From contig CP063375.1 in the NCBI GenBank assembly GCA_022813675.1, positions 632,001-696,000 on the forward strand: a DNA stretch of 64,000 bases. Direction: 5' to 3'. Each line of letters opens with the position of its first letter. The stretch's first letter is position 1. The translations under genes and the position numbers were made by a program. Source of the stretch: Deferribacteraceae bacterium V6Fe1 (GTDB taxonomy: Bacteria; Chrysiogenota; Deferribacteres; Deferribacterales; Deferrivibrionaceae). The notes under the pieces were generated by a model. It saw only the letters and a list, made by a program, of their open reading frames with translations, did not search any database and was not told the DNA's origin. Shown piece by piece: positions 1-64,000 of this stretch.

Positions 1-378
1 TATGCGGGGGAAAGGTTTCCCGTGCCGTATCGTCCAGATATCGACTTAACAAAGAAAGATGTAACATTTGAATGTGCAAATATTAATTTTTATGTTGATA
101 TTACAAGGCCACTTACCCCTTTCAAAAAACTTACATTAAATGTCAATGCAAAAAAAGATAATACCCCTGTAGATTATCTAAAAATAAAGGCGAAGATAAA
201 TATGAAGATGGATATGGGAAATTTTCTATATGACTTATCTTTAAAAAAAGACGCTTACACCCTTAATTTTATGCTACCAAAATGTATTTGGGGGGATAAA
301 AGGTGGTTTATTAAACTTATTATTCAAGACAAAGAATATATCTGCAATAAAATTTTACTTTTTGATATGGAAAAATAG
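1..378 (+). CDS. FixH/YtkA-like protein, 5' end outside window (partial)
   Basis: The frame is open from base 1, so the GTG at 22 is unlikely to be the real start and the gene is cut by the window edge. The visible 125 residues lack Cys motifs and membrane segments. The pattern of a Lys/Met-rich strand (KINMKMDMGN), then a short Tyr strand, then LPKCIWGDKRWFIKLII resembles the beta-sandwich of FixH/YtkA domains, in which a GxW strand precedes the last strand. It lies just upstream of a cbb3 operon that has its own ccoH. The assignment is by pattern only; a hypothetical periplasmic protein is the fallback. Confidence 0.45.
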   Translation, partial: YAGERFPVPYRPDIDLTKKDVTFECANINFYVDITRPLTPFKKLTLNVNAKKDNTPVDYLKIKAKINMKMDMGNFLYDLSLKKDAYTLNFMLPKCIWGDKRWFIKLIIQDKEYICNKILLFDMEK

Positions 379-436
379 AAGTCGCTTGTCCTAGCCTGTC
401 TGTAAGATTAAAAAATAAACACCCCTATAAAAAATA

Positions 437-485
437 TTGACAAGCAAAAAAACACTTATTATTGTTTACCTGTGAGGTAAACAAT
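437..485 (+). promoter_or_regulatory. Promoter with palindromic operator of the Rrf2 gene
   Basis: TTGACA (437-442) and TATTGT (460-465) are separated by 17 bp. A perfect 10-bp inverted repeat, ATTGTTTACC (461-470) and GGTAAACAAT (476-485) around TGTGA, overlaps the -10 and covers the ribosome binding site (GTGAGGT) and the first two bases of the ATG. This is the expected layout for autorepression by the Rrf2 protein. The same dyad could also fold in the RNA and hide the Shine-Dalgarno. Confidence 0.75.
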
Positions 486-903
486 GTCTTTTATAAAGCG
501 TGAAGCTGACTATGCAATAAGAATTGCAGCTTTTTTAGCCGGTCAAAAAGGGTTGGTTAAAATTGACTATATTTGCGAAAAACTCTTTTTGAATAAACCT
601 ATTGTAATAAAAATCATACATAGGCTCTCAAAGTGTGGTATAATAGTGTCTGAGACGGGCAGACATGGCGGAGTAGCATTAAGCCCAGATGCGGTTGATT
701 TGACTTTATTGGATATTTTAAAGTGTATGGAATTTGTTAATTCAATTAATATTTGCGTAGACCAACCTGAAAAATGCTTACTTAATCCCATATGCAATAT
801 CACTGTTTTTTTTAAACAGCTTCAAGATGAGGTAGAGGAGAAATTACAATCCGCAAAACTGAGAGATTTTGTTTTTACTGAAGATAGATTAAATATCTTG
901 TAG
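484..903 (+). CDS. Rrf2-family transcriptional regulator, probable Fe-S sensor
   Basis: The 139-residue protein has the Rrf2 winged-helix N-terminus (FIKREADYAIRIAAFLA) and wing residues around GRHGGVAL. Cysteines C91, C98 and C104 (C-X6-C-X5-C) match the cluster-binding region of IscR and NsrR, so it probably binds an Fe-S cluster and senses O2, NO or cluster status. The start at 484 has GTGAGGT six bases upstream. It is followed 11 bases later by ccoN, so it probably controls the oxidase operon as well as itself through the dyad at 461-485. Which signal it reads cannot be told from sequence. Confidence 0.85.
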   Translation: MSFIKREADYAIRIAAFLAGQKGLVKIDYICEKLFLNKPIVIKIIHRLSKCGIIVSETGRHGGVALSPDAVDLTLLDILKCMEFVNSINICVDQPEKCLLNPICNITVFFKQLQDEVEEKLQSAKLRDFVFTEDRLNIL

Positions 904-914
904 GAGGTATAGTT

Positions 915-2333
915 ATGAATGACTACCGTTACGACTATGAAACGGTGAAAGGTTTTATTTTATCTGCAATTTTTTGGGGTGTCATTGGCCTTGTGGCCGG
1001 ACTTTGGATTTCCGCCCAGATGTGGGATGCAAGTCTTAATATCCCGCCATACTTCAATTTTGGCAGACTTAGGACATTTCACACAAATGTATTAGCCTAC
1101 GGTCTTGGTATTGGAGCCGAATTCGGTGTTTTTTATTACTTGGTAATAAGACTTACAAAGCGTCCGCTGCTTTTTCCAAAGTTGGCCAGATTTCACCTGT
1201 GGCTTTTTAATGTCGGTATCGCCATTGCAGGGGTTACACTTCTTTTAGGGTGGAACCAATCTTTGGAGTATGCAGAATTTGAGTGGCCAATAGATATTGC
1301 AATTGTTATCTTATGGGTAATTTTTGCTATAAATATCTTAGGTACAATTATCAAAAGAAAGGAAGAACAAATGTACATCTCCCTATGGTATATAATTGCT
1401 ACCATCATAACTGTTGCAATACTTTATATTGTTAACAATCTTTCCATCCCTGCAGGGCTTGATAAATCTTACCATCTATATGCCGGAGTCAACAGCGCAA
1501 ATGTTGAGTGGTGGTATGGGCACAATGCCGTGGGCTTTCTCTTTACTACACCTATACTTGCTATGTTTTACTACTTTTTACCTAAATCTACAGGTCTCCC
1601 TATTTACAGTCACAGATTATCCATCATATCATTTTGGTCACTAATTTTTGCTTATCTCTGGACAGGTGCACACCACCTTGTTTATACACCTCTTCCAGAT
1701 TGGATTCAAACGCTTGGTATTGCTTTCACGCTCTTTTTGATAGCACCTTCTTGGGGTAGTGTTGTAAACGGCTACTTTACGGTTGAATCCGACTGGTCTG
1801 TAATGAAAAATAATTATTTGACCAAATTTTTCATAGCAGGGATAACATTCTACGGACTTCAAACCATACAGGGTCCATCTCAAGGTATCAGAGTAATAAG
1901 CTCTTTGATTCACTATACCGACTGGGTCCCTGGGCATGTCCATATGGGAACTATGGGCTGGGTAACGATGACAATTTGCGCTTCTGTTTATTATATAATC
2001 CCCCACATATATAAAACTGAAATATATAGTATAAAACTCGCAAATGCACACTTTTGGCTTGTGTTAATAGGGCAGCTTGCATTTTCCATTACAATGTGGA
2101 TTACGGGTGTTCAGCAGGGTGCCATGTGGAAGATGACAAACCCTGATGGAACACTTAAATATACATTTATGGAAGGTCTTCTTAGAAACTACCCATATTG
2201 GGAACTTAGAACTCTTGCGGGAATAGTATTTGTAATCGGAATGTTGCTTTTTATTTACAACGTAATGATGACAATCAAAAAAGGGAAAGCAGAGCTTGAA
2301 ACAAAATTACAAGCTGCTTCTGCTACGGCGTAA
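915..2333 (+). CDS. ccoN: cbb3-type cytochrome c oxidase subunit I
   Basis: The 472-residue polytopic protein is the catalytic subunit that reduces O2 at the heme b3-CuB centre in the inner membrane. Visible ligands: H56 (FHTN) and H343 for low-spin heme b, H341 in VPGHVHMG for heme b3, and H203 (WYGHN), H253 and H254 (GAHH) for CuB. Y247, six residues before H253, sits where the cross-linked Tyr of cbb3 enzymes lies. The start follows AGGAGGT. Length is typical. It heads the structural genes, and ccoO begins 10 bases after the stop. Confidence 0.95.
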   Translation: MNDYRYDYETVKGFILSAIFWGVIGLVAGLWISAQMWDASLNIPPYFNFGRLRTFHTNVLAYGLGIGAEFGVFYYLVIRLTKRPLLFPKLARFHLWLFNVGIAIAGVTLLLGWNQSLEYAEFEWPIDIAIVILWVIFAINILGTIIKRKEEQMYISLWYIIATIITVAILYIVNNLSIPAGLDKSYHLYAGVNSANVEWWYGHNAVGFLFTTPILAMFYYFLPKSTGLPIYSHRLSIISFWSLIFAYLWTGAHHLVYTPLPDWIQTLGIAFTLFLIAPSWGSVVNGYFTVESDWSVMKNNYLTKFFIAGITFYGLQTIQGPSQGIRVISSLIHYTDWVPGHVHMGTMGWVTMTICASVYYIIPHIYKTEIYSIKLANAHFWLVLIGQLAFSITMWITGVQQGAMWKMTNPDGTLKYTFMEGLLRNYPYWELRTLAGIVFVIGMLLFIYNVMMTIKKGKAELETKLQAASATA

Positions 2334-2343
2334 GGGGGAAAAT

Positions 2344-3228
2344 ATGTCTGAAAATAAAAAACTCTATTCTAATGCTCTTATATTTTCTCTTGCAGCTGCA
2401 ATAACAGTTTTAATCGGCACTATTGCTACAGTATTTATCCCTATGTTTACAAAAGGGATGCACCCGAAATTAGAAAATTTAAAACCGTACACCGCCATTC
2501 AGCTTGCAGGAAGGGATATATATCAAAGGGAAGGGTGTGTAAACTGCCATACTCAAACAGTAAGACCACTTAAATCTGATGTCTTAATGTATGGCGATTA
2601 TTCAAAAGCCGGTGAATTCGCTTATGACCACCCATTTTTATGGGGTTCAAAAAGAACAGGCCCTGATTTGGCAAGAATTGGCGGCAAATACCCTGATGAC
2701 TGGCATTATCAGCATATGACAAACCCACAGGCATTTTATGAAAAGTCAAATATGCCTAAATATGCATTTTTAAATGATAGAAAGGTCGCTGTTGAAAAAA
2801 CAATCGCACATATGAAAGCATTAGGCTTCCCATATACCGAAGATGATATCAATACGCTTAAAAATAGCACTGAGATGGATGCAATGGTGGCTTACCTTCA
2901 GGTACTTGGAACAGCTGTGGAAAGAAAATCCGTTATTACCGTTGACGAGTCAATGATTGAGGAAGTAAGCCCATTGTCCGGCAATAAAGAAGCAGTTTTG
3001 AAGGGGCAAAGACTCTATAAGGCCGAATGTGCAGGATGTCATGGTCAAAATGCGCAAGGCAATATAGGTGGCTCTCTGGTGGATTATGCTTCGGCCGAAA
3101 GTCCTGACAGGGATACTTATTTGACAATTGCAAACGGTTTTGAAGGTGCGATGCCCGGATTTGCCGCTAAATATGACAAAGAAGAAATTTGGTCATTGGT
3201 AGAGTACATTAAAAGTTTAAAAAAATAG
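2344..3228 (+). CDS. ccoO: cbb3 oxidase subunit II fused to a CcoP-type cytochrome c domain
   Basis: The 294-residue protein has one N-terminal membrane helix (about 11-34), then a CcoO monoheme domain with CVNCH (C65, C68, H69) and a candidate axial Met at SNMPKYAF (M137). From about residue 215 a second cytochrome c domain follows, with CAGCH (C229, C232, H233) and AMPGF (M270). CcoO normally has one heme and ends near residue 200; the extra domain looks like one of the cytochrome domains of CcoP. The ATG at 2344 follows GGGGGAA; upstream in-frame codons overlap ccoN and lack a site. Electrons presumably pass from soluble cytochrome c through both hemes to CcoN. Confidence 0.88.
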   Translation: MSENKKLYSNALIFSLAAAITVLIGTIATVFIPMFTKGMHPKLENLKPYTAIQLAGRDIYQREGCVNCHTQTVRPLKSDVLMYGDYSKAGEFAYDHPFLWGSKRTGPDLARIGGKYPDDWHYQHMTNPQAFYEKSNMPKYAFLNDRKVAVEKTIAHMKALGFPYTEDDINTLKNSTEMDAMVAYLQVLGTAVERKSVITVDESMIEEVSPLSGNKEAVLKGQRLYKAECAGCHGQNAQGNIGGSLVDYASAESPDRDTYLTIANGFEGAMPGFAAKYDKEEIWSLVEYIKSLKK

Positions 3229-3237
3229 GGGGCTTAA

Positions 3238-3426
3238 ATGTACAAAGAAGAATTTGATGATCTTGAAAAATTTGAAAGGGAAGATACAAAGCATAAATTG
3301 CCTTTGGGATGGCTTATCCTTTATATCGGGCTTATTATCTTCGGCATCTTTTACACATATATGTACACACCTGCATTTACAGGGTGGACACAAAGCAAGG
3401 CAATTGAGGAGACTTTAAATAAGTAA
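3238..3426 (+). CDS. Split CcoP membrane anchor (FixP_N-like)
   Basis: The 62-residue protein has one membrane helix (about 22-43). The sequence HKLPLGWLILYIGLIIFG followed by AFTGWTQ matches the N-terminal FixP/CcoP anchor, where an NPLPRWWLWLFY-type motif precedes a helix and a GWTQ end. No heme motif follows, so it is CcoP without its cytochromes, while the preceding gene carries the extra cytochrome domain. RBS GGGGG lies 10 bases after ccoO. A complete CcoP is absent from the operon. Confidence 0.75.
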   Translation: MYKEEFDDLEKFEREDTKHKLPLGWLILYIGLIIFGIFYTYMYTPAFTGWTQSKAIEETLNK

Positions 3427-3433
3427 ACTTGTA

Positions 3434-3462
3434 ATATGAGGGGAGATCTTATCCCCTCATAT
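3434..3462 (+). other. Strong intra-operon RNA hairpin
   Basis: ATATGAGGGGA and TCCCCTCATAT form a perfect 11-bp stem around a 7-base loop, starting 7 bases after the ccoP-anchor stop. It is followed by CTCTTAAAGGAG, not a T-run, so it is a poor intrinsic terminator. An mRNA-stabilising or processing hairpin that sets the ratio of structural subunits to assembly factors is more likely. Confidence 0.6.
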
Positions 3463-3480
3463 CTCTTAAAGGAGTGAACC

Positions 3481-3627
3481 ATGCCCGGTGACTTGTTAGC
3501 ATATCTTGTTTTTGGAATCGGACTCGTTGTCCTATTTATCTGGATAGTAATTTACTATTATTCAAAAAAAAGGCATGACCGGATAGAAGAAGCAAAATAT
3601 AAAATGCTGGAAGACGATGACGAATAA
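3481..3627 (+). CDS. Small CcoQ/CcoS-like membrane protein
   Basis: The 48-residue protein has one membrane helix (about 6-27) and ends AKYKMLEDDDE. That tail closely matches the end of the CcoS encoded at 5343-5486 (PKYRMLDDDDE). Position after the CcoP anchor suits CcoQ; the C-terminus suits CcoS. RBS AAAGGAGTG ends four bases before the ATG. The 3' end overlaps the ccoG start by 11 bases (GACGATGACGAATAA), suggesting translational coupling. It is probably a stability or assembly factor of the oxidase. Confidence 0.65.
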   Translation: MPGDLLAYLVFGIGLVVLFIWIVIYYYSKKRHDRIEEAKYKMLEDDDE

Positions 3628-4834
3628 TTTTCAATTTTACAGACGGATAGTCAGGACAATATTGGTAATCTTGGGGGTAACTTTACCTTTTATTAAGATA
3701 AATGGCGACCACCTATTGATTTTCAATATTTACACATTTGAGTTTCATATATTTGGGCTTTCACTACAGATAAATCAATTTTTGCCACTTTTGGCATTAT
3801 TCCTATTTTTAACGTTTCTGTTTTTATATCTCACCGTTACATTCGGAAGGATATGGTGCGGCTGGCTTTGCCCCCAGTCCGTTTCAATGGAGCTGACTTC
3901 ATTTATGCAAAATCTTAATAAAGGTAGCCTACCGATAAAGACCTTCAAAATATTGTTTTTATACCTTTTATCTGTATTGATAGCAGCAAATATCCTACTT
4001 TACTTTATACCATACGAAATATTTTTTGACCGTTTATTCGGCAACGAATTTAGTAAAGGGATTCTTACTGCACTTCTAACGTTAGGCACACTTCTGTTTT
4101 TAAACTTCTGGCTTGTAAGGTATAGATTTTGTGCAACTGTTTGTCCTTATTCAATGCTTCAATCGATGTTATTTGACAAACATACGTTGGCAGTATGGAT
4201 GATCCCTGAGAGAAGGGCTGAATGCATCAACTGTCTAAGCTGTGTCAAGGTATGCTCAACCGAAATAGATATCAGGCAAGGGCAAAACTCCGCATGCATA
4301 AACTGCGCAAAGTGTATAGATGCTTGTGCCAAAGTAATGGGGAAATTAGGGAAAAAATCTCTCTTTGCATACAGATTTGGTGAGGGGAACAAAAAAAGAT
4401 TTACACGGTTTTCTTCCGCCGTGTCACTTGTGCTTACTTTAGTGTCTTTTTTTATCTTTATTTTGGTGGCCCTTTCCACGAAAAATGTACAAGTGGAAGT
4501 AATACCTTACCAGAAATTTTTACCAAGGAATATCGATGATTTCGCGGCTAATGGATATGTGCTTGTAGTTGAAAACGGGGACAACAAAGATAAAACTATT
4601 GCTATTGAAATAGAAGATTTAAGCGGATACGAAATAACGCCGAATAGCATCTTTAAAGTAAAGCCAAAGTCAAAAAATGACTTTACCTTCTTTATCAAAC
4701 TAAAGAAAGATTTACTTGAAAATAGTCCTATACTTAATTTAAAATTAAAAATAGTTAACAAGGAAGATAATGCTATACAGATAAAAACTATAAGTTTTAG
4801 AAGACCTATTACATCAAGGAGAAGTAAAAAATGA
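3617..4834 (+). CDS. ccoG: Cytochrome c oxidase accessory protein CcoG (polyferredoxin)
   Basis: The 405-residue membrane protein has several hydrophobic helices in the first 190 residues and the loop motif GRIWCGWLCPQS. Two [4Fe-4S] motifs follow, CINCLSCVKVC and CINCAKCIDAC. A helix near 265-290 and a C-terminal immunoglobulin-like FixG domain complete it. CcoG is known to act as a copper reductase during cbb3 assembly. The ATG at 3617 lies inside the end of the preceding small gene, and the stop overlaps ccoH by four bases, so translation is probably coupled on both sides. Confidence 0.93.
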   Translation: MTNNFQFYRRIVRTILVILGVTLPFIKINGDHLLIFNIYTFEFHIFGLSLQINQFLPLLALFLFLTFLFLYLTVTFGRIWCGWLCPQSVSMELTSFMQNLNKGSLPIKTFKILFLYLLSVLIAANILLYFIPYEIFFDRLFGNEFSKGILTALLTLGTLLFLNFWLVRYRFCATVCPYSMLQSMLFDKHTLAVWMIPERRAECINCLSCVKVCSTEIDIRQGQNSACINCAKCIDACAKVMGKLGKKSLFAYRFGEGNKKRFTRFSSAVSLVLTLVSFFIFILVALSTKNVQVEVIPYQKFLPRNIDDFAANGYVLVVENGDNKDKTIAIEIEDLSGYEITPNSIFKVKPKSKNDFTFFIKLKKDLLENSPILNLKLKIVNKEDNAIQIKTISFRRPITSRRSKK

Positions 4835-5253
4835 GAATGATGATGGCGTTACTAATTGTCGGATTTGCACTGCTTGGGTCTTCATTTTATTTTGGCAACA
4901 AATATTTTGATGGCAAAGTAACTGACAAGCCATACATTGAAGCTTCACAATATGACCAAAAGAAAAAAATCATAAATCAACACTCGCTAAGCCTTGAAAT
5001 ATTAAATGTAGCAAAGGTGGATGACAAATATAAAATCTGCTTTACTATAAACGGCGAGGTAAGCAGACCTTTTCCCATTGAAAGAGTTGAAATATTCAGA
5101 CCCGGCGGTGGTGAAACAATCAGACCCGAAATAAATATTAAAAACAGAGTTTGCACTGTGAATGTCGGATTAAAACAAGGGTATTATATTTTAAAGGTAC
5201 TTTTAAAAATGCAGCAGATAGTCGAGCTCGAAAAGACACTTTATATAAAGTAG
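4831..5253 (+). CDS. ccoH: FixH/CcoH cbb3 assembly protein
   Basis: The 140-residue protein has an N-terminal membrane anchor (about 4-22) followed by PYIEASQYDQ, close to the KPYxxxxxYyxr segment of FixH, and a periplasmic beta-domain. It overlaps the ccoG stop by four bases (ATGA), the usual ccoG-ccoH-ccoI-ccoS order. FixH is required for assembly or stability of cbb3 oxidase. The family is variable in sequence, so the call rests on anchor, motif and position together. Confidence 0.8.
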   Translation: MRMMMALLIVGFALLGSSFYFGNKYFDGKVTDKPYIEASQYDQKKKIINQHSLSLEILNVAKVDDKYKICFTINGEVSRPFPIERVEIFRPGGGETIRPEINIKNRVCTVNVGLKQGYYILKVLLKMQQIVELEKTLYIK

Positions 5254-5262
5254 GAGGTTTTT

Positions 5263-5346
5263 ATGAAAAAAGGTACAATAGTTATGATTTTATCTCTTAT
5301 AGCAATGCTACTTATCCCACTTTTGCTTGCAATGTACATAAAATGA
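5263..5346 (+). CDS. 27-residue single-helix membrane peptide in the cco operon
   Basis: The frame has ATG at 5263 after AGGAGG (5252-5257) and ends in TGA at 5344-5346, overlapping the ccoS ATG by four bases. The product is two Lys at the N-terminus, one continuous hydrophobic helix, and a terminal Tyr-Ile-Lys. The strong RBS, correct spacing and ATGA coupling argue that it is translated. It may be a CcoQ-like or CydX-type small subunit; no homology can be claimed. Confidence 0.6.
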   Translation: MKKGTIVMILSLIAMLLIPLLLAMYIK

Positions 5347-5486
5347 GTTCCCTTTTCTTTTTAGTGCCAATAAGTCTTATTTTAGGGATTATTGCACTGT
5401 TACTCTTTTTCTGGGCGGCTAAGGATAAGCAATTTGATGATATTGAGGGACCAAAGTATAGAATGTTAGATGACGACGACGAATAG
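5343..5486 (+). CDS. ccoS: cbb3-type oxidase assembly protein CcoS
   Basis: The 47-residue protein matches CcoS: one hydrophobic helix, then AAKDKQFDDIEGPKYRML and an acidic tail. The family signature is QFDDLEGPAxRIL...DD. It starts in an ATGA overlap with the preceding peptide and ends 17 bases inside the ccoI gene. CcoS is needed for cofactor insertion into cbb3 oxidase, together with the CcoI copper ATPase. Confidence 0.9.
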   Translation: MSSLFFLVPISLILGIIALLLFFWAAKDKQFDDIEGPKYRMLDDDDE

Positions 5487-7911
5487 TACCGTTGAATGCA
5501 GCCACTGCTTATTAAAATTCAATAAAAATACCGCTATTACCGAAACAGAAAAAGGGGAAACTCTTCACTTCTGCTGCCCGGGGTGTCAAAGTGTTTACCA
5601 TATTATTAAAGATGGAGGGTTTGATAGCTTTTATAAAAAAAGACGAGATTACAGGCCTGGCCCACCTGAGCTTGCTCTCATAAGTGATGAGCTTTTTTTA
5701 GATGATATAATTGAGCATGAAAGTTACTCCGAAATAGAATTTATTGCCACAAATATAAGATGTGCTGCATGTATCTGGCTTATAGAAAATTATCTTTCAA
5801 AACTTAGCGGCATAAGATATGTAAGGGCAAACTACGCTACTCACAAAGTAAAAATTCAATGGGATAAGACCGCAATAACCCTTAATGAAATACTAAACGG
5901 CATCGCAAATCTTGGTTATACACCTGTGCCTGTGTCAGCTATGTCATCCTCAGATTATTTTGAAAAATTGAAAAAATCTTACTTCTATAAATTCAGCATA
6001 GGCGCCTTTTTTACAATGCAGATTATGATTTATTCTGTCGCCCTTTATGCCGGATATTTTCAAGGGATTGACGAAAGTTTAAAAGAGATGTTTAAATTTA
6101 TAGCTATGCTCCTTGCTACCCCTGTAGTATTTTACTCGGGGCTCCCCTTTGCCAGCAACTCAATAAAATCTCTGAAAACAAAGACTCTAAATATGGATAC
6201 ACTCGTATTTTTAGGGTCATATTCAGCTTACTTTTACAGTGTATTTGGGGTTTTTACACAAGGAGAGATATATTTTGACACGTCTGCGATGATAATAACA
6301 TTAATATTGCTTGGAAGATATATCGAAACGGAAGCCAAAATAAAGGCGTCAAAAGAGATTAGTTTACTGTTCAACCTGCAGCCAAAGCAAGCTAAACTGT
6401 TCAAATATTTTAATAAAAATGACTATATCTGTGGAAAATTAAAACCTATGATTGTAAAAGTTTCATCCATTAAAAAAGGGGATATTTTGGAAGTACTGCC
6501 AGGTGAGAATATCCCTGTTGACGGTAAGGTTATCTATGGTGAAAGCGAAGTAAATGAGGCTATGTTTACCGGAGAAAGTGTGCCTGTTTTGAAAAAGCAG
6601 GAAAGTGATGTTATTAGTGGCACAAACAATTTAAACGGGACACTTATAATTGAAGCGACAAAAAGCAGCAAAGAATCTTCCTTAAGTAAAATAGCAGAGG
6701 CTATAAAATCGGCTCAGGAAAGTAAATTTTACTTTCAAAAGCTTGCCGATAAAATAACTGTTTTCTTTGTCCCTACGGTAATAGCAATTGCCTTTGCTAC
6801 ATTTTTATACTGGTTTAACCACAGTAGCAGTTTTGTCACATCTTTTATGAATGCAGTGTCCGTATTGGTTATTGCCTGCCCATGCGCAATGGGGCTTGCC
6901 ACGCCACTTGCAATTTTAGTCGCAACATCAACGGCATTTAAAAAAGGTATCCTTATCAAAGAAGGCTCCATATTGGAAAATGCCTCAAGGGTAAAAGCAG
7001 TCTTTTTCGACAAAACAGGCACCATTACGGAAGGGGTGCCAAAGATTGTCAATATAAAGTCTTATGACAATAATTTTGATACCCTAAAAATTGCCGCATC
7101 GTTAGAAAGATTTTCTAAGCATATCCTGGCCAAAAGTATAGTCTCGCAATATACCGAAGGGTTTGAAAAGGTAACTGACGTAAAGGAGATACCGGGGCAA
7201 GGGATGTTAGGAAATATTAATACAAATATTCAGGCTGCTGTTGGGAATATGCTTCTTTTTAACAACTTGGGGATAAATATTGATACTACAGTCAAAAACG
7301 ATTTGGAGTCTCTTACTTCAAAAGGGTATACAAATATTTTGGTTGCTTACGATAAAAAAATTATCGGTATCATTTCACTGTTTGACAATGTAAAAGAGTC
7401 TTTCGGAGAAATTTACACTTTTCTCACCAAAAAGCATATTGAAATTAATGTAATAACCGGGGATACCAAGGAAACATCCGAGAACGTATTGAGAGGTTTT
7501 CCAAATATTAAAATATTAAGCTCTTTAAGCCCCTTAGAAAAGGTTGAAGTAATAAAGAATAACTTGCACAAATTTCCCATAATGATTGGGGACGGGATAA
7601 ACGATGCACCTTCACTCAAGCAGGCATTTATCGGAATAGGTATGGGAAAAGGTACAGAGATTGCCCTTGAAAGCTCCGATGCTGTCTTTGTCAACAGCAA
7701 CCTTTTGCTGCTTAAAGATTTTCTTATCTTGTCAAAAAAAACAAGAAGTATTATTATTGAAAATCTGTTTTGGGCTTTTTCATATAATTTTGTAACCATC
7801 CCTTTGGCAATATCCGGGAAAATTCATCCTGTTTTCTCAGCAGTCTTAATGAGTATTAGTTCACTTATTGTTGTCTTTAATTCTCTCCGAATCAAAACCT
7901 TATCCCGCTGA
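5470..7911 (+). CDS. ccoI: Copper-translocating P1B-type ATPase CcoI
   Basis: The 813-residue protein has an N-terminal Cys-rich domain (CSHC at 10-13; CCPGC at 35-39), a heavy-metal-associated domain with CAAC near residue 99, and the P-ATPase core. The core has TGES, the membrane CPC motif (C470-P471-C472), the phosphorylated Asp in DKTG (D514), and GDGINDAPSL. The extra N-terminal Zn-ribbon-like domain is typical of CcoI/FixI rather than CopA. It exports Cu(I) to the periplasm for cbb3 CuB assembly. It overlaps ccoS by 17 bases and its end overlaps the convergent gene by 20 bases. Confidence 0.93.
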   Translation: MTTTNSTVECSHCLLKFNKNTAITETEKGETLHFCCPGCQSVYHIIKDGGFDSFYKKRRDYRPGPPELALISDELFLDDIIEHESYSEIEFIATNIRCAACIWLIENYLSKLSGIRYVRANYATHKVKIQWDKTAITLNEILNGIANLGYTPVPVSAMSSSDYFEKLKKSYFYKFSIGAFFTMQIMIYSVALYAGYFQGIDESLKEMFKFIAMLLATPVVFYSGLPFASNSIKSLKTKTLNMDTLVFLGSYSAYFYSVFGVFTQGEIYFDTSAMIITLILLGRYIETEAKIKASKEISLLFNLQPKQAKLFKYFNKNDYICGKLKPMIVKVSSIKKGDILEVLPGENIPVDGKVIYGESEVNEAMFTGESVPVLKKQESDVISGTNNLNGTLIIEATKSSKESSLSKIAEAIKSAQESKFYFQKLADKITVFFVPTVIAIAFATFLYWFNHSSSFVTSFMNAVSVLVIACPCAMGLATPLAILVATSTAFKKGILIKEGSILENASRVKAVFFDKTGTITEGVPKIVNIKSYDNNFDTLKIAASLERFSKHILAKSIVSQYTEGFEKVTDVKEIPGQGMLGNINTNIQAAVGNMLLFNNLGINIDTTVKNDLESLTSKGYTNILVAYDKKIIGIISLFDNVKESFGEIYTFLTKKHIEINVITGDTKETSENVLRGFPNIKILSSLSPLEKVEVIKNNLHKFPIMIGDGINDAPSLKQAFIGIGMGKGTEIALESSDAVFVNSNLLLLKDFLILSKKTRSIIIENLFWAFSYNFVTIPLAISGKIHPVFSAVLMSISSLIVVFNSLRIKTLSR

Positions 7912-8545
7912 CAATAAAAAATATCCCAAGTGTTACCATTATTAAAAAACTTATCACTCTAAATAGCGTTCTGTATTTTAAAACTATATTCCCGAATACC
8001 GAAACCAAGAGTAGTGAAGCAGATGTGCCTACCCCAAAAAGTACCATAGAAAACATAGATTTTAACGGATTATTCAATGAGGTGACCCCGATTAATGCTC
8101 CATATAATAGCCCACAAGGGAGAAAACCCAAAATGAGTCCGGTAAGAAAAGGTGAATTAAACTTGAACAATGAAATCATTTTGCTTATTTTTTTTGTGAC
8201 AACATTATTTTCCAACATAGAAACGATTTTTAGCCCCAAAATATCAAAAGTCGCATACGCTATGAGAAATATCCCCGCAAAGATGGCAAGTATTTTTTGA
8301 AAATGTATAATATTTCCGAAAAGCTCGCCCGCACTGCTTACACTTCCAAAAATTAACCCTAAACAGCCGTAAGTTATAATTCTTCCAAGATTGTACTTTA
8401 TTTGGGGAAGAAAAAATCTTACATATCCGGGAGAGTTTGGTGCGAACTTGCTTGCGACATATATTACAAAGGGGTTACACATAAATATACAATGCCCAAA
8501 CCCGCCAAAAAAACCCAATGAGAAAAAGCCCAATAATTCACCCAT
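7892..8545 (-). CDS. Sulfite exporter TauE/SafE-like (DsbD_2-type) membrane protein
   Basis: The 217-residue protein has about six membrane helices. The N-terminal GHCIFMCNP corresponds to the GxxHCxxMCGP motif of the TauE/SafE-like family often found beside copper ATPases and cbb3 assembly genes. Such proteins have been linked to copper homeostasis of the oxidase; transport of a thiol or metal is inferred only. The ATG at 8545 has a TTAGG just upstream; a TTG at 8554 would add three residues. It converges on ccoI with a 20-base overlap and no terminator. Confidence 0.75.
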   Translation of the reverse strand: MGELLGFFSLGFFGGFGHCIFMCNPFVIYVASKFAPNSPGYVRFFLPQIKYNLGRIITYGCLGLIFGSVSSAGELFGNIIHFQKILAIFAGIFLIAYATFDILGLKIVSMLENNVVTKKISKMISLFKFNSPFLTGLILGFLPCGLLYGALIGVTSLNNPLKSMFSMVLFGVGTSASLLLVSVFGNIVLKYRTLFRVISFLIMVTLGIFFIVSGIRF

Positions 8546-8632
8546 GCCTAACAAGTATCATTATTTTTTTAAAATTACAATCTACTCAATCTGCAGGCTA
8601 CCGGCAAGCAGCAGCAAAAGTTTTACGTACTA

Positions 8633-8643
8633 AAACTTTAATT
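8633..8643. repeat. Left target-site duplication of the IS4-family element
   Basis: AAACTTTAATT occurs here and again at 10063-10073, directly outside the terminal inverted repeats. An 11-bp duplication is within the range for IS4-family elements. Both copies are identical, so the element entered as a unit and the target is unaltered. Confidence 0.75.
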
Positions 8644-10062
8644 TGCAGTCTCCCCGTTTTTTTAATGGAATTATGTAACTGATTGGTTTTATGTAAGAAA
8701 TTGTAATAAAATAGTTGTAAGTACCTCTTTTCGCTGGTATAGTTGAATTTGCATAAACAACTAACAACCAAACAAAAAGAGGTGTTTAATTATGACTGAA
8801 TTATTAAAAAAAGTGAAGGGAAAAATTAGAGTAATGGTCCATAACTTTGAAGGTAAGGTAAGTCTACCATATGGTAAATTCATTCTGGAACTAGTATCAG
8901 GGGTATTAATAACAGGAAATTGTAACATTACTGAAATATCAAGAAGCCTGAATGAGAAAATAAAACTTAAAAACACTATGAAACGTTTGTTTAATCATCT
9001 TGAGGGTAAGACTAATTTACTTGAATTAGCTAATGATTATTTATTATCACAAGCATCTACTAAAGTAGATGATAGTACAATAATAGCCCTTGATGATGGA
9101 GATATAAGCCATTTATTTGCTAATAATTTTGAGCAGTCCTGTAAAGTGAGAGATGGTAGCACAGGTAAATATCTCGAGGGTTATTATTTGAATCAGATAA
9201 GTTTATTTGATGACAAAAGTAATCAAACTTATCCTGCTTATCTTGGGATGTACAGCACAGAGAGTAAAGATTTTAAGAGTGCTAATACAGAAGGCTTAAA
9301 AAGTGTAGAAAGTTTTGTAACTAATGTTGGTAAAAAAGGCTTATGGGTAATGGATAGGGGCTATGATAATGGAGCTTATCTTGGCTATTTCCTAAAAGAA
9401 TGTTTAAGTTTTATTGTGAGAATGAAGACCAACCGTCATTTAATTTATAAAGGGAAAAGCGTAAATATTGAAGAGTTAAATAAATCTATAAATAGAAGAT
9501 ATAAAAACGGAAAACATTTTAGATATGGATATTTGAAATGCTTTATAGAAATTAAATCAAAATTATATCCTGTCACCCTAATATCACATAAAGGAGAATT
9601 TAATAAAGAATCCCATATATTTTTAACCAATGGACATTTAAGTAAATCAGAAGAAATTAAGAGGAGAATACGTGGCTATTATAGACGTTGGGGAGTAGAA
9701 GAAAGTTATAGATTTGAAAAGCAAGGCTTTGGCATAGAGAAATCAATAATAAGAAATTTTAATTCAATAAGGTCAATGCTTGGTGCAGTAATGCTTGCTT
9801 GGTCTGTACTGGTTGATATTAATGAAGATGAAATATTACGAGAAGAAGTAGTTCTTGCCTCAAAACCCGAAAAGAAGAAACGACCTCAGTTTATTTATTA
9901 TACACTTTTAAGGGGTGTAAGAAATATTTTTGCTGGAGTTAAGACATTATATCTTCACAGGCGACGAAAGAAAAATAAACTAAAACAACTGACAATAGAA
10001 GATTTCTTGTTCCCAAAAAGTTCACTATGCCATATAGTATGAAAAAAACGGGGAGACTACAG
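8644..10062 (+). mobile_element. Complete IS4-family insertion sequence
   Basis: This 1419-bp element is bounded by terminal repeats sharing a perfect 17-bp core, AGTCTCCCCGTTTTTTT (8647-8663) and its complement (10042-10058), with partial similarity outside the core. Flanking 11-bp direct repeats mark the insertion. One intact transposase gene fills it. The right repeat begins at the last base of the transposase stop codon. It sits between the TauE/SafE-like gene and tatB and breaks no recognisable gene, but it separates tatBC from any older upstream promoter. Confidence 0.88.
8792..10042 (+). CDS. IS4-family transposase
   Basis: The 416-residue DDE transposase has first acidic residues at D101/D102 (IALDDGD), the second at D188 (WVMDRGY) and the third at E303. 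The IS4 signature Y-2-R-3-E-6-K is complete: Y296, R299, E303, K310. RBS GAGGTG lies upstream of the ATG at 8792. The frame is uninterrupted, so the element may still be active. The C-terminus is highly basic and the stop codon ends at the first base of the right terminal repeat. Confidence 0.93.
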   Translation: MTELLKKVKGKIRVMVHNFEGKVSLPYGKFILELVSGVLITGNCNITEISRSLNEKIKLKNTMKRLFNHLEGKTNLLELANDYLLSQASTKVDDSTIIALDDGDISHLFANNFEQSCKVRDGSTGKYLEGYYLNQISLFDDKSNQTYPAYLGMYSTESKDFKSANTEGLKSVESFVTNVGKKGLWVMDRGYDNGAYLGYFLKECLSFIVRMKTNRHLIYKGKSVNIEELNKSINRRYKNGKHFRYGYLKCFIEIKSKLYPVTLISHKGEFNKESHIFLTNGHLSKSEEIKRRIRGYYRRWGVEESYRFEKQGFGIEKSIIRNFNSIRSMLGAVMLAWSVLVDINEDEILREEVVLASKPEKKKRPQFIYYTLLRGVRNIFAGVKTLYLHRRRKKNKLKQLTIEDFLFPKSSLCHIV

Positions 10063-10073
10063 AAACTTTAATT
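10063..10073. repeat. Right target-site duplication of the IS4-family element
   Basis: This is the second copy of AAACTTTAATT; see 8633-8643. Joining the two flanks gives the pre-insertion sequence. Confidence 0.75.
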
Positions 10074-10132
10074 CCTTGATTTTTATAACTTAAATAATTA
10101 TTATCCAAGAAAACAAACTTTTGAGGTATGAT

Positions 10133-10417
10133 ATGTTTGGACTAGGGATGTCTGAAATAATTTTGATACTTGCACTCGCTTTGATTGTAATTGGTCCCAA
10201 TAAGCTGCCAGAAGTGGCAAAGGCTCTTGGGAAAGGGTATGCGGAATTTAAAAAAGTGTTAAACGACTTTAAGGATGCTGTTAATATTGAAGATGAAACT
10301 CCACCCAAAAATACCTACTCATCCAAAACTCATGATGAACTAAAAGAGATACATACCGAAAAATTTGACAAGCAAGATGAATCCGTTACGAAAGAAGATA
10401 AAAGGGAAGACGCATGA
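10133..10417 (+). CDS. tatB: Twin-arginine translocase subunit TatA/TatB
   Basis: The 94-residue protein begins MFGLGMSEIILILALALIVI, a short membrane helix ended by GPNKLPEVAKALGKG, then an amphipathic helix and a charged tail. FGLGMSE and the length of the tail resemble TatB more than TatA, but single TatA-like proteins can serve both roles. The ATG at 10133 follows GAGGT; the upstream TTG adds an unlikely extension. It overlaps tatC by four bases. A probable Tat substrate, the multicopper oxidase, is encoded at 37443. Confidence 0.87.
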   Translation: MFGLGMSEIILILALALIVIGPNKLPEVAKALGKGYAEFKKVLNDFKDAVNIEDETPPKNTYSSKTHDELKEIHTEKFDKQDESVTKEDKREDA

Positions 10418-11166
10418 AAAAAGAGATGGATGAAAAACTCCCTTTAACCAAACATCTTGAAGAGCTTAGACAGAGGCTAATAAAAATATTCATAGTCTTA
10501 ATCGTTGTCTTTGGTATATGCTATTCCAATAGTAAATTTTTTATGGACTTTGTAACTGCTCCATTGGTGCCGCTGCTACCAGCGAAATCTTCTTTGGCCA
10601 TGTTAAAGCTTACCGAAGGATTTTTTACCGAATTAAAGCTATCTCTTATGGCTGCAGTTTTTTTCTCCATGCCTTTTATCTTGTATCAATTATGGAAGTT
10701 TGTGGCACCTGGTCTTTATGCCCATGAGAAAAAATATGTAGTATCATTCGTGCTCGTATCTTCAATACTATTTTTTTCCGGTGCGGCATTTGCTTATTAC
10801 ATAGTATTCCCTTTCGGATTTAGATTCTTTTTAAACTACGCACAAGGGGACGTAATTGCGAGCCTGTCATTGCAATGGTATTTATCTTTTGTTACAAGGC
10901 TAATACTTGGGTTTGGAATCATATTTGAGTTGCCGGTATTCACATTATTTTTGGCAAAAATGGGGATTGTCACCGCAGATATGATGAAAAAGTATAGAAG
11001 ATATGCCATTGTTGGTATTTTTATAGTAGCCGCCATTTTTACTCCACCGGATGTATTTACACAATGTATGATGGCTGTCCCACTTTTGATATTATATGAA
11101 ATAAGCATTTATGTAGCAAAAATATTCGGAAAGAAAAAATTAAAAGACGAAGATATTTATGAATGA
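10414..11166 (+). CDS. tatC: Sec-independent protein translocase TatC
   Basis: The 250-residue protein has six predicted membrane helices and the TatC N-terminal motif LTKHLEELRQRL, with the conserved FxxFxxPL-like region and RYAIVGIFIVAAIFTPPD near the last helices. TatC binds the twin-arginine signal in the membrane. It starts in an ATGA overlap with tatB and ends 8 bases inside moaA, so the tatB-tatC-moaA genes are probably coupled. Confidence 0.95.
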   Translation: MKKEMDEKLPLTKHLEELRQRLIKIFIVLIVVFGICYSNSKFFMDFVTAPLVPLLPAKSSLAMLKLTEGFFTELKLSLMAAVFFSMPFILYQLWKFVAPGLYAHEKKYVVSFVLVSSILFFSGAAFAYYIVFPFGFRFFLNYAQGDVIASLSLQWYLSFVTRLILGFGIIFELPVFTLFLAKMGIVTADMMKKYRRYAIVGIFIVAAIFTPPDVFTQCMMAVPLLILYEISIYVAKIFGKKKLKDEDIYE

Positions 11167-12148
11167 AAAATTAAAAGATAAGTACAGCAGGACATACAAA
11201 TATTTAAGGGTCTCGGTAACCGACAGATGTAATTTTAGATGCAAATATTGTATCCCTACTCACGATTTTGAATTTATTCCTCATACAAAAATATTAAAAT
11301 ATGAAGACATTATTTTTGCCGTTGATGCTTTTTCAAAACTCGGGATTGAAAAGATTAGGCTTACCGGCGGAGAGCCTTTAGTAAGAAAAAATATCTCTTT
11401 TTTAATCAGTGAAATAGGCAAAATCAAAGAGATTAAGGAAACCACTTTGACTACAAACGGCTCACTCCTTGGAAAGTTTGCAAAAGACATATATAACGCC
11501 GGTATCAGAAGAATAAATATTAGCCTGGATTCCCTCAAACAGGACCGCTATGAGTACATTACTGGCGGGTTTAAATTAGATGACATTATTGAAGGTATAA
11601 ACCAAGCGATAAATGTCGGGCTAAGCCCTATCAAAATCAATGTTGTTGCAATTAAAACATTTAACGATGATGAGATTTTGGATTTTTGCGATTTTGCCGC
11701 CAAAAACAGTTTAAATGTCCGCTTTATAGAATTTATGCCAATTGGCAATAAAATCGAATGGAGAAAAGAACATATTATTACCGGTGATGAGATACTTAAA
11801 ATTATCTCAAAAAAATACTCGTATGAGCCAGTCAAAAAAGCTAACTTTGAAGGACCTGCAGTAAACTATAAGCTGTCTAACGGGGCAAAAATAGGGATTA
11901 TCACCCCTATTTCAAACCACTTTTGCTCGGAATGTGACAAGCTAAGACTTACCGCTGACGGCAAACTAAGACCTTGTCTGCTTTCCGACAAGGAGATAAA
12001 TCTTTTTGATGAAATCAAAAATAGAGACTTTGATAAATTTAAAGAAAAAATTCGCGAATCCCTCAAACTAAAAGAGCTGGATCACAATATAACAAATGAG
12101 GGTTGTGATACTCAATTTAAAAGAACAATGTCGAAAATCGGAGGATAA
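11159..12148 (+). CDS. moaA: GTP 3',8-cyclase MoaA
   Basis: The 329-residue radical SAM enzyme carries out the first step of molybdopterin synthesis. The N-terminal cluster is C24-X3-C28-X2-C31 (TDRCNFRCKYC); GGEP follows as the SAM-binding motif. The C-terminal cluster is formed by CSEC and a Cys in LRPCL. The protein ends in Gly-Gly, which is conserved in MoaA and needed for activity. No other mo-genes are in the window. It overlaps tatC by 8 bases, fitting the need of Mo-enzymes for Tat export. Confidence 0.95.
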   Translation: MNEKLKDKYSRTYKYLRVSVTDRCNFRCKYCIPTHDFEFIPHTKILKYEDIIFAVDAFSKLGIEKIRLTGGEPLVRKNISFLISEIGKIKEIKETTLTTNGSLLGKFAKDIYNAGIRRINISLDSLKQDRYEYITGGFKLDDIIEGINQAINVGLSPIKINVVAIKTFNDDEILDFCDFAAKNSLNVRFIEFMPIGNKIEWRKEHIITGDEILKIISKKYSYEPVKKANFEGPAVNYKLSNGAKIGIITPISNHFCSECDKLRLTADGKLRPCLLSDKEINLFDEIKNRDFDKFKEKIRESLKLKELDHNITNEGCDTQFKRTMSKIGG

Positions 12149-12150
12149 CG

Positions 12151-13407
12151 TTGAAAATAAAGTATTCTAAAGAGATTCTTGATATACAATTAAATAAAAA
12201 GGCTGAGGATTTATACCGTAGTTTTTCACTCCCCGCACTTTCAAAAGATGAAATTATAAGCGCTTTAAACCAAAGCCCCATTTACAGTGACGGTTTGGAT
12301 AATGTTATTGCCCAAGCAAGGCGTATACTCATCATCCTGCCGGATGTGACAAGAAAATCAGGGGCTGAGATATTTTTGGATGAAATCATAAAAAAAATAG
12401 AGGAAAACAAGAAGGATTTTAGTATTATATTTGCCATTGGAACCCACAGACAATTGACAGAGGATGAACAAAAGTCAATCCTTACCGAAAAGCTATTTAA
12501 CAACTATAAACACAAAATTCTTAAACATGACTGCGAAGATATGGAGCTTCATGAATACTATGGAAAGACAAAAAATAATACACCCATCCTTATAAACAGG
12601 GCTTACTTGGAGCACGATACGATAATACCTATAGCTTCCGTGAGCTATCATTACTTTGCAGGCTTTGGTGGTGGGAGGAAAATGATAGTGCCGGGGATTG
12701 CTGCCAAAAAAACAATTATGGCAAACCACAGTCTCGTATTAGACCCTGCAAATAAAACAAAGCATAAGTATGCCGTCACCGGTAATCTTAAACAAAATCC
12801 TGTCCATGATGACCTTGTTTATTGTCTTATGGTTGCAAGACGTGGCAAAACTTTTTTCCTTATCAATACTATACTTAATGAAGCAGCTGAAATCGTCTAT
12901 GTTTCCGGAGGGGACCTCTTTATGTCACATATCGCCGCAACCGAAAAACTTAAAGAGCTCACATCCATTAGAATATCAAAGAAATATGATGCTGCAATTA
13001 TCTCCTGCGGTGGTTTTCCCAAAGATATTAACCTTGTGCAAGCACAGAAATCTCTCGATAGAGGGTGCAAAATTGTTAAGGATGGTGGCAAAATTATCTT
13101 TTTTGCAAAATGCCAAGACGGCTACGGCAACAAATATTTTGAGGAATTTTTTGATATCAAGACATCCGAAGAGATGTTTGATATATTATTAAAAGATTAC
13201 CAAATAAACAGGCAGACAGCTTTTAATTTAAAATCTATTTTGGAAAAGTATGACGTGTATATTTACTCAGACTTTGGCAATGATGACCTTGATAGAATGG
13301 GATTTAAAAAATTGGACAATCCGGATCAGATAAATGATATTTTAATAGATAGCGATGAGATAGCTTTTATTCCGGATGCCTATAATTCATATTTTGACTT
13401 GTCTTAA
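12151..13407 (+). CDS. LarA-family nickel-pincer-type racemase/epimerase
   Basis: The 418-residue protein has a TTG start two bases after the moaA stop, with GGAGG 7 bases upstream. Residues known from lactate racemase are present: D65 and R68 (PDVTRKS), H99 (IGTHR), H167, K177 (GGGRK; the Lys that binds the cofactor) and H193 (NHS). LarA enzymes racemise or epimerise 2-hydroxy acids using the nickel-pincer nucleotide. No larB, larC or larE is nearby, so the cofactor genes must lie elsewhere. The substrate is unknown; many relatives are not lactate racemases. Confidence 0.82.
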   Translation: MKIKYSKEILDIQLNKKAEDLYRSFSLPALSKDEIISALNQSPIYSDGLDNVIAQARRILIILPDVTRKSGAEIFLDEIIKKIEENKKDFSIIFAIGTHRQLTEDEQKSILTEKLFNNYKHKILKHDCEDMELHEYYGKTKNNTPILINRAYLEHDTIIPIASVSYHYFAGFGGGRKMIVPGIAAKKTIMANHSLVLDPANKTKHKYAVTGNLKQNPVHDDLVYCLMVARRGKTFFLINTILNEAAEIVYVSGGDLFMSHIAATEKLKELTSIRISKKYDAAIISCGGFPKDINLVQAQKSLDRGCKIVKDGGKIIFFAKCQDGYGNKYFEEFFDIKTSEEMFDILLKDYQINRQTAFNLKSILEKYDVYIYSDFGNDDLDRMGFKKLDNPDQINDILIDSDEIAFIPDAYNSYFDLS

Positions 13408-13427
13408 ATAGTGTTAAATAGGAAAAA

Positions 13428-13919
13428 TCAGAATATATAAAATCCGGACAGTATAACTGTTGAAATACCGATTGAAACTTTTAAAAAAGTCCCCAAAAAT
13501 CTTCCTTTAAAAGATGCGATCCCTCTTTCAAAGGCAAGGCTTTTATCCCTTGTAACAATATATTCATAAAGGAATGTTCCAATAAATGCACCTAAAAATG
13601 TCCCTATAATTGCTCCTACACCAAAAAATAGCGGAGCCATTATTATCCCCAACACTATCGAAAATATTACAGATACAAAAAAACTCCCCTTTACCGCACC
13701 AACATTTTTCCCTGCGTAATAACCGATTAAAAATTCGATCACTTCACCTGCTGCAATGAGAGAAATCAAAAATATTAGCTGCCAAAAAGTCATTTTTGAT
13801 GAAAAATAATATATCAACGGTAATACAAGTGATACAATATTGCCCGGAAGACCAACAAGATTTAAAATAACCAAAAAAAACTGTAAAATAAGCAGCACAA
13901 AAAATAATACACTAAGCAT
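13428..13919 (-). CDS. DUF456 family membrane protein
   Basis: The 163-residue hydrophobic protein has four to five helices and glycine-rich segments, with VGLPGNIVSLVLPLIYY near the N-terminus and GEVIEFLIGYYAGKNVGA in the middle, typical of DUF456. No function is established for the family. It overlaps the upstream WalJ-like gene by 8 bases, so the two are cotranscribed on the minus strand and converge with larA, 20 bases away. Confidence 0.8.
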   Translation of the reverse strand: MLSVLFFVLLILQFFLVILNLVGLPGNIVSLVLPLIYYFSSKMTFWQLIFLISLIAAGEVIEFLIGYYAGKNVGAVKGSFFVSVIFSIVLGIIMAPLFFGVGAIIGTFLGAFIGTFLYEYIVTRDKSLAFERGIASFKGRFLGTFLKVSIGISTVILSGFYIF

Positions 13920-14676
13920 CCAGAATCAATCCTTTGACAGGTGTCATTTGTTTAAAATAATCTGCTTCAATTGCAAAGTTACTTTTACAAAAGTCCACAT
14001 ATTTTTCAATAAGTGTATAGCTATTATTTTCCTCACTAATATGCCCCAAAAACAGTTTTTTTAAACCTTTTGAAAATATCTGACTTACCGCATTAAGGGC
14101 TTCTTTATTGGAAAGATGCCCTTTTGAAGACATCACCCTTTTTTTAAGATGATAAGGGTATGAACCATTTATAAGAAGCTCATCCTCATAATTTGACTCC
14201 AAAATAACACATTCACAACCGGTTATTCCGCTTAACACATCTTTTGATACAAAACCCAAATCTGTGGCAAACCCCACAGAAAGTTTATTGAAATTAAACC
14301 TATATCCAAACGGCTGTCTGCCGTCATGCGCAATTTTAAAAGGGTATACCTCATACTCTTTCATAGAATAAATTTTACTCGGATCTAATATATAAAAGTG
14401 TTCACAACTAATCCCTTTAGAGTGAAGCTCTACCGCAGTCCCTTCACTTGTATAAACATTAGGCTTAAATTTATTCAGGAAAGGTTTTATCCCTGCGATA
14501 TGGTCTGTATGCTCATGGGTGAGATATAAATCTATCCCCTTATCTTCATCAAATTGGATAAACTCTTTTAAACGATAAAGCGGCAGCCCAACATCCACAA
14601 CTATATATTTATCTGCGGATTCCATTATATAGCAATTACCACAACTTCCGGACGATAATACATGTAGGTTAAGCAT
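13912..14676 (-). CDS. MBL-fold metallohydrolase, YycJ/WalJ-like
   Basis: The 254-residue protein opens with LHVLSSGSCGNCYIMES, the SxSGSxGN start of the YycJ/WalJ family, then the metal motif THEHTDHIAG. A downstream Asp (FATDLGFVS) and GHISEENN provide further metal ligands. WalJ-type proteins are cytoplasmic exonucleases or related hydrolases; here only the fold is certain. The start is ATG at 14676. It is the first gene of a two-gene minus operon with the DUF456 gene. Confidence 0.85.
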   Translation of the reverse strand: MLNLHVLSSGSCGNCYIMESADKYIVVDVGLPLYRLKEFIQFDEDKGIDLYLTHEHTDHIAGIKPFLNKFKPNVYTSEGTAVELHSKGISCEHFYILDPSKIYSMKEYEVYPFKIAHDGRQPFGYRFNFNKLSVGFATDLGFVSKDVLSGITGCECVILESNYEDELLINGSYPYHLKKRVMSSKGHLSNKEALNAVSQIFSKGLKKLFLGHISEENNSYTLIEKYVDFCKSNFAIEADYFKQMTPVKGLILDA

Positions 14677-14920
14677 TGTTTTGATATATCACTTAAGTGC
14701 TTAAAATTCAACTAAACTTTGACTTTTATACAATCCATTTCTCTAATACATCTAAAAATGGACCCATTTTGTGTAAAAAAGTAACAATTAGTTTCATTAT
14801 TACACAACTGAAGTTTAGCTTTTAAAAGATAAAACCATATATATCAATCAATTATAACAATTAATAATGATGGCACACTTACTGCTCTTATATTGTCATC
14901 ACATAATAAAGGAGGTAGCT

Positions 14921-15292
14921 ATGAAAAAGTTAGCTTTAGTTTTAGGAACACTGGCAATAACCACAGCCCTTGCATTTGCTCAAGGCGGCTGGGGTGGTCA
15001 AGGGATGGGACCCGGTTACGGAATGAGAGGGCAAGGATTTGGCCCTGGCGGTTGCTATGGCGGCTACAATCAAAATGTTCAGGTAAAACAGCTTACTGAG
15101 GAAGAAGCCGTTAAAGCGGTACAGGATGTTATAGCTCAAAACTACAAAGGGTATGAAATTGTAAAAACTGAAAAATTTAACATGCCAAGAGGCACCGTTT
15201 ATCAGGTTGAGGCTAAAGATGCCGCAGGCAACCTGTTTACTTTTCATGTAAATCCATTTGGAAATGTAAGAGGACCATTTTTAGCACAGTAA
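14921..15292 (+). CDS. Secreted Gly-rich protein with PepSY-like C-terminus
   Basis: The 123-residue protein has a signal peptide (MKKLALVLGTLAITTALAFA, cleaved near residue 19-20), then a Gly/Gln/Met-rich stretch to about residue 47. The remainder has a PepSY-like pattern: TEEEAVKAVQDVI, then strands around YEIVKTEKF and YQVEAKDAAGN. The ATG at 14921 follows AAAGGAGG; the earlier in-frame ATG at 14867 lacks a site and would mask the signal. A terminator follows directly. It is a periplasmic or surface protein of unknown ligand, next to the plus-arm two-component system. Confidence 0.7.
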   Translation: MKKLALVLGTLAITTALAFAQGGWGGQGMGPGYGMRGQGFGPGGCYGGYNQNVQVKQLTEEEAVKAVQDVIAQNYKGYEIVKTEKFNMPRGTVYQVEAKDAAGNLFTFHVNPFGNVRGPFLAQ

Positions 15293-15303
15293 ATTCTCAT
15301 GAC

Positions 15304-15328
15304 AAGCGGGGTTAAGCCCCGCTTTTTT
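15304..15328 (+). terminator. Rho-independent terminator
   Basis: AAGCGGGG and CCCCGCTT pair across a 5-base loop and are followed by a T-run. It starts 12 bases after the stop of the secreted Gly-rich protein and ends that transcript, so the next PepSY gene needs its own promoter, seen at 15402-15434. Confidence 0.9.
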
Positions 15329-15401
15329 ATTTTCAGACCATTCGGCAAATTAAACTCTATTATATACCGAAAAATTAATATTTTTATAAAATATTTCTAA
15401 T

Positions 15402-15434
15402 CTTAATCATTTCTTAACAAAAGCTGCCTATATT
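15402..15434 (+). promoter_or_regulatory. PmrA-box-like operator and promoter of the PepSY gene
   Basis: CTTAAT (15402-15407), CATTT, CTTAAC (15413-15418) is a direct repeat with 11-bp period fitting the PmrA/BasR consensus YTTAAK-N5-YTTAAK except for the final C. Ten bases later TATATT (15429-15434) can serve as -10, and no good -35 is present, as expected for an OmpR-family activated promoter. The predicted start near 15441 leaves a 40-base leader with AGGAGG. A similar element lies at 27543-27575. Confidence 0.6.
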
Positions 15435-15482
15435 GTAACTCGGAAAGCAACAAAAAAACAAATAACTCATTAGGAGGAAATT

Positions 15483-15899
15483 ATGAAAAAAGCACTAACA
15501 GCAATTTTAGTAGCAGGAGCATTGGTAGTAGGAGCAGGAAGCTTAAAATCAGCAAAAGCTGATTCTGAGGATGGTAAGACCTTAAACGGGACAATAAAAA
15601 TTAGTAGAGTACAAGAGTCTGACTATCCATTTATGGCAAATATAAGTATGGCTGAGGCAATTCAATATGCAAAGAAGAGTAATTCAGGCGGGAAAATTTT
15701 AAAAGCTGAATTGGAAGAAGAAAATGGTTTTTTAGTTTATGACGTTGAAGTTGTACAAAAAAATGGTGATACCGTGAAGCTTTCTATTGATGCAGGAAAT
15801 GGAAAAGTTTTAAACATTAAAAAAGATAAATCTGACAGCGACCACGAACATGATGATGAAAACGATGATGAAGAAAATGACAATGAAAAAGATTCATAA
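15483..15899 (+). CDS. Secreted PepSY-domain protein with acidic tail
   Basis: The 138-residue protein has a signal peptide (about 1-26, ending SAKA), then one PepSY domain: ISMAEAIQYAKK, ILKAELEEENGFLVYDVEVV and VKLSIDAGNGKVLNI. The last 25 residues are almost all Asp, Glu, Asn, Lys and His and look like a disordered cation-binding tail. PepSY proteins are frequent targets of adjacent two-component systems responding to metals or cationic peptides. RBS TAGGAGG lies 7 bases upstream. The promoter carries a PmrA-box-like repeat. Confidence 0.85.
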   Translation: MKKALTAILVAGALVVGAGSLKSAKADSEDGKTLNGTIKISRVQESDYPFMANISMAEAIQYAKKSNSGGKILKAELEEENGFLVYDVEVVQKNGDTVKLSIDAGNGKVLNIKKDKSDSDHEHDDENDDEENDNEKDS

Positions 15900-15956
15900 C
15901 ATATAACATACTATGTAAATTCACAAAATAGTAAAATTACCACCTCCTGTAGGATG

Positions 15957-15988
15957 CCGGATGTCATATGTAGACATCCGGTTTCTTT
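15957..15988 (+). terminator. Probable terminator between PepSY and phosphatase genes
   Basis: CCGGATGTC and GACATCCGG form a perfect 9-bp stem with a 7-base loop, followed by TTTCTTT. The tract is short and interrupted, so termination is probably partial and some transcripts may continue into the phosphatase and two-component genes. Confidence 0.55.
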
Positions 15989-16011
15989 GAAACCATTTAA
16001 AGAGGTTTGAC

Positions 16012-16566
16012 ATGAAAAATAAAAAACATATCGTAATATTTGTGTTAATTGTTTTCACACTAATAACAGGAAGATTAATATATCTCGAAGAACAAGGAAA
16101 CTTTTGGGAAATAAGCAAAAATCGTTTTTATCGTTCCGCACAATTGGATAGCGACGAGCTAGAGAAATACATCAAACAATATAAAATTAGAACCATTATT
16201 AATTTAAGAGGCGACTCAAATGCTCAATGGTACAAAGATGAAATAAATATTTGCAATAAATTTAACATAAATCATATAGATTTATCTCTTAGTGCCACAT
16301 CTGAACCCTCGGAGTCTAAAATAAACAAATTAATATCAATACTGCAAAAAGCATCTTTTCCGATATTGGTTCATTGTAAAGCAGGAGCGGATAGGTCAGG
16401 ACTTGCTACGGCCATATGGCTTGTCACATTTGAAAATAAACCTTATTATATTGCCAAACAGCAGTTATCACTAATATATGGTCATTTCTCTATAGGCCCG
16501 ACAAAGGTAATGGATAATTATCTAAAAAAGTGGTATGAAAAATATAAGAAAAAAGATGTAATATAA
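16012..16566 (+). CDS. Membrane-anchored dual-specificity/tyrosine phosphatase-like protein
   Basis: The 184-residue protein has an N-terminal membrane helix (about 7-24) and a cysteine-phosphatase domain. The P-loop is HCKAGADRSG with nucleophile C122 and R128, and the upstream FYRSAQLDSDEL and IINLRGD match bacterial PTP/DSP-like phosphatases. The single helix probably anchors the domain on the periplasmic side, so the substrate may be a lipid or glycan phosphate rather than a protein. It stands 43 bases before the response regulator. GAGG precedes the ATG. Confidence 0.82.
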   Translation: MKNKKHIVIFVLIVFTLITGRLIYLEEQGNFWEISKNRFYRSAQLDSDELEKYIKQYKIRTIINLRGDSNAQWYKDEINICNKFNINHIDLSLSATSEPSESKINKLISILQKASFPILVHCKAGADRSGLATAIWLVTFENKPYYIAKQQLSLIYGHFSIGPTKVMDNYLKKWYEKYKKKDVI

Positions 16567-16609
16567 TACACCATTTTTTTACTGACTAACTTTGAATGGG
16601 ATAAATAAA

Positions 16610-17290
16610 ATGCGTATACTAATAGTTGATGATGATACTTTTTTACTTGAACAAATCTTACTGGTCTTGAAAAAACAAAGATATTCTGTTGACACAGCTA
16701 AAAACGGGGAGGAAGCTCTATATAAAAGTTTTGAATACACTTACGACGCTATAATTTTAGACATAATGATGCCTAAAGTTGATGGCTTTACCGTTCTTAA
16801 AGAACTTAGAAATGCCAAAATAAATACACCAGTCATATTGCTTACTGCAAAAGGTGATGTCCAAAGTAAAATAAAAGGGCTTGATATTGGTGCGGATGAT
16901 TATCTTGCAAAGCCATTTTCCATGGATGAGCTTTTAGCCAGACTCAGAGCTATTTTAAGAAGATTTTCCTCACAAGCAGAGTCAATCTTGACAATCGGAG
17001 GTTTAAAACTTGATACTGTGAGTAGGACAGTGGCAATAAATAATAAATCAGTTGAATTAACTATAAAAGAATTCTCGATACTAGAGTTTCTGCTTTATAA
17101 TAAAAATAGAGTAGTTTCACGTTTTAGCTTAGCCGAACATGTTTGGGGTGATGAATTTGACCCGTTTAATATGTCAAACTTTATGGATGTTCATATAAAA
17201 AATCTGCGGGATAAACTTGCTGCAGCTGGCTGTAACAATTTCATTAAGACTAAAAGAGGTATAGGCTATATAATAGAGGAAGAAATTTGA
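16610..17290 (+). CDS. OmpR-family response regulator (plus arm)
   Basis: The 226-residue protein has a receiver domain with D8, D9, phosphoacceptor D51 and K101, and a winged-helix DNA-binding domain. The recognition helix contains FDPFNMSNFMDVHIKNLRDK, nearly the same as that of the regulator at 26284-26958. The ATG at 16610 begins MRILIVDDD; the TTG at 16592 would add an unlikely leader. Overlap with the kinase gene is three bases. PmrA/QseB-type regulators bind CTTAAT-like direct repeats, and such repeats are found at 15402 and 27559. Confidence 0.92.
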   Translation: MRILIVDDDTFLLEQILLVLKKQRYSVDTAKNGEEALYKSFEYTYDAIILDIMMPKVDGFTVLKELRNAKINTPVILLTAKGDVQSKIKGLDIGADDYLAKPFSMDELLARLRAILRRFSSQAESILTIGGLKLDTVSRTVAINNKSVELTIKEFSILEFLLYNKNRVVSRFSLAEHVWGDEFDPFNMSNFMDVHIKNLRDKLAAAGCNNFIKTKRGIGYIIEEEI

Positions 17291-18675
17291 AAAAGATTAA
17301 TGTAAAAACAAAAATTGCTCTATTAATATCATTTGCAGGTTTTTTAACTAGTCTGTTCTTTTCCTTAATCCTATATTTTGAGCTTGCCGAACAACCTTTT
17401 GACCTTTTGGATTCTATTCTAAAAGAGGAAGCTACAAGAGTCATAGAATATATTGATAGTGATTTGAAAACGGAACAAGATTTATTAAGAGACTTTAATC
17501 GTTATTGGGTTAAGATTTTCGATACTCAAAGTGGAAAAGTCATTTTTAAGTCTGAACTCGCAAAAAGAGTAAACATAAAACTTCTATCACCAGGCAAGAA
17601 AATAACATTCAAAAATGAAATTTCCAACAATCTAACTGCCTATACCACCGAAGAAAAAAAAGATGTTATAATCAGAGTTAACTCATATAATATTACTACC
17701 CCAAAAGGCACTTATATAGTTCAAATCGGTAGACATATTGAAGGTTTGGAAAATGAAGTTTTAAATCTTTTATCTGTTTTAGTGTATGGATTGATACTAT
17801 CAATGTTTTTATTATTTGTAATAAGTTGGGTTATAGCTGGAAAAATTCTAAAACCTGTTTCAATAATGAAGAATTTAACTCAAGAGATATCTGAAAAAAA
17901 TATTGGAGTTAGAGTGCCTGTAGGAGAAGCTGATGATGAATTTTCTCAACTGGCAAAAACTATTAATAAAATGCTTGACAGACTTCAATATTCTTTTAAA
18001 AAGCAAAAAGATTTTTTATATAATACGTCTCACGAGTTAAAAACACCTTTAAGTACAATAAGGATAGGTATTGATGAGTCTCTTTTAAATACCAGCGAAG
18101 AAATACCTGACAAAATAAAATATAATCTTACTATAATGAGAAAAAGAATCTTAAAATTAGAAAAACTAATTAAAGATCTTCTAAATCTCTCCGCACTTGA
18201 AGCAGAAAATGTTATTGATAAAAAGTCTATAAACATAGCTAACCTTTTAAAATCTCTTATCGATGATTATGAAATTTTGACAAAAGCTAAAAATATAAAG
18301 ATAAATTGTAATATTGAATATGAAAAAGATATTTTGTGCGATGAAAAAAAGATATATAGAGCATTGTCTAATCTAATTGACAATGCCATAAAATATAATA
18401 TTGAGAATGGTACAATAGAAATTTCTATTAAAAAATCAGGTAAATTTTTACTTATTTCTATATCTAATACCAGCATGGAGATTTCGAAAGAAGAACTGCC
18501 CCTTATTTTTGAACAATTTTACAGAATAGAAAAGTCGAGATCAGAAGATGAAGGTGGCTCAGGGCTGGGGCTTGCAATCGTAAAAAAAATTATTGAACTT
18601 CATAATGGCAATATTAAGGTTGAAAGTAAAAATGGCTGGACAACAATAAGTATATCTCTACCGATAAGCAATTAA
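17287..18675 (+). CDS. Sensor histidine kinase (plus arm)
   Basis: The 462-residue protein has two membrane helices (about 10-30 and 163-185) flanking a periplasmic sensor of about 130 residues, then a HAMP domain, the HisKA motif TSHELKTPLST and an ATPase domain (NLIDNAIKYN; GGSGLGLAIVKK). The start is TTG at 17287, overlapping the regulator stop. The periplasmic domain has no recognisable fold and no acidic metal cluster, so its signal is unknown. It pairs with the regulator just upstream. Confidence 0.92.
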   Translation: MKKINVKTKIALLISFAGFLTSLFFSLILYFELAEQPFDLLDSILKEEATRVIEYIDSDLKTEQDLLRDFNRYWVKIFDTQSGKVIFKSELAKRVNIKLLSPGKKITFKNEISNNLTAYTTEEKKDVIIRVNSYNITTPKGTYIVQIGRHIEGLENEVLNLLSVLVYGLILSMFLLFVISWVIAGKILKPVSIMKNLTQEISEKNIGVRVPVGEADDEFSQLAKTINKMLDRLQYSFKKQKDFLYNTSHELKTPLSTIRIGIDESLLNTSEEIPDKIKYNLTIMRKRILKLEKLIKDLLNLSALEAENVIDKKSINIANLLKSLIDDYEILTKAKNIKINCNIEYEKDILCDEKKIYRALSNLIDNAIKYNIENGTIEISIKKSGKFLLISISNTSMEISKEELPLIFEQFYRIEKSRSEDEGGSGLGLAIVKKIIELHNGNIKVESKNGWTTISISLPISN

Positions 18676-18717
18676 GCAATTTTTAACTAACAACAAGCCA
18701 ATAATATGGAGGCTGTA

Positions 18718-19620
18718 ATGAAATTAGGTTTGGCACTTGGTGGTGGAGCAGCTCGAGGTTGGGCTCACATAGGTGTAATTAGAGAATTAGAAGCGCACGG
18801 TATTATCCCAGATATAATTTGCGGGACATCTATAGGCGCATTAGTAGGTGGCTCATATGCAGCCAATAATCTCGACAAGCTTGAAAATGTGGTTTGTTCT
18901 TTGACGAAAATAAATATTATAAAATATATTGGGCTAAATATTCATAAGTCAGGCATTATAAATATGAGCAGATTAGAGGAATTTTTAAAAGAAAATGTCG
19001 CAGATGAAAGTATATCAATTGAGGATTTGTCAAAGACATATGGTGCGGTTGCTACAGATATAAGAAATGGCAAAGAGGTCATACTTACCAAAGGTTCCCT
19101 TCTAAAAGCAATTTGTGCATCCATCTCTTTCCCCGGCCTTTTCCCACCAACAAATCACAAAGACAAATGGCTCATTGACGGAGGGTTAGTAAATCCCATA
19201 CCTATATCTTTATGTAGATATTTAGGTGCAGATATTGTCATTGCCGTTAATTTGAATGAATATATTATTTCAAAATCTATTCTGGATTCTGATTTAGAAA
19301 TTTATACAGATAATAATTTCTTAAATAAAATGGCTGCTTTTTTTGAGAACGTTACCAATCATATATACATACAAAATAACGGAGATAAATCACCATCGCT
19401 TTTTGAAACAGTTGAAAATGCGGTAAATATTACTCAAAACACAATCGCAAAATGTAATATGGTTGCTTATCCGCCAAACATATTATTATCACCAAAGCTA
19501 ACCAATATTGGGTTATTGGATTTTCATTATGCAACGCAAGCAATAGAGGGAGGGAGACGAATCACAAAAAGTAAAATAAATGAAATAAAAAAAGTTTGCT
19601 CCAAGTGGCAAATAAATTAG
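18718..19620 (+). CDS. Patatin-like phospholipase (RssA/YchK-like)
   Basis: The 300-residue protein begins MKLGLALGGGAARGWAHIGV. It has the oxyanion GGGxxRG, nucleophile S38 in GTSIG and D154 in DGG, the catalytic Ser-Asp dyad of PNPLA enzymes. The ATG at 18718 is placed 5 bases after GGAGG; the ATG at 18706 overlaps that site. No signal peptide is visible, so it acts on inner-leaflet lipids. It ends the plus arm and faces the minus-arm operon 13 bases away. Confidence 0.88.
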   Translation: MKLGLALGGGAARGWAHIGVIRELEAHGIIPDIICGTSIGALVGGSYAANNLDKLENVVCSLTKINIIKYIGLNIHKSGIINMSRLEEFLKENVADESISIEDLSKTYGAVATDIRNGKEVILTKGSLLKAICASISFPGLFPPTNHKDKWLIDGGLVNPIPISLCRYLGADIVIAVNLNEYIISKSILDSDLEIYTDNNFLNKMAAFFENVTNHIYIQNNGDKSPSLFETVENAVNITQNTIAKCNMVAYPPNILLSPKLTNIGLLDFHYATQAIEGGRRITKSKINEIKKVCSKWQIN

Positions 19621-19633
19621 GATAACTACCCAA

Positions 19634-20578
19634 TTACTTTTTTATGGTATCTGTTGTAAGATAATATTCATTAAAAAAGAATAAGATAATTCCAAAAGCA
19701 AGAGGTATCAAAAAATAAACTAATCTGAATATCAACAGTGAACCTACCAGTGTGTTTACATCATAGTAGTTTTTTAAATAGAAAATCATTATACCATCAA
19801 AAACACCTGCTCCACCGGGGACATGGCTGCTAACTGCAGTAATTTGTGATACCAAGTAAATAGGTAAATATTTGAAAAAGTCTATATTATGGTTGGGGAG
19901 TAAAAAGTAAAAAATCAGTCCTAAAAGAAGCCAATCAAGAGTGGATATAGTAAACTGAAGTAATAGTATCTTTGGTTTTGCAATTGGATAAAGAGTGACT
20001 CCTGAAACGATTCTTTTCTGTTTTAGATAGGAGAGTATAAAAAATATTAAAACAATTATTAAAGCAATAAGCCCCAGTAGCTTGGCTTGAATGGTAAAGT
20101 TAATAAATGGTAATGACAACGAATACCCGGGCTCTATAAATAAAAACACTATAAAACTAAGAGCAATAAGCCCTAACCAATAAATCCATGAAAATAAAAT
20201 CATATAATTGGTAATAAGTATTGGGTTCATGCCTATTTTAGTCAGATATCTAAATCTCAAAGCACCCCCCATAATCGCACCAAAACCTAAATTATTGTTC
20301 AGAATAAATGATGTTAATGAGTATAAAAATACTTTTTTATAAGGTATTTTTAACTTTATCTGTTTTACCGTAAGCAAATCATAAAAGGTAACAATGAAAT
20401 AATTAAAAGCAGTCAATAAAACCGCCCAAAAAATCATTTTACTATCAATAAATAAAACGGCACTTTTTACCTTTTCCCACGATATGCTGTGAAATATATC
20501 TACAATGAAAACAATAGTAAAGTACAGAATAAATAATATTATTAATATATTAACTGCTTTTAATATATATTTCTTCAT
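19634..20578 (-). CDS. YbhN/UPF0104-family integral membrane protein (MprF flippase-like)
   Basis: The 314-residue protein has eight to nine membrane helices. Conserved patches of the lysylphosphatidylglycerol-synthase transmembrane family are present: LNNNLGFGAIMGGALRFRYL and SSHVPGGAGVFDG. There is no aminoacyltransferase domain. MprF membrane domains flip lipids; this stand-alone version could move the product of the glycosyltransferase in the same operon, but that is inference. It is the last gene of the operon and overlaps the phosphoesterase by four bases. Confidence 0.82.
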   Translation of the reverse strand: MKKYILKAVNILIILFILYFTIVFIVDIFHSISWEKVKSAVLFIDSKMIFWAVLLTAFNYFIVTFYDLLTVKQIKLKIPYKKVFLYSLTSFILNNNLGFGAIMGGALRFRYLTKIGMNPILITNYMILFSWIYWLGLIALSFIVFLFIEPGYSLSLPFINFTIQAKLLGLIALIIVLIFFILSYLKQKRIVSGVTLYPIAKPKILLLQFTISTLDWLLLGLIFYFLLPNHNIDFFKYLPIYLVSQITAVSSHVPGGAGVFDGIMIFYLKNYYDVNTLVGSLLIFRLVYFLIPLAFGIILFFFNEYYLTTDTIKK

Positions 20579-21621
20579 TTTTCTTTTTTTCTCTTTGAAA
20601 ATAGATATTCAAAAAACATATCGACCAACAATGTTATAATAAAGAAAATGAGTATAATTTGTTTTAAATATATTTTGCCTAAAGTAGCAAAATAAAGCTT
20701 GGCAATATTCCAATACTTTCTAATTCCAATTAAAACAACATTTTTATCTATTTTTACAACTTCGGTATTAATATCCTTATCGTTCACATTCACTTTGACA
20801 TAGTGATAAAAATTTGAGCCAGGATCAGTCCCCTTTAGCTCTGCGCCTGCACCGCCAGTGATTATATGTTTTAATCCTCTTTTAGTATAGGCGTAATAAC
20901 CATGTATATGTGACTCAAAAAGTATTGTGACATTATACTTTATAAATAAATCTTCTAACTTTCTTGCAAAATCAGGATCACTTAATGCATGTGCAAACTT
21001 AATTCCACCTCCATTAAAGTCTCTCGGGTCCCAAAGAGGAACATGCATAAAAATAAATCTATATTTTAAATTCTGAGAATTTTTTAACTGCTCCTCAAGC
21101 CAAAACAATTGCTCATCAGATATGTTTCTTTCATTACTATTATCAAGCATAATAAATTTTGAATTCCCCAACGTAAAACTATAATAGAATTTTCCAAAAA
21201 TCGTATGATAAAAATAGTGATTTTCAAAAGCTACATCGTGATTGCCAGGTAATACCAAAGTAGGTATCTGAATATTTTTCCACTGATTTAAAAAAGCCTG
21301 ATAAGTTTCTTTAGTCGGATACATTACCAAATCACCGCCAATTATTGTAAAAAGTAGCCTTTCATCCTTATTTATCTTTTCTATAACATAATTAAAAATT
21401 GAAGAATTTTTATTATCTCCCAAAACTGCAAAAGAAAACTCTCCACCTTTGTACCTATCATTTATTTCCTGCAAAGATTTGAAGTTTAAATCGTGCTCTT
21501 CTATCTTTTTCAAATCACCTAATTCTGTCCAACCCCAAAATATAATTATTAAAAAAATTAAAATTAGTCTTAGATATTTTCTTTTACTGAAATAACCTGT
21601 AATTATTTCACCTGTCTTCAT
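20575..21621 (-). CDS. Membrane-anchored calcineurin-like metallophosphoesterase
   Basis: The 348-residue protein has an N-terminal helix (about 15-32), a phosphoesterase domain and a C-terminal helix (about 318-338), so it is tethered at both ends. Metal motifs are VLGDNK, GGDLV, PGNHD, HVPLWD and ESHIHGYY. The first motif lacks the usual DxH histidine, as in several lipid or nucleotide hydrolases of this superfamily. The catalytic domain probably faces the periplasm. It overlaps the glycosyltransferase by 14 bases. Substrate unknown; a lipid-linked phosphate is plausible. Confidence 0.82.
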   Translation of the reverse strand: MKTGEIITGYFSKRKYLRLILIFLIIIFWGWTELGDLKKIEEHDLNFKSLQEINDRYKGGEFSFAVLGDNKNSSIFNYVIEKINKDERLLFTIIGGDLVMYPTKETYQAFLNQWKNIQIPTLVLPGNHDVAFENHYFYHTIFGKFYYSFTLGNSKFIMLDNSNERNISDEQLFWLEEQLKNSQNLKYRFIFMHVPLWDPRDFNGGGIKFAHALSDPDFARKLEDLFIKYNVTILFESHIHGYYAYTKRGLKHIITGGAGAELKGTDPGSNFYHYVKVNVNDKDINTEVVKIDKNVVLIGIRKYWNIAKLYFATLGKIYLKQIILIFFIITLLVDMFFEYLFSKRKKEK

Positions 21622-22759
21622 AATTTACCTCATTTTGGCTGATAATTTTTACTATTTCTTCAGAAGCAAATGGCTTTTTTATGTTATTTATATTTTCTCT
21701 CATTAACATTAACTTAGATTCATTATACAACAGTCCTAACACTTTTTGCACTAGCTCATGTGAATCTTCTTCAGAAAATTCTGCACAACCATTTTTAGTT
21801 AAATATAATGCATTATTTGTTTCCTGATAAGGAATAGGATCAATCAGAAACATCGGCACTCCACAAGCTAAAGCCTCACTGACAGTCAAGCCGCCTGGCT
21901 TGGTAATAACCAAATCCGAAGCAGTTAAGTACTCCTCAATATTATTTACAAAACCTAATTTCTGTAAATTTATATATTCGTTGCTTTCAAAATATTTAAT
22001 TTTTGCTAATAAGTTTTTATTTCGTCCGGCAATCACTATTAAGTTTAGGTATTTATTAGAAATAAATACCTCTTGAATTATATCAAATATTTTCTTTTCG
22101 TTAATAGCACTCCCAATGAGAATCAAAGTTTTTCTTGAGTCATCAATACCTAATCTCAATTTAAGCTCTTCAGGCTTTAATGATTTACTAAATTTATTCG
22201 CAATAGGGATACCGGTTATATAAATTTTATCGCTACTGACTCCGATCTTTATTAACTCATTTTTTACTTCATTATTTGCTACAAAGTAGTAATCAACATT
22301 TTTATCATACCACATCTTATGTAATCCATAGTCGGTAATGGTTACATATATCTTTCCATGGAATACCCCGTTATCTTTCATCCTAGATAAAATATTAGCC
22401 GGGAGAAAATGTGTGCAAACTGCTATTTCCACTGCATTGTCTTCAATAAAAGATACAAAACCTTCAACGTTATCAAGACTTAACTTATCTATAATATTAA
22501 GTATTTTGCTTTTATCCCTATTCCTATCAGTGATTTTATAAATTGCCTTACAAGCTAAATGGGAATGCTCACCGATAAAATCATACACAGTACTATACGA
22601 CCAGTTGAACAACTTATTTGTAAAAAAAAGTACATCGGTAACATAGTAGCAGATATTATGTTTAGCAAAACCCTCGGCTAGAGCTTTAGCAGCAATTTTA
22701 TGACCGTTACCTGCCGTTACATAAAATAACCCAATTGGTTTACTAGCAACCATAACCAT
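21608..22759 (-). CDS. MGDG-synthase/MurG-like glycosyltransferase (GT28-type)
   Basis: The 383-residue protein has an N-terminal domain starting IGLFYVTAGNGHKIAAKAL, matching the monogalactosyldiacylglycerol synthase N-domain (GxGHxxAAxAL). The C-terminal nucleotide-sugar domain contains ITKPGGLTVSEALACGVPM. Relatives transfer sugar from UDP-sugars to diacylglycerol on the inner leaflet. It is preceded by the DedA-PAP2 gene with a 9-base gap. A glycolipid product, for example during phosphate limitation or cationic-peptide stress, fits the operon but is not proven. Confidence 0.85.
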   Translation of the reverse strand: MVMVASKPIGLFYVTAGNGHKIAAKALAEGFAKHNICYYVTDVLFFTNKLFNWSYSTVYDFIGEHSHLACKAIYKITDRNRDKSKILNIIDKLSLDNVEGFVSFIEDNAVEIAVCTHFLPANILSRMKDNGVFHGKIYVTITDYGLHKMWYDKNVDYYFVANNEVKNELIKIGVSSDKIYITGIPIANKFSKSLKPEELKLRLGIDDSRKTLILIGSAINEKKIFDIIQEVFISNKYLNLIVIAGRNKNLLAKIKYFESNEYINLQKLGFVNNIEEYLTASDLVITKPGGLTVSEALACGVPMFLIDPIPYQETNNALYLTKNGCAEFSEEDSHELVQKVLGLLYNESKLMLMRENINNIKKPFASEEIVKIISQNEVNYEDR

Positions 22760-22768
22760 TCTCCATAA

Positions 22769-24925
22769 TTATTTAGTATTTACAATATGATTAGACGAAC
22801 TGAATTTTAGTTCCAAGATTTTCCCATCAAAATAACTTTCTCTGTCATTATATTTGAATTTTGTAGGTGTACTTATTTGTAGCTCTTCAATATTTATTTT
22901 TTCTGACAGTATCTTTTTTATATCATTGTACACATTTACACTTGAAGCTTCATAATCGACTATTGGAATGGTAATTTTATCCCCTATTTTCTTAAATCCG
23001 ATCTCTTTTACAATTGATATCACATATACGTTATTATTCTCAAATATCTTATGTGTATCCCACAATTTTATTACAATCCTTGGCAAAGATTTGTTATTAT
23101 CAAACAAATATACAAATACATAATCTTGTGGCCTGTTATCATAAAAATCATAAAACACGGGGAGGTATTTAATATCATTTTTAAGATATGAATTTATTGT
23201 TTGCCCAATCTTTTTTGCGGATTTCCTCTCATATTCTCTAAAACCAGAGTTAATCAAAACATGCTCAAACAAATTTATATCGCCGATAAACACGGCCGAA
23301 ACAGGCTTTTTATCTGTCCCAAAAATATCACTGGAAAAAAGCTTCAATTTTCCATTTTGAAAACTTTCTAATAAATTATTGCTCAAATGCTCATATTTTA
23401 CGCCAATAATCTCAGTCTTTTCTTTTAATACCCCTTCTGTTTTAAAATATGAATAAGCAAAATTAACGGATATGGCTAATATTAAAATCAAAGAACACAG
23501 TATTGATTTTACACTATTCTCACTTTCACTCAATTCCCTAATTTGCAATTTTATATTATAATATTCATATGCAGTTATCACAACCGACAACCATAACATT
23601 CCTAAAACATACGCACCAACTACATCGCTAAACCAATGCACTCCTAAATAAATTCTACTTAGCCCAATAAATATAGCAAATGTTATTGCAAGAATCATAT
23701 AAGTATTTCTTAAAAATTTCTTTTTAAAAAACTTAAATATAAGATATCCGGCAAAACCATATAAAATAAATGATGTAAATGCATGACCACTGGGGAATGA
23801 TGGAGTTAGCTCGTTAAAAAAATGGTATATTGCATTAGGGCGCTCTCTATTAAAAGCATACTTAAGCGCACCCAAAAATAACAAACCACCGCTAAAATTT
23901 ATTATGTAAAATATCAATTCTCTATTTTTTTTATTAAAAAACAGTATAATCAAACCGGTTATGAAAAAAATTATGACCGGGATTTGACTCCCTAATTCGG
24001 TAAAAAAGATAAAGACTATATTAACAAAAAACGAATGGAAACTTTGCAACATATAGAAAAGGTTTATATCAAAACTAACCAAAGGATCATTGAAAATAAT
24101 ATCTTCTACAATGCCAAAAAAGATATATGCAAATAACATTGCAAAAATAATTCCTGTAGTTAAAACCAATCCTGTTTCTCTCTTTGGGTTAAGTCTCTTT
24201 TTTATTATTTCAAACACCTGTGGAAATTTATTTTTTATAAGCTTGATAATAAAAGGTTCAATTTTTTCATCCTGAGTAGACAATATGAGTATTTTAATTA
24301 ATTTACTTATAAATTTAAATAAAATTTTAGACACTTTAATGATAATATAAACTAACAAAATCAGGCTTATAAATAATAGACTGAGTTTCCCGAAAACTTC
24401 TTCCACATAATGCCAACTGGCACCAAATAAATAACCACCTCCTATATAAAGAATACCCCATAATATGCCACTTATGACTGCATAAAAATTAAACTTTATC
24501 TCTTCCATCTTCATGAGCCCGGCAAGAAATGGCACCACAGGCCTTACTGGACCTACAAATCGCCCAAAAAAAACACTTTTGCCTCCATGTTTTTGGAAAA
24601 AGACTTTACCTAATTCGATATACTTTTCTATTTTTTTATATATTTTGCTATTCTGTATTTTATTGCCGTAATATTTTGCCAAATAATAGCTGGCTACATC
24701 CGCAATAATAGCTCCAGCTACTGACACAGCAATTAAAATCCATACATTTAAAATCCCCTTAGACGCCAAAAAACCGGTAGTTACCGTAATTATTGCTCCT
24801 GGGATAATAATACCTATAAAAGCAAAAGATTCTGCAAACGACATTAAAAATGATATTACATAAATTAAAGCCTGATGGTTACTTATTGATATTATTGCAT
24901 TCTTAACAAATTCTTCCATCTTCAT
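22769..24925 (-). CDS. DedA-PAP2-LssY three-domain membrane protein
   Basis: The 718-residue protein combines a DedA/SNARE-associated domain (about 1-215, with AFIGIIIPGAIITVTTGFL and FFGRFVGPVRPVVPFLAG), a PAP2 phosphatase domain (about 255-460) and a C-terminal LssY_C-like domain (about 480-700). The PAP2 motifs KYAFNRERP, FPSGHA and SRIYLGVHWFSD are complete. DedA proteins recycle undecaprenyl phosphate or other lipids across the membrane, so flipping and dephosphorylation are joined in one chain. It overlaps the kinase gene by 23 bases. Confidence 0.88.
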   Translation of the reverse strand: MKMEEFVKNAIISISNHQALIYVISFLMSFAESFAFIGIIIPGAIITVTTGFLASKGILNVWILIAVSVAGAIIADVASYYLAKYYGNKIQNSKIYKKIEKYIELGKVFFQKHGGKSVFFGRFVGPVRPVVPFLAGLMKMEEIKFNFYAVISGILWGILYIGGGYLFGASWHYVEEVFGKLSLLFISLILLVYIIIKVSKILFKFISKLIKILILSTQDEKIEPFIIKLIKNKFPQVFEIIKKRLNPKRETGLVLTTGIIFAMLFAYIFFGIVEDIIFNDPLVSFDINLFYMLQSFHSFFVNIVFIFFTELGSQIPVIIFFITGLIILFFNKKNRELIFYIINFSGGLLFLGALKYAFNRERPNAIYHFFNELTPSFPSGHAFTSFILYGFAGYLIFKFFKKKFLRNTYMILAITFAIFIGLSRIYLGVHWFSDVVGAYVLGMLWLSVVITAYEYYNIKLQIRELSESENSVKSILCSLILILAISVNFAYSYFKTEGVLKEKTEIIGVKYEHLSNNLLESFQNGKLKLFSSDIFGTDKKPVSAVFIGDINLFEHVLINSGFREYERKSAKKIGQTINSYLKNDIKYLPVFYDFYDNRPQDYVFVYLFDNNKSLPRIVIKLWDTHKIFENNNVYVISIVKEIGFKKIGDKITIPIVDYEASSVNVYNDIKKILSEKINIEELQISTPTKFKYNDRESYFDGKILELKFSSSNHIVNTK

Positions 24926-26282
24926 TCCTCAAATTTATTGGTAACTTAATTATAAACTCTGTGTACGTTTCTCCATCACTTTCAACAGAGATTTTACCAT
25001 TATGGATTTTAGCTATCTCTTTTACAATTGACAGACCTATGCCAAAGCTACCGTCAATGTTTGATCTTGATTTATTAATTTTAAAAAAACGATTAAAAAT
25101 AAATGCTTTTTCTTCGGAATTTATACCTTTCCCTGTGTTATAAACTGATAATATTATTTCATTATTTTCTTTATAAAATTTAATTCTGACAACCCCCTTC
25201 GTATTGCAATACTTAACGGCATTGTCTAACAGATTCATAAACAATCTGTTTAGCAACTCTTTATTCCCTCTGATTTTTATGTTGTTTTCTATTTCTTTTT
25301 TCAAGAGAATATTTTTATTCTCTATGTTTATCTCACAAATTTCTAATAACTCTTTTATCAGTTGACTTAAATTTAATTCTCTAAAGTCTATAGAATTTAT
25401 GTTAGATTCTAACGATAGGAGCATAAGTAAATTTTTGATTAATAACGAAAGCCTTTGAATTGTTTTGTAGAGCTGAGCTATATCTTCTTTATCTTTCTCT
25501 TTCAGCTCGGTATTCTGAATTAATTTTTCCAAAGATAACAGTATTATAGTAAAAGGTGTTTTTAATTCATGTGAAATATCTGAAATAAAATCTTTTTGTA
25601 ACTTAAACTGCCTGTCTAATCTTTGAAGCATTTCATTCAATGAACTTATTAATAAACAGATTTCATCATTTTCTTTAGGTGTTGGTATTTTGATTGATAA
25701 GTTCGAAGTGTTAACTTCCGATATGTTTTTGATAACATTTTGAAACGGTAAAATGATTTTATTTAATAACCAATTAGTAAGTAGCAATAATATTACCATA
25801 CTCGATATAAATATCAAAAATAATATTTTGCTTAACTGTACAATCTGTTCATCTATATTTTCTATAGATTTTGCTATTAATAAAGTATAGTTATTTTTGA
25901 GTTTGTACAATTTTACTCTTAAAAGCACCTCGTTCCATTCATCCTGTCCTAAATCTATAATTTCTTTTGAGATTTTTGTTCTGTAGTTATAGGTATCTTT
26001 TTTGTTATAAATAGGGACAAAAACTTTTTGAGAAATTTTATTAGCAAAGATAATATTATTTTTATCTGATATAATCTTAATCAGATATTTTTCGTTATTG
26101 ATATCTTCAATTTTATTTAAGTATATTTTATTCTTAACTTTATTAGCAATAATATCTAATTCATAACTAATTGAGTTGTAAATTATATTTGTCATATAAA
26201 AAAAAATTGTCAAAGAAAATAATAGTATTAATAGAGATAAAGATAAAAAAATTAAAATACGTATTCTGTTTTTTATGCTCAT
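24903..26282 (-). CDS. Sensor histidine kinase (minus arm)
   Basis: The 459-residue protein has two membrane helices (about 10-30 and 150-170), a periplasmic sensor of about 120 residues rich in Lys, Asn and Ile, a HAMP domain, HisKA (ISHELKTPFTII) and ATPase motifs (NLLDNAVKYC; GSFGIGLSIVKE). It begins one base after the regulator stop. Its periplasmic region differs from that of the plus-arm kinase, so the two probably sense different signals while feeding related regulators. Confidence 0.9.
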   Translation of the reverse strand: MSIKNRIRILIFLSLSLLILLFSLTIFFYMTNIIYNSISYELDIIANKVKNKIYLNKIEDINNEKYLIKIISDKNNIIFANKISQKVFVPIYNKKDTYNYRTKISKEIIDLGQDEWNEVLLRVKLYKLKNNYTLLIAKSIENIDEQIVQLSKILFLIFISSMVILLLLTNWLLNKIILPFQNVIKNISEVNTSNLSIKIPTPKENDEICLLISSLNEMLQRLDRQFKLQKDFISDISHELKTPFTIILLSLEKLIQNTELKEKDKEDIAQLYKTIQRLSLLIKNLLMLLSLESNINSIDFRELNLSQLIKELLEICEINIENKNILLKKEIENNIKIRGNKELLNRLFMNLLDNAVKYCNTKGVVRIKFYKENNEIILSVYNTGKGINSEEKAFIFNRFFKINKSRSNIDGSFGIGLSIVKEIAKIHNGKISVESDGETYTEFIIKLPINLRNEDGRIC

Positions 26283-26283
26283 T

Positions 26284-26958
26284 TCAACCTTTTAAAATAT
26301 ATCCTATACCCCTCGCTGTCAGGATAATTTCGTGTGCATCATCACCAATCTTTTTTCTTAAATTTTTAATATGAACATCTAAAAAATTTGACATACTAAA
26401 AGGGTCAAACTCGTCACCCCAAACATGTTCAATAATTGTAAATTTTGAAACAACTTTATTTTTATTCAAACCTAAGTATTCAATTATATCGTATTCTTTC
26501 GTTGTAAGTTGTATTTCACTATCGCCAAGAAAAACTTTTCTAATATTCATATCTATTTTTAAATTGCCTATAGATATAACTTGTTCATATTGAGAAAAAG
26601 TTCTTCTTAGAATTGCTTTAACTCTGGCAATTAATTCTGCCATTGAAAAAGGTTTTGATAAATAGTCATCAGCTCCGCTATTTAAGCCTTTTACCCTATC
26701 ATCAATTTCACCTTTTGCAGATATCATCAATACCGGAGTTAATATTTTATTATCTCTGATATTTTTTAAAATTTCGTATCCATTCATTCCAGGCAGCATA
26801 ATATCAAGTATAATTAAGTCATATTGCAAAGATAATATTCTTTCCAATCCATTTGCGCCATCAAAACAGGTATCAACCGAATAATGTTCATCTTCCAAAA
26901 TGTTTGCAATTTGTTTATTTAACTGTCTTTCATCTTCAATAACAAGTAATTTAGGCAT
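26284..26958 (-). CDS. OmpR-family response regulator (minus arm)
   Basis: The 224-residue protein has D52 as phosphoacceptor (IILDIMLPG), K in LSKPFS and a winged helix. Its recognition region FDPFSMSNFLDVHIKNLRKK differs from the plus-arm regulator by only a few conservative changes, so both probably bind the same DNA repeat. The gene lies one base after the PAP2 stop and one base before the kinase. It would control its own operon through the repeat at 27559-27575. Confidence 0.92.
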   Translation of the reverse strand: MPKLLVIEDERQLNKQIANILEDEHYSVDTCFDGANGLERILSLQYDLIILDIMLPGMNGYEILKNIRDNKILTPVLMISAKGEIDDRVKGLNSGADDYLSKPFSMAELIARVKAILRRTFSQYEQVISIGNLKIDMNIRKVFLGDSEIQLTTKEYDIIEYLGLNKNKVVSKFTIIEHVWGDEFDPFSMSNFLDVHIKNLRKKIGDDAHEIILTARGIGYILKG

Positions 26959-26959
26959 T

Positions 26960-27535
26960 TTATCCTTTATAATTTATAAATGGAATTCTTCTAAGTAATT
27001 TATCAGCAATTTTATTTAAAAGAATGTTTAATTTCTCTAATTTAGATTGTAAGGTATATATTATCAATACAGAAATTATCGATACAAAAAATGAACCTAA
27101 AATATCTAAAGGGAAATGAACTCCCACATAAATTCTGCTAAAACCAATAATTACCGCCAATATAAAAAGCAAAAATCCTATAGACTTTTTTCCAAATATA
27201 ATCGTTGAAATAGATATGGAAAATACAAGCGTGGCATGATCGCTCGGGAAAGATGTTTCAATGGTGTGATTTATTAGTGTATGTCCTAATCCAAGCTCAA
27301 AAGGTCTTGGATGATAATAAAAAATTGTGATTATAAGATTTAATAACAACCCCAACAATGATGAATAAAATACATACAGAGCTTTATCTCTATTATAAAA
27401 TAAATATAAAATGATTAGTATGATTGCGTATAAGTATGGTGAATATTTTGTAATAAGCACAAAAACATGATCTAATATAGCACTCCCATTTAATCCATTA
27501 ATTAGCAAGAATAATTCAATATTATACTTTTCCAT
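26960..27535 (-). CDS. PAP2-family phosphatase, BcrC/YbjG-like undecaprenyl diphosphatase
   Basis: The 191-residue protein has about five helices. Motifs are YYHPRPF, FPSDHATLVFS and SRIYVGVHFPLDILG; the PSDH form and short RPF motif are typical of BcrC-type undecaprenyl-diphosphate phosphatases that confer bacitracin tolerance. It is the first gene of the seven-gene operon. There is no Shine-Dalgarno before the ATG, and the predicted -10 ends 7 bases upstream, so the message may be leaderless. Confidence 0.85.
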   Translation of the reverse strand: MEKYNIELFLLINGLNGSAILDHVFVLITKYSPYLYAIILIILYLFYNRDKALYVFYSSLLGLLLNLIITIFYYHPRPFELGLGHTLINHTIETSFPSDHATLVFSISISTIIFGKKSIGFLLFILAVIIGFSRIYVGVHFPLDILGSFFVSIISVLIIYTLQSKLEKLNILLNKIADKLLRRIPFINYKG

Positions 27536-27542
27536 GTTTGTT

Positions 27543-27575
27543 ATTTATCACATCATTTATGAAGAAATTATGAAG
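27543..27575 (-). promoter_or_regulatory. PmrA-box-like operator and promoter of the lipid operon
   Basis: On the minus strand CTTCAT (27575-27570), AATTT, CTTCAT (27564-27559) forms a direct repeat with 11-bp period. Ten bases on, ATAAAT (27548-27543) can be the -10. Geometry equals the element at 15402-15434, where repeat and -10 are also 10 bp apart. The half-sites differ from the PmrA consensus at one position (CTTCAT for CTTAAT). The transcript would start at or just before the ATG at 27535. Confidence 0.55.
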
Positions 27576-27656
27576 CTTGTAATTATTTACACCTATACAA
27601 TACGGACAATTTAAAAGTGAAATAATCCACTAAAAATAAAAAGAATCTTAAAATAT

Positions 27657-28928
27657 TTACCCCATATGTATAATAAATTCAGCTAAAAAACAAAATGCCA
27701 TTATTGAAATAGACATAGATGCACCAATGATATTTGAATGATACTGCTGATTAAGTAAAACAAAAATTACTATCACACAAAGAAAAAAGCCTATAACTGG
27801 AATAGTCTTATTGCTGTTTAATTGCTGGTGCAATCTAAATCCCGTAAAATTTACAGTAGCAAATATAAGCAAAAAACCAACACTACCAGCTGTTGAAATG
27901 CTCTCTAAATCAAGAATATTCACCAATATAAAAGTTACATCTGCTGTGATCATTAATCCTGTAGGCTTATCCCAAAGTCGAGCAAGAAAATGATGTGGGA
28001 GCTCATCATCTTCGGCTATTTCGAAATTTACTCTGCTAGCGCCTAGTAAAGATGCATTTATAGCTGAAAATGTTGAAATCAATGCAGTAATAGTAATGGC
28101 TGTAAAACCAATTTTACCCAACATAGGTTTGGTTGCTTCAGCCAAGACATAATCCCCCGAGCTAATGCTATTTTTGAAAGTGGTAGCGAACCTACGGTGA
28201 CTAATGGTATAGCTATATAAAGCAATATGGCGAAACTTACTGAAACATAATATGCCATGGGAATATTTTTCTCGGGGTTAATACTATCAGGAGCTGCATT
28301 GGCTATCAGTTCAAACCCCCCATATGCCACAAAAATAACCATTCCTCTTGTAAATAGCTTTAAGGGTGATTCCCATTTGTACAGGTATAATTGATCACTA
28401 TGTAAGAGCTTCCAATCAAACCATAGAAGCCAATAAAAATAAACACAGTTAAAATAATCAATTTGATAATTACAGCATATGCTTCTATTTACCTACCACA
28501 GTAATACTAAAATAGTTTATAAATGTAGCTAAAATGATTACAAAACTGGCATAAATATGAAAATCAACTGGTCTGCAATTTGTAATACTAATTAAATTGA
28601 GTGTATAAAAACCAAATGCCGAAGCATAAAGTGAAAGCACTATTATATAGCTTACTCACAGCTGATTACTAATAGCTCCACTAAATGCTGTTTTGTCAAA
28701 AGCTTAATTATAAACTTTACTGTACCTCCTCTATCGGGATATCTTGTGGAAAGTTTTGAATAGCTGTAAGAAGTTATTAACGCTAAAATACCTGCAAATA
28801 AAAAAAACAATTGGTGTTCCCCCTTTTGCTAAGGAAACAGCCAGTCCAAGTACCGCAAAAATCCCACCACCAACCATCCCCCCAATACCTATAGAAACTG
28901 CCTCTTTTAACCCTATTCTTTTATCCAT
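27657..28928 (-). pseudogene. Decayed APC-family amino-acid permease
   Basis: The N-terminus is clear (LKEAVSIGIGGMVGGGIFAVLG, the APC GIGxMIGxGIF motif), as are YGGFELIANAAPDSINPEKN and the C-terminal helices. The frame is broken by a slip in an 8-T run (28800-28807), a further shift near 28700, an in-frame TGA (28656-28658), a TAG with frameshift near 28486, a shift near 28370-28395 and one near 28150. Concatenated frames give about 420 residues of permease. Several independent lesions make a sequencing error an unlikely explanation. It sits just upstream of the lipid operon promoter. Confidence 0.9.
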
Positions 28929-29063
28929 TTTTCCATTTTATGTTTATCTAAATTACATATACAATTGCATATTCTACTTGTCCAAATTTGTTGTCAAACA
29001 TAGTGTTAACTCAACAAATGAAAATTACATTCCATTTTTAAAAAATTATATTACAATAAGCCC

Positions 29064-30173
29064 ATGAAATTTTCAGATAATGTTTACACTCAAATTAAGG
29101 CTCTTATTGATAAAACTGTCACTGAAAATCTTATAGCCAAAAATGTGCTTGATAATTTTATCAGAGAAAAACGTTTTAACTCAACAATCCGAAATGAAGC
29201 AACAGATTACTTTTTCAAGGCTCTTAGGTATTACGGATTGTTTTCAAACGGTCATGATATCGAAAATGATGAAAATGTTGCAGAAATTATTGCTAATACA
29301 GAATACGATGAACATTTCCCTTCAAAGATAATCGGTGTAAACAAATTCGTTTCAAAAAAAATCTTTGAAAATCTTGACAAAGATACCTTTTTATCTTTTT
29401 TGCAGAGAGCACCTTTGACTGTCAGGGTCAACTCATTGAAAACTACGAGGGAATTTTTAAAAGAAAAATATCCGTTTTTTGAAAATACCGAGATATCCCC
29501 TTTCGGGTTATATACTCTCAAACACATTAATCTTAGGCAACTTGACGAATTTAAAAAGGGCTATTTTGAAATACAGGATGAAGCAAGTCAATTGATATAT
29601 TTTCTTGTTAATCCGAAGTATTCCGAAAAGATTCTGGACATGTGTGCCGGCACGGGCGGAAAAACACTATCACTTTTGTCAACAGGCCTAAATCCTGACA
29701 TTTATGCGTATGACATCAGCTTTAACAGATTGAAGATATTAGAAAAAAGGGTCAGACTTAATAAATTTAACGTGAAACTTCTCAAAAAGCTTTCAGGCCG
29801 CTACAACAAGATTCTTATCGATGCACCTTGCTCAGGCTCAGGCTCAATAAGACGCGATGTGGATGTGCTTTTAAGGCTTAATGAAGAAAAGCTAAATAAT
29901 CTCATTGACACTCAACGTAAAATCTTTGACAAGGCTTACCAATTGGCTGAAAAGGGCGGATATATAATTTATGTGACCTGTAGCTTTTTCAAAGAGGAAA
30001 ATGAGGAGCAAGTGGAATATTTCTTAAATCATTATAAAATCAAATTGGTAGACGTAAACACCCTCTTTGACAGCCATATAAATAAGTCATTAAAAACTAC
30101 AACTTTCTATAAAACAAACCCTTTACTATCAAATATGGATGGTTTTTTCGGAGCGGTTTTCAAAATTTTGTAA
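29064..30173 (+). CDS. RsmB/NOP2/Sun-family RNA cytosine-C5 methyltransferase
   Basis: The 369-residue protein has an N-terminal helical region like the NusB-type domain of RsmB (about 1-90), then a PUA-like linker and a SAM domain: DMCAGTGGKTLSLL, DAPCSGSGSIRRD and the catalytic-Cys motif YVTCSFFKEENEEQV. It methylates a cytosine in rRNA or tRNA. There is no Shine-Dalgarno; TACAAT (29052-29057) lies 6 bases before the ATG, so a near-leaderless message is possible. It overlaps the convergent methyltransferase by 14 bases. Confidence 0.9.
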   Translation: MKFSDNVYTQIKALIDKTVTENLIAKNVLDNFIREKRFNSTIRNEATDYFFKALRYYGLFSNGHDIENDENVAEIIANTEYDEHFPSKIIGVNKFVSKKIFENLDKDTFLSFLQRAPLTVRVNSLKTTREFLKEKYPFFENTEISPFGLYTLKHINLRQLDEFKKGYFEIQDEASQLIYFLVNPKYSEKILDMCAGTGGKTLSLLSTGLNPDIYAYDISFNRLKILEKRVRLNKFNVKLLKKLSGRYNKILIDAPCSGSGSIRRDVDVLLRLNEEKLNNLIDTQRKIFDKAYQLAEKGGYIIYVTCSFFKEENEEQVEYFLNHYKIKLVDVNTLFDSHINKSLKTTTFYKTNPLLSNMDGFFGAVFKIL

Positions 30174-30852
30174 AGCAGGTAATATTTACAAAGCTCTCAT
30201 TCTTTATAAATTTTTCCATCTGAAAGCTTCCAAAAAATTGAACAAATGCAAATCCGCTGGAATTAACCGCCCAAATAATGTCTTGGTACATAAACGGTGT
30301 AAGTTTTTGATTAAATTTATGGATAATTCCCCCATTTTTATCTTTTATCTCACCGATAAAGTCCAATGATGACGGATTTTCGTAAACATACCCCCTTTTA
30401 AAAGAGTAATTATCCGTATTAATTTCGGGAAGCTCTTTCAAAGAATGTGCAAATATTCGGTCATAGTTGATAATTTGCATCAAAAATCTCCCTTTTGGCC
30501 TCAATAGTGAATGCACTTTTTTTAAAAACTCCAAAAAATCTCTTCTGGAAGGTAAGTGACACACGGTATTGCCAATGCTGAAAATAAAATCAAATGAATT
30601 TTCCTTAAAAGGGAGATTATTCATATCCCCTATTAGCAAAGGATAGTTATATTTTGAAAATTCTTCCGTATACTCTACCCCTAAGGCATCAAAACCTTCA
30701 TCTATAAATGCCTTGACATAACTACCTGTAGCAGAGCCAATATCCAAAATTTTATCGTTTTCATTAGCCATCAGCTTTAATAGATTAAATGTATCCTGAC
30801 TAAATGGAAAAATCTCATCATAAATGGCTGCCATATTTTTGTATGTATCCAT
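30160..30852 (-). CDS. Class I SAM-dependent methyltransferase
   Basis: The 230-residue cytoplasmic protein has SAM motif I KILDIGSATGSYVKAFIDEG, an acidic loop after strand 2, and SFDFIFSIGNTVCHLPSR as motif IV. The fold is certain, the substrate is not; small-molecule O- or N-methylation is the most common role for this group. The gene is on the minus strand, 29 bases from the end of the upstream M20 gene, and could be the third gene of a GNAT-M20-methyltransferase operon. Confidence 0.82.
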   Translation of the reverse strand: MDTYKNMAAIYDEIFPFSQDTFNLLKLMANENDKILDIGSATGSYVKAFIDEGFDALGVEYTEEFSKYNYPLLIGDMNNLPFKENSFDFIFSIGNTVCHLPSRRDFLEFLKKVHSLLRPKGRFLMQIINYDRIFAHSLKELPEINTDNYSFKRGYVYENPSSLDFIGEIKDKNGGIIHKFNQKLTPFMYQDIIWAVNSSGFAFVQFFGSFQMEKFIKNESFVNITCFTKF

Positions 30853-30881
30853 CAGTTAACCTGCCTTTTTAATTTGTATAA

Positions 30882-31961
30882 TTATTGAATATTTTTCATA
30901 ACTGCATAATATATCTCAGCTGCTTTAACAACCTCGCTAAAATCAACAAATTCATCACATGTATGAGCTACCGATAAATCCCCCGGTCCTAAAATAATAG
31001 GCTTTATACCTGACTGCCACAAAATCGGAGCATCTGAGTCACTTTTGAAAAAAGCCAATGCAAACTCCTGATTTTTTTCCGCGTATATATTTTTTAATAC
31101 CTTTGGCAAGTATGCCTTATCGGACAATTCATAGCCGTGGTGAATCGTTTTTAGCGAAAATTTTATTTCATTCTCATTAAATGCACTGTAAATCAGCTCT
31201 TCAATCTCAAAGGTTAATGCACCGATTGAATATTTTGAAGGCAGATGCAGGTCTAAAAAAGACTCACACCTTCCGGGGCTTGCAAACCCTGCCTGTGAGC
31301 TGTTAAAATCTCTAATATTGTAGAAGATATCCTCTTTTTTATCAACATGGTCTATAATAAGATTTATACAATCCATCATCAGCTTAACGGCATTCTTCTC
31401 AGGTTTTGATAAGGAAGCGTGTAATTTTTGCCCATAAGCTACCAATGAAATCTCCACATATCCGTAGTGCCCAAAACACGGCTTCAAGTTTGTAGGCTCA
31501 CCGATTAACGCCCAGTCAAATGAATATTCCCTTGTCAACTCAAAAGCTCCATCCCCTGACTCCTCTTCACCTACGACAAGTGCAAGAGCACAAGGGAAGT
31601 CTTTCTTCTCATTCTCTTTATAACTCAAAAATGCTTCTATCATTGCAGCACAGCCACTTTTCATATCAGCTGAGCCAAGCCCCAATATTTTATCATCTAA
31701 AATACTCGCCTCATAATTCTCGTAATCAAATGCAGGCACCGTATCAATATGCCCTACAAATACAATATCCGCCTCCCCATTTTCCGGCAAAACCAATATA
31801 TTCCCTCTACCTTCCTCAACCTCTTGGTATTCATAGCCAATCTCATTCTTTTTTAAGAAATCTTTCAAAAAAAGGATTACATCCTCCTCTTTCCCGGAAG
31901 GACTGTAAATATTAATCATTTCCACTAAAAGCTCTTTCAATCTTTTTTCATTTATCTTCAT
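30882..31961 (-). CDS. M20-family metallohydrolase (LysK/ArgE/DapE-like)
   Basis: The 359-residue protein has the di-zinc motifs VGHIDTVP, GLGSADMKSG, VVGEEESGDGAF and GEPTNLKPCFGH, and a late His in AHTCDEFV. These match deacylases of the ArgE/DapE/CPG2 group, closest in wording to LysK-type N-acetyl-lysine deacetylases. It overlaps the GNAT acetyltransferase by 14 bases, so the pair may act on the same amine, but the substrate is unproven. The start is ATG at 31961. Confidence 0.87.
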   Translation of the reverse strand: MKINEKRLKELLVEMINIYSPSGKEEDVILFLKDFLKKNEIGYEYQEVEEGRGNILVLPENGEADIVFVGHIDTVPAFDYENYEASILDDKILGLGSADMKSGCAAMIEAFLSYKENEKKDFPCALALVVGEEESGDGAFELTREYSFDWALIGEPTNLKPCFGHYGYVEISLVAYGQKLHASLSKPEKNAVKLMMDCINLIIDHVDKKEDIFYNIRDFNSSQAGFASPGRCESFLDLHLPSKYSIGALTFEIEELIYSAFNENEIKFSLKTIHHGYELSDKAYLPKVLKNIYAEKNQEFALAFFKSDSDAPILWQSGIKPIILGPGDLSVAHTCDEFVDFSEVVKAAEIYYAVMKNIQ

Positions 31962-32421
31962 CTTCTTCCCCTTTGTCTAAATACAGCGTAAGGTAAATTT
32001 GCTCTTTCGGCTCACAGAAACCCTTTCTCCTAAAAAAGCTCAAAGCTCTGTGATTGCTCTTTTCCACGTCAACAAATAAGTTTTTAATCCCTTTATCTTT
32101 CATGTATGTCTTAAATTCGTCAAAAAGCTGCGAAGCAACCCCTTTGGCTTCATAATCGCTGTCAACACAAAGCCAGACAAGATACCCATATCTCACACGG
32201 GCTTTGTTAACCACATAAGACAATATAAACCCCACAATCTTCCCTTCGCATTCCGCCACAAAACAACTCTCTCTGTTGTTTACAAAAAACTCAGCCACTT
32301 CACTTTCATCCCAAATTCTGTAAAGATTAGGATACTGCTGTAAAGTAAATACCTTTTCCCCAAGGCTATATATTTCTGCCAAGTCTTTTAACCTAATCCC
32401 TCTGAAAATTATTTCAGCCAT
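31948..32421 (-). CDS. GNAT-family N-acetyltransferase
   Basis: The 157-residue protein has the GNAT fold: FVAECEGKIVGFILSY, then LVWLCVDSDYEAKGVASQLF as motif A with a slightly degenerate Q/RxxGxG/A acetyl-CoA loop, then NHRALSFFRRKGF as motif B. The protein and amine substrate are unknown. The start is ATG at 32421. It heads an operon with the M20 hydrolase and is divergent from the DUF1858 gene. Confidence 0.85.
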   Translation of the reverse strand: MAEIIFRGIRLKDLAEIYSLGEKVFTLQQYPNLYRIWDESEVAEFFVNNRESCFVAECEGKIVGFILSYVVNKARVRYGYLVWLCVDSDYEAKGVASQLFDEFKTYMKDKGIKNLFVDVEKSNHRALSFFRRKGFCEPKEQIYLTLYLDKGEEDEDK

Positions 32422-32553
32422 ACTTATACCCTATTCACATATTTAATTATCATAAGTTTCAATTTAGTATAAACACAATCTTTTTTCTACAACAAAAATT
32501 TGCTCCTTGCCAAACTCTTTTGCTTTACTCACATTTTATATTACAGAGAATCT

Positions 32554-32582
32554 TTGAAATTATCAAAAATATGTAATATAAT
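32554..32582 (+). promoter_or_regulatory. Sigma-70 promoter giving a leaderless message
   Basis: TTGAAA (32554-32559), 17 bp, TATAAT (32577-32582). The start would fall 6-7 bases later at the ATG (32589). No Shine-Dalgarno is present (TTTTTCT before ATG), supporting a leaderless transcript. Confidence 0.7.
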
Positions 32583-32588
32583 TTTTCT

Positions 32589-32789
32589 ATGAACAAGTTT
32601 ACGCTGAATAATACAATTGAAGAGATTGTTTCAGAAAAGAAAGAGGCGGTAAAATATCTAATGGAAAAAGGGATTAGATGCATCAGGTGCGGTGAGCCTA
32701 TTTGGGACAAACTTAAAGTTGTCTTAACGGAAAAAGGATTCACCGAGGTTGAACAACAAAAAATTTTAGACGAAATCAATAATCTCTGA
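32589..32789 (+). CDS. DUF1858-domain protein
   Basis: The 66-residue protein has the DUF1858 pattern: TIEEIVSEKKEAVKYLMEKG, then GIRCIRCGEPIWDKL with a CxxC pair, then a helix rich in Glu. Such small proteins and domains occur beside hybrid-cluster, nitrite/NO or Ric-type iron-sulfur repair proteins, but no role is proven. It is cotranscribed with the gate-domain membrane protein starting 7 bases after its stop. Confidence 0.85.
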   Translation: MNKFTLNNTIEEIVSEKKEAVKYLMEKGIRCIRCGEPIWDKLKVVLTEKGFTEVEQQKILDEINNL

Positions 32790-32796
32790 GGCTTAG

Positions 32797-33720
32797 TTGG
32801 AAACATTTATATCCCTTATTTTAGATTCAGGCAAATCCGCTGTAAACCTTGCACTTTATATCCTTTTGCCAATCATGGTCATAATGATGGCGATTATGCA
32901 TACCTTTGAAGAGAAAGGTTTTTTGAGAAAAATTGCATTTATCTTTTCCCCATTTTTATCAATTTTTGGCATACCTGGCATAGGAGCTTTTGCAATCATA
33001 CAAATTCTTCTTATCAGTTTTGCCGCACCAATAGCAACATTTAAGATAATGCAGGACAACAGCAGTTACACCGAAAGGGAGGTAGCTGCCACATTTGCGG
33101 CAACCATTGTAATGTCTCAGGCAAATGCTACCATGCCCCTCATCGCAGTTGGGCTAAATTTACCAGTCACAATAATCTCATCCCTTATAGGAGGGGTCAC
33201 GGCTTCTCTCATAGTTGGATTATTTGTTAAAAAAACCGCTCATAAACACCATACGGACAATTTCGTCCCTTCTTCAAAAAGGATTTTATCACTTTTGTTT
33301 GAAGGTGGAGAAAAAGGTATATTAGTTGTTTACAAGTCGTTGCCGGCACTAACAATTGCTATATTTTTTGTAAATATTTTAAAAAAACTTAATGTCCTGA
33401 CTCTGATAGAGCAGATTGCAGCCCCTTTATTTAATATCGCAGGAATTTCTTCAGTTTCCGTTATCCCTATTATCACAAAATTTTTGGCTGGCGGCACGGC
33501 AATGATGGCTGTCGTAATAGATATGATTGAAAAAGGATTAATGACACAGAAAGACTTGAATATGTTGGCAGGTTTTATGATAAACCCCATCGACCCGGTA
33601 GGTATAATGGTGTTTTTATCGGTCGGGCTCAAGTTTCAAAAAGTCTTCAAGCCGGTATTGATAGCCTCCATATTCGGAATGCTAATAAGAGGCATAATAC
33701 ATTTTATATACTTTTACTGA
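32797..33720 (+). CDS. Nucleoside-recognition (gate) domain membrane protein
   Basis: The 307-residue polytopic protein has the Gate domain seen in NupC transporters and spore-maturation SpmA/SpmB proteins. SFAAPIATFKIM, the conserved helix SQANATMPLIAVG, and IITKFLAGGTAMMAV with NPIDPVGIMVF mark the repeats. It starts at TTG with GAGG 6 bases upstream. The transported compound is unknown. The preceding DUF1858 gene may be a redox or metal partner. Confidence 0.8.
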   Translation: METFISLILDSGKSAVNLALYILLPIMVIMMAIMHTFEEKGFLRKIAFIFSPFLSIFGIPGIGAFAIIQILLISFAAPIATFKIMQDNSSYTEREVAATFAATIVMSQANATMPLIAVGLNLPVTIISSLIGGVTASLIVGLFVKKTAHKHHTDNFVPSSKRILSLLFEGGEKGILVVYKSLPALTIAIFFVNILKKLNVLTLIEQIAAPLFNIAGISSVSVIPIITKFLAGGTAMMAVVIDMIEKGLMTQKDLNMLAGFMINPIDPVGIMVFLSVGLKFQKVFKPVLIASIFGMLIRGIIHFIYFY

Positions 33721-33729
33721 ATACATCTC

Positions 33730-35040
33730 TTAAATATTAAATTGCTTCTCTATCATTATATTTAAGATTGTCCTGTCGGTATCAATCATCCCTTCCGTGC
33801 TTATCTTCCCCATGTTTTTCATGGTATCTTCCGCTGTGCCACCGATAATCCCATCTGATGATTGTGCAATAATCCCTTGCAATGACAAAAGTGCTGACCT
33901 TACCGCAGAGCCTCCCGCCGTAGCAAGCTTCAGCGAACACCCCGCTTTTGCACCGTCACAAATTACACCTGCCAAATCTTGAACAACATTTTTTATGGCT
34001 CCTCCAATATGCTTTTGGCTGCCACCCAAAAGATATGCAATCCCGGCTGATGCACCCGCACCTGCAGCAATAGAGCAACCGCAGACTGCAGAAAGTCTCC
34101 CTGTAAATGATTTTATATAGGCAGTGACTATATGGCTTAATGCAATGGCTTTATAAACTTCTTTTTCGTTTACCTGCACATATTTTTTTACAATCCAAAT
34201 AGGCAGTATGGCAGTCAATCCATGATTTCCACTCCCTGCTGAGCTCATGGCAGGCAGGCTTACCCCAGACATTCTTGCATCCGCAGCAGCAGAAGTATAA
34301 ATTCGTGCATCAGTTTCCATATCTTTTGAAATAAGTCTTTGTCTGACCATCCTTTCAATTGCAAGACCAACACCAAGCCCCGGTCCATGTTTTAGCCCGT
34401 AATCAGCCAAAGCCATATTCGTATCCACACCCTCTTTAATAAATGCATAGTCCTCTTCGTCTAAATCATCCAACAAATCAATAAGATCATCCAGGTCCAA
34501 AGAGGAAAGCCATTTTTCCATTTCCGCTATGGATTTTTTGTTCTCCTTGACTTCGCTCAATAAAGAATCGTTGACAATCTTTTCCCCATTTTTGTACAAA
34601 GAGGTTATATTGTTGTGATAATTTTCAATTATAGCCCGGCTGCTCTCCACATCAGTTATAATTGTTGTGTCGATATATATACCTTTTTTATCGCTTAATA
34701 GGTTTACTTTTATAATCTTCTTTTTTACCAATTCTTCTGCTGCCTTTAATACTTTGTCATCCGCAAGTGATAAAATCTCAAGCTTTAATTCAGGATTTTT
34801 GATAATAATACCAAGAGCAACGGCAAGATTAAGTCCGCTTTTCCCATTTGTCCCGGGTATTGCTACTGCAAGAGCATTTTTATATAAATTAGGGTCTAGC
34901 CCGACCTCTATCGACTTTATGCTATCCGTATCTGTCAGCAAACTTGCAGCTGCTGCAGAGCAAAGGGCAATAGCAACAGGCTCTGTGCACCCCAAAGCCG
35001 GAGCAACTTCCATTCTTAATATCTCTTTGACGCTATACAT
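33730..35040 (-). CDS. L-cysteine desulfidase / UPF0597 family (CyuA-like)
   Basis: The 436-residue protein begins MYSVKEILRMEVAPALGCTE (C18). It has the UPF0597 motifs CGCSIAAGAGASAG, GVICDGAKAGCSLK and SSDGIIGG. Methanogen CdsB and E. coli CyuA use an oxygen-sensitive [4Fe-4S] cluster on these Cys residues to break L-cysteine to pyruvate, NH3 and H2S; a serine dehydratase role is the alternative. GGAGG lies 6 bases before the ATG at 35040, and the upstream in-frame ATG at 35055 contains that site. Confidence 0.87.
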   Translation of the reverse strand: MYSVKEILRMEVAPALGCTEPVAIALCSAAAASLLTDTDSIKSIEVGLDPNLYKNALAVAIPGTNGKSGLNLAVALGIIIKNPELKLEILSLADDKVLKAAEELVKKKIIKVNLLSDKKGIYIDTTIITDVESSRAIIENYHNNITSLYKNGEKIVNDSLLSEVKENKKSIAEMEKWLSSLDLDDLIDLLDDLDEEDYAFIKEGVDTNMALADYGLKHGPGLGVGLAIERMVRQRLISKDMETDARIYTSAAADARMSGVSLPAMSSAGSGNHGLTAILPIWIVKKYVQVNEKEVYKAIALSHIVTAYIKSFTGRLSAVCGCSIAAGAGASAGIAYLLGGSQKHIGGAIKNVVQDLAGVICDGAKAGCSLKLATAGGSAVRSALLSLQGIIAQSSDGIIGGTAEDTMKNMGKISTEGMIDTDRTILNIMIEKQFNI

Positions 35041-35064
35041 TGATAACCTCCACATTAAAGTGGT

Positions 35065-35110
35065 ATTATATGCATAATAAATATATTTTCAAATACATAT
35101 TTGAAAATAT
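35065..35110 (-). promoter_or_regulatory. Promoter and 28-bp palindromic operator of the cysteine-desulfidase gene
   Basis: TTGAAA (35092-35087) and TATAAT (35070-35065) are 16 bp apart. A perfect 13-bp inverted repeat with a 2-base centre, ATATTTTCAAATA and TATTTGAAAATAT (35083-35095 and 35098-35110), covers the -35. Its place suggests repression by a dimeric regulator, perhaps a cysteine-responsive one. It could also weakly end the upstream small-protein transcript, but no T-run follows. Confidence 0.65.
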
Positions 35111-35130
35111 CGGCAAGCCTAAACTATTTA

Positions 35131-35319
35131 TCAGGCATACGTATCTATATTGTTTTCACTTTGCCTTGACTCCTGCCTCACCCTTTCAAGCCTTTTATCT
35201 TCCATTCTTTTTTGCTCTTCTATTATTGCCTGTCTGCGCTCATCCGCCTTTTTTGCTTCCTCTATCCTCAATTGCCGCGTATAATCATTATAACTGTTAT
35301 CTAATCTGTTAACCGCCAT
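35131..35319 (-). CDS. Small charged coiled-coil protein downstream of flagellin
   Basis: The 62-residue protein is mostly Arg, Glu, Lys and Gln from residue 14 to 52 with heptad-like spacing (RIEEAKKADERRQAII), so one long helix is expected. There is no signal or membrane segment. RBS GGAGG lies 6 bases before the ATG, and the start is 9 bases after the flagellin stop, so it belongs to the sigma-28 operon. A flagellin chaperone or regulator role is possible but unproven. Confidence 0.65.
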   Translation of the reverse strand: MAVNRLDNSYNDYTRQLRIEEAKKADERRQAIIEEQKRMEDKRLERVRQESRQSENNIDTYA

Positions 35320-35328
35320 AATTACCTC

Positions 35329-37278
35329 CTAACTACTACTTTTTACAAGCCCCAAAAGCTCCAGCACTCTCTGAGTCGTAATATTTGATTGAGCAAGCAT
35401 AGATGTGCTAAACTGCATTTTTAACTGCTCAGAAGCAAGCTTTGCAGTTTCTTCGGCTAAATCAGTGCTCAAATGATTTGATAGCAGTTCACTCTTTGCA
35501 ATACTGCTGTTTTGCAAAGTGGATAAATGATAATCCAATGTATTGATATTTGCCCCTACACGTGAAGCCTCACTTGTCACCAGTTCAATAGCCTTATCTA
35601 TCAAGCTGATGCCTGAAGACCTTCCTGCTGATGATGTTACATCTATACTATAACCCCCGCTTATACTTTTCAGCCCCAAAGCTTCTGGAGTAAGATTTTT
35701 GATATACATGTCGTACAAAGTCCCCCCGTCAATATTTAATGGCACAGTTTGACTTTTTCTTGTAACGGAAACTGTTGCGGAAGATATATTTGCCCCTTCA
35801 GCTACTTCTATTTTTACATTGTCCAAAACATCATTAAAATAATTATTCTCAGATGTGTATGTTTTACCGTTGTAATCAAGACTTGCATCATTCCCCGTCC
35901 CTGCAGTTTCGGAAAGATTAAGTGTGGATACAAAATTTCCCGCATTATCATATACCCTTAACTTACCGGCAGAGCCTAAATTATCGGAGGTTAGAGTCAA
36001 AACACCTGATTCAGCATTAGCAGTAACCAAACCTTCACCAATGCTATTGATACTGCTTGCAATATCTTTTAATGTGTCATCCCCTTCCCAAGATACGGAA
36101 ATAGATTCATCCAAACCTTCTATAGTAAAAGTACCACCAGAAGTTGACAGTGACCCAAAAGTACTAAAATCAATTTTCCATATATCCCCTTTGCCGGGAT
36201 TTGTAACATTGAATGTAAAACTGCTCCCGGCAAGTTTTGAATCCGAAAAAGATTTAAATTCACTTCCTATGCCAGTCCAACTCCCCATTTGATTGTTATC
36301 TTTGTCAAAAACACTATATTTTAATGTCCCGCTATCAAAATCTGTCTTAATATAAAAGTATGAATTAAGCATTGCATCGCTGCTAAAATTGGCATTAGTA
36401 ACAGATTCCGATGAGCCTCTGTTCCCTTCGGTGGCTGTTATTGCTCCTGAGCCAGCTGTCGTATCAAAGTAAAACTTATAGCCTGTGGCATATGTCCCCC
36501 CGGATGAAACAGTTATACTTAATCCATCGACGGTAAATGCAGAATCTGTATCACTTGTAATGGCAAGAGTGCCAGTGGCATTATCATAAACATTAAAGGT
36601 ATTAGAATCGGTAAATATGACCTCATAACTATTTGTCGCTATGGCTGTGCCTGTGGCAGAAACTGTCCCTAAGGTGCCCAGTGTAGCGGTGTAATCAGCA
36701 GGTGCCGAAGCAGTGGGATTTGCAGCAGTAGATGACTTGATTTCATGGTAAGTAGCACCTTTTATATTTTCCAAAATAAATGAGCCGTTGGTCACAGGGG
36801 AAGTAACATAACCGGTAATATCTTTGTTTGAAGTTGTAACTGTCCCTAACATATCCCCGTTAAAAAGTTTTTTTGTGTTGAATTCCGTTGAGTTTGCAAT
36901 ATTTGAAATCTCATCTATCAAGTCTTCGATTTCAGACTGAATGTTTTGTACATCCTGACTTGTAAGAGTTGAGTTGCCAGCATAAACAATTCTTTCTCTG
37001 ATAGTATTTAAGATATCTGATATCCCACCTGAGCCGGTAATGGCATAATCAGCAGTTTGATATAGACTCATCATATCCTGCAAATTAAAGGCTAGCTGTT
37101 TTTCTGAATTTATCCTGGCGGCAAATCTGTTGACAAGACTTATTTCGGATGGCGAATCTTTGGCACTGTTGATGCGTTGACCGGTTGAAATTTTTTCTAT
37201 TGAGCTATTGACAGCTTTGGAAAATCTGTTGAGATTATTGATAAGATAATTATTAGACGCATTGTATACCGTTACCAT
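35329..37278 (-). CDS. Flagellin with long central variable domain
   Basis: The 649-residue protein has flagellin D0/D1 ends: NRFSKAVNSSIEKISTGQRI then NSAKDSPSEISLVNRFAARI, and the C-terminal ASRVGANINTLDYHLSTLQN with MLAQSNITTQRVLELLGLV. The middle, about residues 170-530, is Ser/Thr/Gly-rich and contains a flagellin_IN-type module around SWEGDDTLKDIASSINS. A FlgL-like role is less likely because of the C-terminal pattern. No other flagellar genes are near. A sigma-28 promoter and a CsrA site lie upstream. Confidence 0.88.
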   Translation of the reverse strand: MVTVYNASNNYLINNLNRFSKAVNSSIEKISTGQRINSAKDSPSEISLVNRFAARINSEKQLAFNLQDMMSLYQTADYAITGSGGISDILNTIRERIVYAGNSTLTSQDVQNIQSEIEDLIDEISNIANSTEFNTKKLFNGDMLGTVTTSNKDITGYVTSPVTNGSFILENIKGATYHEIKSSTAANPTASAPADYTATLGTLGTVSATGTAIATNSYEVIFTDSNTFNVYDNATGTLAITSDTDSAFTVDGLSITVSSGGTYATGYKFYFDTTAGSGAITATEGNRGSSESVTNANFSSDAMLNSYFYIKTDFDSGTLKYSVFDKDNNQMGSWTGIGSEFKSFSDSKLAGSSFTFNVTNPGKGDIWKIDFSTFGSLSTSGGTFTIEGLDESISVSWEGDDTLKDIASSINSIGEGLVTANAESGVLTLTSDNLGSAGKLRVYDNAGNFVSTLNLSETAGTGNDASLDYNGKTYTSENNYFNDVLDNVKIEVAEGANISSATVSVTRKSQTVPLNIDGGTLYDMYIKNLTPEALGLKSISGGYSIDVTSSAGRSSGISLIDKAIELVTSEASRVGANINTLDYHLSTLQNSSIAKSELLSNHLSTDLAEETAKLASEQLKMQFSTSMLAQSNITTQRVLELLGLVKSSS

Positions 37279-37281
37279 GAC

Positions 37282-37306
37282 GTACCCCTAAGGTACATCC
37301 CTGTAT
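37282..37306 (-). promoter_or_regulatory. CsrA-type site and hairpin in the flagellin leader
   Basis: In the mRNA sense AUACAGGGAUGU (37306-37295) matches the CsrA SELEX consensus RUACARGGAUGU at all 12 positions. It is followed by a 5-bp dyad GUACC-UUAGG-GGUAC (37296-37282) whose AGGGG is the likely Shine-Dalgarno, 3 to 8 bases before the ATG. Binding would be expected to block translation, as CsrA does on flagellin mRNA in other bacteria. Confidence 0.6.
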
Positions 37307-37332
37307 GATTTTTATGCGTCCTTGCCTTATTG

Positions 37333-37359
37333 TTATCGGTCAAATTATAAAAAACTTTA
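37333..37359 (-). promoter_or_regulatory. Sigma-28 (FliA) promoter of flagellin
   Basis: On the minus strand TAAAGTTT (37359-37352), 11 bp, ACCGATAA (37340-37333). The consensus is TAAAGTTT-N11-GCCGATAA, so 15 of 16 positions match and the spacer is exact. A leader of about 45 bases follows. Confidence 0.88.
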
Positions 37360-37442
37360 GAAAAAAATACTTGATATATATATGTATAACTTTAAATTAA
37401 GAAATCATACTCATTTTGTATAATAAATTGGGAGAGTCCAGA

Positions 37443-38867
37443 ATGATTACTCGCAGAACGTTTACTTCAGGTTTGATAGCATTATCCGTAGCTCCAAGTA
37501 TTTTTATCAAGAAAGCAACAGCTAATACAACCGCATACGACACATTGCCAATACCGCCAATTTTGGAAAATATTTCTGACCAAAAAGGTAAAGTAAAATA
37601 TAAGATTGCTGTTGAAGAGGGGATTACAGAGTTTATTAAGGGGGTCAAAACCAGCACACTTGGATACAATGGCAATTTACTGGGACCAACACTTAGAGCT
37701 AAAAAAGGTGACGAAGTTGAAGTTACTGTAATTAATAAGTTAAAGGAAGAAACAACCGTACATTGGCATGGGATGTTGTTACCCGGGGAGATGGATGGGG
37801 GACCTCATCAGCGGATTGCGCCCGGCAAAGAATGGACTGCCAAATGGGTCATCAGTCAGCCTGCCGCAACTGTTTGGTATCACCCACACGGGATAGGCAC
37901 TACCGCCAAACAAGTTTACTGGGGCTTAGGTGGACTGTTTATTTTGGATGATGAAGTTTCTACGCGACTAAATATCCCTTCAAGCTATGGCATTAATGAT
38001 ATCCCCCTTGTTATCCAAGATAAAAGATTTACTGATAACGGGGAGATGGTTTATTTGACCAATATGCGTGATATTATGTTTGGAATGATGGGTAATACCG
38101 TTTTGGTAAATGGTGCAATTGAACCCACCAAGATTGTTCCTGCCGAGATGATTAGGTTTAGAATTTTAAACGGCTCAAATGCAAGAACTTACAACTTTAA
38201 GTTTGATAATGGAATGACATTTTACCAAATAGCAACTGATGGTGGTTTTCTTGAAGCTCCGGTAAAATTGTCAACACTTCGGCTATCTCCCGGCGAAAGA
38301 GCCGAAATACTTGTTGACTTTTCAAATTACAAAACGGGGGATACTGTTTCCCTTGAAGACCAAGGCTATAAATTTTTACACATAAAAGTAGAACAAGCTA
38401 AAAACATCCATTATAACTTGCCTGATAAGCTTGTCGCTTTAGAAAAAATACCCGAGCATACTGCTACAAATGAAAGATATTTTTCTTTAAATGGCATGGG
38501 GCATATGGTTAACATCAACGGGAAAAAAATGAATATAAACAGGATTGACGAGTTTGTTAAAATCGGGTCAACCGAAATATGGAATATCACTGCAGATATG
38601 GGTATGCACGGAATGATGATGGGACAAACCTCCAGAAACAGTGTTATTCATAATTTTCATGCACATGGTACAATGTTTCAAATCATCTCAAGAAATGGTA
38701 AAACTCCACCATTAAATGAGCAAGGGTGGAAAGATACTGTTGCTTTAAGAAATGGAGAAAGGGTTAGGGTTATTGCCAAATTTCAGCATAAAGGCCTTTT
38801 CATGTACCATTGCCATATTTTGGAACATGAAGATAACGGCATGATGGGACAATTTTCCGTTAGTTAA
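37443..38867 (+). CDS. Tat-exported multicopper oxidase (CueO/SufI-like)
   Basis: The 474-residue protein starts MITRRTFTSGLIALSVAPSI, a twin-arginine signal cut near residue 28. Copper motifs are HWHGM, WYHPHG, HNFHAHG and MYHCHILEHEDNGMM, giving complete type 1 and trinuclear sites. A Met-rich strand (MGMHGMMMGQ) precedes the third motif, as in cuprous oxidases. It probably oxidises Cu(I) or metal-linked substrates in the periplasm. The ATG at 37443 is 7 bases after GGGAGAG; the upstream TTG would place extra residues before the Tat motif. A SHOCT protein follows. Confidence 0.92.
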   Translation: MITRRTFTSGLIALSVAPSIFIKKATANTTAYDTLPIPPILENISDQKGKVKYKIAVEEGITEFIKGVKTSTLGYNGNLLGPTLRAKKGDEVEVTVINKLKEETTVHWHGMLLPGEMDGGPHQRIAPGKEWTAKWVISQPAATVWYHPHGIGTTAKQVYWGLGGLFILDDEVSTRLNIPSSYGINDIPLVIQDKRFTDNGEMVYLTNMRDIMFGMMGNTVLVNGAIEPTKIVPAEMIRFRILNGSNARTYNFKFDNGMTFYQIATDGGFLEAPVKLSTLRLSPGERAEILVDFSNYKTGDTVSLEDQGYKFLHIKVEQAKNIHYNLPDKLVALEKIPEHTATNERYFSLNGMGHMVNINGKKMNINRIDEFVKIGSTEIWNITADMGMHGMMMGQTSRNSVIHNFHAHGTMFQIISRNGKTPPLNEQGWKDTVALRNGERVRVIAKFQHKGLFMYHCHILEHEDNGMMGQFSVS

Positions 38868-38881
38868 GTAAGGAGGGCATT

Positions 38882-39133
38882 ATGTTTGGATATGGAAATG
38901 GGAACGGATTTGGCACAGGACACGGTATGTTTTTTGGAGGTTACGGTATGATAATAATCTTATTAATTATTGTTGTGGCTATTGTTGCGTTTATCATAAT
39001 CGGAAAATCTAAATCCTACCAAATCATTGATAGAGGGCACACAGAATCAGCTATTGATATACTAAAGCAAAGATACGCAAAAGGGGAAATTTCCGAAGAA
39101 GAATTTGAAAAAATGAAGAAAAAAATACTGTAG
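38882..39133 (+). CDS. SHOCT-domain small membrane protein
   Basis: The 83-residue protein has a Gly/Phe/Asn-rich start, one membrane helix (about 22-40) and a C-terminal SHOCT module, AIDILKQRYAKGEISEEEFE. AAGGAGG lies 6 bases before the ATG, 14 bases after the multicopper oxidase stop. Short SHOCT proteins often accompany copper or envelope genes; their role is not known. Confidence 0.85.
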   Translation: MFGYGNGNGFGTGHGMFFGGYGMIIILLIIVVAIVAFIIIGKSKSYQIIDRGHTESAIDILKQRYAKGEISEEEFEKMKKKIL

Positions 39134-39178
39134 ACTTAACTCAAAAGGGTAGCGTTTAAATATTTGTTGTCTACAAGT

Positions 39179-39421
39179 TTAAAAAATAACTTTTGATATT
39201 ATCTCTTTTAAACTGTCTTCACCATTTAATTTGACCTTCTTCTTGCCGTCAATAACCGCCTCAGGCGGATTAATTATGCCATATTCTTCAGGGGCTTTTT
39301 CGCTGGAAAGATCTATTAACCTAACGTCCACTTTGCTGCCAAACTTATACTTAATATCCTCAGCCACATCAGGTGTTTTTGTATCAACGCCACTATTATA
39401 AAATATTTCAACTTTTATCAT
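39179..39421 (-). CDS. Thioredoxin-fold-like small protein, no active-site Cys
   Basis: The 80-residue protein reads VEIFYNSG at strand 1 and NPPEAVIDGKKKVK at the cis-Pro/strand 3 position, a thioredoxin/glutaredoxin-like layout. The CxxC expected after strand 1 is absent (SGVDTK). It may be a non-catalytic member or a metallo-chaperone. GGAGG precedes the ATG. It lies alone, convergent with the SHOCT gene. Confidence 0.5.
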   Translation of the reverse strand: MIKVEIFYNSGVDTKTPDVAEDIKYKFGSKVDVRLIDLSSEKAPEEYGIINPPEAVIDGKKKVKLNGEDSLKEIISKVIF

Positions 39422-39533
39422 AGTGCCCTCCCTTTAATTTGTATCTTATTATACCAGATAAAGGGGGATAGATTCAAGAAAACATCAATTGATTGTTGCA
39501 ACCTATTTGAAAAAGAAAATATTAATGGGGGAA

Positions 39534-40853
39534 TTACTCCCCTCTATCCCCTTTTTGTCTGAAGTGAATTTGCAGCGGTACTCCGTCAAAACCAAACTTT
39601 TGCCTGATTAGATTGAGTATAAAACGCTCATAAGAAAAGTGAACCGCTTCAGGATAATTTACAAATACAACAAATTCGGGTGGCCTTATCCCCACTTGCG
39701 TCATGTAGAAAAATTTGAGACGCTTGTTTTTTACTACAGGAGGCTGATGAAGCTGTTGCGCCAACTGGAGCACCTCGTTGAGTTTTGAAGTTTGCACTCT
39801 TTTTGAATATTCTTCGTATACAATTTCCACACTTTTAAATATCCTGTAGACATTTTTCCCTGTCTGGGCAGAGACAAATACTATTTGCGGGTTATACAAA
39901 AATTTCAGTTTGTCTTGAACGTCTCTTCTCAATTGTCTTGAATATTCCCCTGGATTTTCCACCAAATCCCATTTGTTGAAAACGAGCACGACAGGTCTGT
40001 TTGCTCTGTTGGCCTCAGCAATAACCTTTATGTCCCTGTCTAAAATCCCCTGGGTCGCATCTATAACGGCGATGCATATGTCAGACTCTACAATGGTATC
40101 CATCCCTCGAAAATAACCGTATTTTTCAATTTTATCTTTAAACATTACGGATTTTTTCCTGATTCCGGCAGTATCTATAAGCGTATATTTAACATCGTTA
40201 AACTCAAAATTTACATTTACTGAATCCCTCGTTGTCCCCGGCACTTCTGTCACAATAACCCTTTCCTCTTTAAGCCAAGCATTTAAAAGACTTGATTTAC
40301 CAACATTAGGTTTTCCCACTATTGCAAGCCTTATTCTGTCATTCTCGACAGGCTCTTCTTCAATATCAGGTATCAGGGAGGTTATTTCATCAAGTAATTC
40401 ATCAATATTTCGTCCATGGGTAGCACTTATGCAAAATATTTTATCAAAGCCGAGTTTGTAAAAATCTGTTGCTGCCATCTCAAGTTCAGGATTATCCACT
40501 TTATTGAGCACAAGAATAGTTTTTTTCCCTTTCTTTCTAAGCATATCCGCTACAATTTCATCAAGAGGGTGAAGCCCTTCTTTGGCGTCTGCCATAAGCA
40601 AACACAAATCAACTTCATCCACTGCCGAATAAAATTGCTGCTGCATCTCTTTTTTTATAATATCATCTTTGAGGTCAAACCCTGCAGTATCGTAAAGTTT
40701 AAACTTTTTTAAACCCCACTCACATATATGTTCTAACCTGTCCCTTGTAACCCCAGGCATATCATCAGTGATAGCAATCCTTTTGCCCGCAAAGCGATTA
40801 AAAAGTGTTGATTTCCCTACATTTGGTCTTCCCAAAATTCCTACTGTAAACAT
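39534..40853 (-). CDS. der: GTPase Der (EngA)
   Basis: The 439-residue protein has two tandem GTPase domains: GRPNVGKST, DTAGF and NKVD in the first (1-165), GKPNVGKSS, DTAGI and NKWD in the second (175-345), and a KH-like C-terminal domain ending in HFRQK. Der acts in 50S ribosome assembly. Length is normal. It is 8 bases after gltX on the minus strand, so they are cotranscribed. Confidence 0.96.
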   Translation of the reverse strand: MFTVGILGRPNVGKSTLFNRFAGKRIAITDDMPGVTRDRLEHICEWGLKKFKLYDTAGFDLKDDIIKKEMQQQFYSAVDEVDLCLLMADAKEGLHPLDEIVADMLRKKGKKTILVLNKVDNPELEMAATDFYKLGFDKIFCISATHGRNIDELLDEITSLIPDIEEEPVENDRIRLAIVGKPNVGKSSLLNAWLKEERVIVTEVPGTTRDSVNVNFEFNDVKYTLIDTAGIRKKSVMFKDKIEKYGYFRGMDTIVESDICIAVIDATQGILDRDIKVIAEANRANRPVVLVFNKWDLVENPGEYSRQLRRDVQDKLKFLYNPQIVFVSAQTGKNVYRIFKSVEIVYEEYSKRVQTSKLNEVLQLAQQLHQPPVVKNKRLKFFYMTQVGIRPPEFVVFVNYPEAVHFSYERFILNLIRQKFGFDGVPLQIHFRQKGDRGE

Positions 40854-40861
40854 TTTACCTC

Positions 40862-42301
40862 TTATCTTTTTATTAATCCCAATATATGTTCTATACGTCT
40901 TACCTGCTCAGGCACAGGTAAAAGTGTCGCAATCTTATCCATATCCGGACCAGTCCTCTGACCGGTAAGCCCGATGCGTAAGACCATAAACAACGCTTTC
41001 CCTTTGGCACCGGTATCTTTTTGAATCTTTTTTGTAATATCTTTGTACTTGTCGGCAGTCAAGTTGCCTAACCCTTCTATTTCGTTGAGATACGATTGAA
41101 GCACATGTGGTGATGTTTCCAAATTTAAAAGCTCCAACGATTCCTCATCCGGCAAAGATTGCTCGAAGTATATTTTTATCTGCTCATCTACCTCTCTTAA
41201 CGTAGCAATTTTATCTTTTACGGAATAAACCACATCTTTTAGCCACTCTTCATCAAAATCATTAGAGCCTGCTACGGTTATAAACGGCTTTGCCAAATCA
41301 AACAATTCATCCCTACTTTTTTCCCTTATATAAACCCCGTTCATCCATTTAAGTTTGTCAAAATCAAATACCGCCGCACTCTTTGAAATCCTGTTAAGAC
41401 TAAATGCATCTATAAGTTCTTCTTTGGTCAAGATCTCTTTTTCTTCCGGGTGTGACCAGCCCAACAGTGCCAAATAGTTAAAAAATGCATCCGACAAATA
41501 ACCATTCTCCCTAAACTGATTGACACTTGTATCACCATGTCGCTTACTTAATTTAGAATGGTCGGGGCCTAAAATCATCGGAATATGTGCAAATTCGGGG
41601 ATACTAAATCCAAGTGCCTTGTAGATTAGCATTTGCTTCGGCGTATTATTCAAATGATCATCCCCTCTTATGACGTGTGTTATTCTCATAAGTGCATCGT
41701 CTATGACGACCACAAAATTGTAAACAGGCACACCGTCAGGCCTGACTATGATAAAATCACCAAACATACTTGTAGGGAAATCAATTTCACCTTTCAATAT
41801 ATCTTTTACTTTAACTTCAATTTCTTCTACCTTAAATCTGACAGCCGCCTTTTCTCCTCCGGCAATCCTTTTTCTTGCTTCTTCCAAAGTGATATTGCGA
41901 CATTTCCCGCTGTATATCGGATTCTTCCCTTCGCTTAAATTTTTCTCCCTTTCCTTATCAAGCTCTTCTTTAGAGCAAAAACAGTAATAAGCAGCACCTT
42001 TTTCAAGAAGCTCATCTATATACTTTTTATAGATATCAACCCGCTCAGTCTGTTTGTAAGGAGCATAGTCCCCCCCCTTGTTAGGGCCTTCATCCCAATT
42101 AAGACCAAGCCAGTTTAAATCTTCATATATAATATTCTCATTTTCAACACTTGAACGCTCAAGGTCTGTATCTTCAATTCTCAGCACAAATACACCTTTT
42201 TGATTTTTCGCAAAAAGGTAGTTGAAAAGAGCTGTCCTTACATTTCCCACATGGATATGCCCGGTAGGGCTGGGGGCAAATCTAACTCTTACTATTGACA
42301 T
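40862..42301 (-). CDS. gltX: Glutamyl-tRNA synthetase
   Basis: The 479-residue class I synthetase has the HIGH-type motif SPTGHIHVGNVRTALFNYLF, CxC...C-type residues around YYCFCSKEEL, and the KMSKS-type motif DHSKLSKRHG. The C-terminal anticodon-binding helices cover about 330-479. GGAGG precedes the ATG at 42301. No glutaminyl enzyme is in the window, so whether it also charges tRNA-Gln cannot be judged. Confidence 0.96.
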   Translation of the reverse strand: MSIVRVRFAPSPTGHIHVGNVRTALFNYLFAKNQKGVFVLRIEDTDLERSSVENENIIYEDLNWLGLNWDEGPNKGGDYAPYKQTERVDIYKKYIDELLEKGAAYYCFCSKEELDKEREKNLSEGKNPIYSGKCRNITLEEARKRIAGGEKAAVRFKVEEIEVKVKDILKGEIDFPTSMFGDFIIVRPDGVPVYNFVVVIDDALMRITHVIRGDDHLNNTPKQMLIYKALGFSIPEFAHIPMILGPDHSKLSKRHGDTSVNQFRENGYLSDAFFNYLALLGWSHPEEKEILTKEELIDAFSLNRISKSAAVFDFDKLKWMNGVYIREKSRDELFDLAKPFITVAGSNDFDEEWLKDVVYSVKDKIATLREVDEQIKIYFEQSLPDEESLELLNLETSPHVLQSYLNEIEGLGNLTADKYKDITKKIQKDTGAKGKALFMVLRIGLTGQRTGPDMDKIATLLPVPEQVRRIEHILGLIKR

Positions 42302-42352
42302 TTATCCTCCAAAGCGTTTATACTATCTCACTTTATTTAAAATGGGGTTATT

Positions 42353-43663
42353 TTGAAAAAGTATATCCTTATAGCAGACCCGTCAAAGCTGTCAAGGTTT
42401 CTTTTAGAAAGTCTATTACAGGAGAAATATGGGATACTTTCGGTATCTTCTTACTCTGAGGCCATAGATGTCCTAAAGGAGACACTCCCGTCTCTTGCCA
42501 TTGTTTCATACGAACTTAAAGACGGGCAAGGGGTTGAGCTTTGCAAATATATGAAGAATGACGATAAGTTAAAAAATGTTCCGGTTATCGTTCTAAGCTC
42601 AAATGAGGACGAAAAGACAAGGATTACCGTATATGAAGACGGAGCAATCGATTTTGTCCCTAAGAGCAAAATCAATGAAGAGTTTGCAAAATATATAGAT
42701 GAGCTGATGGATTTGCTTTCTTTAATTGATGTTAGGTCTGCCACGGCATTTGTGGTGGATGACAGTATAGTCCAATTAAAGTTTATTGAAAATATCCTAA
42801 AATCGGTAGGTGTTGATGTCACCCTTTTCACCGACCCAAAGGAGCTTATTGCTTCACTTGAAAATACCATTCCGGATGTTATTATATCAGACCTTTATAT
42901 GGATGATATAGACGGCATAAAACTGACCAAATTTTTAAGAAAAAATAAAAAGCTTAAGCATGTCCCGATTATCATCCAAACATCATCAAGGGACGGCGGT
43001 ATATTAAGAACGTTGATGATTCACGGTGCCAATGATTATGTGCTGAAGCCATACTCTGCCGAAGAGCTTTTACTAAAATTTACCACAGCATACAAATCAA
43101 AAAAGCTATACGATGAACTTGAAGAAACAAATCGTAAGCTCTTTACAAAAGCCACCATTGATGGATTGACAGGGATATATAACAGACGTTTTTTTATGGA
43201 GCAATTTCAATTTATGCTTCTCAACGCAAAAAGATATGAGCAAGACTTAGGATTTATTATTCTTGATATCGATAATTTTAAAAATATTAATGACACTTAC
43301 GGTCACAGTTGCGGTGATGAAGTCCTTATAACCATTGCAAAATGTCTTAAACTCACCTTGCGTCAAACAGACATTGTAGGCAGATTTGGCGGAGAAGAAT
43401 TTGTCTGCCTGCTGCCAAATATTACAAAAAACGGTTTTTTTATGGTATTAAAAAAGTTGCTTAATAACATCAGAAACCTTGAAGTCACATTTGAGGATAG
43501 AAAAATACAATTTACAGCAAGTCTTGGGGCTGTAAATTGCTTAAATAAAGATAGTGTTGATGCTATAATCAAAGATGCCGACACACTACTGTATAAAGCT
43601 AAAACTTCGGGCAAGGATAAGGCGTTTCTTGAATTTGACGAAGATATTATAGAGCTAATTTAG
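42353..43663 (+). CDS. PleD-like diguanylate cyclase with two receiver domains
   Basis: The 436-residue protein has receiver 1 (about 1-120), receiver 2 (about 128-245) and a GGDEF domain (about 275-430) with active-site RFGGEEFVCLLP. Receiver 2 keeps the phosphoacceptor Asp (VIISDLYM). In receiver 1 the position is Ser (S52 in AIVSYELKDGQG), so it probably serves dimerisation only. No RxxD inhibitory site is evident. It starts at TTG with GGGG upstream. It makes cyclic di-GMP in response to phosphorylation. Confidence 0.9.
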   Translation: MKKYILIADPSKLSRFLLESLLQEKYGILSVSSYSEAIDVLKETLPSLAIVSYELKDGQGVELCKYMKNDDKLKNVPVIVLSSNEDEKTRITVYEDGAIDFVPKSKINEEFAKYIDELMDLLSLIDVRSATAFVVDDSIVQLKFIENILKSVGVDVTLFTDPKELIASLENTIPDVIISDLYMDDIDGIKLTKFLRKNKKLKHVPIIIQTSSRDGGILRTLMIHGANDYVLKPYSAEELLLKFTTAYKSKKLYDELEETNRKLFTKATIDGLTGIYNRRFFMEQFQFMLLNAKRYEQDLGFIILDIDNFKNINDTYGHSCGDEVLITIAKCLKLTLRQTDIVGRFGGEEFVCLLPNITKNGFFMVLKKLLNNIRNLEVTFEDRKIQFTASLGAVNCLNKDSVDAIIKDADTLLYKAKTSGKDKAFLEFDEDIIELI

Positions 43664-43726
43664 TTTTAACATTATTTATTTTACGTTCGTATTGAATAAA
43701 AATCGTTACTGTTGTAAGCTTTTATC

Positions 43727-45376
43727 ATGAAAAATATCTATCCATCGTTTAAAACAAGGATAATCCTCTTTTATATAATTTTCGGGCTCATCCCTATGCT
43801 TCTTATATCATACCACTCTTTTAACGCGGCTGCCAAATCTATTCTGGAAATCTCTCATAATCAGACTTCTCAACTTGTTAACAATATTGCTGCACAAACT
43901 GAAGATTTTTACAAAAATACTGTTTCAGATATTTATCAAATGTCAGAAAATCCGTTAGTTCAGCTCTCATTTTTACAATTTTCTTACGGCCAAAGAATGG
44001 ATACAATTAGGGACAGACTCATCTTATACAGGGCTAACTCAAACATATACAAAAGTATCTTTTTGTTTAACAAAAACAATACTCTCATACTTTCCATACC
44101 TGAAAATAGTATAAATGAGCTGACAATAGGAAGTGGCAATATAGCGGAATCTCTAAATACCGACTTTTCAACATTTATAGACTCAGATAACATTTACCTT
44201 CTGAAAAGGGTCTATGATTTCGAGGACTTGTCTTCACCTGTAGGGCTACTTGTATTTCAAATTGAAAAAAGCAAATTTTTTAGATTTATAGATAGACTTA
44301 AACTGACCGATAAGGATGTAAAGCTTATACACTCAGGCGGTGAAATAATTTATAAAAATAATGAAATTTCCCCTAGCCTAACCTATAGACAATTTCAATC
44401 GAATGTCCCCTCTTTAAATTGGACATACAGCGTTTATGTACCAGAATCATTCTTATTTAGTAAAATAAGTATATTAAAAGAGAAAACTCTTCTTTTTGTT
44501 TTCACGGTAACATTGTTTGCACTTATTGCAGCTCTTTATTTTGCAGAAAAACTTATTACACCAATAAGAAAGGTCATTAAAGGAACTGCAGAATTTGCTA
44601 AAGGGAATTTTAAATATAGAATAGATATTAAAAGGGGAAGAGAAATTAAGATGCTTGCCGATTCATTTAACAAAATGGCAGAGGATATAGAAAAAAGGCA
44701 AGAAGAGTTGATACAGATAAATAAGCTGGCATCTTTAGGACTTATGTCTGCAGGTATTGCTCACGAAATAAAAAATCCTCTTGCAGGTATAAAAACTACA
44801 GCTCAGCTTTTGCTAAAGAGAAATACAAATGATCCAAATAACGAGTTAATTCAATCTATAGTTGAGGAAACAGACAGGTTGAATCGCACACTAAAGAATA
44901 TGCTCAATTTTGCAAAACCAACCCCCGCAAAGATAGAAAGGGTTGGTCTAAGACAAAGTGTAGAATATGCTATTAACCTTCTTAGAAAAGACGTTGAAGG
45001 TAAGAATATAAAATTTAATGTTGAAGTGGAAGATATTTACGTTGTTGTTGATAAAGACCAGATGACTCAAATATTTTTTAATCTGATTCTCAATGCAATT
45101 CAATCTATAGACAAGAAAATAGGAATGATAAACATATTTACGGAAACAAATAGCACCCCTCCAAAAATTATTATTCAAGACAATGGAAAAGGGATTGATT
45201 CGTCTAACTTAAACAGAATATTTGATCCTTTCTTTTCACTTAATCCCGATGGAAGCGGGCTTGGGCTTTCCATCGTATTTAACTTGCTGACACAAAATAA
45301 CATTGAGATAAAAATAGACTCAGAGCTTGGTGTTGGCACTAAAATAACGTTAATTTTTAATAGGGAAGCAAACTAA
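43727..45376 (+). CDS. NtrB-type sensor histidine kinase
   Basis: The 549-residue protein has a first helix (about 10-30), a large periplasmic double-Cache-like domain (about 31-250), a second helix (about 255-275), HAMP, HisKA with AGIAHEIKNPLAGIKTTAQL, and an ATPase domain (DNGKGID; GSGLGLSIVFN). It shares one base with the downstream NtrC-type regulator. The Cache-type domain suggests binding of a small organic ligand, but which is unknown. Confidence 0.92.
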   Translation: MKNIYPSFKTRIILFYIIFGLIPMLLISYHSFNAAAKSILEISHNQTSQLVNNIAAQTEDFYKNTVSDIYQMSENPLVQLSFLQFSYGQRMDTIRDRLILYRANSNIYKSIFLFNKNNTLILSIPENSINELTIGSGNIAESLNTDFSTFIDSDNIYLLKRVYDFEDLSSPVGLLVFQIEKSKFFRFIDRLKLTDKDVKLIHSGGEIIYKNNEISPSLTYRQFQSNVPSLNWTYSVYVPESFLFSKISILKEKTLLFVFTVTLFALIAALYFAEKLITPIRKVIKGTAEFAKGNFKYRIDIKRGREIKMLADSFNKMAEDIEKRQEELIQINKLASLGLMSAGIAHEIKNPLAGIKTTAQLLLKRNTNDPNNELIQSIVEETDRLNRTLKNMLNFAKPTPAKIERVGLRQSVEYAINLLRKDVEGKNIKFNVEVEDIYVVVDKDQMTQIFFNLILNAIQSIDKKIGMINIFTETNSTPPKIIIQDNGKGIDSSNLNRIFDPFFSLNPDGSGLGLSIVFNLLTQNNIEIKIDSELGVGTKITLIFNREAN

Positions 45377-46719
45377 TGAATAAGGTTTATGTGCTTGATG
45401 ATGAAAAAGTATTGGCAAACTCACTGAAAATTGCCCTTGAAGATGTTGGATTTAGCTCGTTTGCATTTTATACCGCTGACGATTTTTTAAGGAAAGTTGG
45501 TACGGAAGAGCCTGATATTGCCATTATTGATTTGAGGCTACCCGATATGAATGGTCTTGACGTATTAAAAACCGTTAAAAATATCAGCAGCAATATTGAA
45601 GCAATTATGATTACCGCCCACGGTGACATACATTCGGCGATAGCTGCTATCAAGGCAGGGGCTTATGACTTTATAAATAAGCCTTTTGAGCTGGATGAAA
45701 TGCTTCATATCGTTGAAAAGTGTATAGCAGAAAAAAAGAGCAAGCAGGAGATTGAACACTTCAGAAATAAAACATATAAAAGTGCAGATATAGGCAAATT
45801 AATAGGCATTTCCCCCAAATTAAATGAACTTTTAAAAACAGTAAAAATAGTGGCACAGCATGATTCTACAGTGCTTATTACCGGTGAAAGCGGAGTAGGG
45901 AAAGAGTTGATTGCCAAGGCTCTCCATAATGAAAGTTTAAGAAAAAATGAAAAGTTTATTGACATAAACTGCTCAAGCATGCCCGAACACCTTCTTGAAA
46001 CAGAACTTTTCGGCTATGAAAAGGGTGCTTTTACAGATGCTAAAAACAGAAAACCGGGTCTTATTGAGCTTGCTGACAAAGGTACGCTTTTTCTTGATGA
46101 GATTGGTGATATGCCTCTTCAATTACAACCCAAGCTGCTAAGATTTTTGGAAAACAAGACATTTAGAAGAATTGGCGGTAAAGAAGAGATTAAGGTAGAT
46201 GTAAGAATAGTAGCTGCTACAAACAGAAATTTAAAGCAATTGGTTGAAAGTGGAAAGTTTAGGAGCGATTTTTACTATCGATTAAACATAATCCCTATCG
46301 AAGTCCCCCCTTTGCGTGAAAGGGTTTCTGACATCCCTTTGCTTGCTGACTACTTTTTAAGAAATTACTCAAAAAAGTTTGGTAAAAATTTAGCTTTTGA
46401 TGATGAAGTAGTAGATATTTTCAAACATTATTCTTGGCCTGGTAATGTAAGGGAGCTAAAAAACATAATTGAACGACTTGCGCTACTTGCTTCCGAAAAT
46501 TTCATAAGCTTGGATATGCTCCCTTCAGAAATGAAAGAGATTAAGGGGGAAATATTAAACAATTTGGAACATAAACTGCTGCTTTATGAAAAGCAGCTTA
46601 TCGAGGAAGCTCTTGTGGAGGCAGAAGGTGTCAAGCAAAAAGCTGCCGAAATATTAGGGATAAGCAGACACTCTCTTAAAAGAAGGTTAGCAAAAATAAA
46701 TGAAATACTCGGCAATTAG
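45376..46719 (+). CDS. Sigma-54-dependent response regulator (NtrC family)
   Basis: The 447-residue protein has a receiver (phosphoacceptor Asp in IAIIDLRLP), an AAA+ domain and a Fis-type helix-turn-helix. Walker A is TGESGVGKELIAK and Walker B is GTLFLDEIGDM. The sigma-54 loop reads GAFTDA (D221 in place of the second Gly) instead of GAFTGA. The C-terminus VKQKAAEILGISRHSLKRRL is the HTH. It activates RpoN promoters in response to the kinase just upstream. Confidence 0.92.
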   Translation: MNKVYVLDDEKVLANSLKIALEDVGFSSFAFYTADDFLRKVGTEEPDIAIIDLRLPDMNGLDVLKTVKNISSNIEAIMITAHGDIHSAIAAIKAGAYDFINKPFELDEMLHIVEKCIAEKKSKQEIEHFRNKTYKSADIGKLIGISPKLNELLKTVKIVAQHDSTVLITGESGVGKELIAKALHNESLRKNEKFIDINCSSMPEHLLETELFGYEKGAFTDAKNRKPGLIELADKGTLFLDEIGDMPLQLQPKLLRFLENKTFRRIGGKEEIKVDVRIVAATNRNLKQLVESGKFRSDFYYRLNIIPIEVPPLRERVSDIPLLADYFLRNYSKKFGKNLAFDDEVVDIFKHYSWPGNVRELKNIIERLALLASENFISLDMLPSEMKEIKGEILNNLEHKLLLYEKQLIEEALVEAEGVKQKAAEILGISRHSLKRRLAKINEILGN

Positions 46720-47608
46720 TCTTTTATTTTACTTACTTTTTATCACCTCAGCCTTTTGTCAAAATATAGTAATAATATCTTACAATATGGATGGACTCAT
46801 AGAAAAAGGTATAAGGGATGAAATCTTAAGTAGATATCCCGATACGCGCTTTTACACATTTGCATGCAATAAAAATAAAAAGATATTAAGAAGTTATTAT
46901 CCATTCATACAAAAAATCGACCCGGATATGATTTTTGTTAACGGGAAAGAAGCCGTTAAGGATATTTACAATTCACATCTTTTTGATAAAGAAATTGTTT
47001 TTCATATAAAGGGCGATCCCGTAAAAGAGAATATTGTTGCAAGCAATGCTTTACCTGTGGCCCGATTAACAGGAGTTACTACTGAAATATCCATTTTGGA
47101 GCATATTAAAGTATTATTGCAAATGAAGAATTTCAAAACTCTTGGTGTGCTAAAACAAAGCATAGACAATGAATATCTAAGCAGTGTCATTGAGATCAAA
47201 AGATTAAGTAAGTTTTTTAACTTTGATGTCAAAGAAATTTCAGTAAAAGATATGGCGGAAGGGAAAAATATTTTAGATGGCATTGACATAGTTTATATCC
47301 CTTACACTCAAATACCAGGGGTAGAAATAATTGATTATATTAACAAAAAAAAGATTCCTACTTTGTCGGAAAATGATTATTTTGTTCTCAAACACGGTGC
47401 ATTGATGGCGCTCGTAGTAGATGAATACAGGGCGGGGAGATTTGCCGGTCAAAAGGCAGTAAAAGTGTTAAGCGGTGCAAAAGCTTCAACCATACCCATA
47501 ACTAAGATTGAACATTTTATGGTTGTGGTAAACCTTGATACCGCAAAAAAGATTAATTATCAAATACCCACTAAATTTTTAATAATTGCGGATAAAATTG
47601 TCAGATAA
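46700..47608 (+). CDS. ABC-type substrate-binding protein (PF04392-like)
   Basis: The 302-residue protein has a signal peptide (about 1-21, SLLFYLLFITSAFC followed by Q) and a two-lobe periplasmic binding fold: IVIISYNMDG, FVNGKEAVKDI, ARLTGVTTEIS and ENDYFVLKHGAL, AGRFAGQKAVKVL. It overlaps the sigma-54 regulator by 20 bases but no permease or ATPase genes follow. It may deliver a ligand to the kinase rather than to a transporter. Confidence 0.8.
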   Translation: MKYSAISLLFYLLFITSAFCQNIVIISYNMDGLIEKGIRDEILSRYPDTRFYTFACNKNKKILRSYYPFIQKIDPDMIFVNGKEAVKDIYNSHLFDKEIVFHIKGDPVKENIVASNALPVARLTGVTTEISILEHIKVLLQMKNFKTLGVLKQSIDNEYLSSVIEIKRLSKFFNFDVKEISVKDMAEGKNILDGIDIVYIPYTQIPGVEIIDYINKKKIPTLSENDYFVLKHGALMALVVDEYRAGRFAGQKAVKVLSGAKASTIPITKIEHFMVVVNLDTAKKINYQIPTKFLIIADKIVR

Positions 47609-47618
47609 TTTTTTTATA

Positions 47619-49031
47619 CTATTTCAAACAAGGTAAATACAACGCAAATTCCGCACCTTCGTTTGGCTGAGATTTAACTTTTATAGTCCCGCCGTGATGT
47701 TTTAAAATGGAATATGCTGATGTCAGTCCAAGACCACGTCTTTGAGCAAGATTCGTTGTAAAAAAAGGCTCAAATATTTTGTTAATTATATCTGGTCTGA
47801 TACCTTTTCCATAATCCTTGATAGTAATCTTAACATATCTCCCTTTTGGCAAGATATTTTTTACTTCAGTATAGTCTGCATAATCAACCTTTACGTCTAT
47901 TTTAGCCTTGCCATCCGAAGCCTCAACAGCGTTAAGTATTACCTCTTCAATTGCATTTCTTATCTGATTTTCGTCAAATTCAAGCTCGCATATATTTTTA
48001 TGCATAACATAACTAATATCAGCCTTATATTTTTCCCGAAACTCCTGCAGTATTTTTAATAAAAATATATCTAAGTTGTAAGTTTTCAAAAATGGAGAAC
48101 CACCTTCTGAAAATGTAATCAGTTTGGAGGTTATAGACTTGGAAGTTTCCAATACCTTCCAGAGCTCATTTATATACCCCTTTACAGCCGAATCTACACA
48201 AAGAGCTTCTATCGCATCAAGATAGCCATAAATAACCGTAAATAAATTATTAAAATTATGTGCTATACCAGCTGCAAGAGTCCCTACAGTATTAAGCTTT
48301 TGCTCTGTCTGAATTATTTCCAAAAGTTTTGCTCGCTCGGATACATCATGGATTATAGAAAAAAGCAACGGTTTGCCATCTAAAGTTATCGGCGAACTGT
48401 AAACTTCCACATCCCTTATTTCACCGGTTTTCAATCTATGCTTAAAGTTAAAGTAATTCCTCGCCTCAATCTTAGCCCTTTGCATTTCAAACTTAACCTG
48501 CTCAGCAGACAAAATATTTATATCCTGAATTTTCATGCTCCTTAATTCATTTAGACTATAACCATAAAACTGATGCGCAGATTCGTTTGCATCTATTATC
48601 TCGCCTGTTTCAGGGTCTATTAACAGCATAATAGCCTTATGTAACCGAAACATATTCTCAAACTTCTCTTTCTCCTTATAAAGCTCACTCTCATCAAAAA
48701 TAATTGCCACAAAAACATTTCTATCTTGGTAAGTGCTCGTGGTCAAGCTAACCGTAACAGGATATGTAGTGCCGTCCTTCCTTTGATGCAAGGTATTGAA
48801 ACTAATCTTTTCTTTTTCCCCCTTCTTTAATGGGGTCAGTAACAAATCAAACTTTTCCTTGGTAAGTTTTGGCTTAATATCCATTGGCGTTAGATTGAGT
48901 ATTTCATTTTTTGTATATCCTATATTGTTAAGCGCAGCTTTATTCATGTATAAAAACTTGTACGTATCTTTATCAAAAACATATATTTCGTTAAGCGAGT
49001 TCTCTAAGACGTCAGATATAAACTTGTCCAT
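47619..49031 (-). CDS. PAS-domain sensor histidine kinase
   Basis: The 470-residue soluble protein has two PAS domains (about 3-118 and 125-235) and a kinase core with phosphoacceptor motif GIAHNFNNLFTVIYGYLDAI (HNFNN type), then DYGKGIRPD and RRGLGLTSAYSIL. No membrane segment is seen, so it senses a cytoplasmic signal. No regulator is adjacent; it is an orphan. It converges with the substrate-binding protein gene and follows selD by 3 bases. Confidence 0.88.
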   Translation of the reverse strand: MDKFISDVLENSLNEIYVFDKDTYKFLYMNKAALNNIGYTKNEILNLTPMDIKPKLTKEKFDLLLTPLKKGEKEKISFNTLHQRKDGTTYPVTVSLTTSTYQDRNVFVAIIFDESELYKEKEKFENMFRLHKAIMLLIDPETGEIIDANESAHQFYGYSLNELRSMKIQDINILSAEQVKFEMQRAKIEARNYFNFKHRLKTGEIRDVEVYSSPITLDGKPLLFSIIHDVSERAKLLEIIQTEQKLNTVGTLAAGIAHNFNNLFTVIYGYLDAIEALCVDSAVKGYINELWKVLETSKSITSKLITFSEGGSPFLKTYNLDIFLLKILQEFREKYKADISYVMHKNICELEFDENQIRNAIEEVILNAVEASDGKAKIDVKVDYADYTEVKNILPKGRYVKITIKDYGKGIRPDIINKIFEPFFTTNLAQRRGLGLTSAYSILKHHGGTIKVKSQPNEGAEFALYLPCLK

Positions 49032-49034
49032 ATT

Positions 49035-50063
49035 CTACTTTAAAATGATATATTTATCCGCCTTGTCCGTCACAAGGCCTGCAATAATTGACTCCCCATA
49101 ACCGAGCCCCTTTAACTCTTCAAGCATCTTTTTTGCATCGTCAAAGCTGACACCTATCAAAAGCCCACCCGAAGTCTGCGGGTCAAAAAACAATATCTCC
49201 TTATTATCCTTAGCAATATACTCATACTCATCTATAATAAATTGCTTATTAAAATATGCACCAGCCGGTATTATCCCCATATCAGCAAAGGACAATGCAG
49301 AGTCTAATAATTTGAAATTTTCAGTGTACACTTCTACCGATTTGTCAGACCCTTTTGCCATTTCGTACAGGTGCCCTGCAAATCCAAAACCGGTAACATC
49401 TGTCACTGCTGAGACATCGTATTTGTTTAATATTTCAGATGCTTTCTGATTTGACAAAAGCATTGTTTCAGTTACCTGCTCAATATCATTTTCCGAAGCA
49501 AGCTCCCCTTTGATAGCTGTTGTCAAAATCCCTATCCCAAGAGGCTTTGTATAAATAAGAAGGTCACCCTCCCTGAGTGTACAGTTTTTATAATATTTAT
49601 TATTTTCGGCATATCCGGTAACAGCAAAACCAAGCTTTATCTCACTGTCATCTACGGTGTGCCCGCCCAAAAGGGTACATTTTGCCTTATTAAGCTCTTC
49701 AACCGCACCTTGCATCATTTCTGCAATTACCTCTTCGTCTATATCACAATTATACATAAGCACAGAAAGAGCAGTAGCAGGTTTGCCGCCCATTGCAAAT
49801 ATATCACTCAATGAATTTATGGCAGCAATGCGACCAAATGTATAAGGGTCATCGACCACAGGTGTAATAAAATCAACAGTTTGGACAAGATAAAGGTCAT
49901 CTCTGATTTTATATACACCGGCATCATCACTGGTCTCAAAGCCAACCAGCAAATTCTCATCCTTTTCAATCTTTAAATTGCCAAGCGCTTTTGTCAGGTC
50001 CTCCGGACCTATTTTAGCAGCTCAGCCGGCAGCTTTTACAAACTGCGTCAACCTTCTTTTCAT
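49035..50063 (-). CDS. selD: Selenophosphate synthetase SelD with in-frame UGA (selenocysteine)
   Basis: The full gene is 342 residues when the TGA at 50024-50022 is read as Sec. It begins MKRRLTQFVKAAG-Sec-AAKIGPEDL, where Sec14 and K17 align with catalytic Cys17 and Lys20 of E. coli SelD. Without readthrough only 305 residues from an internal ATG at 49952 would be called. Later motifs include DFITPVVDDPYTFG, GGHTVDDSE and DVTGFGFAGHL. It makes selenophosphate from selenide and ATP. It overlaps yedF by four bases, and a stem-loop follows the UGA. Confidence 0.93.
49996..50010 (-). promoter_or_regulatory. SECIS-like hairpin of selD
   Basis: In the mRNA, AGGUCC-GGA-GGACCU forms a 6-bp stem starting 11 bases after the UGA. 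Bacterial SECIS elements lie just 3' of the UGA and have a G-rich apical loop; position and loop fit. SelB binding is inferred. Confidence 0.6.
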
Positions 50064-50641
50064 AACCTAATGACCTTATCCGCCTCAAAAAGTCTTTTCA
50101 TTACATTGTAACCATCGGTAATTTCGCCAACCTGCAACCGATTAACAAGCTCAAAATGTTCAAGACAAGTACCGCAGCTTAATATCTCAACCCCTTCAAG
50201 TTTTTTCAATTCATCAATGGTATTTGCATTAAGTGTCGTCAAATAAACACCTGAATTAACAAATATTATACTTGTAGGCATTGTATCCATATTCTTAATA
50301 TTGGCAATAAAGCCGCCCATCAGCTTTTCGCCGAGATAACAATCTCCATTACCGATTGCATTACTTCCAACATATAAAACAATATTCTGTGACACTTTTT
50401 TTTCGGTATTATTGCTTGTCAACTCACAAGTATAACCCTTGGCAATAGTTATTTCAAAAATACCATCTTTCTCCTGCACTTCAGATGTCAAGCCTTGGCT
50501 TGCAGCAAATTTCAACACATTCTCTTTAGAAGTGAAACTATCCACAAGTACAGTGACAATACCTTCAGAAATTGACTCCAAAGCTTTTTTGGTCATAATA
50601 ACCGGGGTAGGACAAGGTTTCCCTTTTGCATCTACAATCAT
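50060..50641 (-). CDS. yedF: Selenium metabolism protein YedF (TusA-like plus DsrE-like)
   Basis: The 193-residue protein has an N-terminal SirA/TusA domain with KGKPCPTPVIM (CPxP) at residues 5-15, and a C-terminal YedF domain from about 85, with NSGVYLTT and EILSCGTCLEHFEL. Genes of this type are coupled to selD in bacteria with selenophosphate metabolism and may carry selenium or sulfur. It overlaps selD by four bases. The upstream terminator leaves only 11 bases before its ATG. Confidence 0.88.
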   Translation of the reverse strand: MIVDAKGKPCPTPVIMTKKALESISEGIVTVLVDSFTSKENVLKFAASQGLTSEVQEKDGIFEITIAKGYTCELTSNNTEKKVSQNIVLYVGSNAIGNGDCYLGEKLMGGFIANIKNMDTMPTSIIFVNSGVYLTTLNANTIDELKKLEGVEILSCGTCLEHFELVNRLQVGEITDGYNVMKRLFEADKVIRL

Positions 50642-50652
50642 GTTAAACCCTC

Positions 50653-50681
50653 TTTAAAAAGAAAGGGGGGAATCCCCCTTT
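50653..50681 (-). terminator. Terminator between the aminotransferase and yedF
   Basis: On the minus strand AAAGGGGG and CCCCCTTT pair across a 4-base loop, followed by CTTTTTAAA. It ends the aminotransferase transcript. It lies only 11 bases before the yedF ATG, so yedF-selD depend on readthrough or an internal promoter. Confidence 0.8.
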
Positions 50682-50688
50682 ATAAAAA

Positions 50689-51993
50689 CTATGCTAAGTC
50701 TTTACAACCTTTATAAATTATATCAAAAAGCTCTTGCACCTGTTCGACCTCTATACAAGAAAATGCTATTCTCAAGTCGGTCTTATTCACAGAAATAGTA
50801 CCTACTCCATACTTATCGAGCAGATGGACTCTTAACTTTTCAGCGTCTACATTTTTCAGTTTTAAACACATAAAGTAGCCAGAGTTAAAAGGGTAGTAGG
50901 TAAACTCATCCGAATAATCGGTATTGTTTAACACCTCTTTTACCTTCAAACCTCTTGCTTTCATTATTTCATACTTTTTCTGCTTGTCAGCATAAAAGTT
51001 AGGATGCTCCAAAGCCTTTAATACAAATGTCTGAGATGGGTGAGGACAGTTTGAAATAGTCCCTCTGATAAGACCTGCGACCTTTTTCTCAAGCGCAGTC
51101 AAAAGATTTACCTGCGGAGTGTTGTTTGTAGAGCCAAAAGTGATAAATCCTACTCTGAATCCCCATACATATTCTTCCTTGGTAGCACCGTCAAGTTTAA
51201 CAGCCAACAGATTATCACTTTGTCCCGCTAGATAGCCGAAAAGTGATTCTGTCATACTATCTTCATAAAAAAGTCCAAAATAGGCATCATCAGTTACAAC
51301 TACAAGCTTTGTACCAGCATTAGCAATTTCAATTAAGCCTTTTGCAATCTTTTCCCCTTCATCCAATGTCGGCATGTAGCCTGCAGGGTTATTTGGAAAA
51401 TTCAATATAATAACGACTTTATCTTTCAAAGTGCTACACTCTTTGACTTTTGCAAGCAGTGCATCCACATCAAATTTTCCATCTTCCGTGAAAGTATTAA
51501 AGGTGCTTATTTCAGCCCCTCTTCTAACGGAAAATGTCAACCTGTAATTCCCCCAAAACATGTCAGGCATAACCACATAATCCCCGTTATCTAAAAATAG
51601 ATCCGCTACAATGCTAAGTCCGTGAGTCAAAGCATTGGTAACAATTGGTGTACTTATATATTTACCTTGCATAGTAGGGTTTTCTTTCAACATTTTCTCC
51701 TTCCATTTTGCTCGAAGCTCAGGCTTACCCGTAGCAGGGGCATATGGAAAAAGGTCTTTAGGGTCATATGAATTAAGCCCTTCATAAATACAATCAAGGT
51801 ACATTGGCTTGCCGTTTTCTGTAGCAGTACCTATAGTAGCGTTAAATTTATAGGCTTTCTCCTTTGCCTCTGCAGATTGTGTCAATATCCCTTTTGGCAT
51901 AAACAGATTTTTACCAAGATCGGAAAGCATTTCATATACTTTCGGATTTTCCTTTTTGATTAGCTCATTGAGCTCCAAAGCAATTGGGTTCAT
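50689..51993 (-). CDS. PLP-dependent class I/II aminotransferase
   Basis: The 434-residue fold-type I enzyme has NFPNNPAGYMPTLDEG, VVTDDAYFGLFY and the region LDGATKEEYVWGFRVGF. The Lys in GATKEEYVWG is the probable PLP Schiff-base residue. It resembles the aspartate/aromatic group but is longer (434 rather than about 390). Substrate cannot be fixed by eye. Its message ends at the terminator at 50653-50681. Confidence 0.83.
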   Translation of the reverse strand: MNPIALELNELIKKENPKVYEMLSDLGKNLFMPKGILTQSAEAKEKAYKFNATIGTATENGKPMYLDCIYEGLNSYDPKDLFPYAPATGKPELRAKWKEKMLKENPTMQGKYISTPIVTNALTHGLSIVADLFLDNGDYVVMPDMFWGNYRLTFSVRRGAEISTFNTFTEDGKFDVDALLAKVKECSTLKDKVVIILNFPNNPAGYMPTLDEGEKIAKGLIEIANAGTKLVVVTDDAYFGLFYEDSMTESLFGYLAGQSDNLLAVKLDGATKEEYVWGFRVGFITFGSTNNTPQVNLLTALEKKVAGLIRGTISNCPHPSQTFVLKALEHPNFYADKQKKYEIMKARGLKVKEVLNNTDYSDEFTYYPFNSGYFMCLKLKNVDAEKLRVHLLDKYGVGTISVNKTDLRIAFSCIEVEQVQELFDIIYKGCKDLA

Positions 51994-52078
51994 AACAACC
52001 TCCTAAAGTGTTAAGTTCTCCTTTATTTAGTTTATTAATAATTTTATTTCAATATGTATTGTAAATTTCCAAAAAAAA

Positions 52079-52093
52079 GTTATAATTAATAAC
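52079..52093 (+). promoter_or_regulatory. Possible PerR/Fur-like dyad before the rubrerythrin gene
   Basis: GTTAT-N5-ATAAC (GTTATAATTAATAAC) resembles half of a PerR box (TTATAATnATTATAA). The second half matches poorly. It is about 10 bases upstream of the RBS (AAGGGGG). Weak evidence. Confidence 0.3.
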
Positions 52094-52115
52094 AATTCAA
52101 AATAAGGGGGATACT

Positions 52116-52625
52116 ATGGCAGAGAGATTATTAGAAGCACTAAAACTTGCTTATGAAGCAGAAAAAGAAGGATTAAGAAGTTACTTAAAATACGCCAAGC
52201 AGACTAAGGTAGGCGTTGGTAAGGATATGTTTATTCAGCTGGCGGCTGATGAGATTGATCACATGGAGCTTATCGACAAATTTAAAGACAAAATTTTGGC
52301 TGGTCAGCCGATTGAAGCGGTTGAAGTCCCTAAAGGGAGACTTTCCAAATTTATGCCAAATGCAAACGATGCAAGTTTGCAGCCTGTAGATAAAGGTAGC
52401 TTAGGGGATGAAGAGGCTTTAAAAATTGCCCTTGAACATGAGAAAAAGGCTATGGAATTTTACAAAAAAGAGGCTGCAGCTGCAACTGATCCTAAAGTAA
52501 AAGAGTTTTTTGAAAAGCTTGCTGATGTCGAGTCTAAACACTATAGTATTATTGAAGCTGAACTCGGTTTTTTAACAAAAGACGGGTTCTGGTTTGACAC
52601 AAAAGAATTTTCAGTAGAAATGTAA
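52116..52625 (+). CDS. Ferritin-like diiron protein (rubrerythrin family)
   Basis: The 169-residue protein is a four-helix bundle with the repeated metal motif: EKEGLRSYLKYA, DEIDHMELI, EHEKKAMEFYKKEA and DVESKHYSIIE. Two ExxH pairs supply diiron ligands. It lacks the C-terminal rubredoxin domain, so it is an erythrin-type protein for peroxide detoxification or iron storage. AAGGGGG precedes the ATG. A strong terminator follows. Confidence 0.88.
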   Translation: MAERLLEALKLAYEAEKEGLRSYLKYAKQTKVGVGKDMFIQLAADEIDHMELIDKFKDKILAGQPIEAVEVPKGRLSKFMPNANDASLQPVDKGSLGDEEALKIALEHEKKAMEFYKKEAAAATDPKVKEFFEKLADVESKHYSIIEAELGFLTKDGFWFDTKEFSVEM

Positions 52626-52629
52626 TACA

Positions 52630-52656
52630 AAGCGGTCATCAGGACCGCTTTTTTTT
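52630..52656 (+). terminator. Rho-independent terminator of the rubrerythrin gene
   Basis: AAGCGGTC and GACCGCTT pair across a 5-base loop, followed by a T-run. The stop codon of the convergent lpxK lies within the stem-loop. Confidence 0.88.
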
Positions 52657-53553
52657 ATAAGTTTCTTCAATAGCATTAAAAAAGCCCTGTTTGTCGTTTA
52701 AAATGATTTCTATTTTGGCATAGTAAAACTTTTCTTTTAGATTATCCGGTATTTTTACATAATCTTTTTCGGTAGTAATAATATATTTTACACCTTTTTC
52801 TTTTGCACTCTCAAGTATGCCAAGCAATTCTTTTTCCTTGTAAATATGATGGTCTTTAAAAGAAAATGTTTTTACTACATCAGCACCTATACTTTTTAAC
52901 ATACGAAAGAAATGTTTGTTTTTTGCGATACCACTAAAGGCCAATACCTTCTCACCATTCATATAATTTATAGGTATTTCCTTCCCCTCACAGGCAATGG
53001 AGACAAATCTGTAGTCAGAGAAAAATACCGGTTTGCCTTCAACATATCGTCTTGCTTTTTCCGGAATAATATTTTTGCCATTTGACTTAGTAAACACAAT
53101 TATATCGGCTCTTTTAATGGCAGAAGGGAACTCCCTCAAATACCCAAAAGGGAATATAAATCCCGTGGAAACCGGACGTCTAAAGTCTAAAAGTAAAATA
53201 TCCACATCCCTTTGCATTTTTCTGTGTTGATAACCGTCATCAAGAATAAATGTATCGCAACCAAACTTTTCTTTGGCCAAAAGATACCCTTTTCTCCTGT
53301 CTTTCCCTGTTATAACGACAGCATTTTTTAGATTTTTGCCAATGAGATACGGCTCATCAGCTGCCATAGGTGGGGTAAAATAAAATTTATTTCCATCGGA
53401 AATAATATTTGTATCATATTTAAGTTTACCTTTGTAACCTCTTGACAGCACACATAATCGTTTTCCCCTATCAAGAAAATATCTTCCAATCAAAATTACA
53501 AAAGGGGTTTTCCCTGTGCCTCCAAGAGATATATTCCCAATTGAAATTATCAT
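52639..53553 (-). CDS. lpxK: Tetraacyldisaccharide 4'-kinase LpxK, lacking the N-terminal anchor
   Basis: The 304-residue protein starts right at the P-loop region (MIISIGNISLGGTGKTPF) and contains the LpxK signature DDGYQHRKMQRDVDILLLD. In LpxK from other bacteria about 35-50 residues with a membrane helix precede the PVISVGN segment; these are missing here. The ATG overlaps the MFS stop by four bases, and there is no in-frame upstream extension within that gene. LpxK adds the 4'-phosphate to lipid A. Confidence 0.9.
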   Translation of the reverse strand: MIISIGNISLGGTGKTPFVILIGRYFLDRGKRLCVLSRGYKGKLKYDTNIISDGNKFYFTPPMAADEPYLIGKNLKNAVVITGKDRRKGYLLAKEKFGCDTFILDDGYQHRKMQRDVDILLLDFRRPVSTGFIFPFGYLREFPSAIKRADIIVFTKSNGKNIIPEKARRYVEGKPVFFSDYRFVSIACEGKEIPINYMNGEKVLAFSGIAKNKHFFRMLKSIGADVVKTFSFKDHHIYKEKELLGILESAKEKGVKYIITTEKDYVKIPDNLKEKFYYAKIEIILNDKQGFFNAIEETYKKKRS

Positions 53554-54686
53554 AAACTTTCATACCTCTTGATAAACTGAACAGCAAGAAGGGATGCAAA
53601 GCTTAAAAATGCACCTGCAATAAAAGGTATACGATAATTGATAAGCCAAAGCATACCGCCTAACACAGGTAAAATTACAGCTGCAATATGATTGATAGTG
53701 AAGCCCACCGCCATACTTGATGCAATATCCCTTTCATCGGCAATCTTCTGAAAAAACGTCTTAATAGCCATAGAAAAGTTAAAAAATATATGATCAAGAA
53801 TATACACAAAAGCTGCCACATATTTACTTGGCGTGAGCGCATAAGTCAAAAATATAAAGATTAGACTGAAATATTCAAGGGAAAGCACTTTTCTCTCTCC
53901 AAATCTGTTAACCGCTTTGCCTATTAATGGGCTTATGAGAAAATTAATGAAATTATTAACGAAAAATAGCAACGCCACACTTTGTATTGAAAACTCAAAC
54001 TTTTTCACTAATAAAAATACTGAAAATGCAGTAAATATCTGCCTTCTTGCACCAGCCAAAAATGTCAGCAAATAAAAAAGCCAATATTTTTTACTAAAAA
54101 TCATCCTCTTTGTTTGGACAGGCTTACTCTTATCCGTAGGGTCCATAAAGAATGTAACAAATGCAATAAACATTACAAACCCGCCTAAAATCATGTAAGA
54201 TGTTTTATAATCAAAGTATTTAGTCAAAAAATACACCACAATACCTGTCAGTATGCTCGTAATAGCGGCTATTGACCTTAATCTGCCAAATACTAACGGT
54301 GATTTTGACTTTTCAAAATACTGCAGTGTCAAGGATTGATTAACTGTTTCATAATAGTGAAATCCAAATGACATAATAAGGGTTGTAAAAACAATCCCGG
54401 TAAAACTTGGGAAGAAACCCGTCAAAAATATTCCTACACCTAATATGAAAATAGATAACACAGCAAGCCTATCTTCCCGTATGAAGATTAAAATATATAC
54501 TACCAAAAGGGCCAAAAAACCAGGAATCTCCCTAATCGACTGTGTAAAGCCCATGTTGAAGCCATCAAAATTAGCCTTTTCCACAGCAAAATTATTAAAA
54601 AGTGTCATCCACCCCTGCAAACCGGTAAATGATGCAACTGTTAGCAACATAAGCATTACAAACATTTTTTTTTCAGATGCGCTCAA
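53550..54686 (-). CDS. MFS transporter
   Basis: The 378-residue protein has about 12 membrane helices. IREIPGFLALLVVYIL near helix 2-3, YFEKSKSPLVFGRLRSIAA near helix 4-5 and GKAVNRFGERKVL (helix 8-9 loop) are typical of major-facilitator proteins. The transported compound is unknown. It is coupled to lpxK by ATGA, but a lipid A link is only suggested by this. The start is ATG at 54686. Confidence 0.8.
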   Translation of the reverse strand: MSASEKKMFVMLMLLTVASFTGLQGWMTLFNNFAVEKANFDGFNMGFTQSIREIPGFLALLVVYILIFIREDRLAVLSIFILGVGIFLTGFFPSFTGIVFTTLIMSFGFHYYETVNQSLTLQYFEKSKSPLVFGRLRSIAAITSILTGIVVYFLTKYFDYKTSYMILGGFVMFIAFVTFFMDPTDKSKPVQTKRMIFSKKYWLFYLLTFLAGARRQIFTAFSVFLLVKKFEFSIQSVALLFFVNNFINFLISPLIGKAVNRFGERKVLSLEYFSLIFIFLTYALTPSKYVAAFVYILDHIFFNFSMAIKTFFQKIADERDIASSMAVGFTINHIAAVILPVLGGMLWLINYRIPFIAGAFLSFASLLAVQFIKRYESL

Positions 54687-54704
54687 TTTAAAATTCCTTA
54701 TAAT

Positions 54705-55835
54705 TTACTTTTTACTTTGCAAATAACTTTTGATTCTTTCAATACCCTCTTTCATATGATCTATATTCCTCGTATAGGCAAATCTTAGATATTTGTGCGT
54801 ATTATATTTGCCAAAATCTACTCCCGGAGTGACGGCCACCTGAATATTTTCAAGCAACTCTTTTGCAAACTCAAAAGAATTATCCGTGTATTTAGAAACA
54901 TCCACCCAAATATAAAATGCACCTTCCGGGACAACATCAACCTTAAAAATATCCGATAACTCTTTGTATAAAAAGTCTCTCCTTTCTTGGAACATATCAC
55001 GACACCTTTCCAAGTGTTCGTAATCAAAAGCATAAAGTCCAATTTGCTGACTCACACTGCTTGCTGAGATAAACAGGTTTTGCATTAATATTTCAGCCTT
55101 TCTTACCAAATGCTCCGGCATAATCATCCATCCAAGCCTAATGCCCGGCATACAAAAATATTTTGAAAAACCGTTAATTACAATGACATTGTCTGAAAAT
55201 TCAAGAGCAGAAGAAACCTTTTCTCCCGTATAAGTAAGCCCATGATAAATTTCATCGGAAATAAAATTAATCCCATTCCTGACGCAGTATTCCACAAGAT
55301 CTTTTAATGTTTGGTTTTTATAAATATTTCCTATGGGATTTGAAGGGGATGATATCTGCACCGTTTTAATATCTTTAAGCTCTTTGATATGTTCTACCCT
55401 CATTTCATAGTTGGTTGAGGAATCAACCGGTATAAACTCAGGCATTATATCTAACATATAGGAAAAGTTTTTGTAACATGGATATGACGGGTCACTGAGC
55501 GCAATCTTTTCGCCGTTATTTAAAGTAATAGCGTAAGCTATCAAAAAAGCCCCAGAAGTCCCCGGAGTCACCAAAATCCTATTTATTGGAATATCAAGGC
55601 CGTAATACTTTTTGTAAAATTCAGCTATCTTTTCTCTTAAAGGGGCAATGCCAAGACTTTCGGTATAAGGAAAAGCAAGTGAGTCTGATATTTCCATTAG
55701 AGCAGTCTTCACTTTTTCTGTTGGCGGAAGGTCAGGTTGACCTACTTCAAAATGAATTACGTTTTCAAGCTCTGTTGTCCTTTTTATAATATCCATGACA
55801 ATAAATGGGGATACATTTAACAGTCTGTCCTTCAT
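54705..55835 (-). CDS. PLP-dependent class I aminotransferase (aspartate/aromatic type)
   Basis: The 376-residue fold-type I enzyme has FEVGQPDLPPTEKVKTAL, SSPSNPIGN, FISDEIYHGLTY and the PLP-Lys motif INGFSKYFCMPGIRLGW, with LRFAYTRN at the carboxylate-binding Arg. It belongs to the aspartate/aromatic/MalY-related group; the substrate is unknown. It is the first gene of the minus-strand aminotransferase-MFS-lpxK group and is divergent from ilvA. Confidence 0.87.
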   Translation of the reverse strand: MKDRLLNVSPFIVMDIIKRTTELENVIHFEVGQPDLPPTEKVKTALMEISDSLAFPYTESLGIAPLREKIAEFYKKYYGLDIPINRILVTPGTSGAFLIAYAITLNNGEKIALSDPSYPCYKNFSYMLDIMPEFIPVDSSTNYEMRVEHIKELKDIKTVQISSPSNPIGNIYKNQTLKDLVEYCVRNGINFISDEIYHGLTYTGEKVSSALEFSDNVIVINGFSKYFCMPGIRLGWMIMPEHLVRKAEILMQNLFISASSVSQQIGLYAFDYEHLERCRDMFQERRDFLYKELSDIFKVDVVPEGAFYIWVDVSKYTDNSFEFAKELLENIQVAVTPGVDFGKYNTHKYLRFAYTRNIDHMKEGIERIKSYLQSKK

Positions 55836-55967
55836 AATAACCTCGCAGAATTCGTTATTTGTAGATTATTTATATTTTCCAAATAATTCAATCATAAAAA
55901 AACAGTTGATTACCTGAAATTTTTTGTTATTCTAAAATTTCTTCCTTATAAACTTAAGAGGGTTAAA

Positions 55968-57167
55968 TTGATAGAAGAAATTAAAAATGCAAAAAAACTT
56001 ATAGCAAAGTATGTTAAACAACTTCCTCTTTATTATTCAAACTATTTTTCTGAAATATTTGAAGGTGATATTTATTTTAAGCTTGAAAACCTTCAAAGAA
56101 CTGGCTCTTTTAAAATTAGAGGTGCGTTAAGCTCTATACTTAACAATATGGAAAAATGTAAAAATGGTGTTGTTGCCGCATCAGCAGGTAATCATGCTCA
56201 GGGTGTCGCATTTGGCTCAAGTCTTTTCGGTATTAAAGCAACTATAGTCATGCCAAAACAAACCCCTCTTGTAAAAGTGGAAAACACCAAAAGTTATGGT
56301 GCAGAAGTCATATTACACGGAAACAGTTATGACGAAGCTTATTCTTATGCTCTAAATTTATCAAAACAAAAACATTATTACTTTATCCACCCTTTTAACG
56401 ATATGGATGTTATAGCAGGCCAAGGGACAATAGGCCTTGAAATGTTGGATGAAAATATAGATATAGACCAAATAATTATACCTATCGGTGGCGGTGGACT
56501 AATTGCCGGTATAGCTTCTTATGTAAAAGAGGTAAGACCTGACATAAAAATAATTGGTGTTCAATCTGAAAATGCAGCAGGGATGTACTACTCTTTTTTA
56601 AGGAAAAGCTTGGTAACCCTTTCAAGCTCGGCAACTATTGCTGAGGGGATTGCCGTAAAAAAAGTTGGCGATTTGACATACGGTATTTGCAGCAAATATG
56701 TAGATGAAATAGTCACCGTCAGTGAGAATGAAATAGCTTTTGCTATTTTACAATATATAGAAAAATCCAAACTTGTTGTGGAAGGTGCTGGTGCCGTGCC
56801 GCTTGCTGCTGTCCTTGCCAGTAAAATCGATGTAAAAGGGAAAACAAGTGCACTTGTAGTATCAGGGGGTAACATTGACGTTAATCTCATCTCAAGGGTT
56901 ATTAATAAAGGGCTGGTTACAACAGGGCGTTTTGCACAAATATCAATAATATTAAAAGATACCCCAGGCTCATTGTCAGCGGCAACCGATATTATTGCAA
57001 AATGCGGAGCAAATGTGTTAGATATTAAACATTACAGATTTGATATAAATCTGCCTGTTAATTTTACAAAGGTTGTCTTTGATATTGAAACAAAAGGGAG
57101 AGAGCATATTCAGGAAATTCTCAATGAACTTTACAGCCAAGGTTATGAGGCGATGGTAAATGGCTGA
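55968..57167 (+). CDS. ilvA: Threonine ammonia-lyase (biosynthetic-type with ACT domain)
   Basis: The 399-residue PLP enzyme has the Lys motif GSFKIRGALSS, AASAGNHAQGVAFG and PIGGGGLIAG. An ACT-like domain (about 325-395) with SIILKDTPGSLSAATDII ends it. TTG at 55968 follows GAGGG. The enzyme converts threonine to 2-oxobutyrate for isoleucine synthesis, or is a TdcB-like catabolic form. Its end overlaps dnaA by 8 bases, an unusual neighbour for the replication initiator. Confidence 0.9.
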   Translation: MIEEIKNAKKLIAKYVKQLPLYYSNYFSEIFEGDIYFKLENLQRTGSFKIRGALSSILNNMEKCKNGVVAASAGNHAQGVAFGSSLFGIKATIVMPKQTPLVKVENTKSYGAEVILHGNSYDEAYSYALNLSKQKHYYFIHPFNDMDVIAGQGTIGLEMLDENIDIDQIIIPIGGGGLIAGIASYVKEVRPDIKIIGVQSENAAGMYYSFLRKSLVTLSSSATIAEGIAVKKVGDLTYGICSKYVDEIVTVSENEIAFAILQYIEKSKLVVEGAGAVPLAAVLASKIDVKGKTSALVVSGGNIDVNLISRVINKGLVTTGRFAQISIILKDTPGSLSAATDIIAKCGANVLDIKHYRFDINLPVNFTKVVFDIETKGREHIQEILNELYSQGYEAMVNG

Positions 57168-58494
57168 AAATAGAATCTGGGAAGAAGTTTTAAAATATGC
57201 CAATAAACATTTAAGTGAACAAATTGTTGAAACATGGCTTAAACCATTATCAATAAAAGAGTTAAGAGGTGATCTTGTAACCATAGTTGCACCCAACAAA
57301 TTTTATAAAAATTGGGTTGAGGATAAATATCTTAATATTTTAAAGAAAATTTTTACTGAAGAATTAACAATAGATGCCGAGATTGCTATTGAGATATCTA
57401 ATCATAAAGTTGAGAATGTTGAAAAAAACGTACCGGTGTATGTAAACAAAGATATAAACATACCGAAATTTACCACCAATTTAAACAAACAGTACAACTT
57501 TGAAAACTTTGTAGTAGGCAGCTCCAATCAATTTGCATTTTCTGCAGCATTTGCTGTGGCTGAAGGGTATTTTCATACATACAACCCTCTTTTTATTTAT
57601 GGCGGTGTTGGTCTTGGGAAGACACACATGATGCATGCAATAGGGAATAAGCTAATCAAGTCATTCCCAAAACTTAAAATTCTTTACATAAGCAGTGAAA
57701 GTTTTACCAATGAAATGATATATTCATTAAAATCTAAATCTATGGATAGCTTTAGAGAAAAATACAGAAATATAGATGTGTTGTTGTTTGACGATGTTCA
57801 GTTTTTAGCCGGTAAAACAAGAAGCACGGAAGAATTTTTCTATACTTTCAACACGCTTTACGATGATCAAAAACAGATAGTCATTACAAGTGATAAAACC
57901 CCTGATGAAATACCTGAAATGGAAGAAAGACTTACAAGCAGATTCGCATGGGGTTTAATTGCTGATATTCAGCCGCCAAATATTGAAGAAAAAACTGCTA
58001 TTTTGTTAAAGCGAGCTGAGATAATGGGTATAAATTTGTCCGATGAAATTGCACTCTTTTTGGCAGAAAATTTAAAAGGGGATAACGTAAGAGAGCTGAT
58101 AGGTGCTTTGATAAGGCTTAGTGCTTATGCCTCCTTTAATAGCGAACCACTAAGCATAGATTTTGCAAAAAAATGTCTCGACAGGTTTTTAATTAAAAAA
58201 GATAAACCGATAAATCCCGAATCGGTGCTTGACGCTGTATGCAGTTATTTTAACGTTAAGATTTCCGAGTTAAAATCCAAAAAAAGAACGAAAAGTATTT
58301 CGTTACCGAGACAAATTGCAATGTACGTCTTAAGGGATAAGTTGAATATCTCATTACAAGAGGTTGGAGAGCTTCTTGGTGGCAGGGATCATTCCACTGT
58401 CCTTCACTCAATCTCACAAATAGAATCCAAAATGAAAAAAGATCAAGAATTAAAAACAATTATCACAAATATCAACAAGCTCATTTATAAATAA
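57160..58494 (+). CDS. dnaA: Chromosomal replication initiator DnaA
   Basis: The 444-residue protein has domain I (about 1-85), a short linker and AAA+ domain III from FENFVVGSSNQFAFSAA: Walker A GGVGLGKTHMMHAIGN, Walker B LLFDDVQFLAGK. Domain IV ends with LGGRDHSTVLHSI, the DnaA-box-binding signature. The ATG overlaps the ilvA stop region by 8 bases. Length is normal for DnaA. The candidate origin lies directly downstream. Confidence 0.97.
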   Translation: MAENRIWEEVLKYANKHLSEQIVETWLKPLSIKELRGDLVTIVAPNKFYKNWVEDKYLNILKKIFTEELTIDAEIAIEISNHKVENVEKNVPVYVNKDINIPKFTTNLNKQYNFENFVVGSSNQFAFSAAFAVAEGYFHTYNPLFIYGGVGLGKTHMMHAIGNKLIKSFPKLKILYISSESFTNEMIYSLKSKSMDSFREKYRNIDVLLFDDVQFLAGKTRSTEEFFYTFNTLYDDQKQIVITSDKTPDEIPEMEERLTSRFAWGLIADIQPPNIEEKTAILLKRAEIMGINLSDEIALFLAENLKGDNVRELIGALIRLSAYASFNSEPLSIDFAKKCLDRFLIKKDKPINPESVLDAVCSYFNVKISELKSKKRTKSISLPRQIAMYVLRDKLNISLQEVGELLGGRDHSTVLHSISQIESKMKKDQELKTIITNINKLIYK

Positions 58495-58748
58495 TTTATA
58501 TCAAATAATATCAATAAGTTATTTTTTAAGTTTTTGTTTATAAAATGTTAAATATTAAAAGTACAAATTTTTTTGCTTAATTTTGTTATAAAATGTTGTT
58601 AAAAAAAACAAGTTTTGCACATAGATATTTATTTGAAACTCATTATAAAATATTGAAAAATTCACTTGTCAACATTATAAACATACTCTATTATTACTAC
58701 TGTTATCTTTTTATAAAAGAATACTAATAATCTCCAGCGGAGGAAATG
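58495..58748. other. Candidate oriC region between dnaA and dnaN
   Basis: This 254-base gap is extremely AT-rich. It contains TTTTGCACA (58613-58621), a full match to the DnaA-box consensus TTWTNCACA. Imperfect copies of TTATAAAATGTT occur at 58538, 58586 and 58643, with a shorter one at 58675. Gene orientation diverges around here. The origin could instead be in the 132 bases before ilvA or elsewhere; one strict box is few. The dnaN promoter must also lie here. Confidence 0.4.
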
Positions 58749-59854
58749 ATGAAACTTAAAATTGTAAAAGACGAACTTCAAAATGTACTTAACCATGCAA
58801 TAAACTTTACAAGCACTAAAAACATAAATTCTATTCTACAAAATATTCTCCTTGAAGCAGAGGGAGATAAATTAAAAATAAAAGCATCTAACATACATAC
58901 AGCCTACACTGCTGAAATAGATGCTGTTATAGAAAACACCGGCACAACAACCGTTCCTTGTAAAAAGCTACTTGATATAGTTAAGGAATTACCCAATTCT
59001 GCTGTAGTAGATATCAGTTTTGACGGACATAAGCTAAAAATTAAAAGCGGTAAGTCATCATTTAATTTATCTACATTAAATCCCGAATTATTTCCGACTA
59101 TAGGAGAGATTATTCCTGAATATTTTATAGAAATACCCAGTGAAAAGTTGCAAGCAATATTAAAAAAGGTATATTTTTGTATTTCCAACGATACTTCAAA
59201 AATCGAATACAGTGGATGTCATTTTAAAGCTTATGGCAACAAGTTGGAAGCTGCAGCTGCAGATTATCAAAGAATAGCAATAGCCCATACAGAGTTTGAA
59301 GAGGAGTTTTCTGATGAATTTCTAATAAACATACCAAAAAGGACAATAATTGAAGTAATTAAGATTATCGACGGCAATGACACAGTTACGATAGAAACGG
59401 ACAAAAAACAGATAGTTTTTAAAATAGGAAATACCCAAATATATTCCAAGTTGATAGAAAAATACATTAAAAGTATTGCTTCCCTTTTTAATGCTGAATA
59501 TCCGACAGTGGCAAAACTTCCAAAAAATGAGTTTATAGATGTACTTAAAAGAGTTTCTTCTATTACAAGTGAGATAACTCACGGTGTAGTTTTATCTTTC
59601 AGTAATGGTAAATTATCCGTATACAGCCTTGAAACCGAATACGGTTTAGGTCATGATTTTATTGAAAACCTTGAATTTACCGGGGAAGATTTGGATATAA
59701 TATTTAACTCAAAGCAGTTAATAGAAATTTTAAATGCTGTTGATACAGATTTTGTAGAACTAAAAATGAATGGCAGAAAAAGTCCTGCAATTATTGTGCC
59801 TCAGGATAATTGGTATAAATATTTGGTAGTGCCTCTTACTATTGAACAGTTTTA

Positions 59855-59855
<1 letters not shown>
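58749..59855 (+). CDS. dnaN: DNA polymerase III beta subunit (sliding clamp)
   Basis: The 368-residue protein folds as three clamp domains, starting MKLKIVKDELQNVLNHAINF and containing the conserved GCHFKAYGNKLEAAAADYQR and ending YLVVPLTIEQF. ATG at 58749 is 5 bases after GGAGG; ATG at 58746 is too close (2 bases). The stop overlaps the recF ATG by one base. Length is typical (about 366). Confidence 0.95.
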
Positions 59856-63240
<3,385 letters not shown>

Positions 63241-63251
63241 TAGAGGTATAA

Positions 63252-64000
63252 ATGGAAAAGAATAAGGGTATTATTGATATAAGTGTAGAAGATTCCATAA
63301 AGGGGAGTTATCTAGATTATGCTATGAGCGTAATCGTTGGGAGAGCTTTGCCCGATGTTAGGGACGGATTAAAGCCTGTCCACAGAAGAGTATTGTATGC
63401 AATGCATGAAATGGGCGTGGCCCATAACAAGCCGTTTAAAAAGTCTGCAAGAATTGTGGGGGATGTAATAGGTAAATTCCACCCTCATGGTGATGCTGCT
63501 GTATATGATACAGTTGTAAGATTGGCTCAAGATTTTTCTATGAGATACCAATTAATCGATGGTCAGGGTAATTTTGGTTCGGTTGATGGCGACTCAGCGG
63601 CGGCAATGAGATATACGGAAATAAGAATGTCTAAAATTGCTGAAGAAATGCTTGCTGATATTGACAAAGAAACGGTAGATTTTATTCCCAATTATGATAA
63701 TTCAATGGTTGAGCCTGTTGTATTACCGACAAAAATCCCAAACCTTATAATTAACGGTACAAGCGGTATTGCCGTTGGTATGGCAACAAATATTCCACCC
63801 CATAATTTGCGTGAAATAATAGATGCTCTTGTGTATATTATTGATAATCCAGATTATTCTCATGAAGATATTTTTAAGATAGTAAAAGGACCTGACTTTC
63901 CTACCGCCGGTATTATTATGGGGATTAGCGACATCAGAAATGCTTATCTGACAGGTAGGGGGAGTATCAAGGTAAGAGCTAAAGCTGAAATAGAAGAATT
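63252..64000 (+). CDS. gyrA: DNA gyrase subunit A, 3' end outside window (partial)
   Basis: The first 249 residues are visible, starting [20 protein letters not shown], with the DNA gate region and the catalytic Tyr in [11 protein letters not shown]. In the quinolone-resistance region the sequence is [11 protein letters not shown]: Ala (residue 82) stands at the E. coli Ser83 position and Asp86 at the Asp87 position. RBS AGAGG precedes the ATG. Confidence 0.97.

Follow-up and report, generated by a model that had tools for sequence, protein, structure and literature searches.

A candidate mobile operon that may couple the synthesis and export of a glycolipid to the recycling of undecaprenyl phosphate under a PmrA-like regulator

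In Clostridioides difficile the two-component system HexRK controls hexSDF, a set of three genes comprising a glycosyltransferase and an MprF-like flippase, which takes part in resistance to daptomycin and bacitracin (PMC10128005). The gpgSDF genes of Pseudomonas aeruginosa encode a GT4 GlcNAc-phosphatidylglycerol synthase, a deacetylase and a YbhN-type flippase (PMC12713373). In PlcP-Agt lipid renovation a phosphoesterase and a glycosyltransferase swap phospholipid for glycolipid, and in P. aeruginosa glycolipids confer protection from polymyxin B (PMC4796936, PMC8528852). UptA and PA4029 are DedA undecaprenyl-phosphate flippases and PA4011 is a DedA-PAP2 protein (PMC11474028, PMC12893004). 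In P. aeruginosa, flipping of undecaprenyl-phosphate by a DedA protein is needed for aminoarabinose-based polymyxin resistance, and PA4011 affects the emergence of colistin resistance (PMC12893004).

The locus considered here lies in a window of 64,000 nucleotides, the whole stretch of DNA analysed (Deferribacteraceae bacterium V6Fe1, contig CP063375.1, positions 632,001 to 696,000). Like HexRK-hexSDF, it harbours two-component system genes beside those of an MGDG_synth-type glycosyltransferase, a modifying enzyme and an MprF-like flippase. Seven open reading frames of the window's list occupy positions 19634-27535 of the minus strand in the 5' to 3' order PAP2 phosphatase, response regulator (RR), sensor histidine kinase (HK), DedA-PAP2-LssY_C fusion, glycosyltransferase (GT), metallophosphoesterase (MPE) and flippase (Table 1). 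That they share one strand and either overlap or lie no more than 9 bases apart, as stated in a previous sequence-only reading, holds exactly (junctions of +1, +1, -23, +9, -14 and -4 bases), and the domains named there are each confirmed by Pfam and NCBIfam, the label of the last gene requiring the revision described below. The seven genes are probably transcribed as one operon; scans of it for internal promoters and terminators stayed at the expectation from shuffled sequence (3 terminator-like matches versus 2.5) and are uninformative. An Rfam search of the window for RNAs and a tRNA/tmRNA search found none, and the five operon proteins other than RR and HK gave no matches in a PADLOC defence-system search.

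Table 1. Features of the island and of the seven-gene locus (positions in the window).
Feature	Position	Strand	Family or remark
Genomic island, 13.7 kb	15336..29028		absent from two congeners, G001 and G002
Second PmrA-type box (predicted), CTTAAT-CATTT-CTTAAC	15402..15418	+	before left-arm genes
PepSY protein, signal-like N-terminus, 138 aa	15483..15899	+	PF03413
Dual-specificity-type phosphatase, N-terminal hydrophobic segment, HCKAGADRSG motif, 184 aa	16012..16566	+	PF22741, PF13350
Second response regulator (RR2)	16592..17290	+	65% identical to Desulfacinum cluster regulator
Second sensor kinase (HK2)	17287..18675	+	40% identical to Desulfacinum cluster kinase
RssA-like patatin phospholipase, converging on operon 3' end	18706..19620	+	PF01734, PRK10279 (233 bits)
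Stand-alone MprF flippase domain, no synthase, 314 aa	19634..20578	-	PF03706
Calcineurin-like MPE, hydrophobic segment at each end, predicted periplasmic, 348 aa	20575..21621	-	PF00149
MGDG_synth/GT28-type GT, UgtP-like, 383 aa	21608..22759	-	PF06925 (6.7e-26)
DedA(VTT)-PAP2-LssY_C fusion, 718 aa	22769..24925	-	PF09335, PF01569, PF14067
HK, 459 aa	24903..26282	-	HAMP, HisKA, HATPase_c
OmpR-family RR, 224 aa	26284..26958	-	PF00072 + PF00486
PAP2 phosphatase, UppP/BcrC/YbjG-like, 191 aa	26960..27535	-	PF01569 (1.6e-16)
Proposed RR box, CTTCAT-AATTT-CTTCAT	27559..27575	-	before PAP2
Decayed APC-family permease (pseudogene)	27657..28930	-	blastn 74% over 1.2 kb

The arrangement does not arise from chance, since these seven genes recur as neighbours in a genome from another family of the same order (G016). 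There, all seven orthologues are found within 12 kb, divided into a PAP2-RR-HK-fusion unit and a GT-MPE-flippase unit which follow each other in the order opposite to that of the window and are separated by a permease, a MarC-like gene and a transposase-like gene. The former unit is 60-63% identical to its counterpart in the window versus 82-88% for the latter; RR is 79% identical. Hence, of the operon claimed as a unit, the linkage of the seven genes stands while its stability does not, and the occurrence of the two arms as separate transcription units in G016 counts against a coupled reading. The separate units, their opposite order and their unequal divergence would all fit two independent operons joined by island rearrangement only and sharing no common pathway, as would the fact that fusion genes mostly occur without glycolipid genes. 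We nevertheless regard such a fortuitous union as very unlikely, since one and the same box precedes both units of G016, equivalent sets form a single run in Desulfacinum and in the genomes G158 and G385, and a further locus, L081, joins phosphoesterase and fusion.

Among the NCBIfam families RR is best matched by the CopR/CzcR type (211 bits), PhoB scoring lower (180 bits). HK exhibits a SHELKTP H-box and two hydrophobic segments (residues 3-36 and 146-180) enclosing a presumably external domain of about 110 residues. The proposed RR box is followed, 8 nt downstream, by the -10-like hexamer TGATAA (27550-27545). In its strict form, CTTCAY-N5-CTTCAYAAA, this PmrA-like direct repeat matches once in the genome of the window, before PAP2, and exactly twice in G016, before PAP2 and before GT, i.e. 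once per half-operon; the relaxed form CTTCAYN5CTTCAY occurs 2-7 times per genome. The confinement of the strict box to the PAP2 promoter and to both operons of G016 provides good evidence that one regulator is common to the window operon and both G016 units, in agreement with the control by a single regulator that had been suggested before. A TATATT element stands 10 nt downstream of the second PmrA-type box, and the predicted sites at both island promoters consist of tandem six-base half-sites 5 bp apart, which is the layout of a PmrA-type box (PMC3973317). The TCAT repeats of the proposed RR box are spaced by 11 bp and thereby also resemble the Pho box, the consensus of which is quoted in PMC8528852. 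Global regulation by PhoB was considered and rated lower, given a strict box confined to this locus and a CopR/CzcR-like RR.

The PAP2 protein retains both catalytic motifs, PSDH and SRIYVGVHFPLD (SRxxxxxHxxxD), and matches the undecaprenyl-diphosphate phosphatase family NF008813 with 102 bits, below the cut-off of 229. The fusion has the DedA fold that characterises UptA-type flippases (PF09335, 1.7e-16), and NCBIfam yields partial matches of the fusion to UptA, SepP and PRK10847. Binding or transport of undecaprenyl-phosphate by this DedA part is putative, its lipid specificity not being readable from the sequence. The region of the FGRFVGPVR motif is conserved across 61 aligned fusions. A fold match sought for LssY_C was not obtained (best E 0.7), and literature searches on the three-domain fusion and on LssY returned nothing relevant. 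Relatives of the fusion are present in 80 named loci, the full fusion being absent from 44 of the 46 genomes of the order. Three of these 80 loci possess a flippase together with a phosphoesterase-GT4 set, indicating that the coupling, though recurrent, is uncommon. The relatives were collected by alignment of the fusion because the window GT alone, used as query against the genome contigs, found none.

Diacylglycerol glucosyltransferases match GT far more closely than other families do, its best NCBIfam hit being diglucosyl diacylglycerol synthase PRK13609 (206 bits, below the cut-off of 500) and its match in the PDB a processive diacylglycerol beta-glucosyltransferase (3.8e-38). The last gene of the operon had been labelled YbhN-like. 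The MprF flippase domain is closer, as residues 7-306 align with positions 2-300 of the 841 of the MprF profile NF033480 (178 bits, cut-off 600) and the PDB matches are MprF chains (1.3e-28); the C-terminal aminoacyl-transferase domain of bifunctional MprF is absent. No gene of the operon reaches the NCBIfam equivalog cut-off for its predicted activity.

In MPE the metal ligands D69, D97, N127, H128, H193, H238 and H240 are kept, and the histidine of motif I is replaced by K71. All eight aligned relatives in which a phosphoesterase is fused to a GT4 have lost the metal ligands of the phosphoesterase half, and such fusions were dropped as proof of an active partner enzyme. Together with the missing motif I histidine of MPE, this loss suggests that catalysis is perhaps not the conserved role of the fold. 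The structural model of MPE is closest to GpdQ and to purple acid phosphatases. Its likeness to the glycerophosphodiesterase GpdQ, a metallophosphoesterase beside a glycosyltransferase as in PlcP-Agt (PMC4796936, PMC8528852), two PAP2 domains within the same operon and the Pho-box-like repeats (PMC8528852) would suit a phosphate-sparing counterpart of PlcP-Agt. In that event MPE would act as phospholipase C, the PAP2 enzymes would release phosphate and GT would exchange phospholipid for glycolipid under phosphate scarcity, the undecaprenyl arm being incidental. Yet MPE, although of the PlcP superfamily, is anchored at both ends, is predicted to be periplasmic and finds no PlcP-type family match in NCBIfam, RR matches CopR/CzcR better than PhoB, and the strict box is found at this locus only instead of being spread over a Pho regulon. 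We thus hold this explanation to be unlikely.

The flanks of the island are contiguous in both congeners, the nearest relatives sequenced, leaving a clean empty site, and its GC content amounts to 27-31% compared to 35% in both flanks. The identity of GT, MPE and flippase to their G016 orthologues exceeds that of GyrB (67%), which argues for horizontal transfer; a flanking methyltransferase is 48% identical. These features indicate that the operon was acquired horizontally on an island which also bears another two-component system. Neither this island nor the regulatory box had been noticed in the previous reading. The permease decayed in the island is intact in G016, where it is situated between the two half-operons. 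The neighbouring patatin gives a weak PADLOC match (E 6.8e-06). A 40%-identical piece of the PepSY protein is also present upstream of the Desulfacinum cluster, and the dual-specificity-type phosphatase had no match in G002, G016, G009, G011, G158 or G385.

Co-conservation of the gene set in other genomes, on which the earlier proposal had been made to depend, was found. Desulfacinum hydrothermale carries, on one strand, a DedA-PAP2-fusion-YbhN-[phosphoesterase-GT4]-RR-HK run, and in G158 and G385, of another phylum, a run much like it is joined by an acyltransferase-like gene. As in the window, these functionally equivalent clusters comprise DedA/PAP2, the DedA-PAP2-LssY fusion, a flippase, a phosphoesterase fold with a glucosyltransferase, RR and HK. 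They differ in that GT4 is fused to a degenerate phosphoesterase domain, the flippase is of the YbhN type and the two-component system stands at the 3' end of the cluster and is closer to the second system of the window. The GT4 half is best matched by alpha-monoglucosyldiacylglycerol synthase (182 bits); accordingly, GT4 and the window GT (206 bits) belong to different families and are predicted to yield products of the same class. In L081 a glycosyltransferase, a DedA, a phosphoesterase (53% identical) and the fusion occur in a row. The same functional set, built from partly unrelated genes in distant bacteria, suggests that these two functions go together and thereby supports the pairing of an arm for glycolipid with one for undecaprenyl phosphate. 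In L083 and L095, fusion genes adjoin ArnT-like glycosyltransferases with a two-component system. These neighbours, the PmrA-type box (PMC3973317) and the influence of PA4011 on colistin resistance (PMC12893004) could also point to a lipid A or outer-membrane regulon, where the fusion recycles undecaprenyl phosphate from an ArnT-like transferase, PAP2 and MPE strip lipid A phosphates, and GT and flippase serve lipid A or a carrier-linked sugar rather than a diacylglycerol glycolipid. The operon, however, contains neither ArnT nor aminoarabinose genes, GT is by far best matched by diacylglycerol glucosyltransferases and the flippase is of the MprF type, which renders this assignment decidedly unlikely.

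Taken together, we lean, with slightly more confidence than doubt, towards a mobile operon under PmrA-like regulation, in which the synthesis and export of a glycolipid are coupled to the recycling of undecaprenyl phosphate. The PmrA/CopR-like two-component system would sense an envelope condition as its signal, and the regulator would bind the CTTCAT-N5-CTTCAT box and activate the promoter before PAP2, from which the two-component genes and the five lipid genes would be transcribed together. At the outer face, PAP2 and the fusion may dephosphorylate undecaprenyl diphosphate or other lipid phosphates, and the undecaprenyl arm would return undecaprenyl phosphate inward. The UgtP-like GT would glycosylate diacylglycerol or a related lipid and the MprF-type flippase move the product outward, while the membrane-anchored, putatively periplasmic MPE might trim a head group that contains phosphate and in doing so either provide diacylglycerol or complete the product. 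With lipids flowing in these presumed directions, the outer leaflet would contain less anionic phospholipid and the supply of lipid carrier would be larger during stress. A more general form of this coupling is conceivable, to which we are somewhat less inclined than disinclined: envelope-stress regulons that are recurrent and mobile would place undecaprenyl-phosphate recycling together with glycolipid synthesis and export under PmrA-like control, and different phyla would have put them together independently, using glucosyltransferases and flippases that are in part non-orthologous and, as a third component, a membrane-anchored protein of the phosphoesterase fold. If the coupling is true, bacteria recycle the lipid carrier and export glycolipids within a single regulated response, linking polymyxin resistance via DedA and undecaprenyl-phosphate with daptomycin and bacitracin resistance via Hex-type glycolipids, so far studied separately. 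Genetic access would also be gained to two orphan components, namely LssY_C and the double-anchored phosphoesterase able to fuse to glucosyltransferases.

Compared to HexRK-hexSDF, the window operon shares the MGDG_synth GT and the MprF-like flippase, and its adjacent RR and HK genes are associated with a unique shared box, control by this two-component system being putative. The middle gene of hexSDF encodes a polysaccharide deacetylase, which is absent here and whose place is taken by a PF00149 metallophosphoesterase; moreover, the host of HexRK-hexSDF is Gram-positive, and neither a DedA-PAP2-LssY fusion nor a PAP2 gene is reported in its set. With gpgSDF the locus has in common a Gram-negative operon of glycosyltransferase, modifying enzyme and flippase which makes and probably moves a sugar-modified lipid; gpgSDF differs by its GT4, deacetylase and YbhN-type flippase, and no regulator or undecaprenyl arm is described for it. 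The PlcP-Agt pathway likewise combines a phosphoesterase with a glycosyltransferase, but is linked to the Pho regulon and, as described, includes no flippase, DedA or PAP2. Finally, the fusion resembles UptA and PA4029 in its DedA domain and PA4011 in its DedA-PAP2 architecture; it differs from them in adding LssY_C and in being located in a putative regulated glycolipid operon.

The seven open reading frames which the sequence-only reading had assigned to one operon were located exactly, on the minus strand, with junctions of +1, +1, -23, +9, -14 and -4 bases. Pfam and NCBIfam, against which the operon proteins score below the equivalog cut-offs, place the PAP2 phosphatase nearest to undecaprenyl-diphosphate phosphatases, the regulator in the OmpR family and the kinase among those of HAMP type. 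They confirm the domains of the DedA(VTT)-PAP2-LssY_C fusion and reveal a glycosyltransferase of the MGDG_synth/GT28 type (top family: diglucosyldiacylglycerol synthase UgtP), a calcineurin-type phosphoesterase and, as the last gene product, an LPG_synthase_TM protein. Its former designation as YbhN-like is loosely right, but MprF describes it better (178 bits against the MprF profile, positions 2-300 of 841; MprF structures at 1.3e-28), and the gene encodes just the flippase half of that protein, with no synthase part. The LssY_C part of the fusion has a confidently predicted fold (mean pLDDT 84.1, alignment of 54 sequences) and one tryptophan invariant in 54 of 54 sequences. No solved structure matches this fold (best E 0.7), which is possibly a new one.

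Locations of features in the window and in comparison loci
Feature	Strand	Location
Terminator-like hairpin at left edge of island		15302-15335
Left arm of island: PepSY protein, DSP-type phosphatase, CopR/PmrA-like second two-component system with own box, RssA-like patatin	plus	15483-19620
DSP-type phosphatase	plus	16012-16566
LssY_C part of fusion	minus	22769-23470
PAP2 start codon and -10-like element	minus	27535-27550
APC-family permease, frameshifted pseudogene		27657-28930
Related permease in lipid cluster of genome G256		L064:5971-7296
Second, divergent gyrB-like gene of G016, on second contig		G016:C2:212273-214195
MGDG-type glycosyltransferase joined to LVIVD beta-propeller repeats (1082 aa)		L073:6860-10776
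Phosphoesterase-GT4 class		L029:5845-8079, L030:5851-8079, L028:7941-10145, L082:8449-10665, L071:7680-9926
Loci with radical-SAM-like protein (about 500 aa) beside stand-alone phosphoesterase		L061:9808-12591, L066:9324-11944

The operon lies on a genomic island absent from both congeners compared (G001 and G002). Their flanks are contiguous: no more than about 15 bp separate the counterpart of the terminator-like hairpin from sequence that corresponds to position 29029, and 13.7 kb are missing. GC content is 27-31% inside the island compared to 35% in its flanks, and it contains no recognisable integrase or transposase. The seven operon genes converge with the plus-strand genes of the left arm, whose DSP-type phosphatase matches nothing in G002, G016, G009, G011, G158 or G385. 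The decayed amino-acid permease beyond the operon is intact at the same locus in G016, a genome from another family of the order.

The full fusion is present in just two of 46 genomes of the order, that of the window and G016. G016 harbours all seven genes within 12 kb, split into two minus-strand blocks, the upstream one comprising glycosyltransferase, phosphoesterase and flippase, the other PAP2, regulator, kinase and fusion; between them lie the intact permease, a MarC-like gene (read from its translation) and, on the opposite strand, a transposase-like gene. Glycosyltransferase, phosphoesterase and flippase are 82-88% identical between both genomes, the regulator 79%, and PAP2, kinase and fusion 60-63%, compared to 67% for GyrB and 48% for a flanking methyltransferase, which indicates horizontal exchange of the glycolipid block at least. 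The order in the window, with the glycolipid genes 3' of PAP2-regulator-kinase-fusion, is rearranged with respect to that of G016, irrespective of which is older.

Comparison of upstream regions reveals a 31-bp match (93.5%) located directly before PAP2 in the window and about 300 bp before the glycosyltransferase gene in G016. Its core is the direct repeat CTTCAT-AATTT-CTTCAT with a -10-like TGATAA 8 nt downstream; upstream of the G016 PAP2 gene, CTTCAC-GAATT-CTTCAT stands at the same spacing to TGTTAT. Across both genomes, CTTCAYN5CTTCAYAAA has exactly three matches, one in the window genome and two in G016, all at these promoters; the reversed control pattern has one and none, respectively. 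The relaxed 17-bp pattern is not unusual, with 2-7 matches in each genome; given three of them in the 2.5-Mb G016 genome, we put the probability that one lies within the approximately 310 bp before the glycosyltransferase gene at about 4e-4. The putative box shares its layout with PmrA boxes, whose six-base half-sites lie five bases apart (PMC3973317), and one regulator probably serves the PAP2 promoter and both G016 units. A putative box of its own, CTTAAT-CATTT-CTTAAC, precedes PepSY in the left arm. G158 and G385, from another phylum, carry CTTCAT-N5-CTTCAT with TATATT 10 nt downstream, upstream of their related clusters (about 390 bp in G385; 3.7 kb in G158, where the box heads the same-strand run). 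In the window and G016 alike, the PAP2 start codon follows the -10-like element by only about 10 nt, which suggests an mRNA with no leader or almost none.

Scanning named genomes with the fusion alignment yielded 80 loci. In Desulfacinum hydrothermale DSM 13146 (L082), genes for DedA, PAP2, the fusion, a YbhN-type flippase, a phosphoesterase-GT4 fusion, a regulator and a kinase run on one strand with little spacing; G158 and G385 show nearly the same run plus an acyltransferase-like gene, and an FCB-group bin and Desulfuromusa the series fusion-LPLAT-YbhN-phosphoesterase-GT4. For the GT4 half of this fusion in Desulfacinum, the best match is alpha-monoglucosyldiacylglycerol synthase; equivalent places are thus filled by glycosyltransferases of two distinct families whose predicted products belong to one class. 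A further locus (L081) aligns glycosyltransferase, DedA, phosphoesterase (53% identical to that of the window) and fusion in a row. The regulator of the Desulfacinum-type clusters is 64-65% identical to the second regulator of the window; the Desulfacinum cluster also has a PepSY fragment on its upstream side. Other fusion genes (L083, L095) have ArnT-like transferases and two-component genes as neighbours. As the set of flippase and phosphoesterase-GT4 was not seen in 77 of the 80 loci, many of them on short contigs, its coupling with the fusion is a minority arrangement. The L073 protein adjoins a DSP-type phosphatase related to that of the left arm.

Among stand-alone relatives of the phosphoesterase, D69, D97, N127, H128, H193, H238 and H240 are fully or almost fully conserved, while the motif I histidine is replaced by lysine. 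Positively charged residues precede the first hydrophobic segment and follow the second, a distribution that would leave the domain on the non-cytoplasmic side. GpdQ, a glycerophosphodiesterase, and purple acid phosphatases are nearest to the model predicted for the enzyme (mean pLDDT 80.6). All eight aligned phosphoesterase-GT4 fusions have lost the metal ligands, hence their phosphoesterase domain may now be structural or sensory; an intact stand-alone copy adjoins the G158 cluster. These proteins, a membrane-anchored, ligand-less domain fused to a cytoplasmic GT4 glucosyltransferase, form a widespread class, often beside a YbhN-type flippase and also on Rhodobacterales plasmids. In two unrelated genomes, stand-alone relatives adjoin a radical-SAM-like protein.

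In the literature searched, most subscription journals aside, we found no description of the seven-gene combination. The nearest described design is HexRK-hexSDF of C. difficile, with glycosyltransferase, modifying enzyme, flippase and adjacent two-component system (PMC10128005), along with gpgSDF of P. aeruginosa, which comprises the same three functions (PMC12713373). DedA proteins act as flippases for undecaprenyl phosphate, and polymyxin resistance via lipid A aminoarabinosylation depends on one of them (PMC12893004); a lipid A reading of the operon is a live rival. In PlcP-Agt, phosphoesterase and glycosyltransferase can turn phospholipid into glycolipids which protect against polymyxin B (PMC8528852), and a phosphate-sparing reading is likewise live. 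By analogy with the hex/gpg design, DedA flipping and PlcP-Agt, we favour a PmrA-like regulated operon which would remodel the outer leaflet and keep the lipid carrier supplied. Compared to hex and gpg, the window adds an undecaprenyl arm and has a phosphoesterase in place of their deacetylase, an exchange that excludes membership in these systems while leaving room for a similar way of working.
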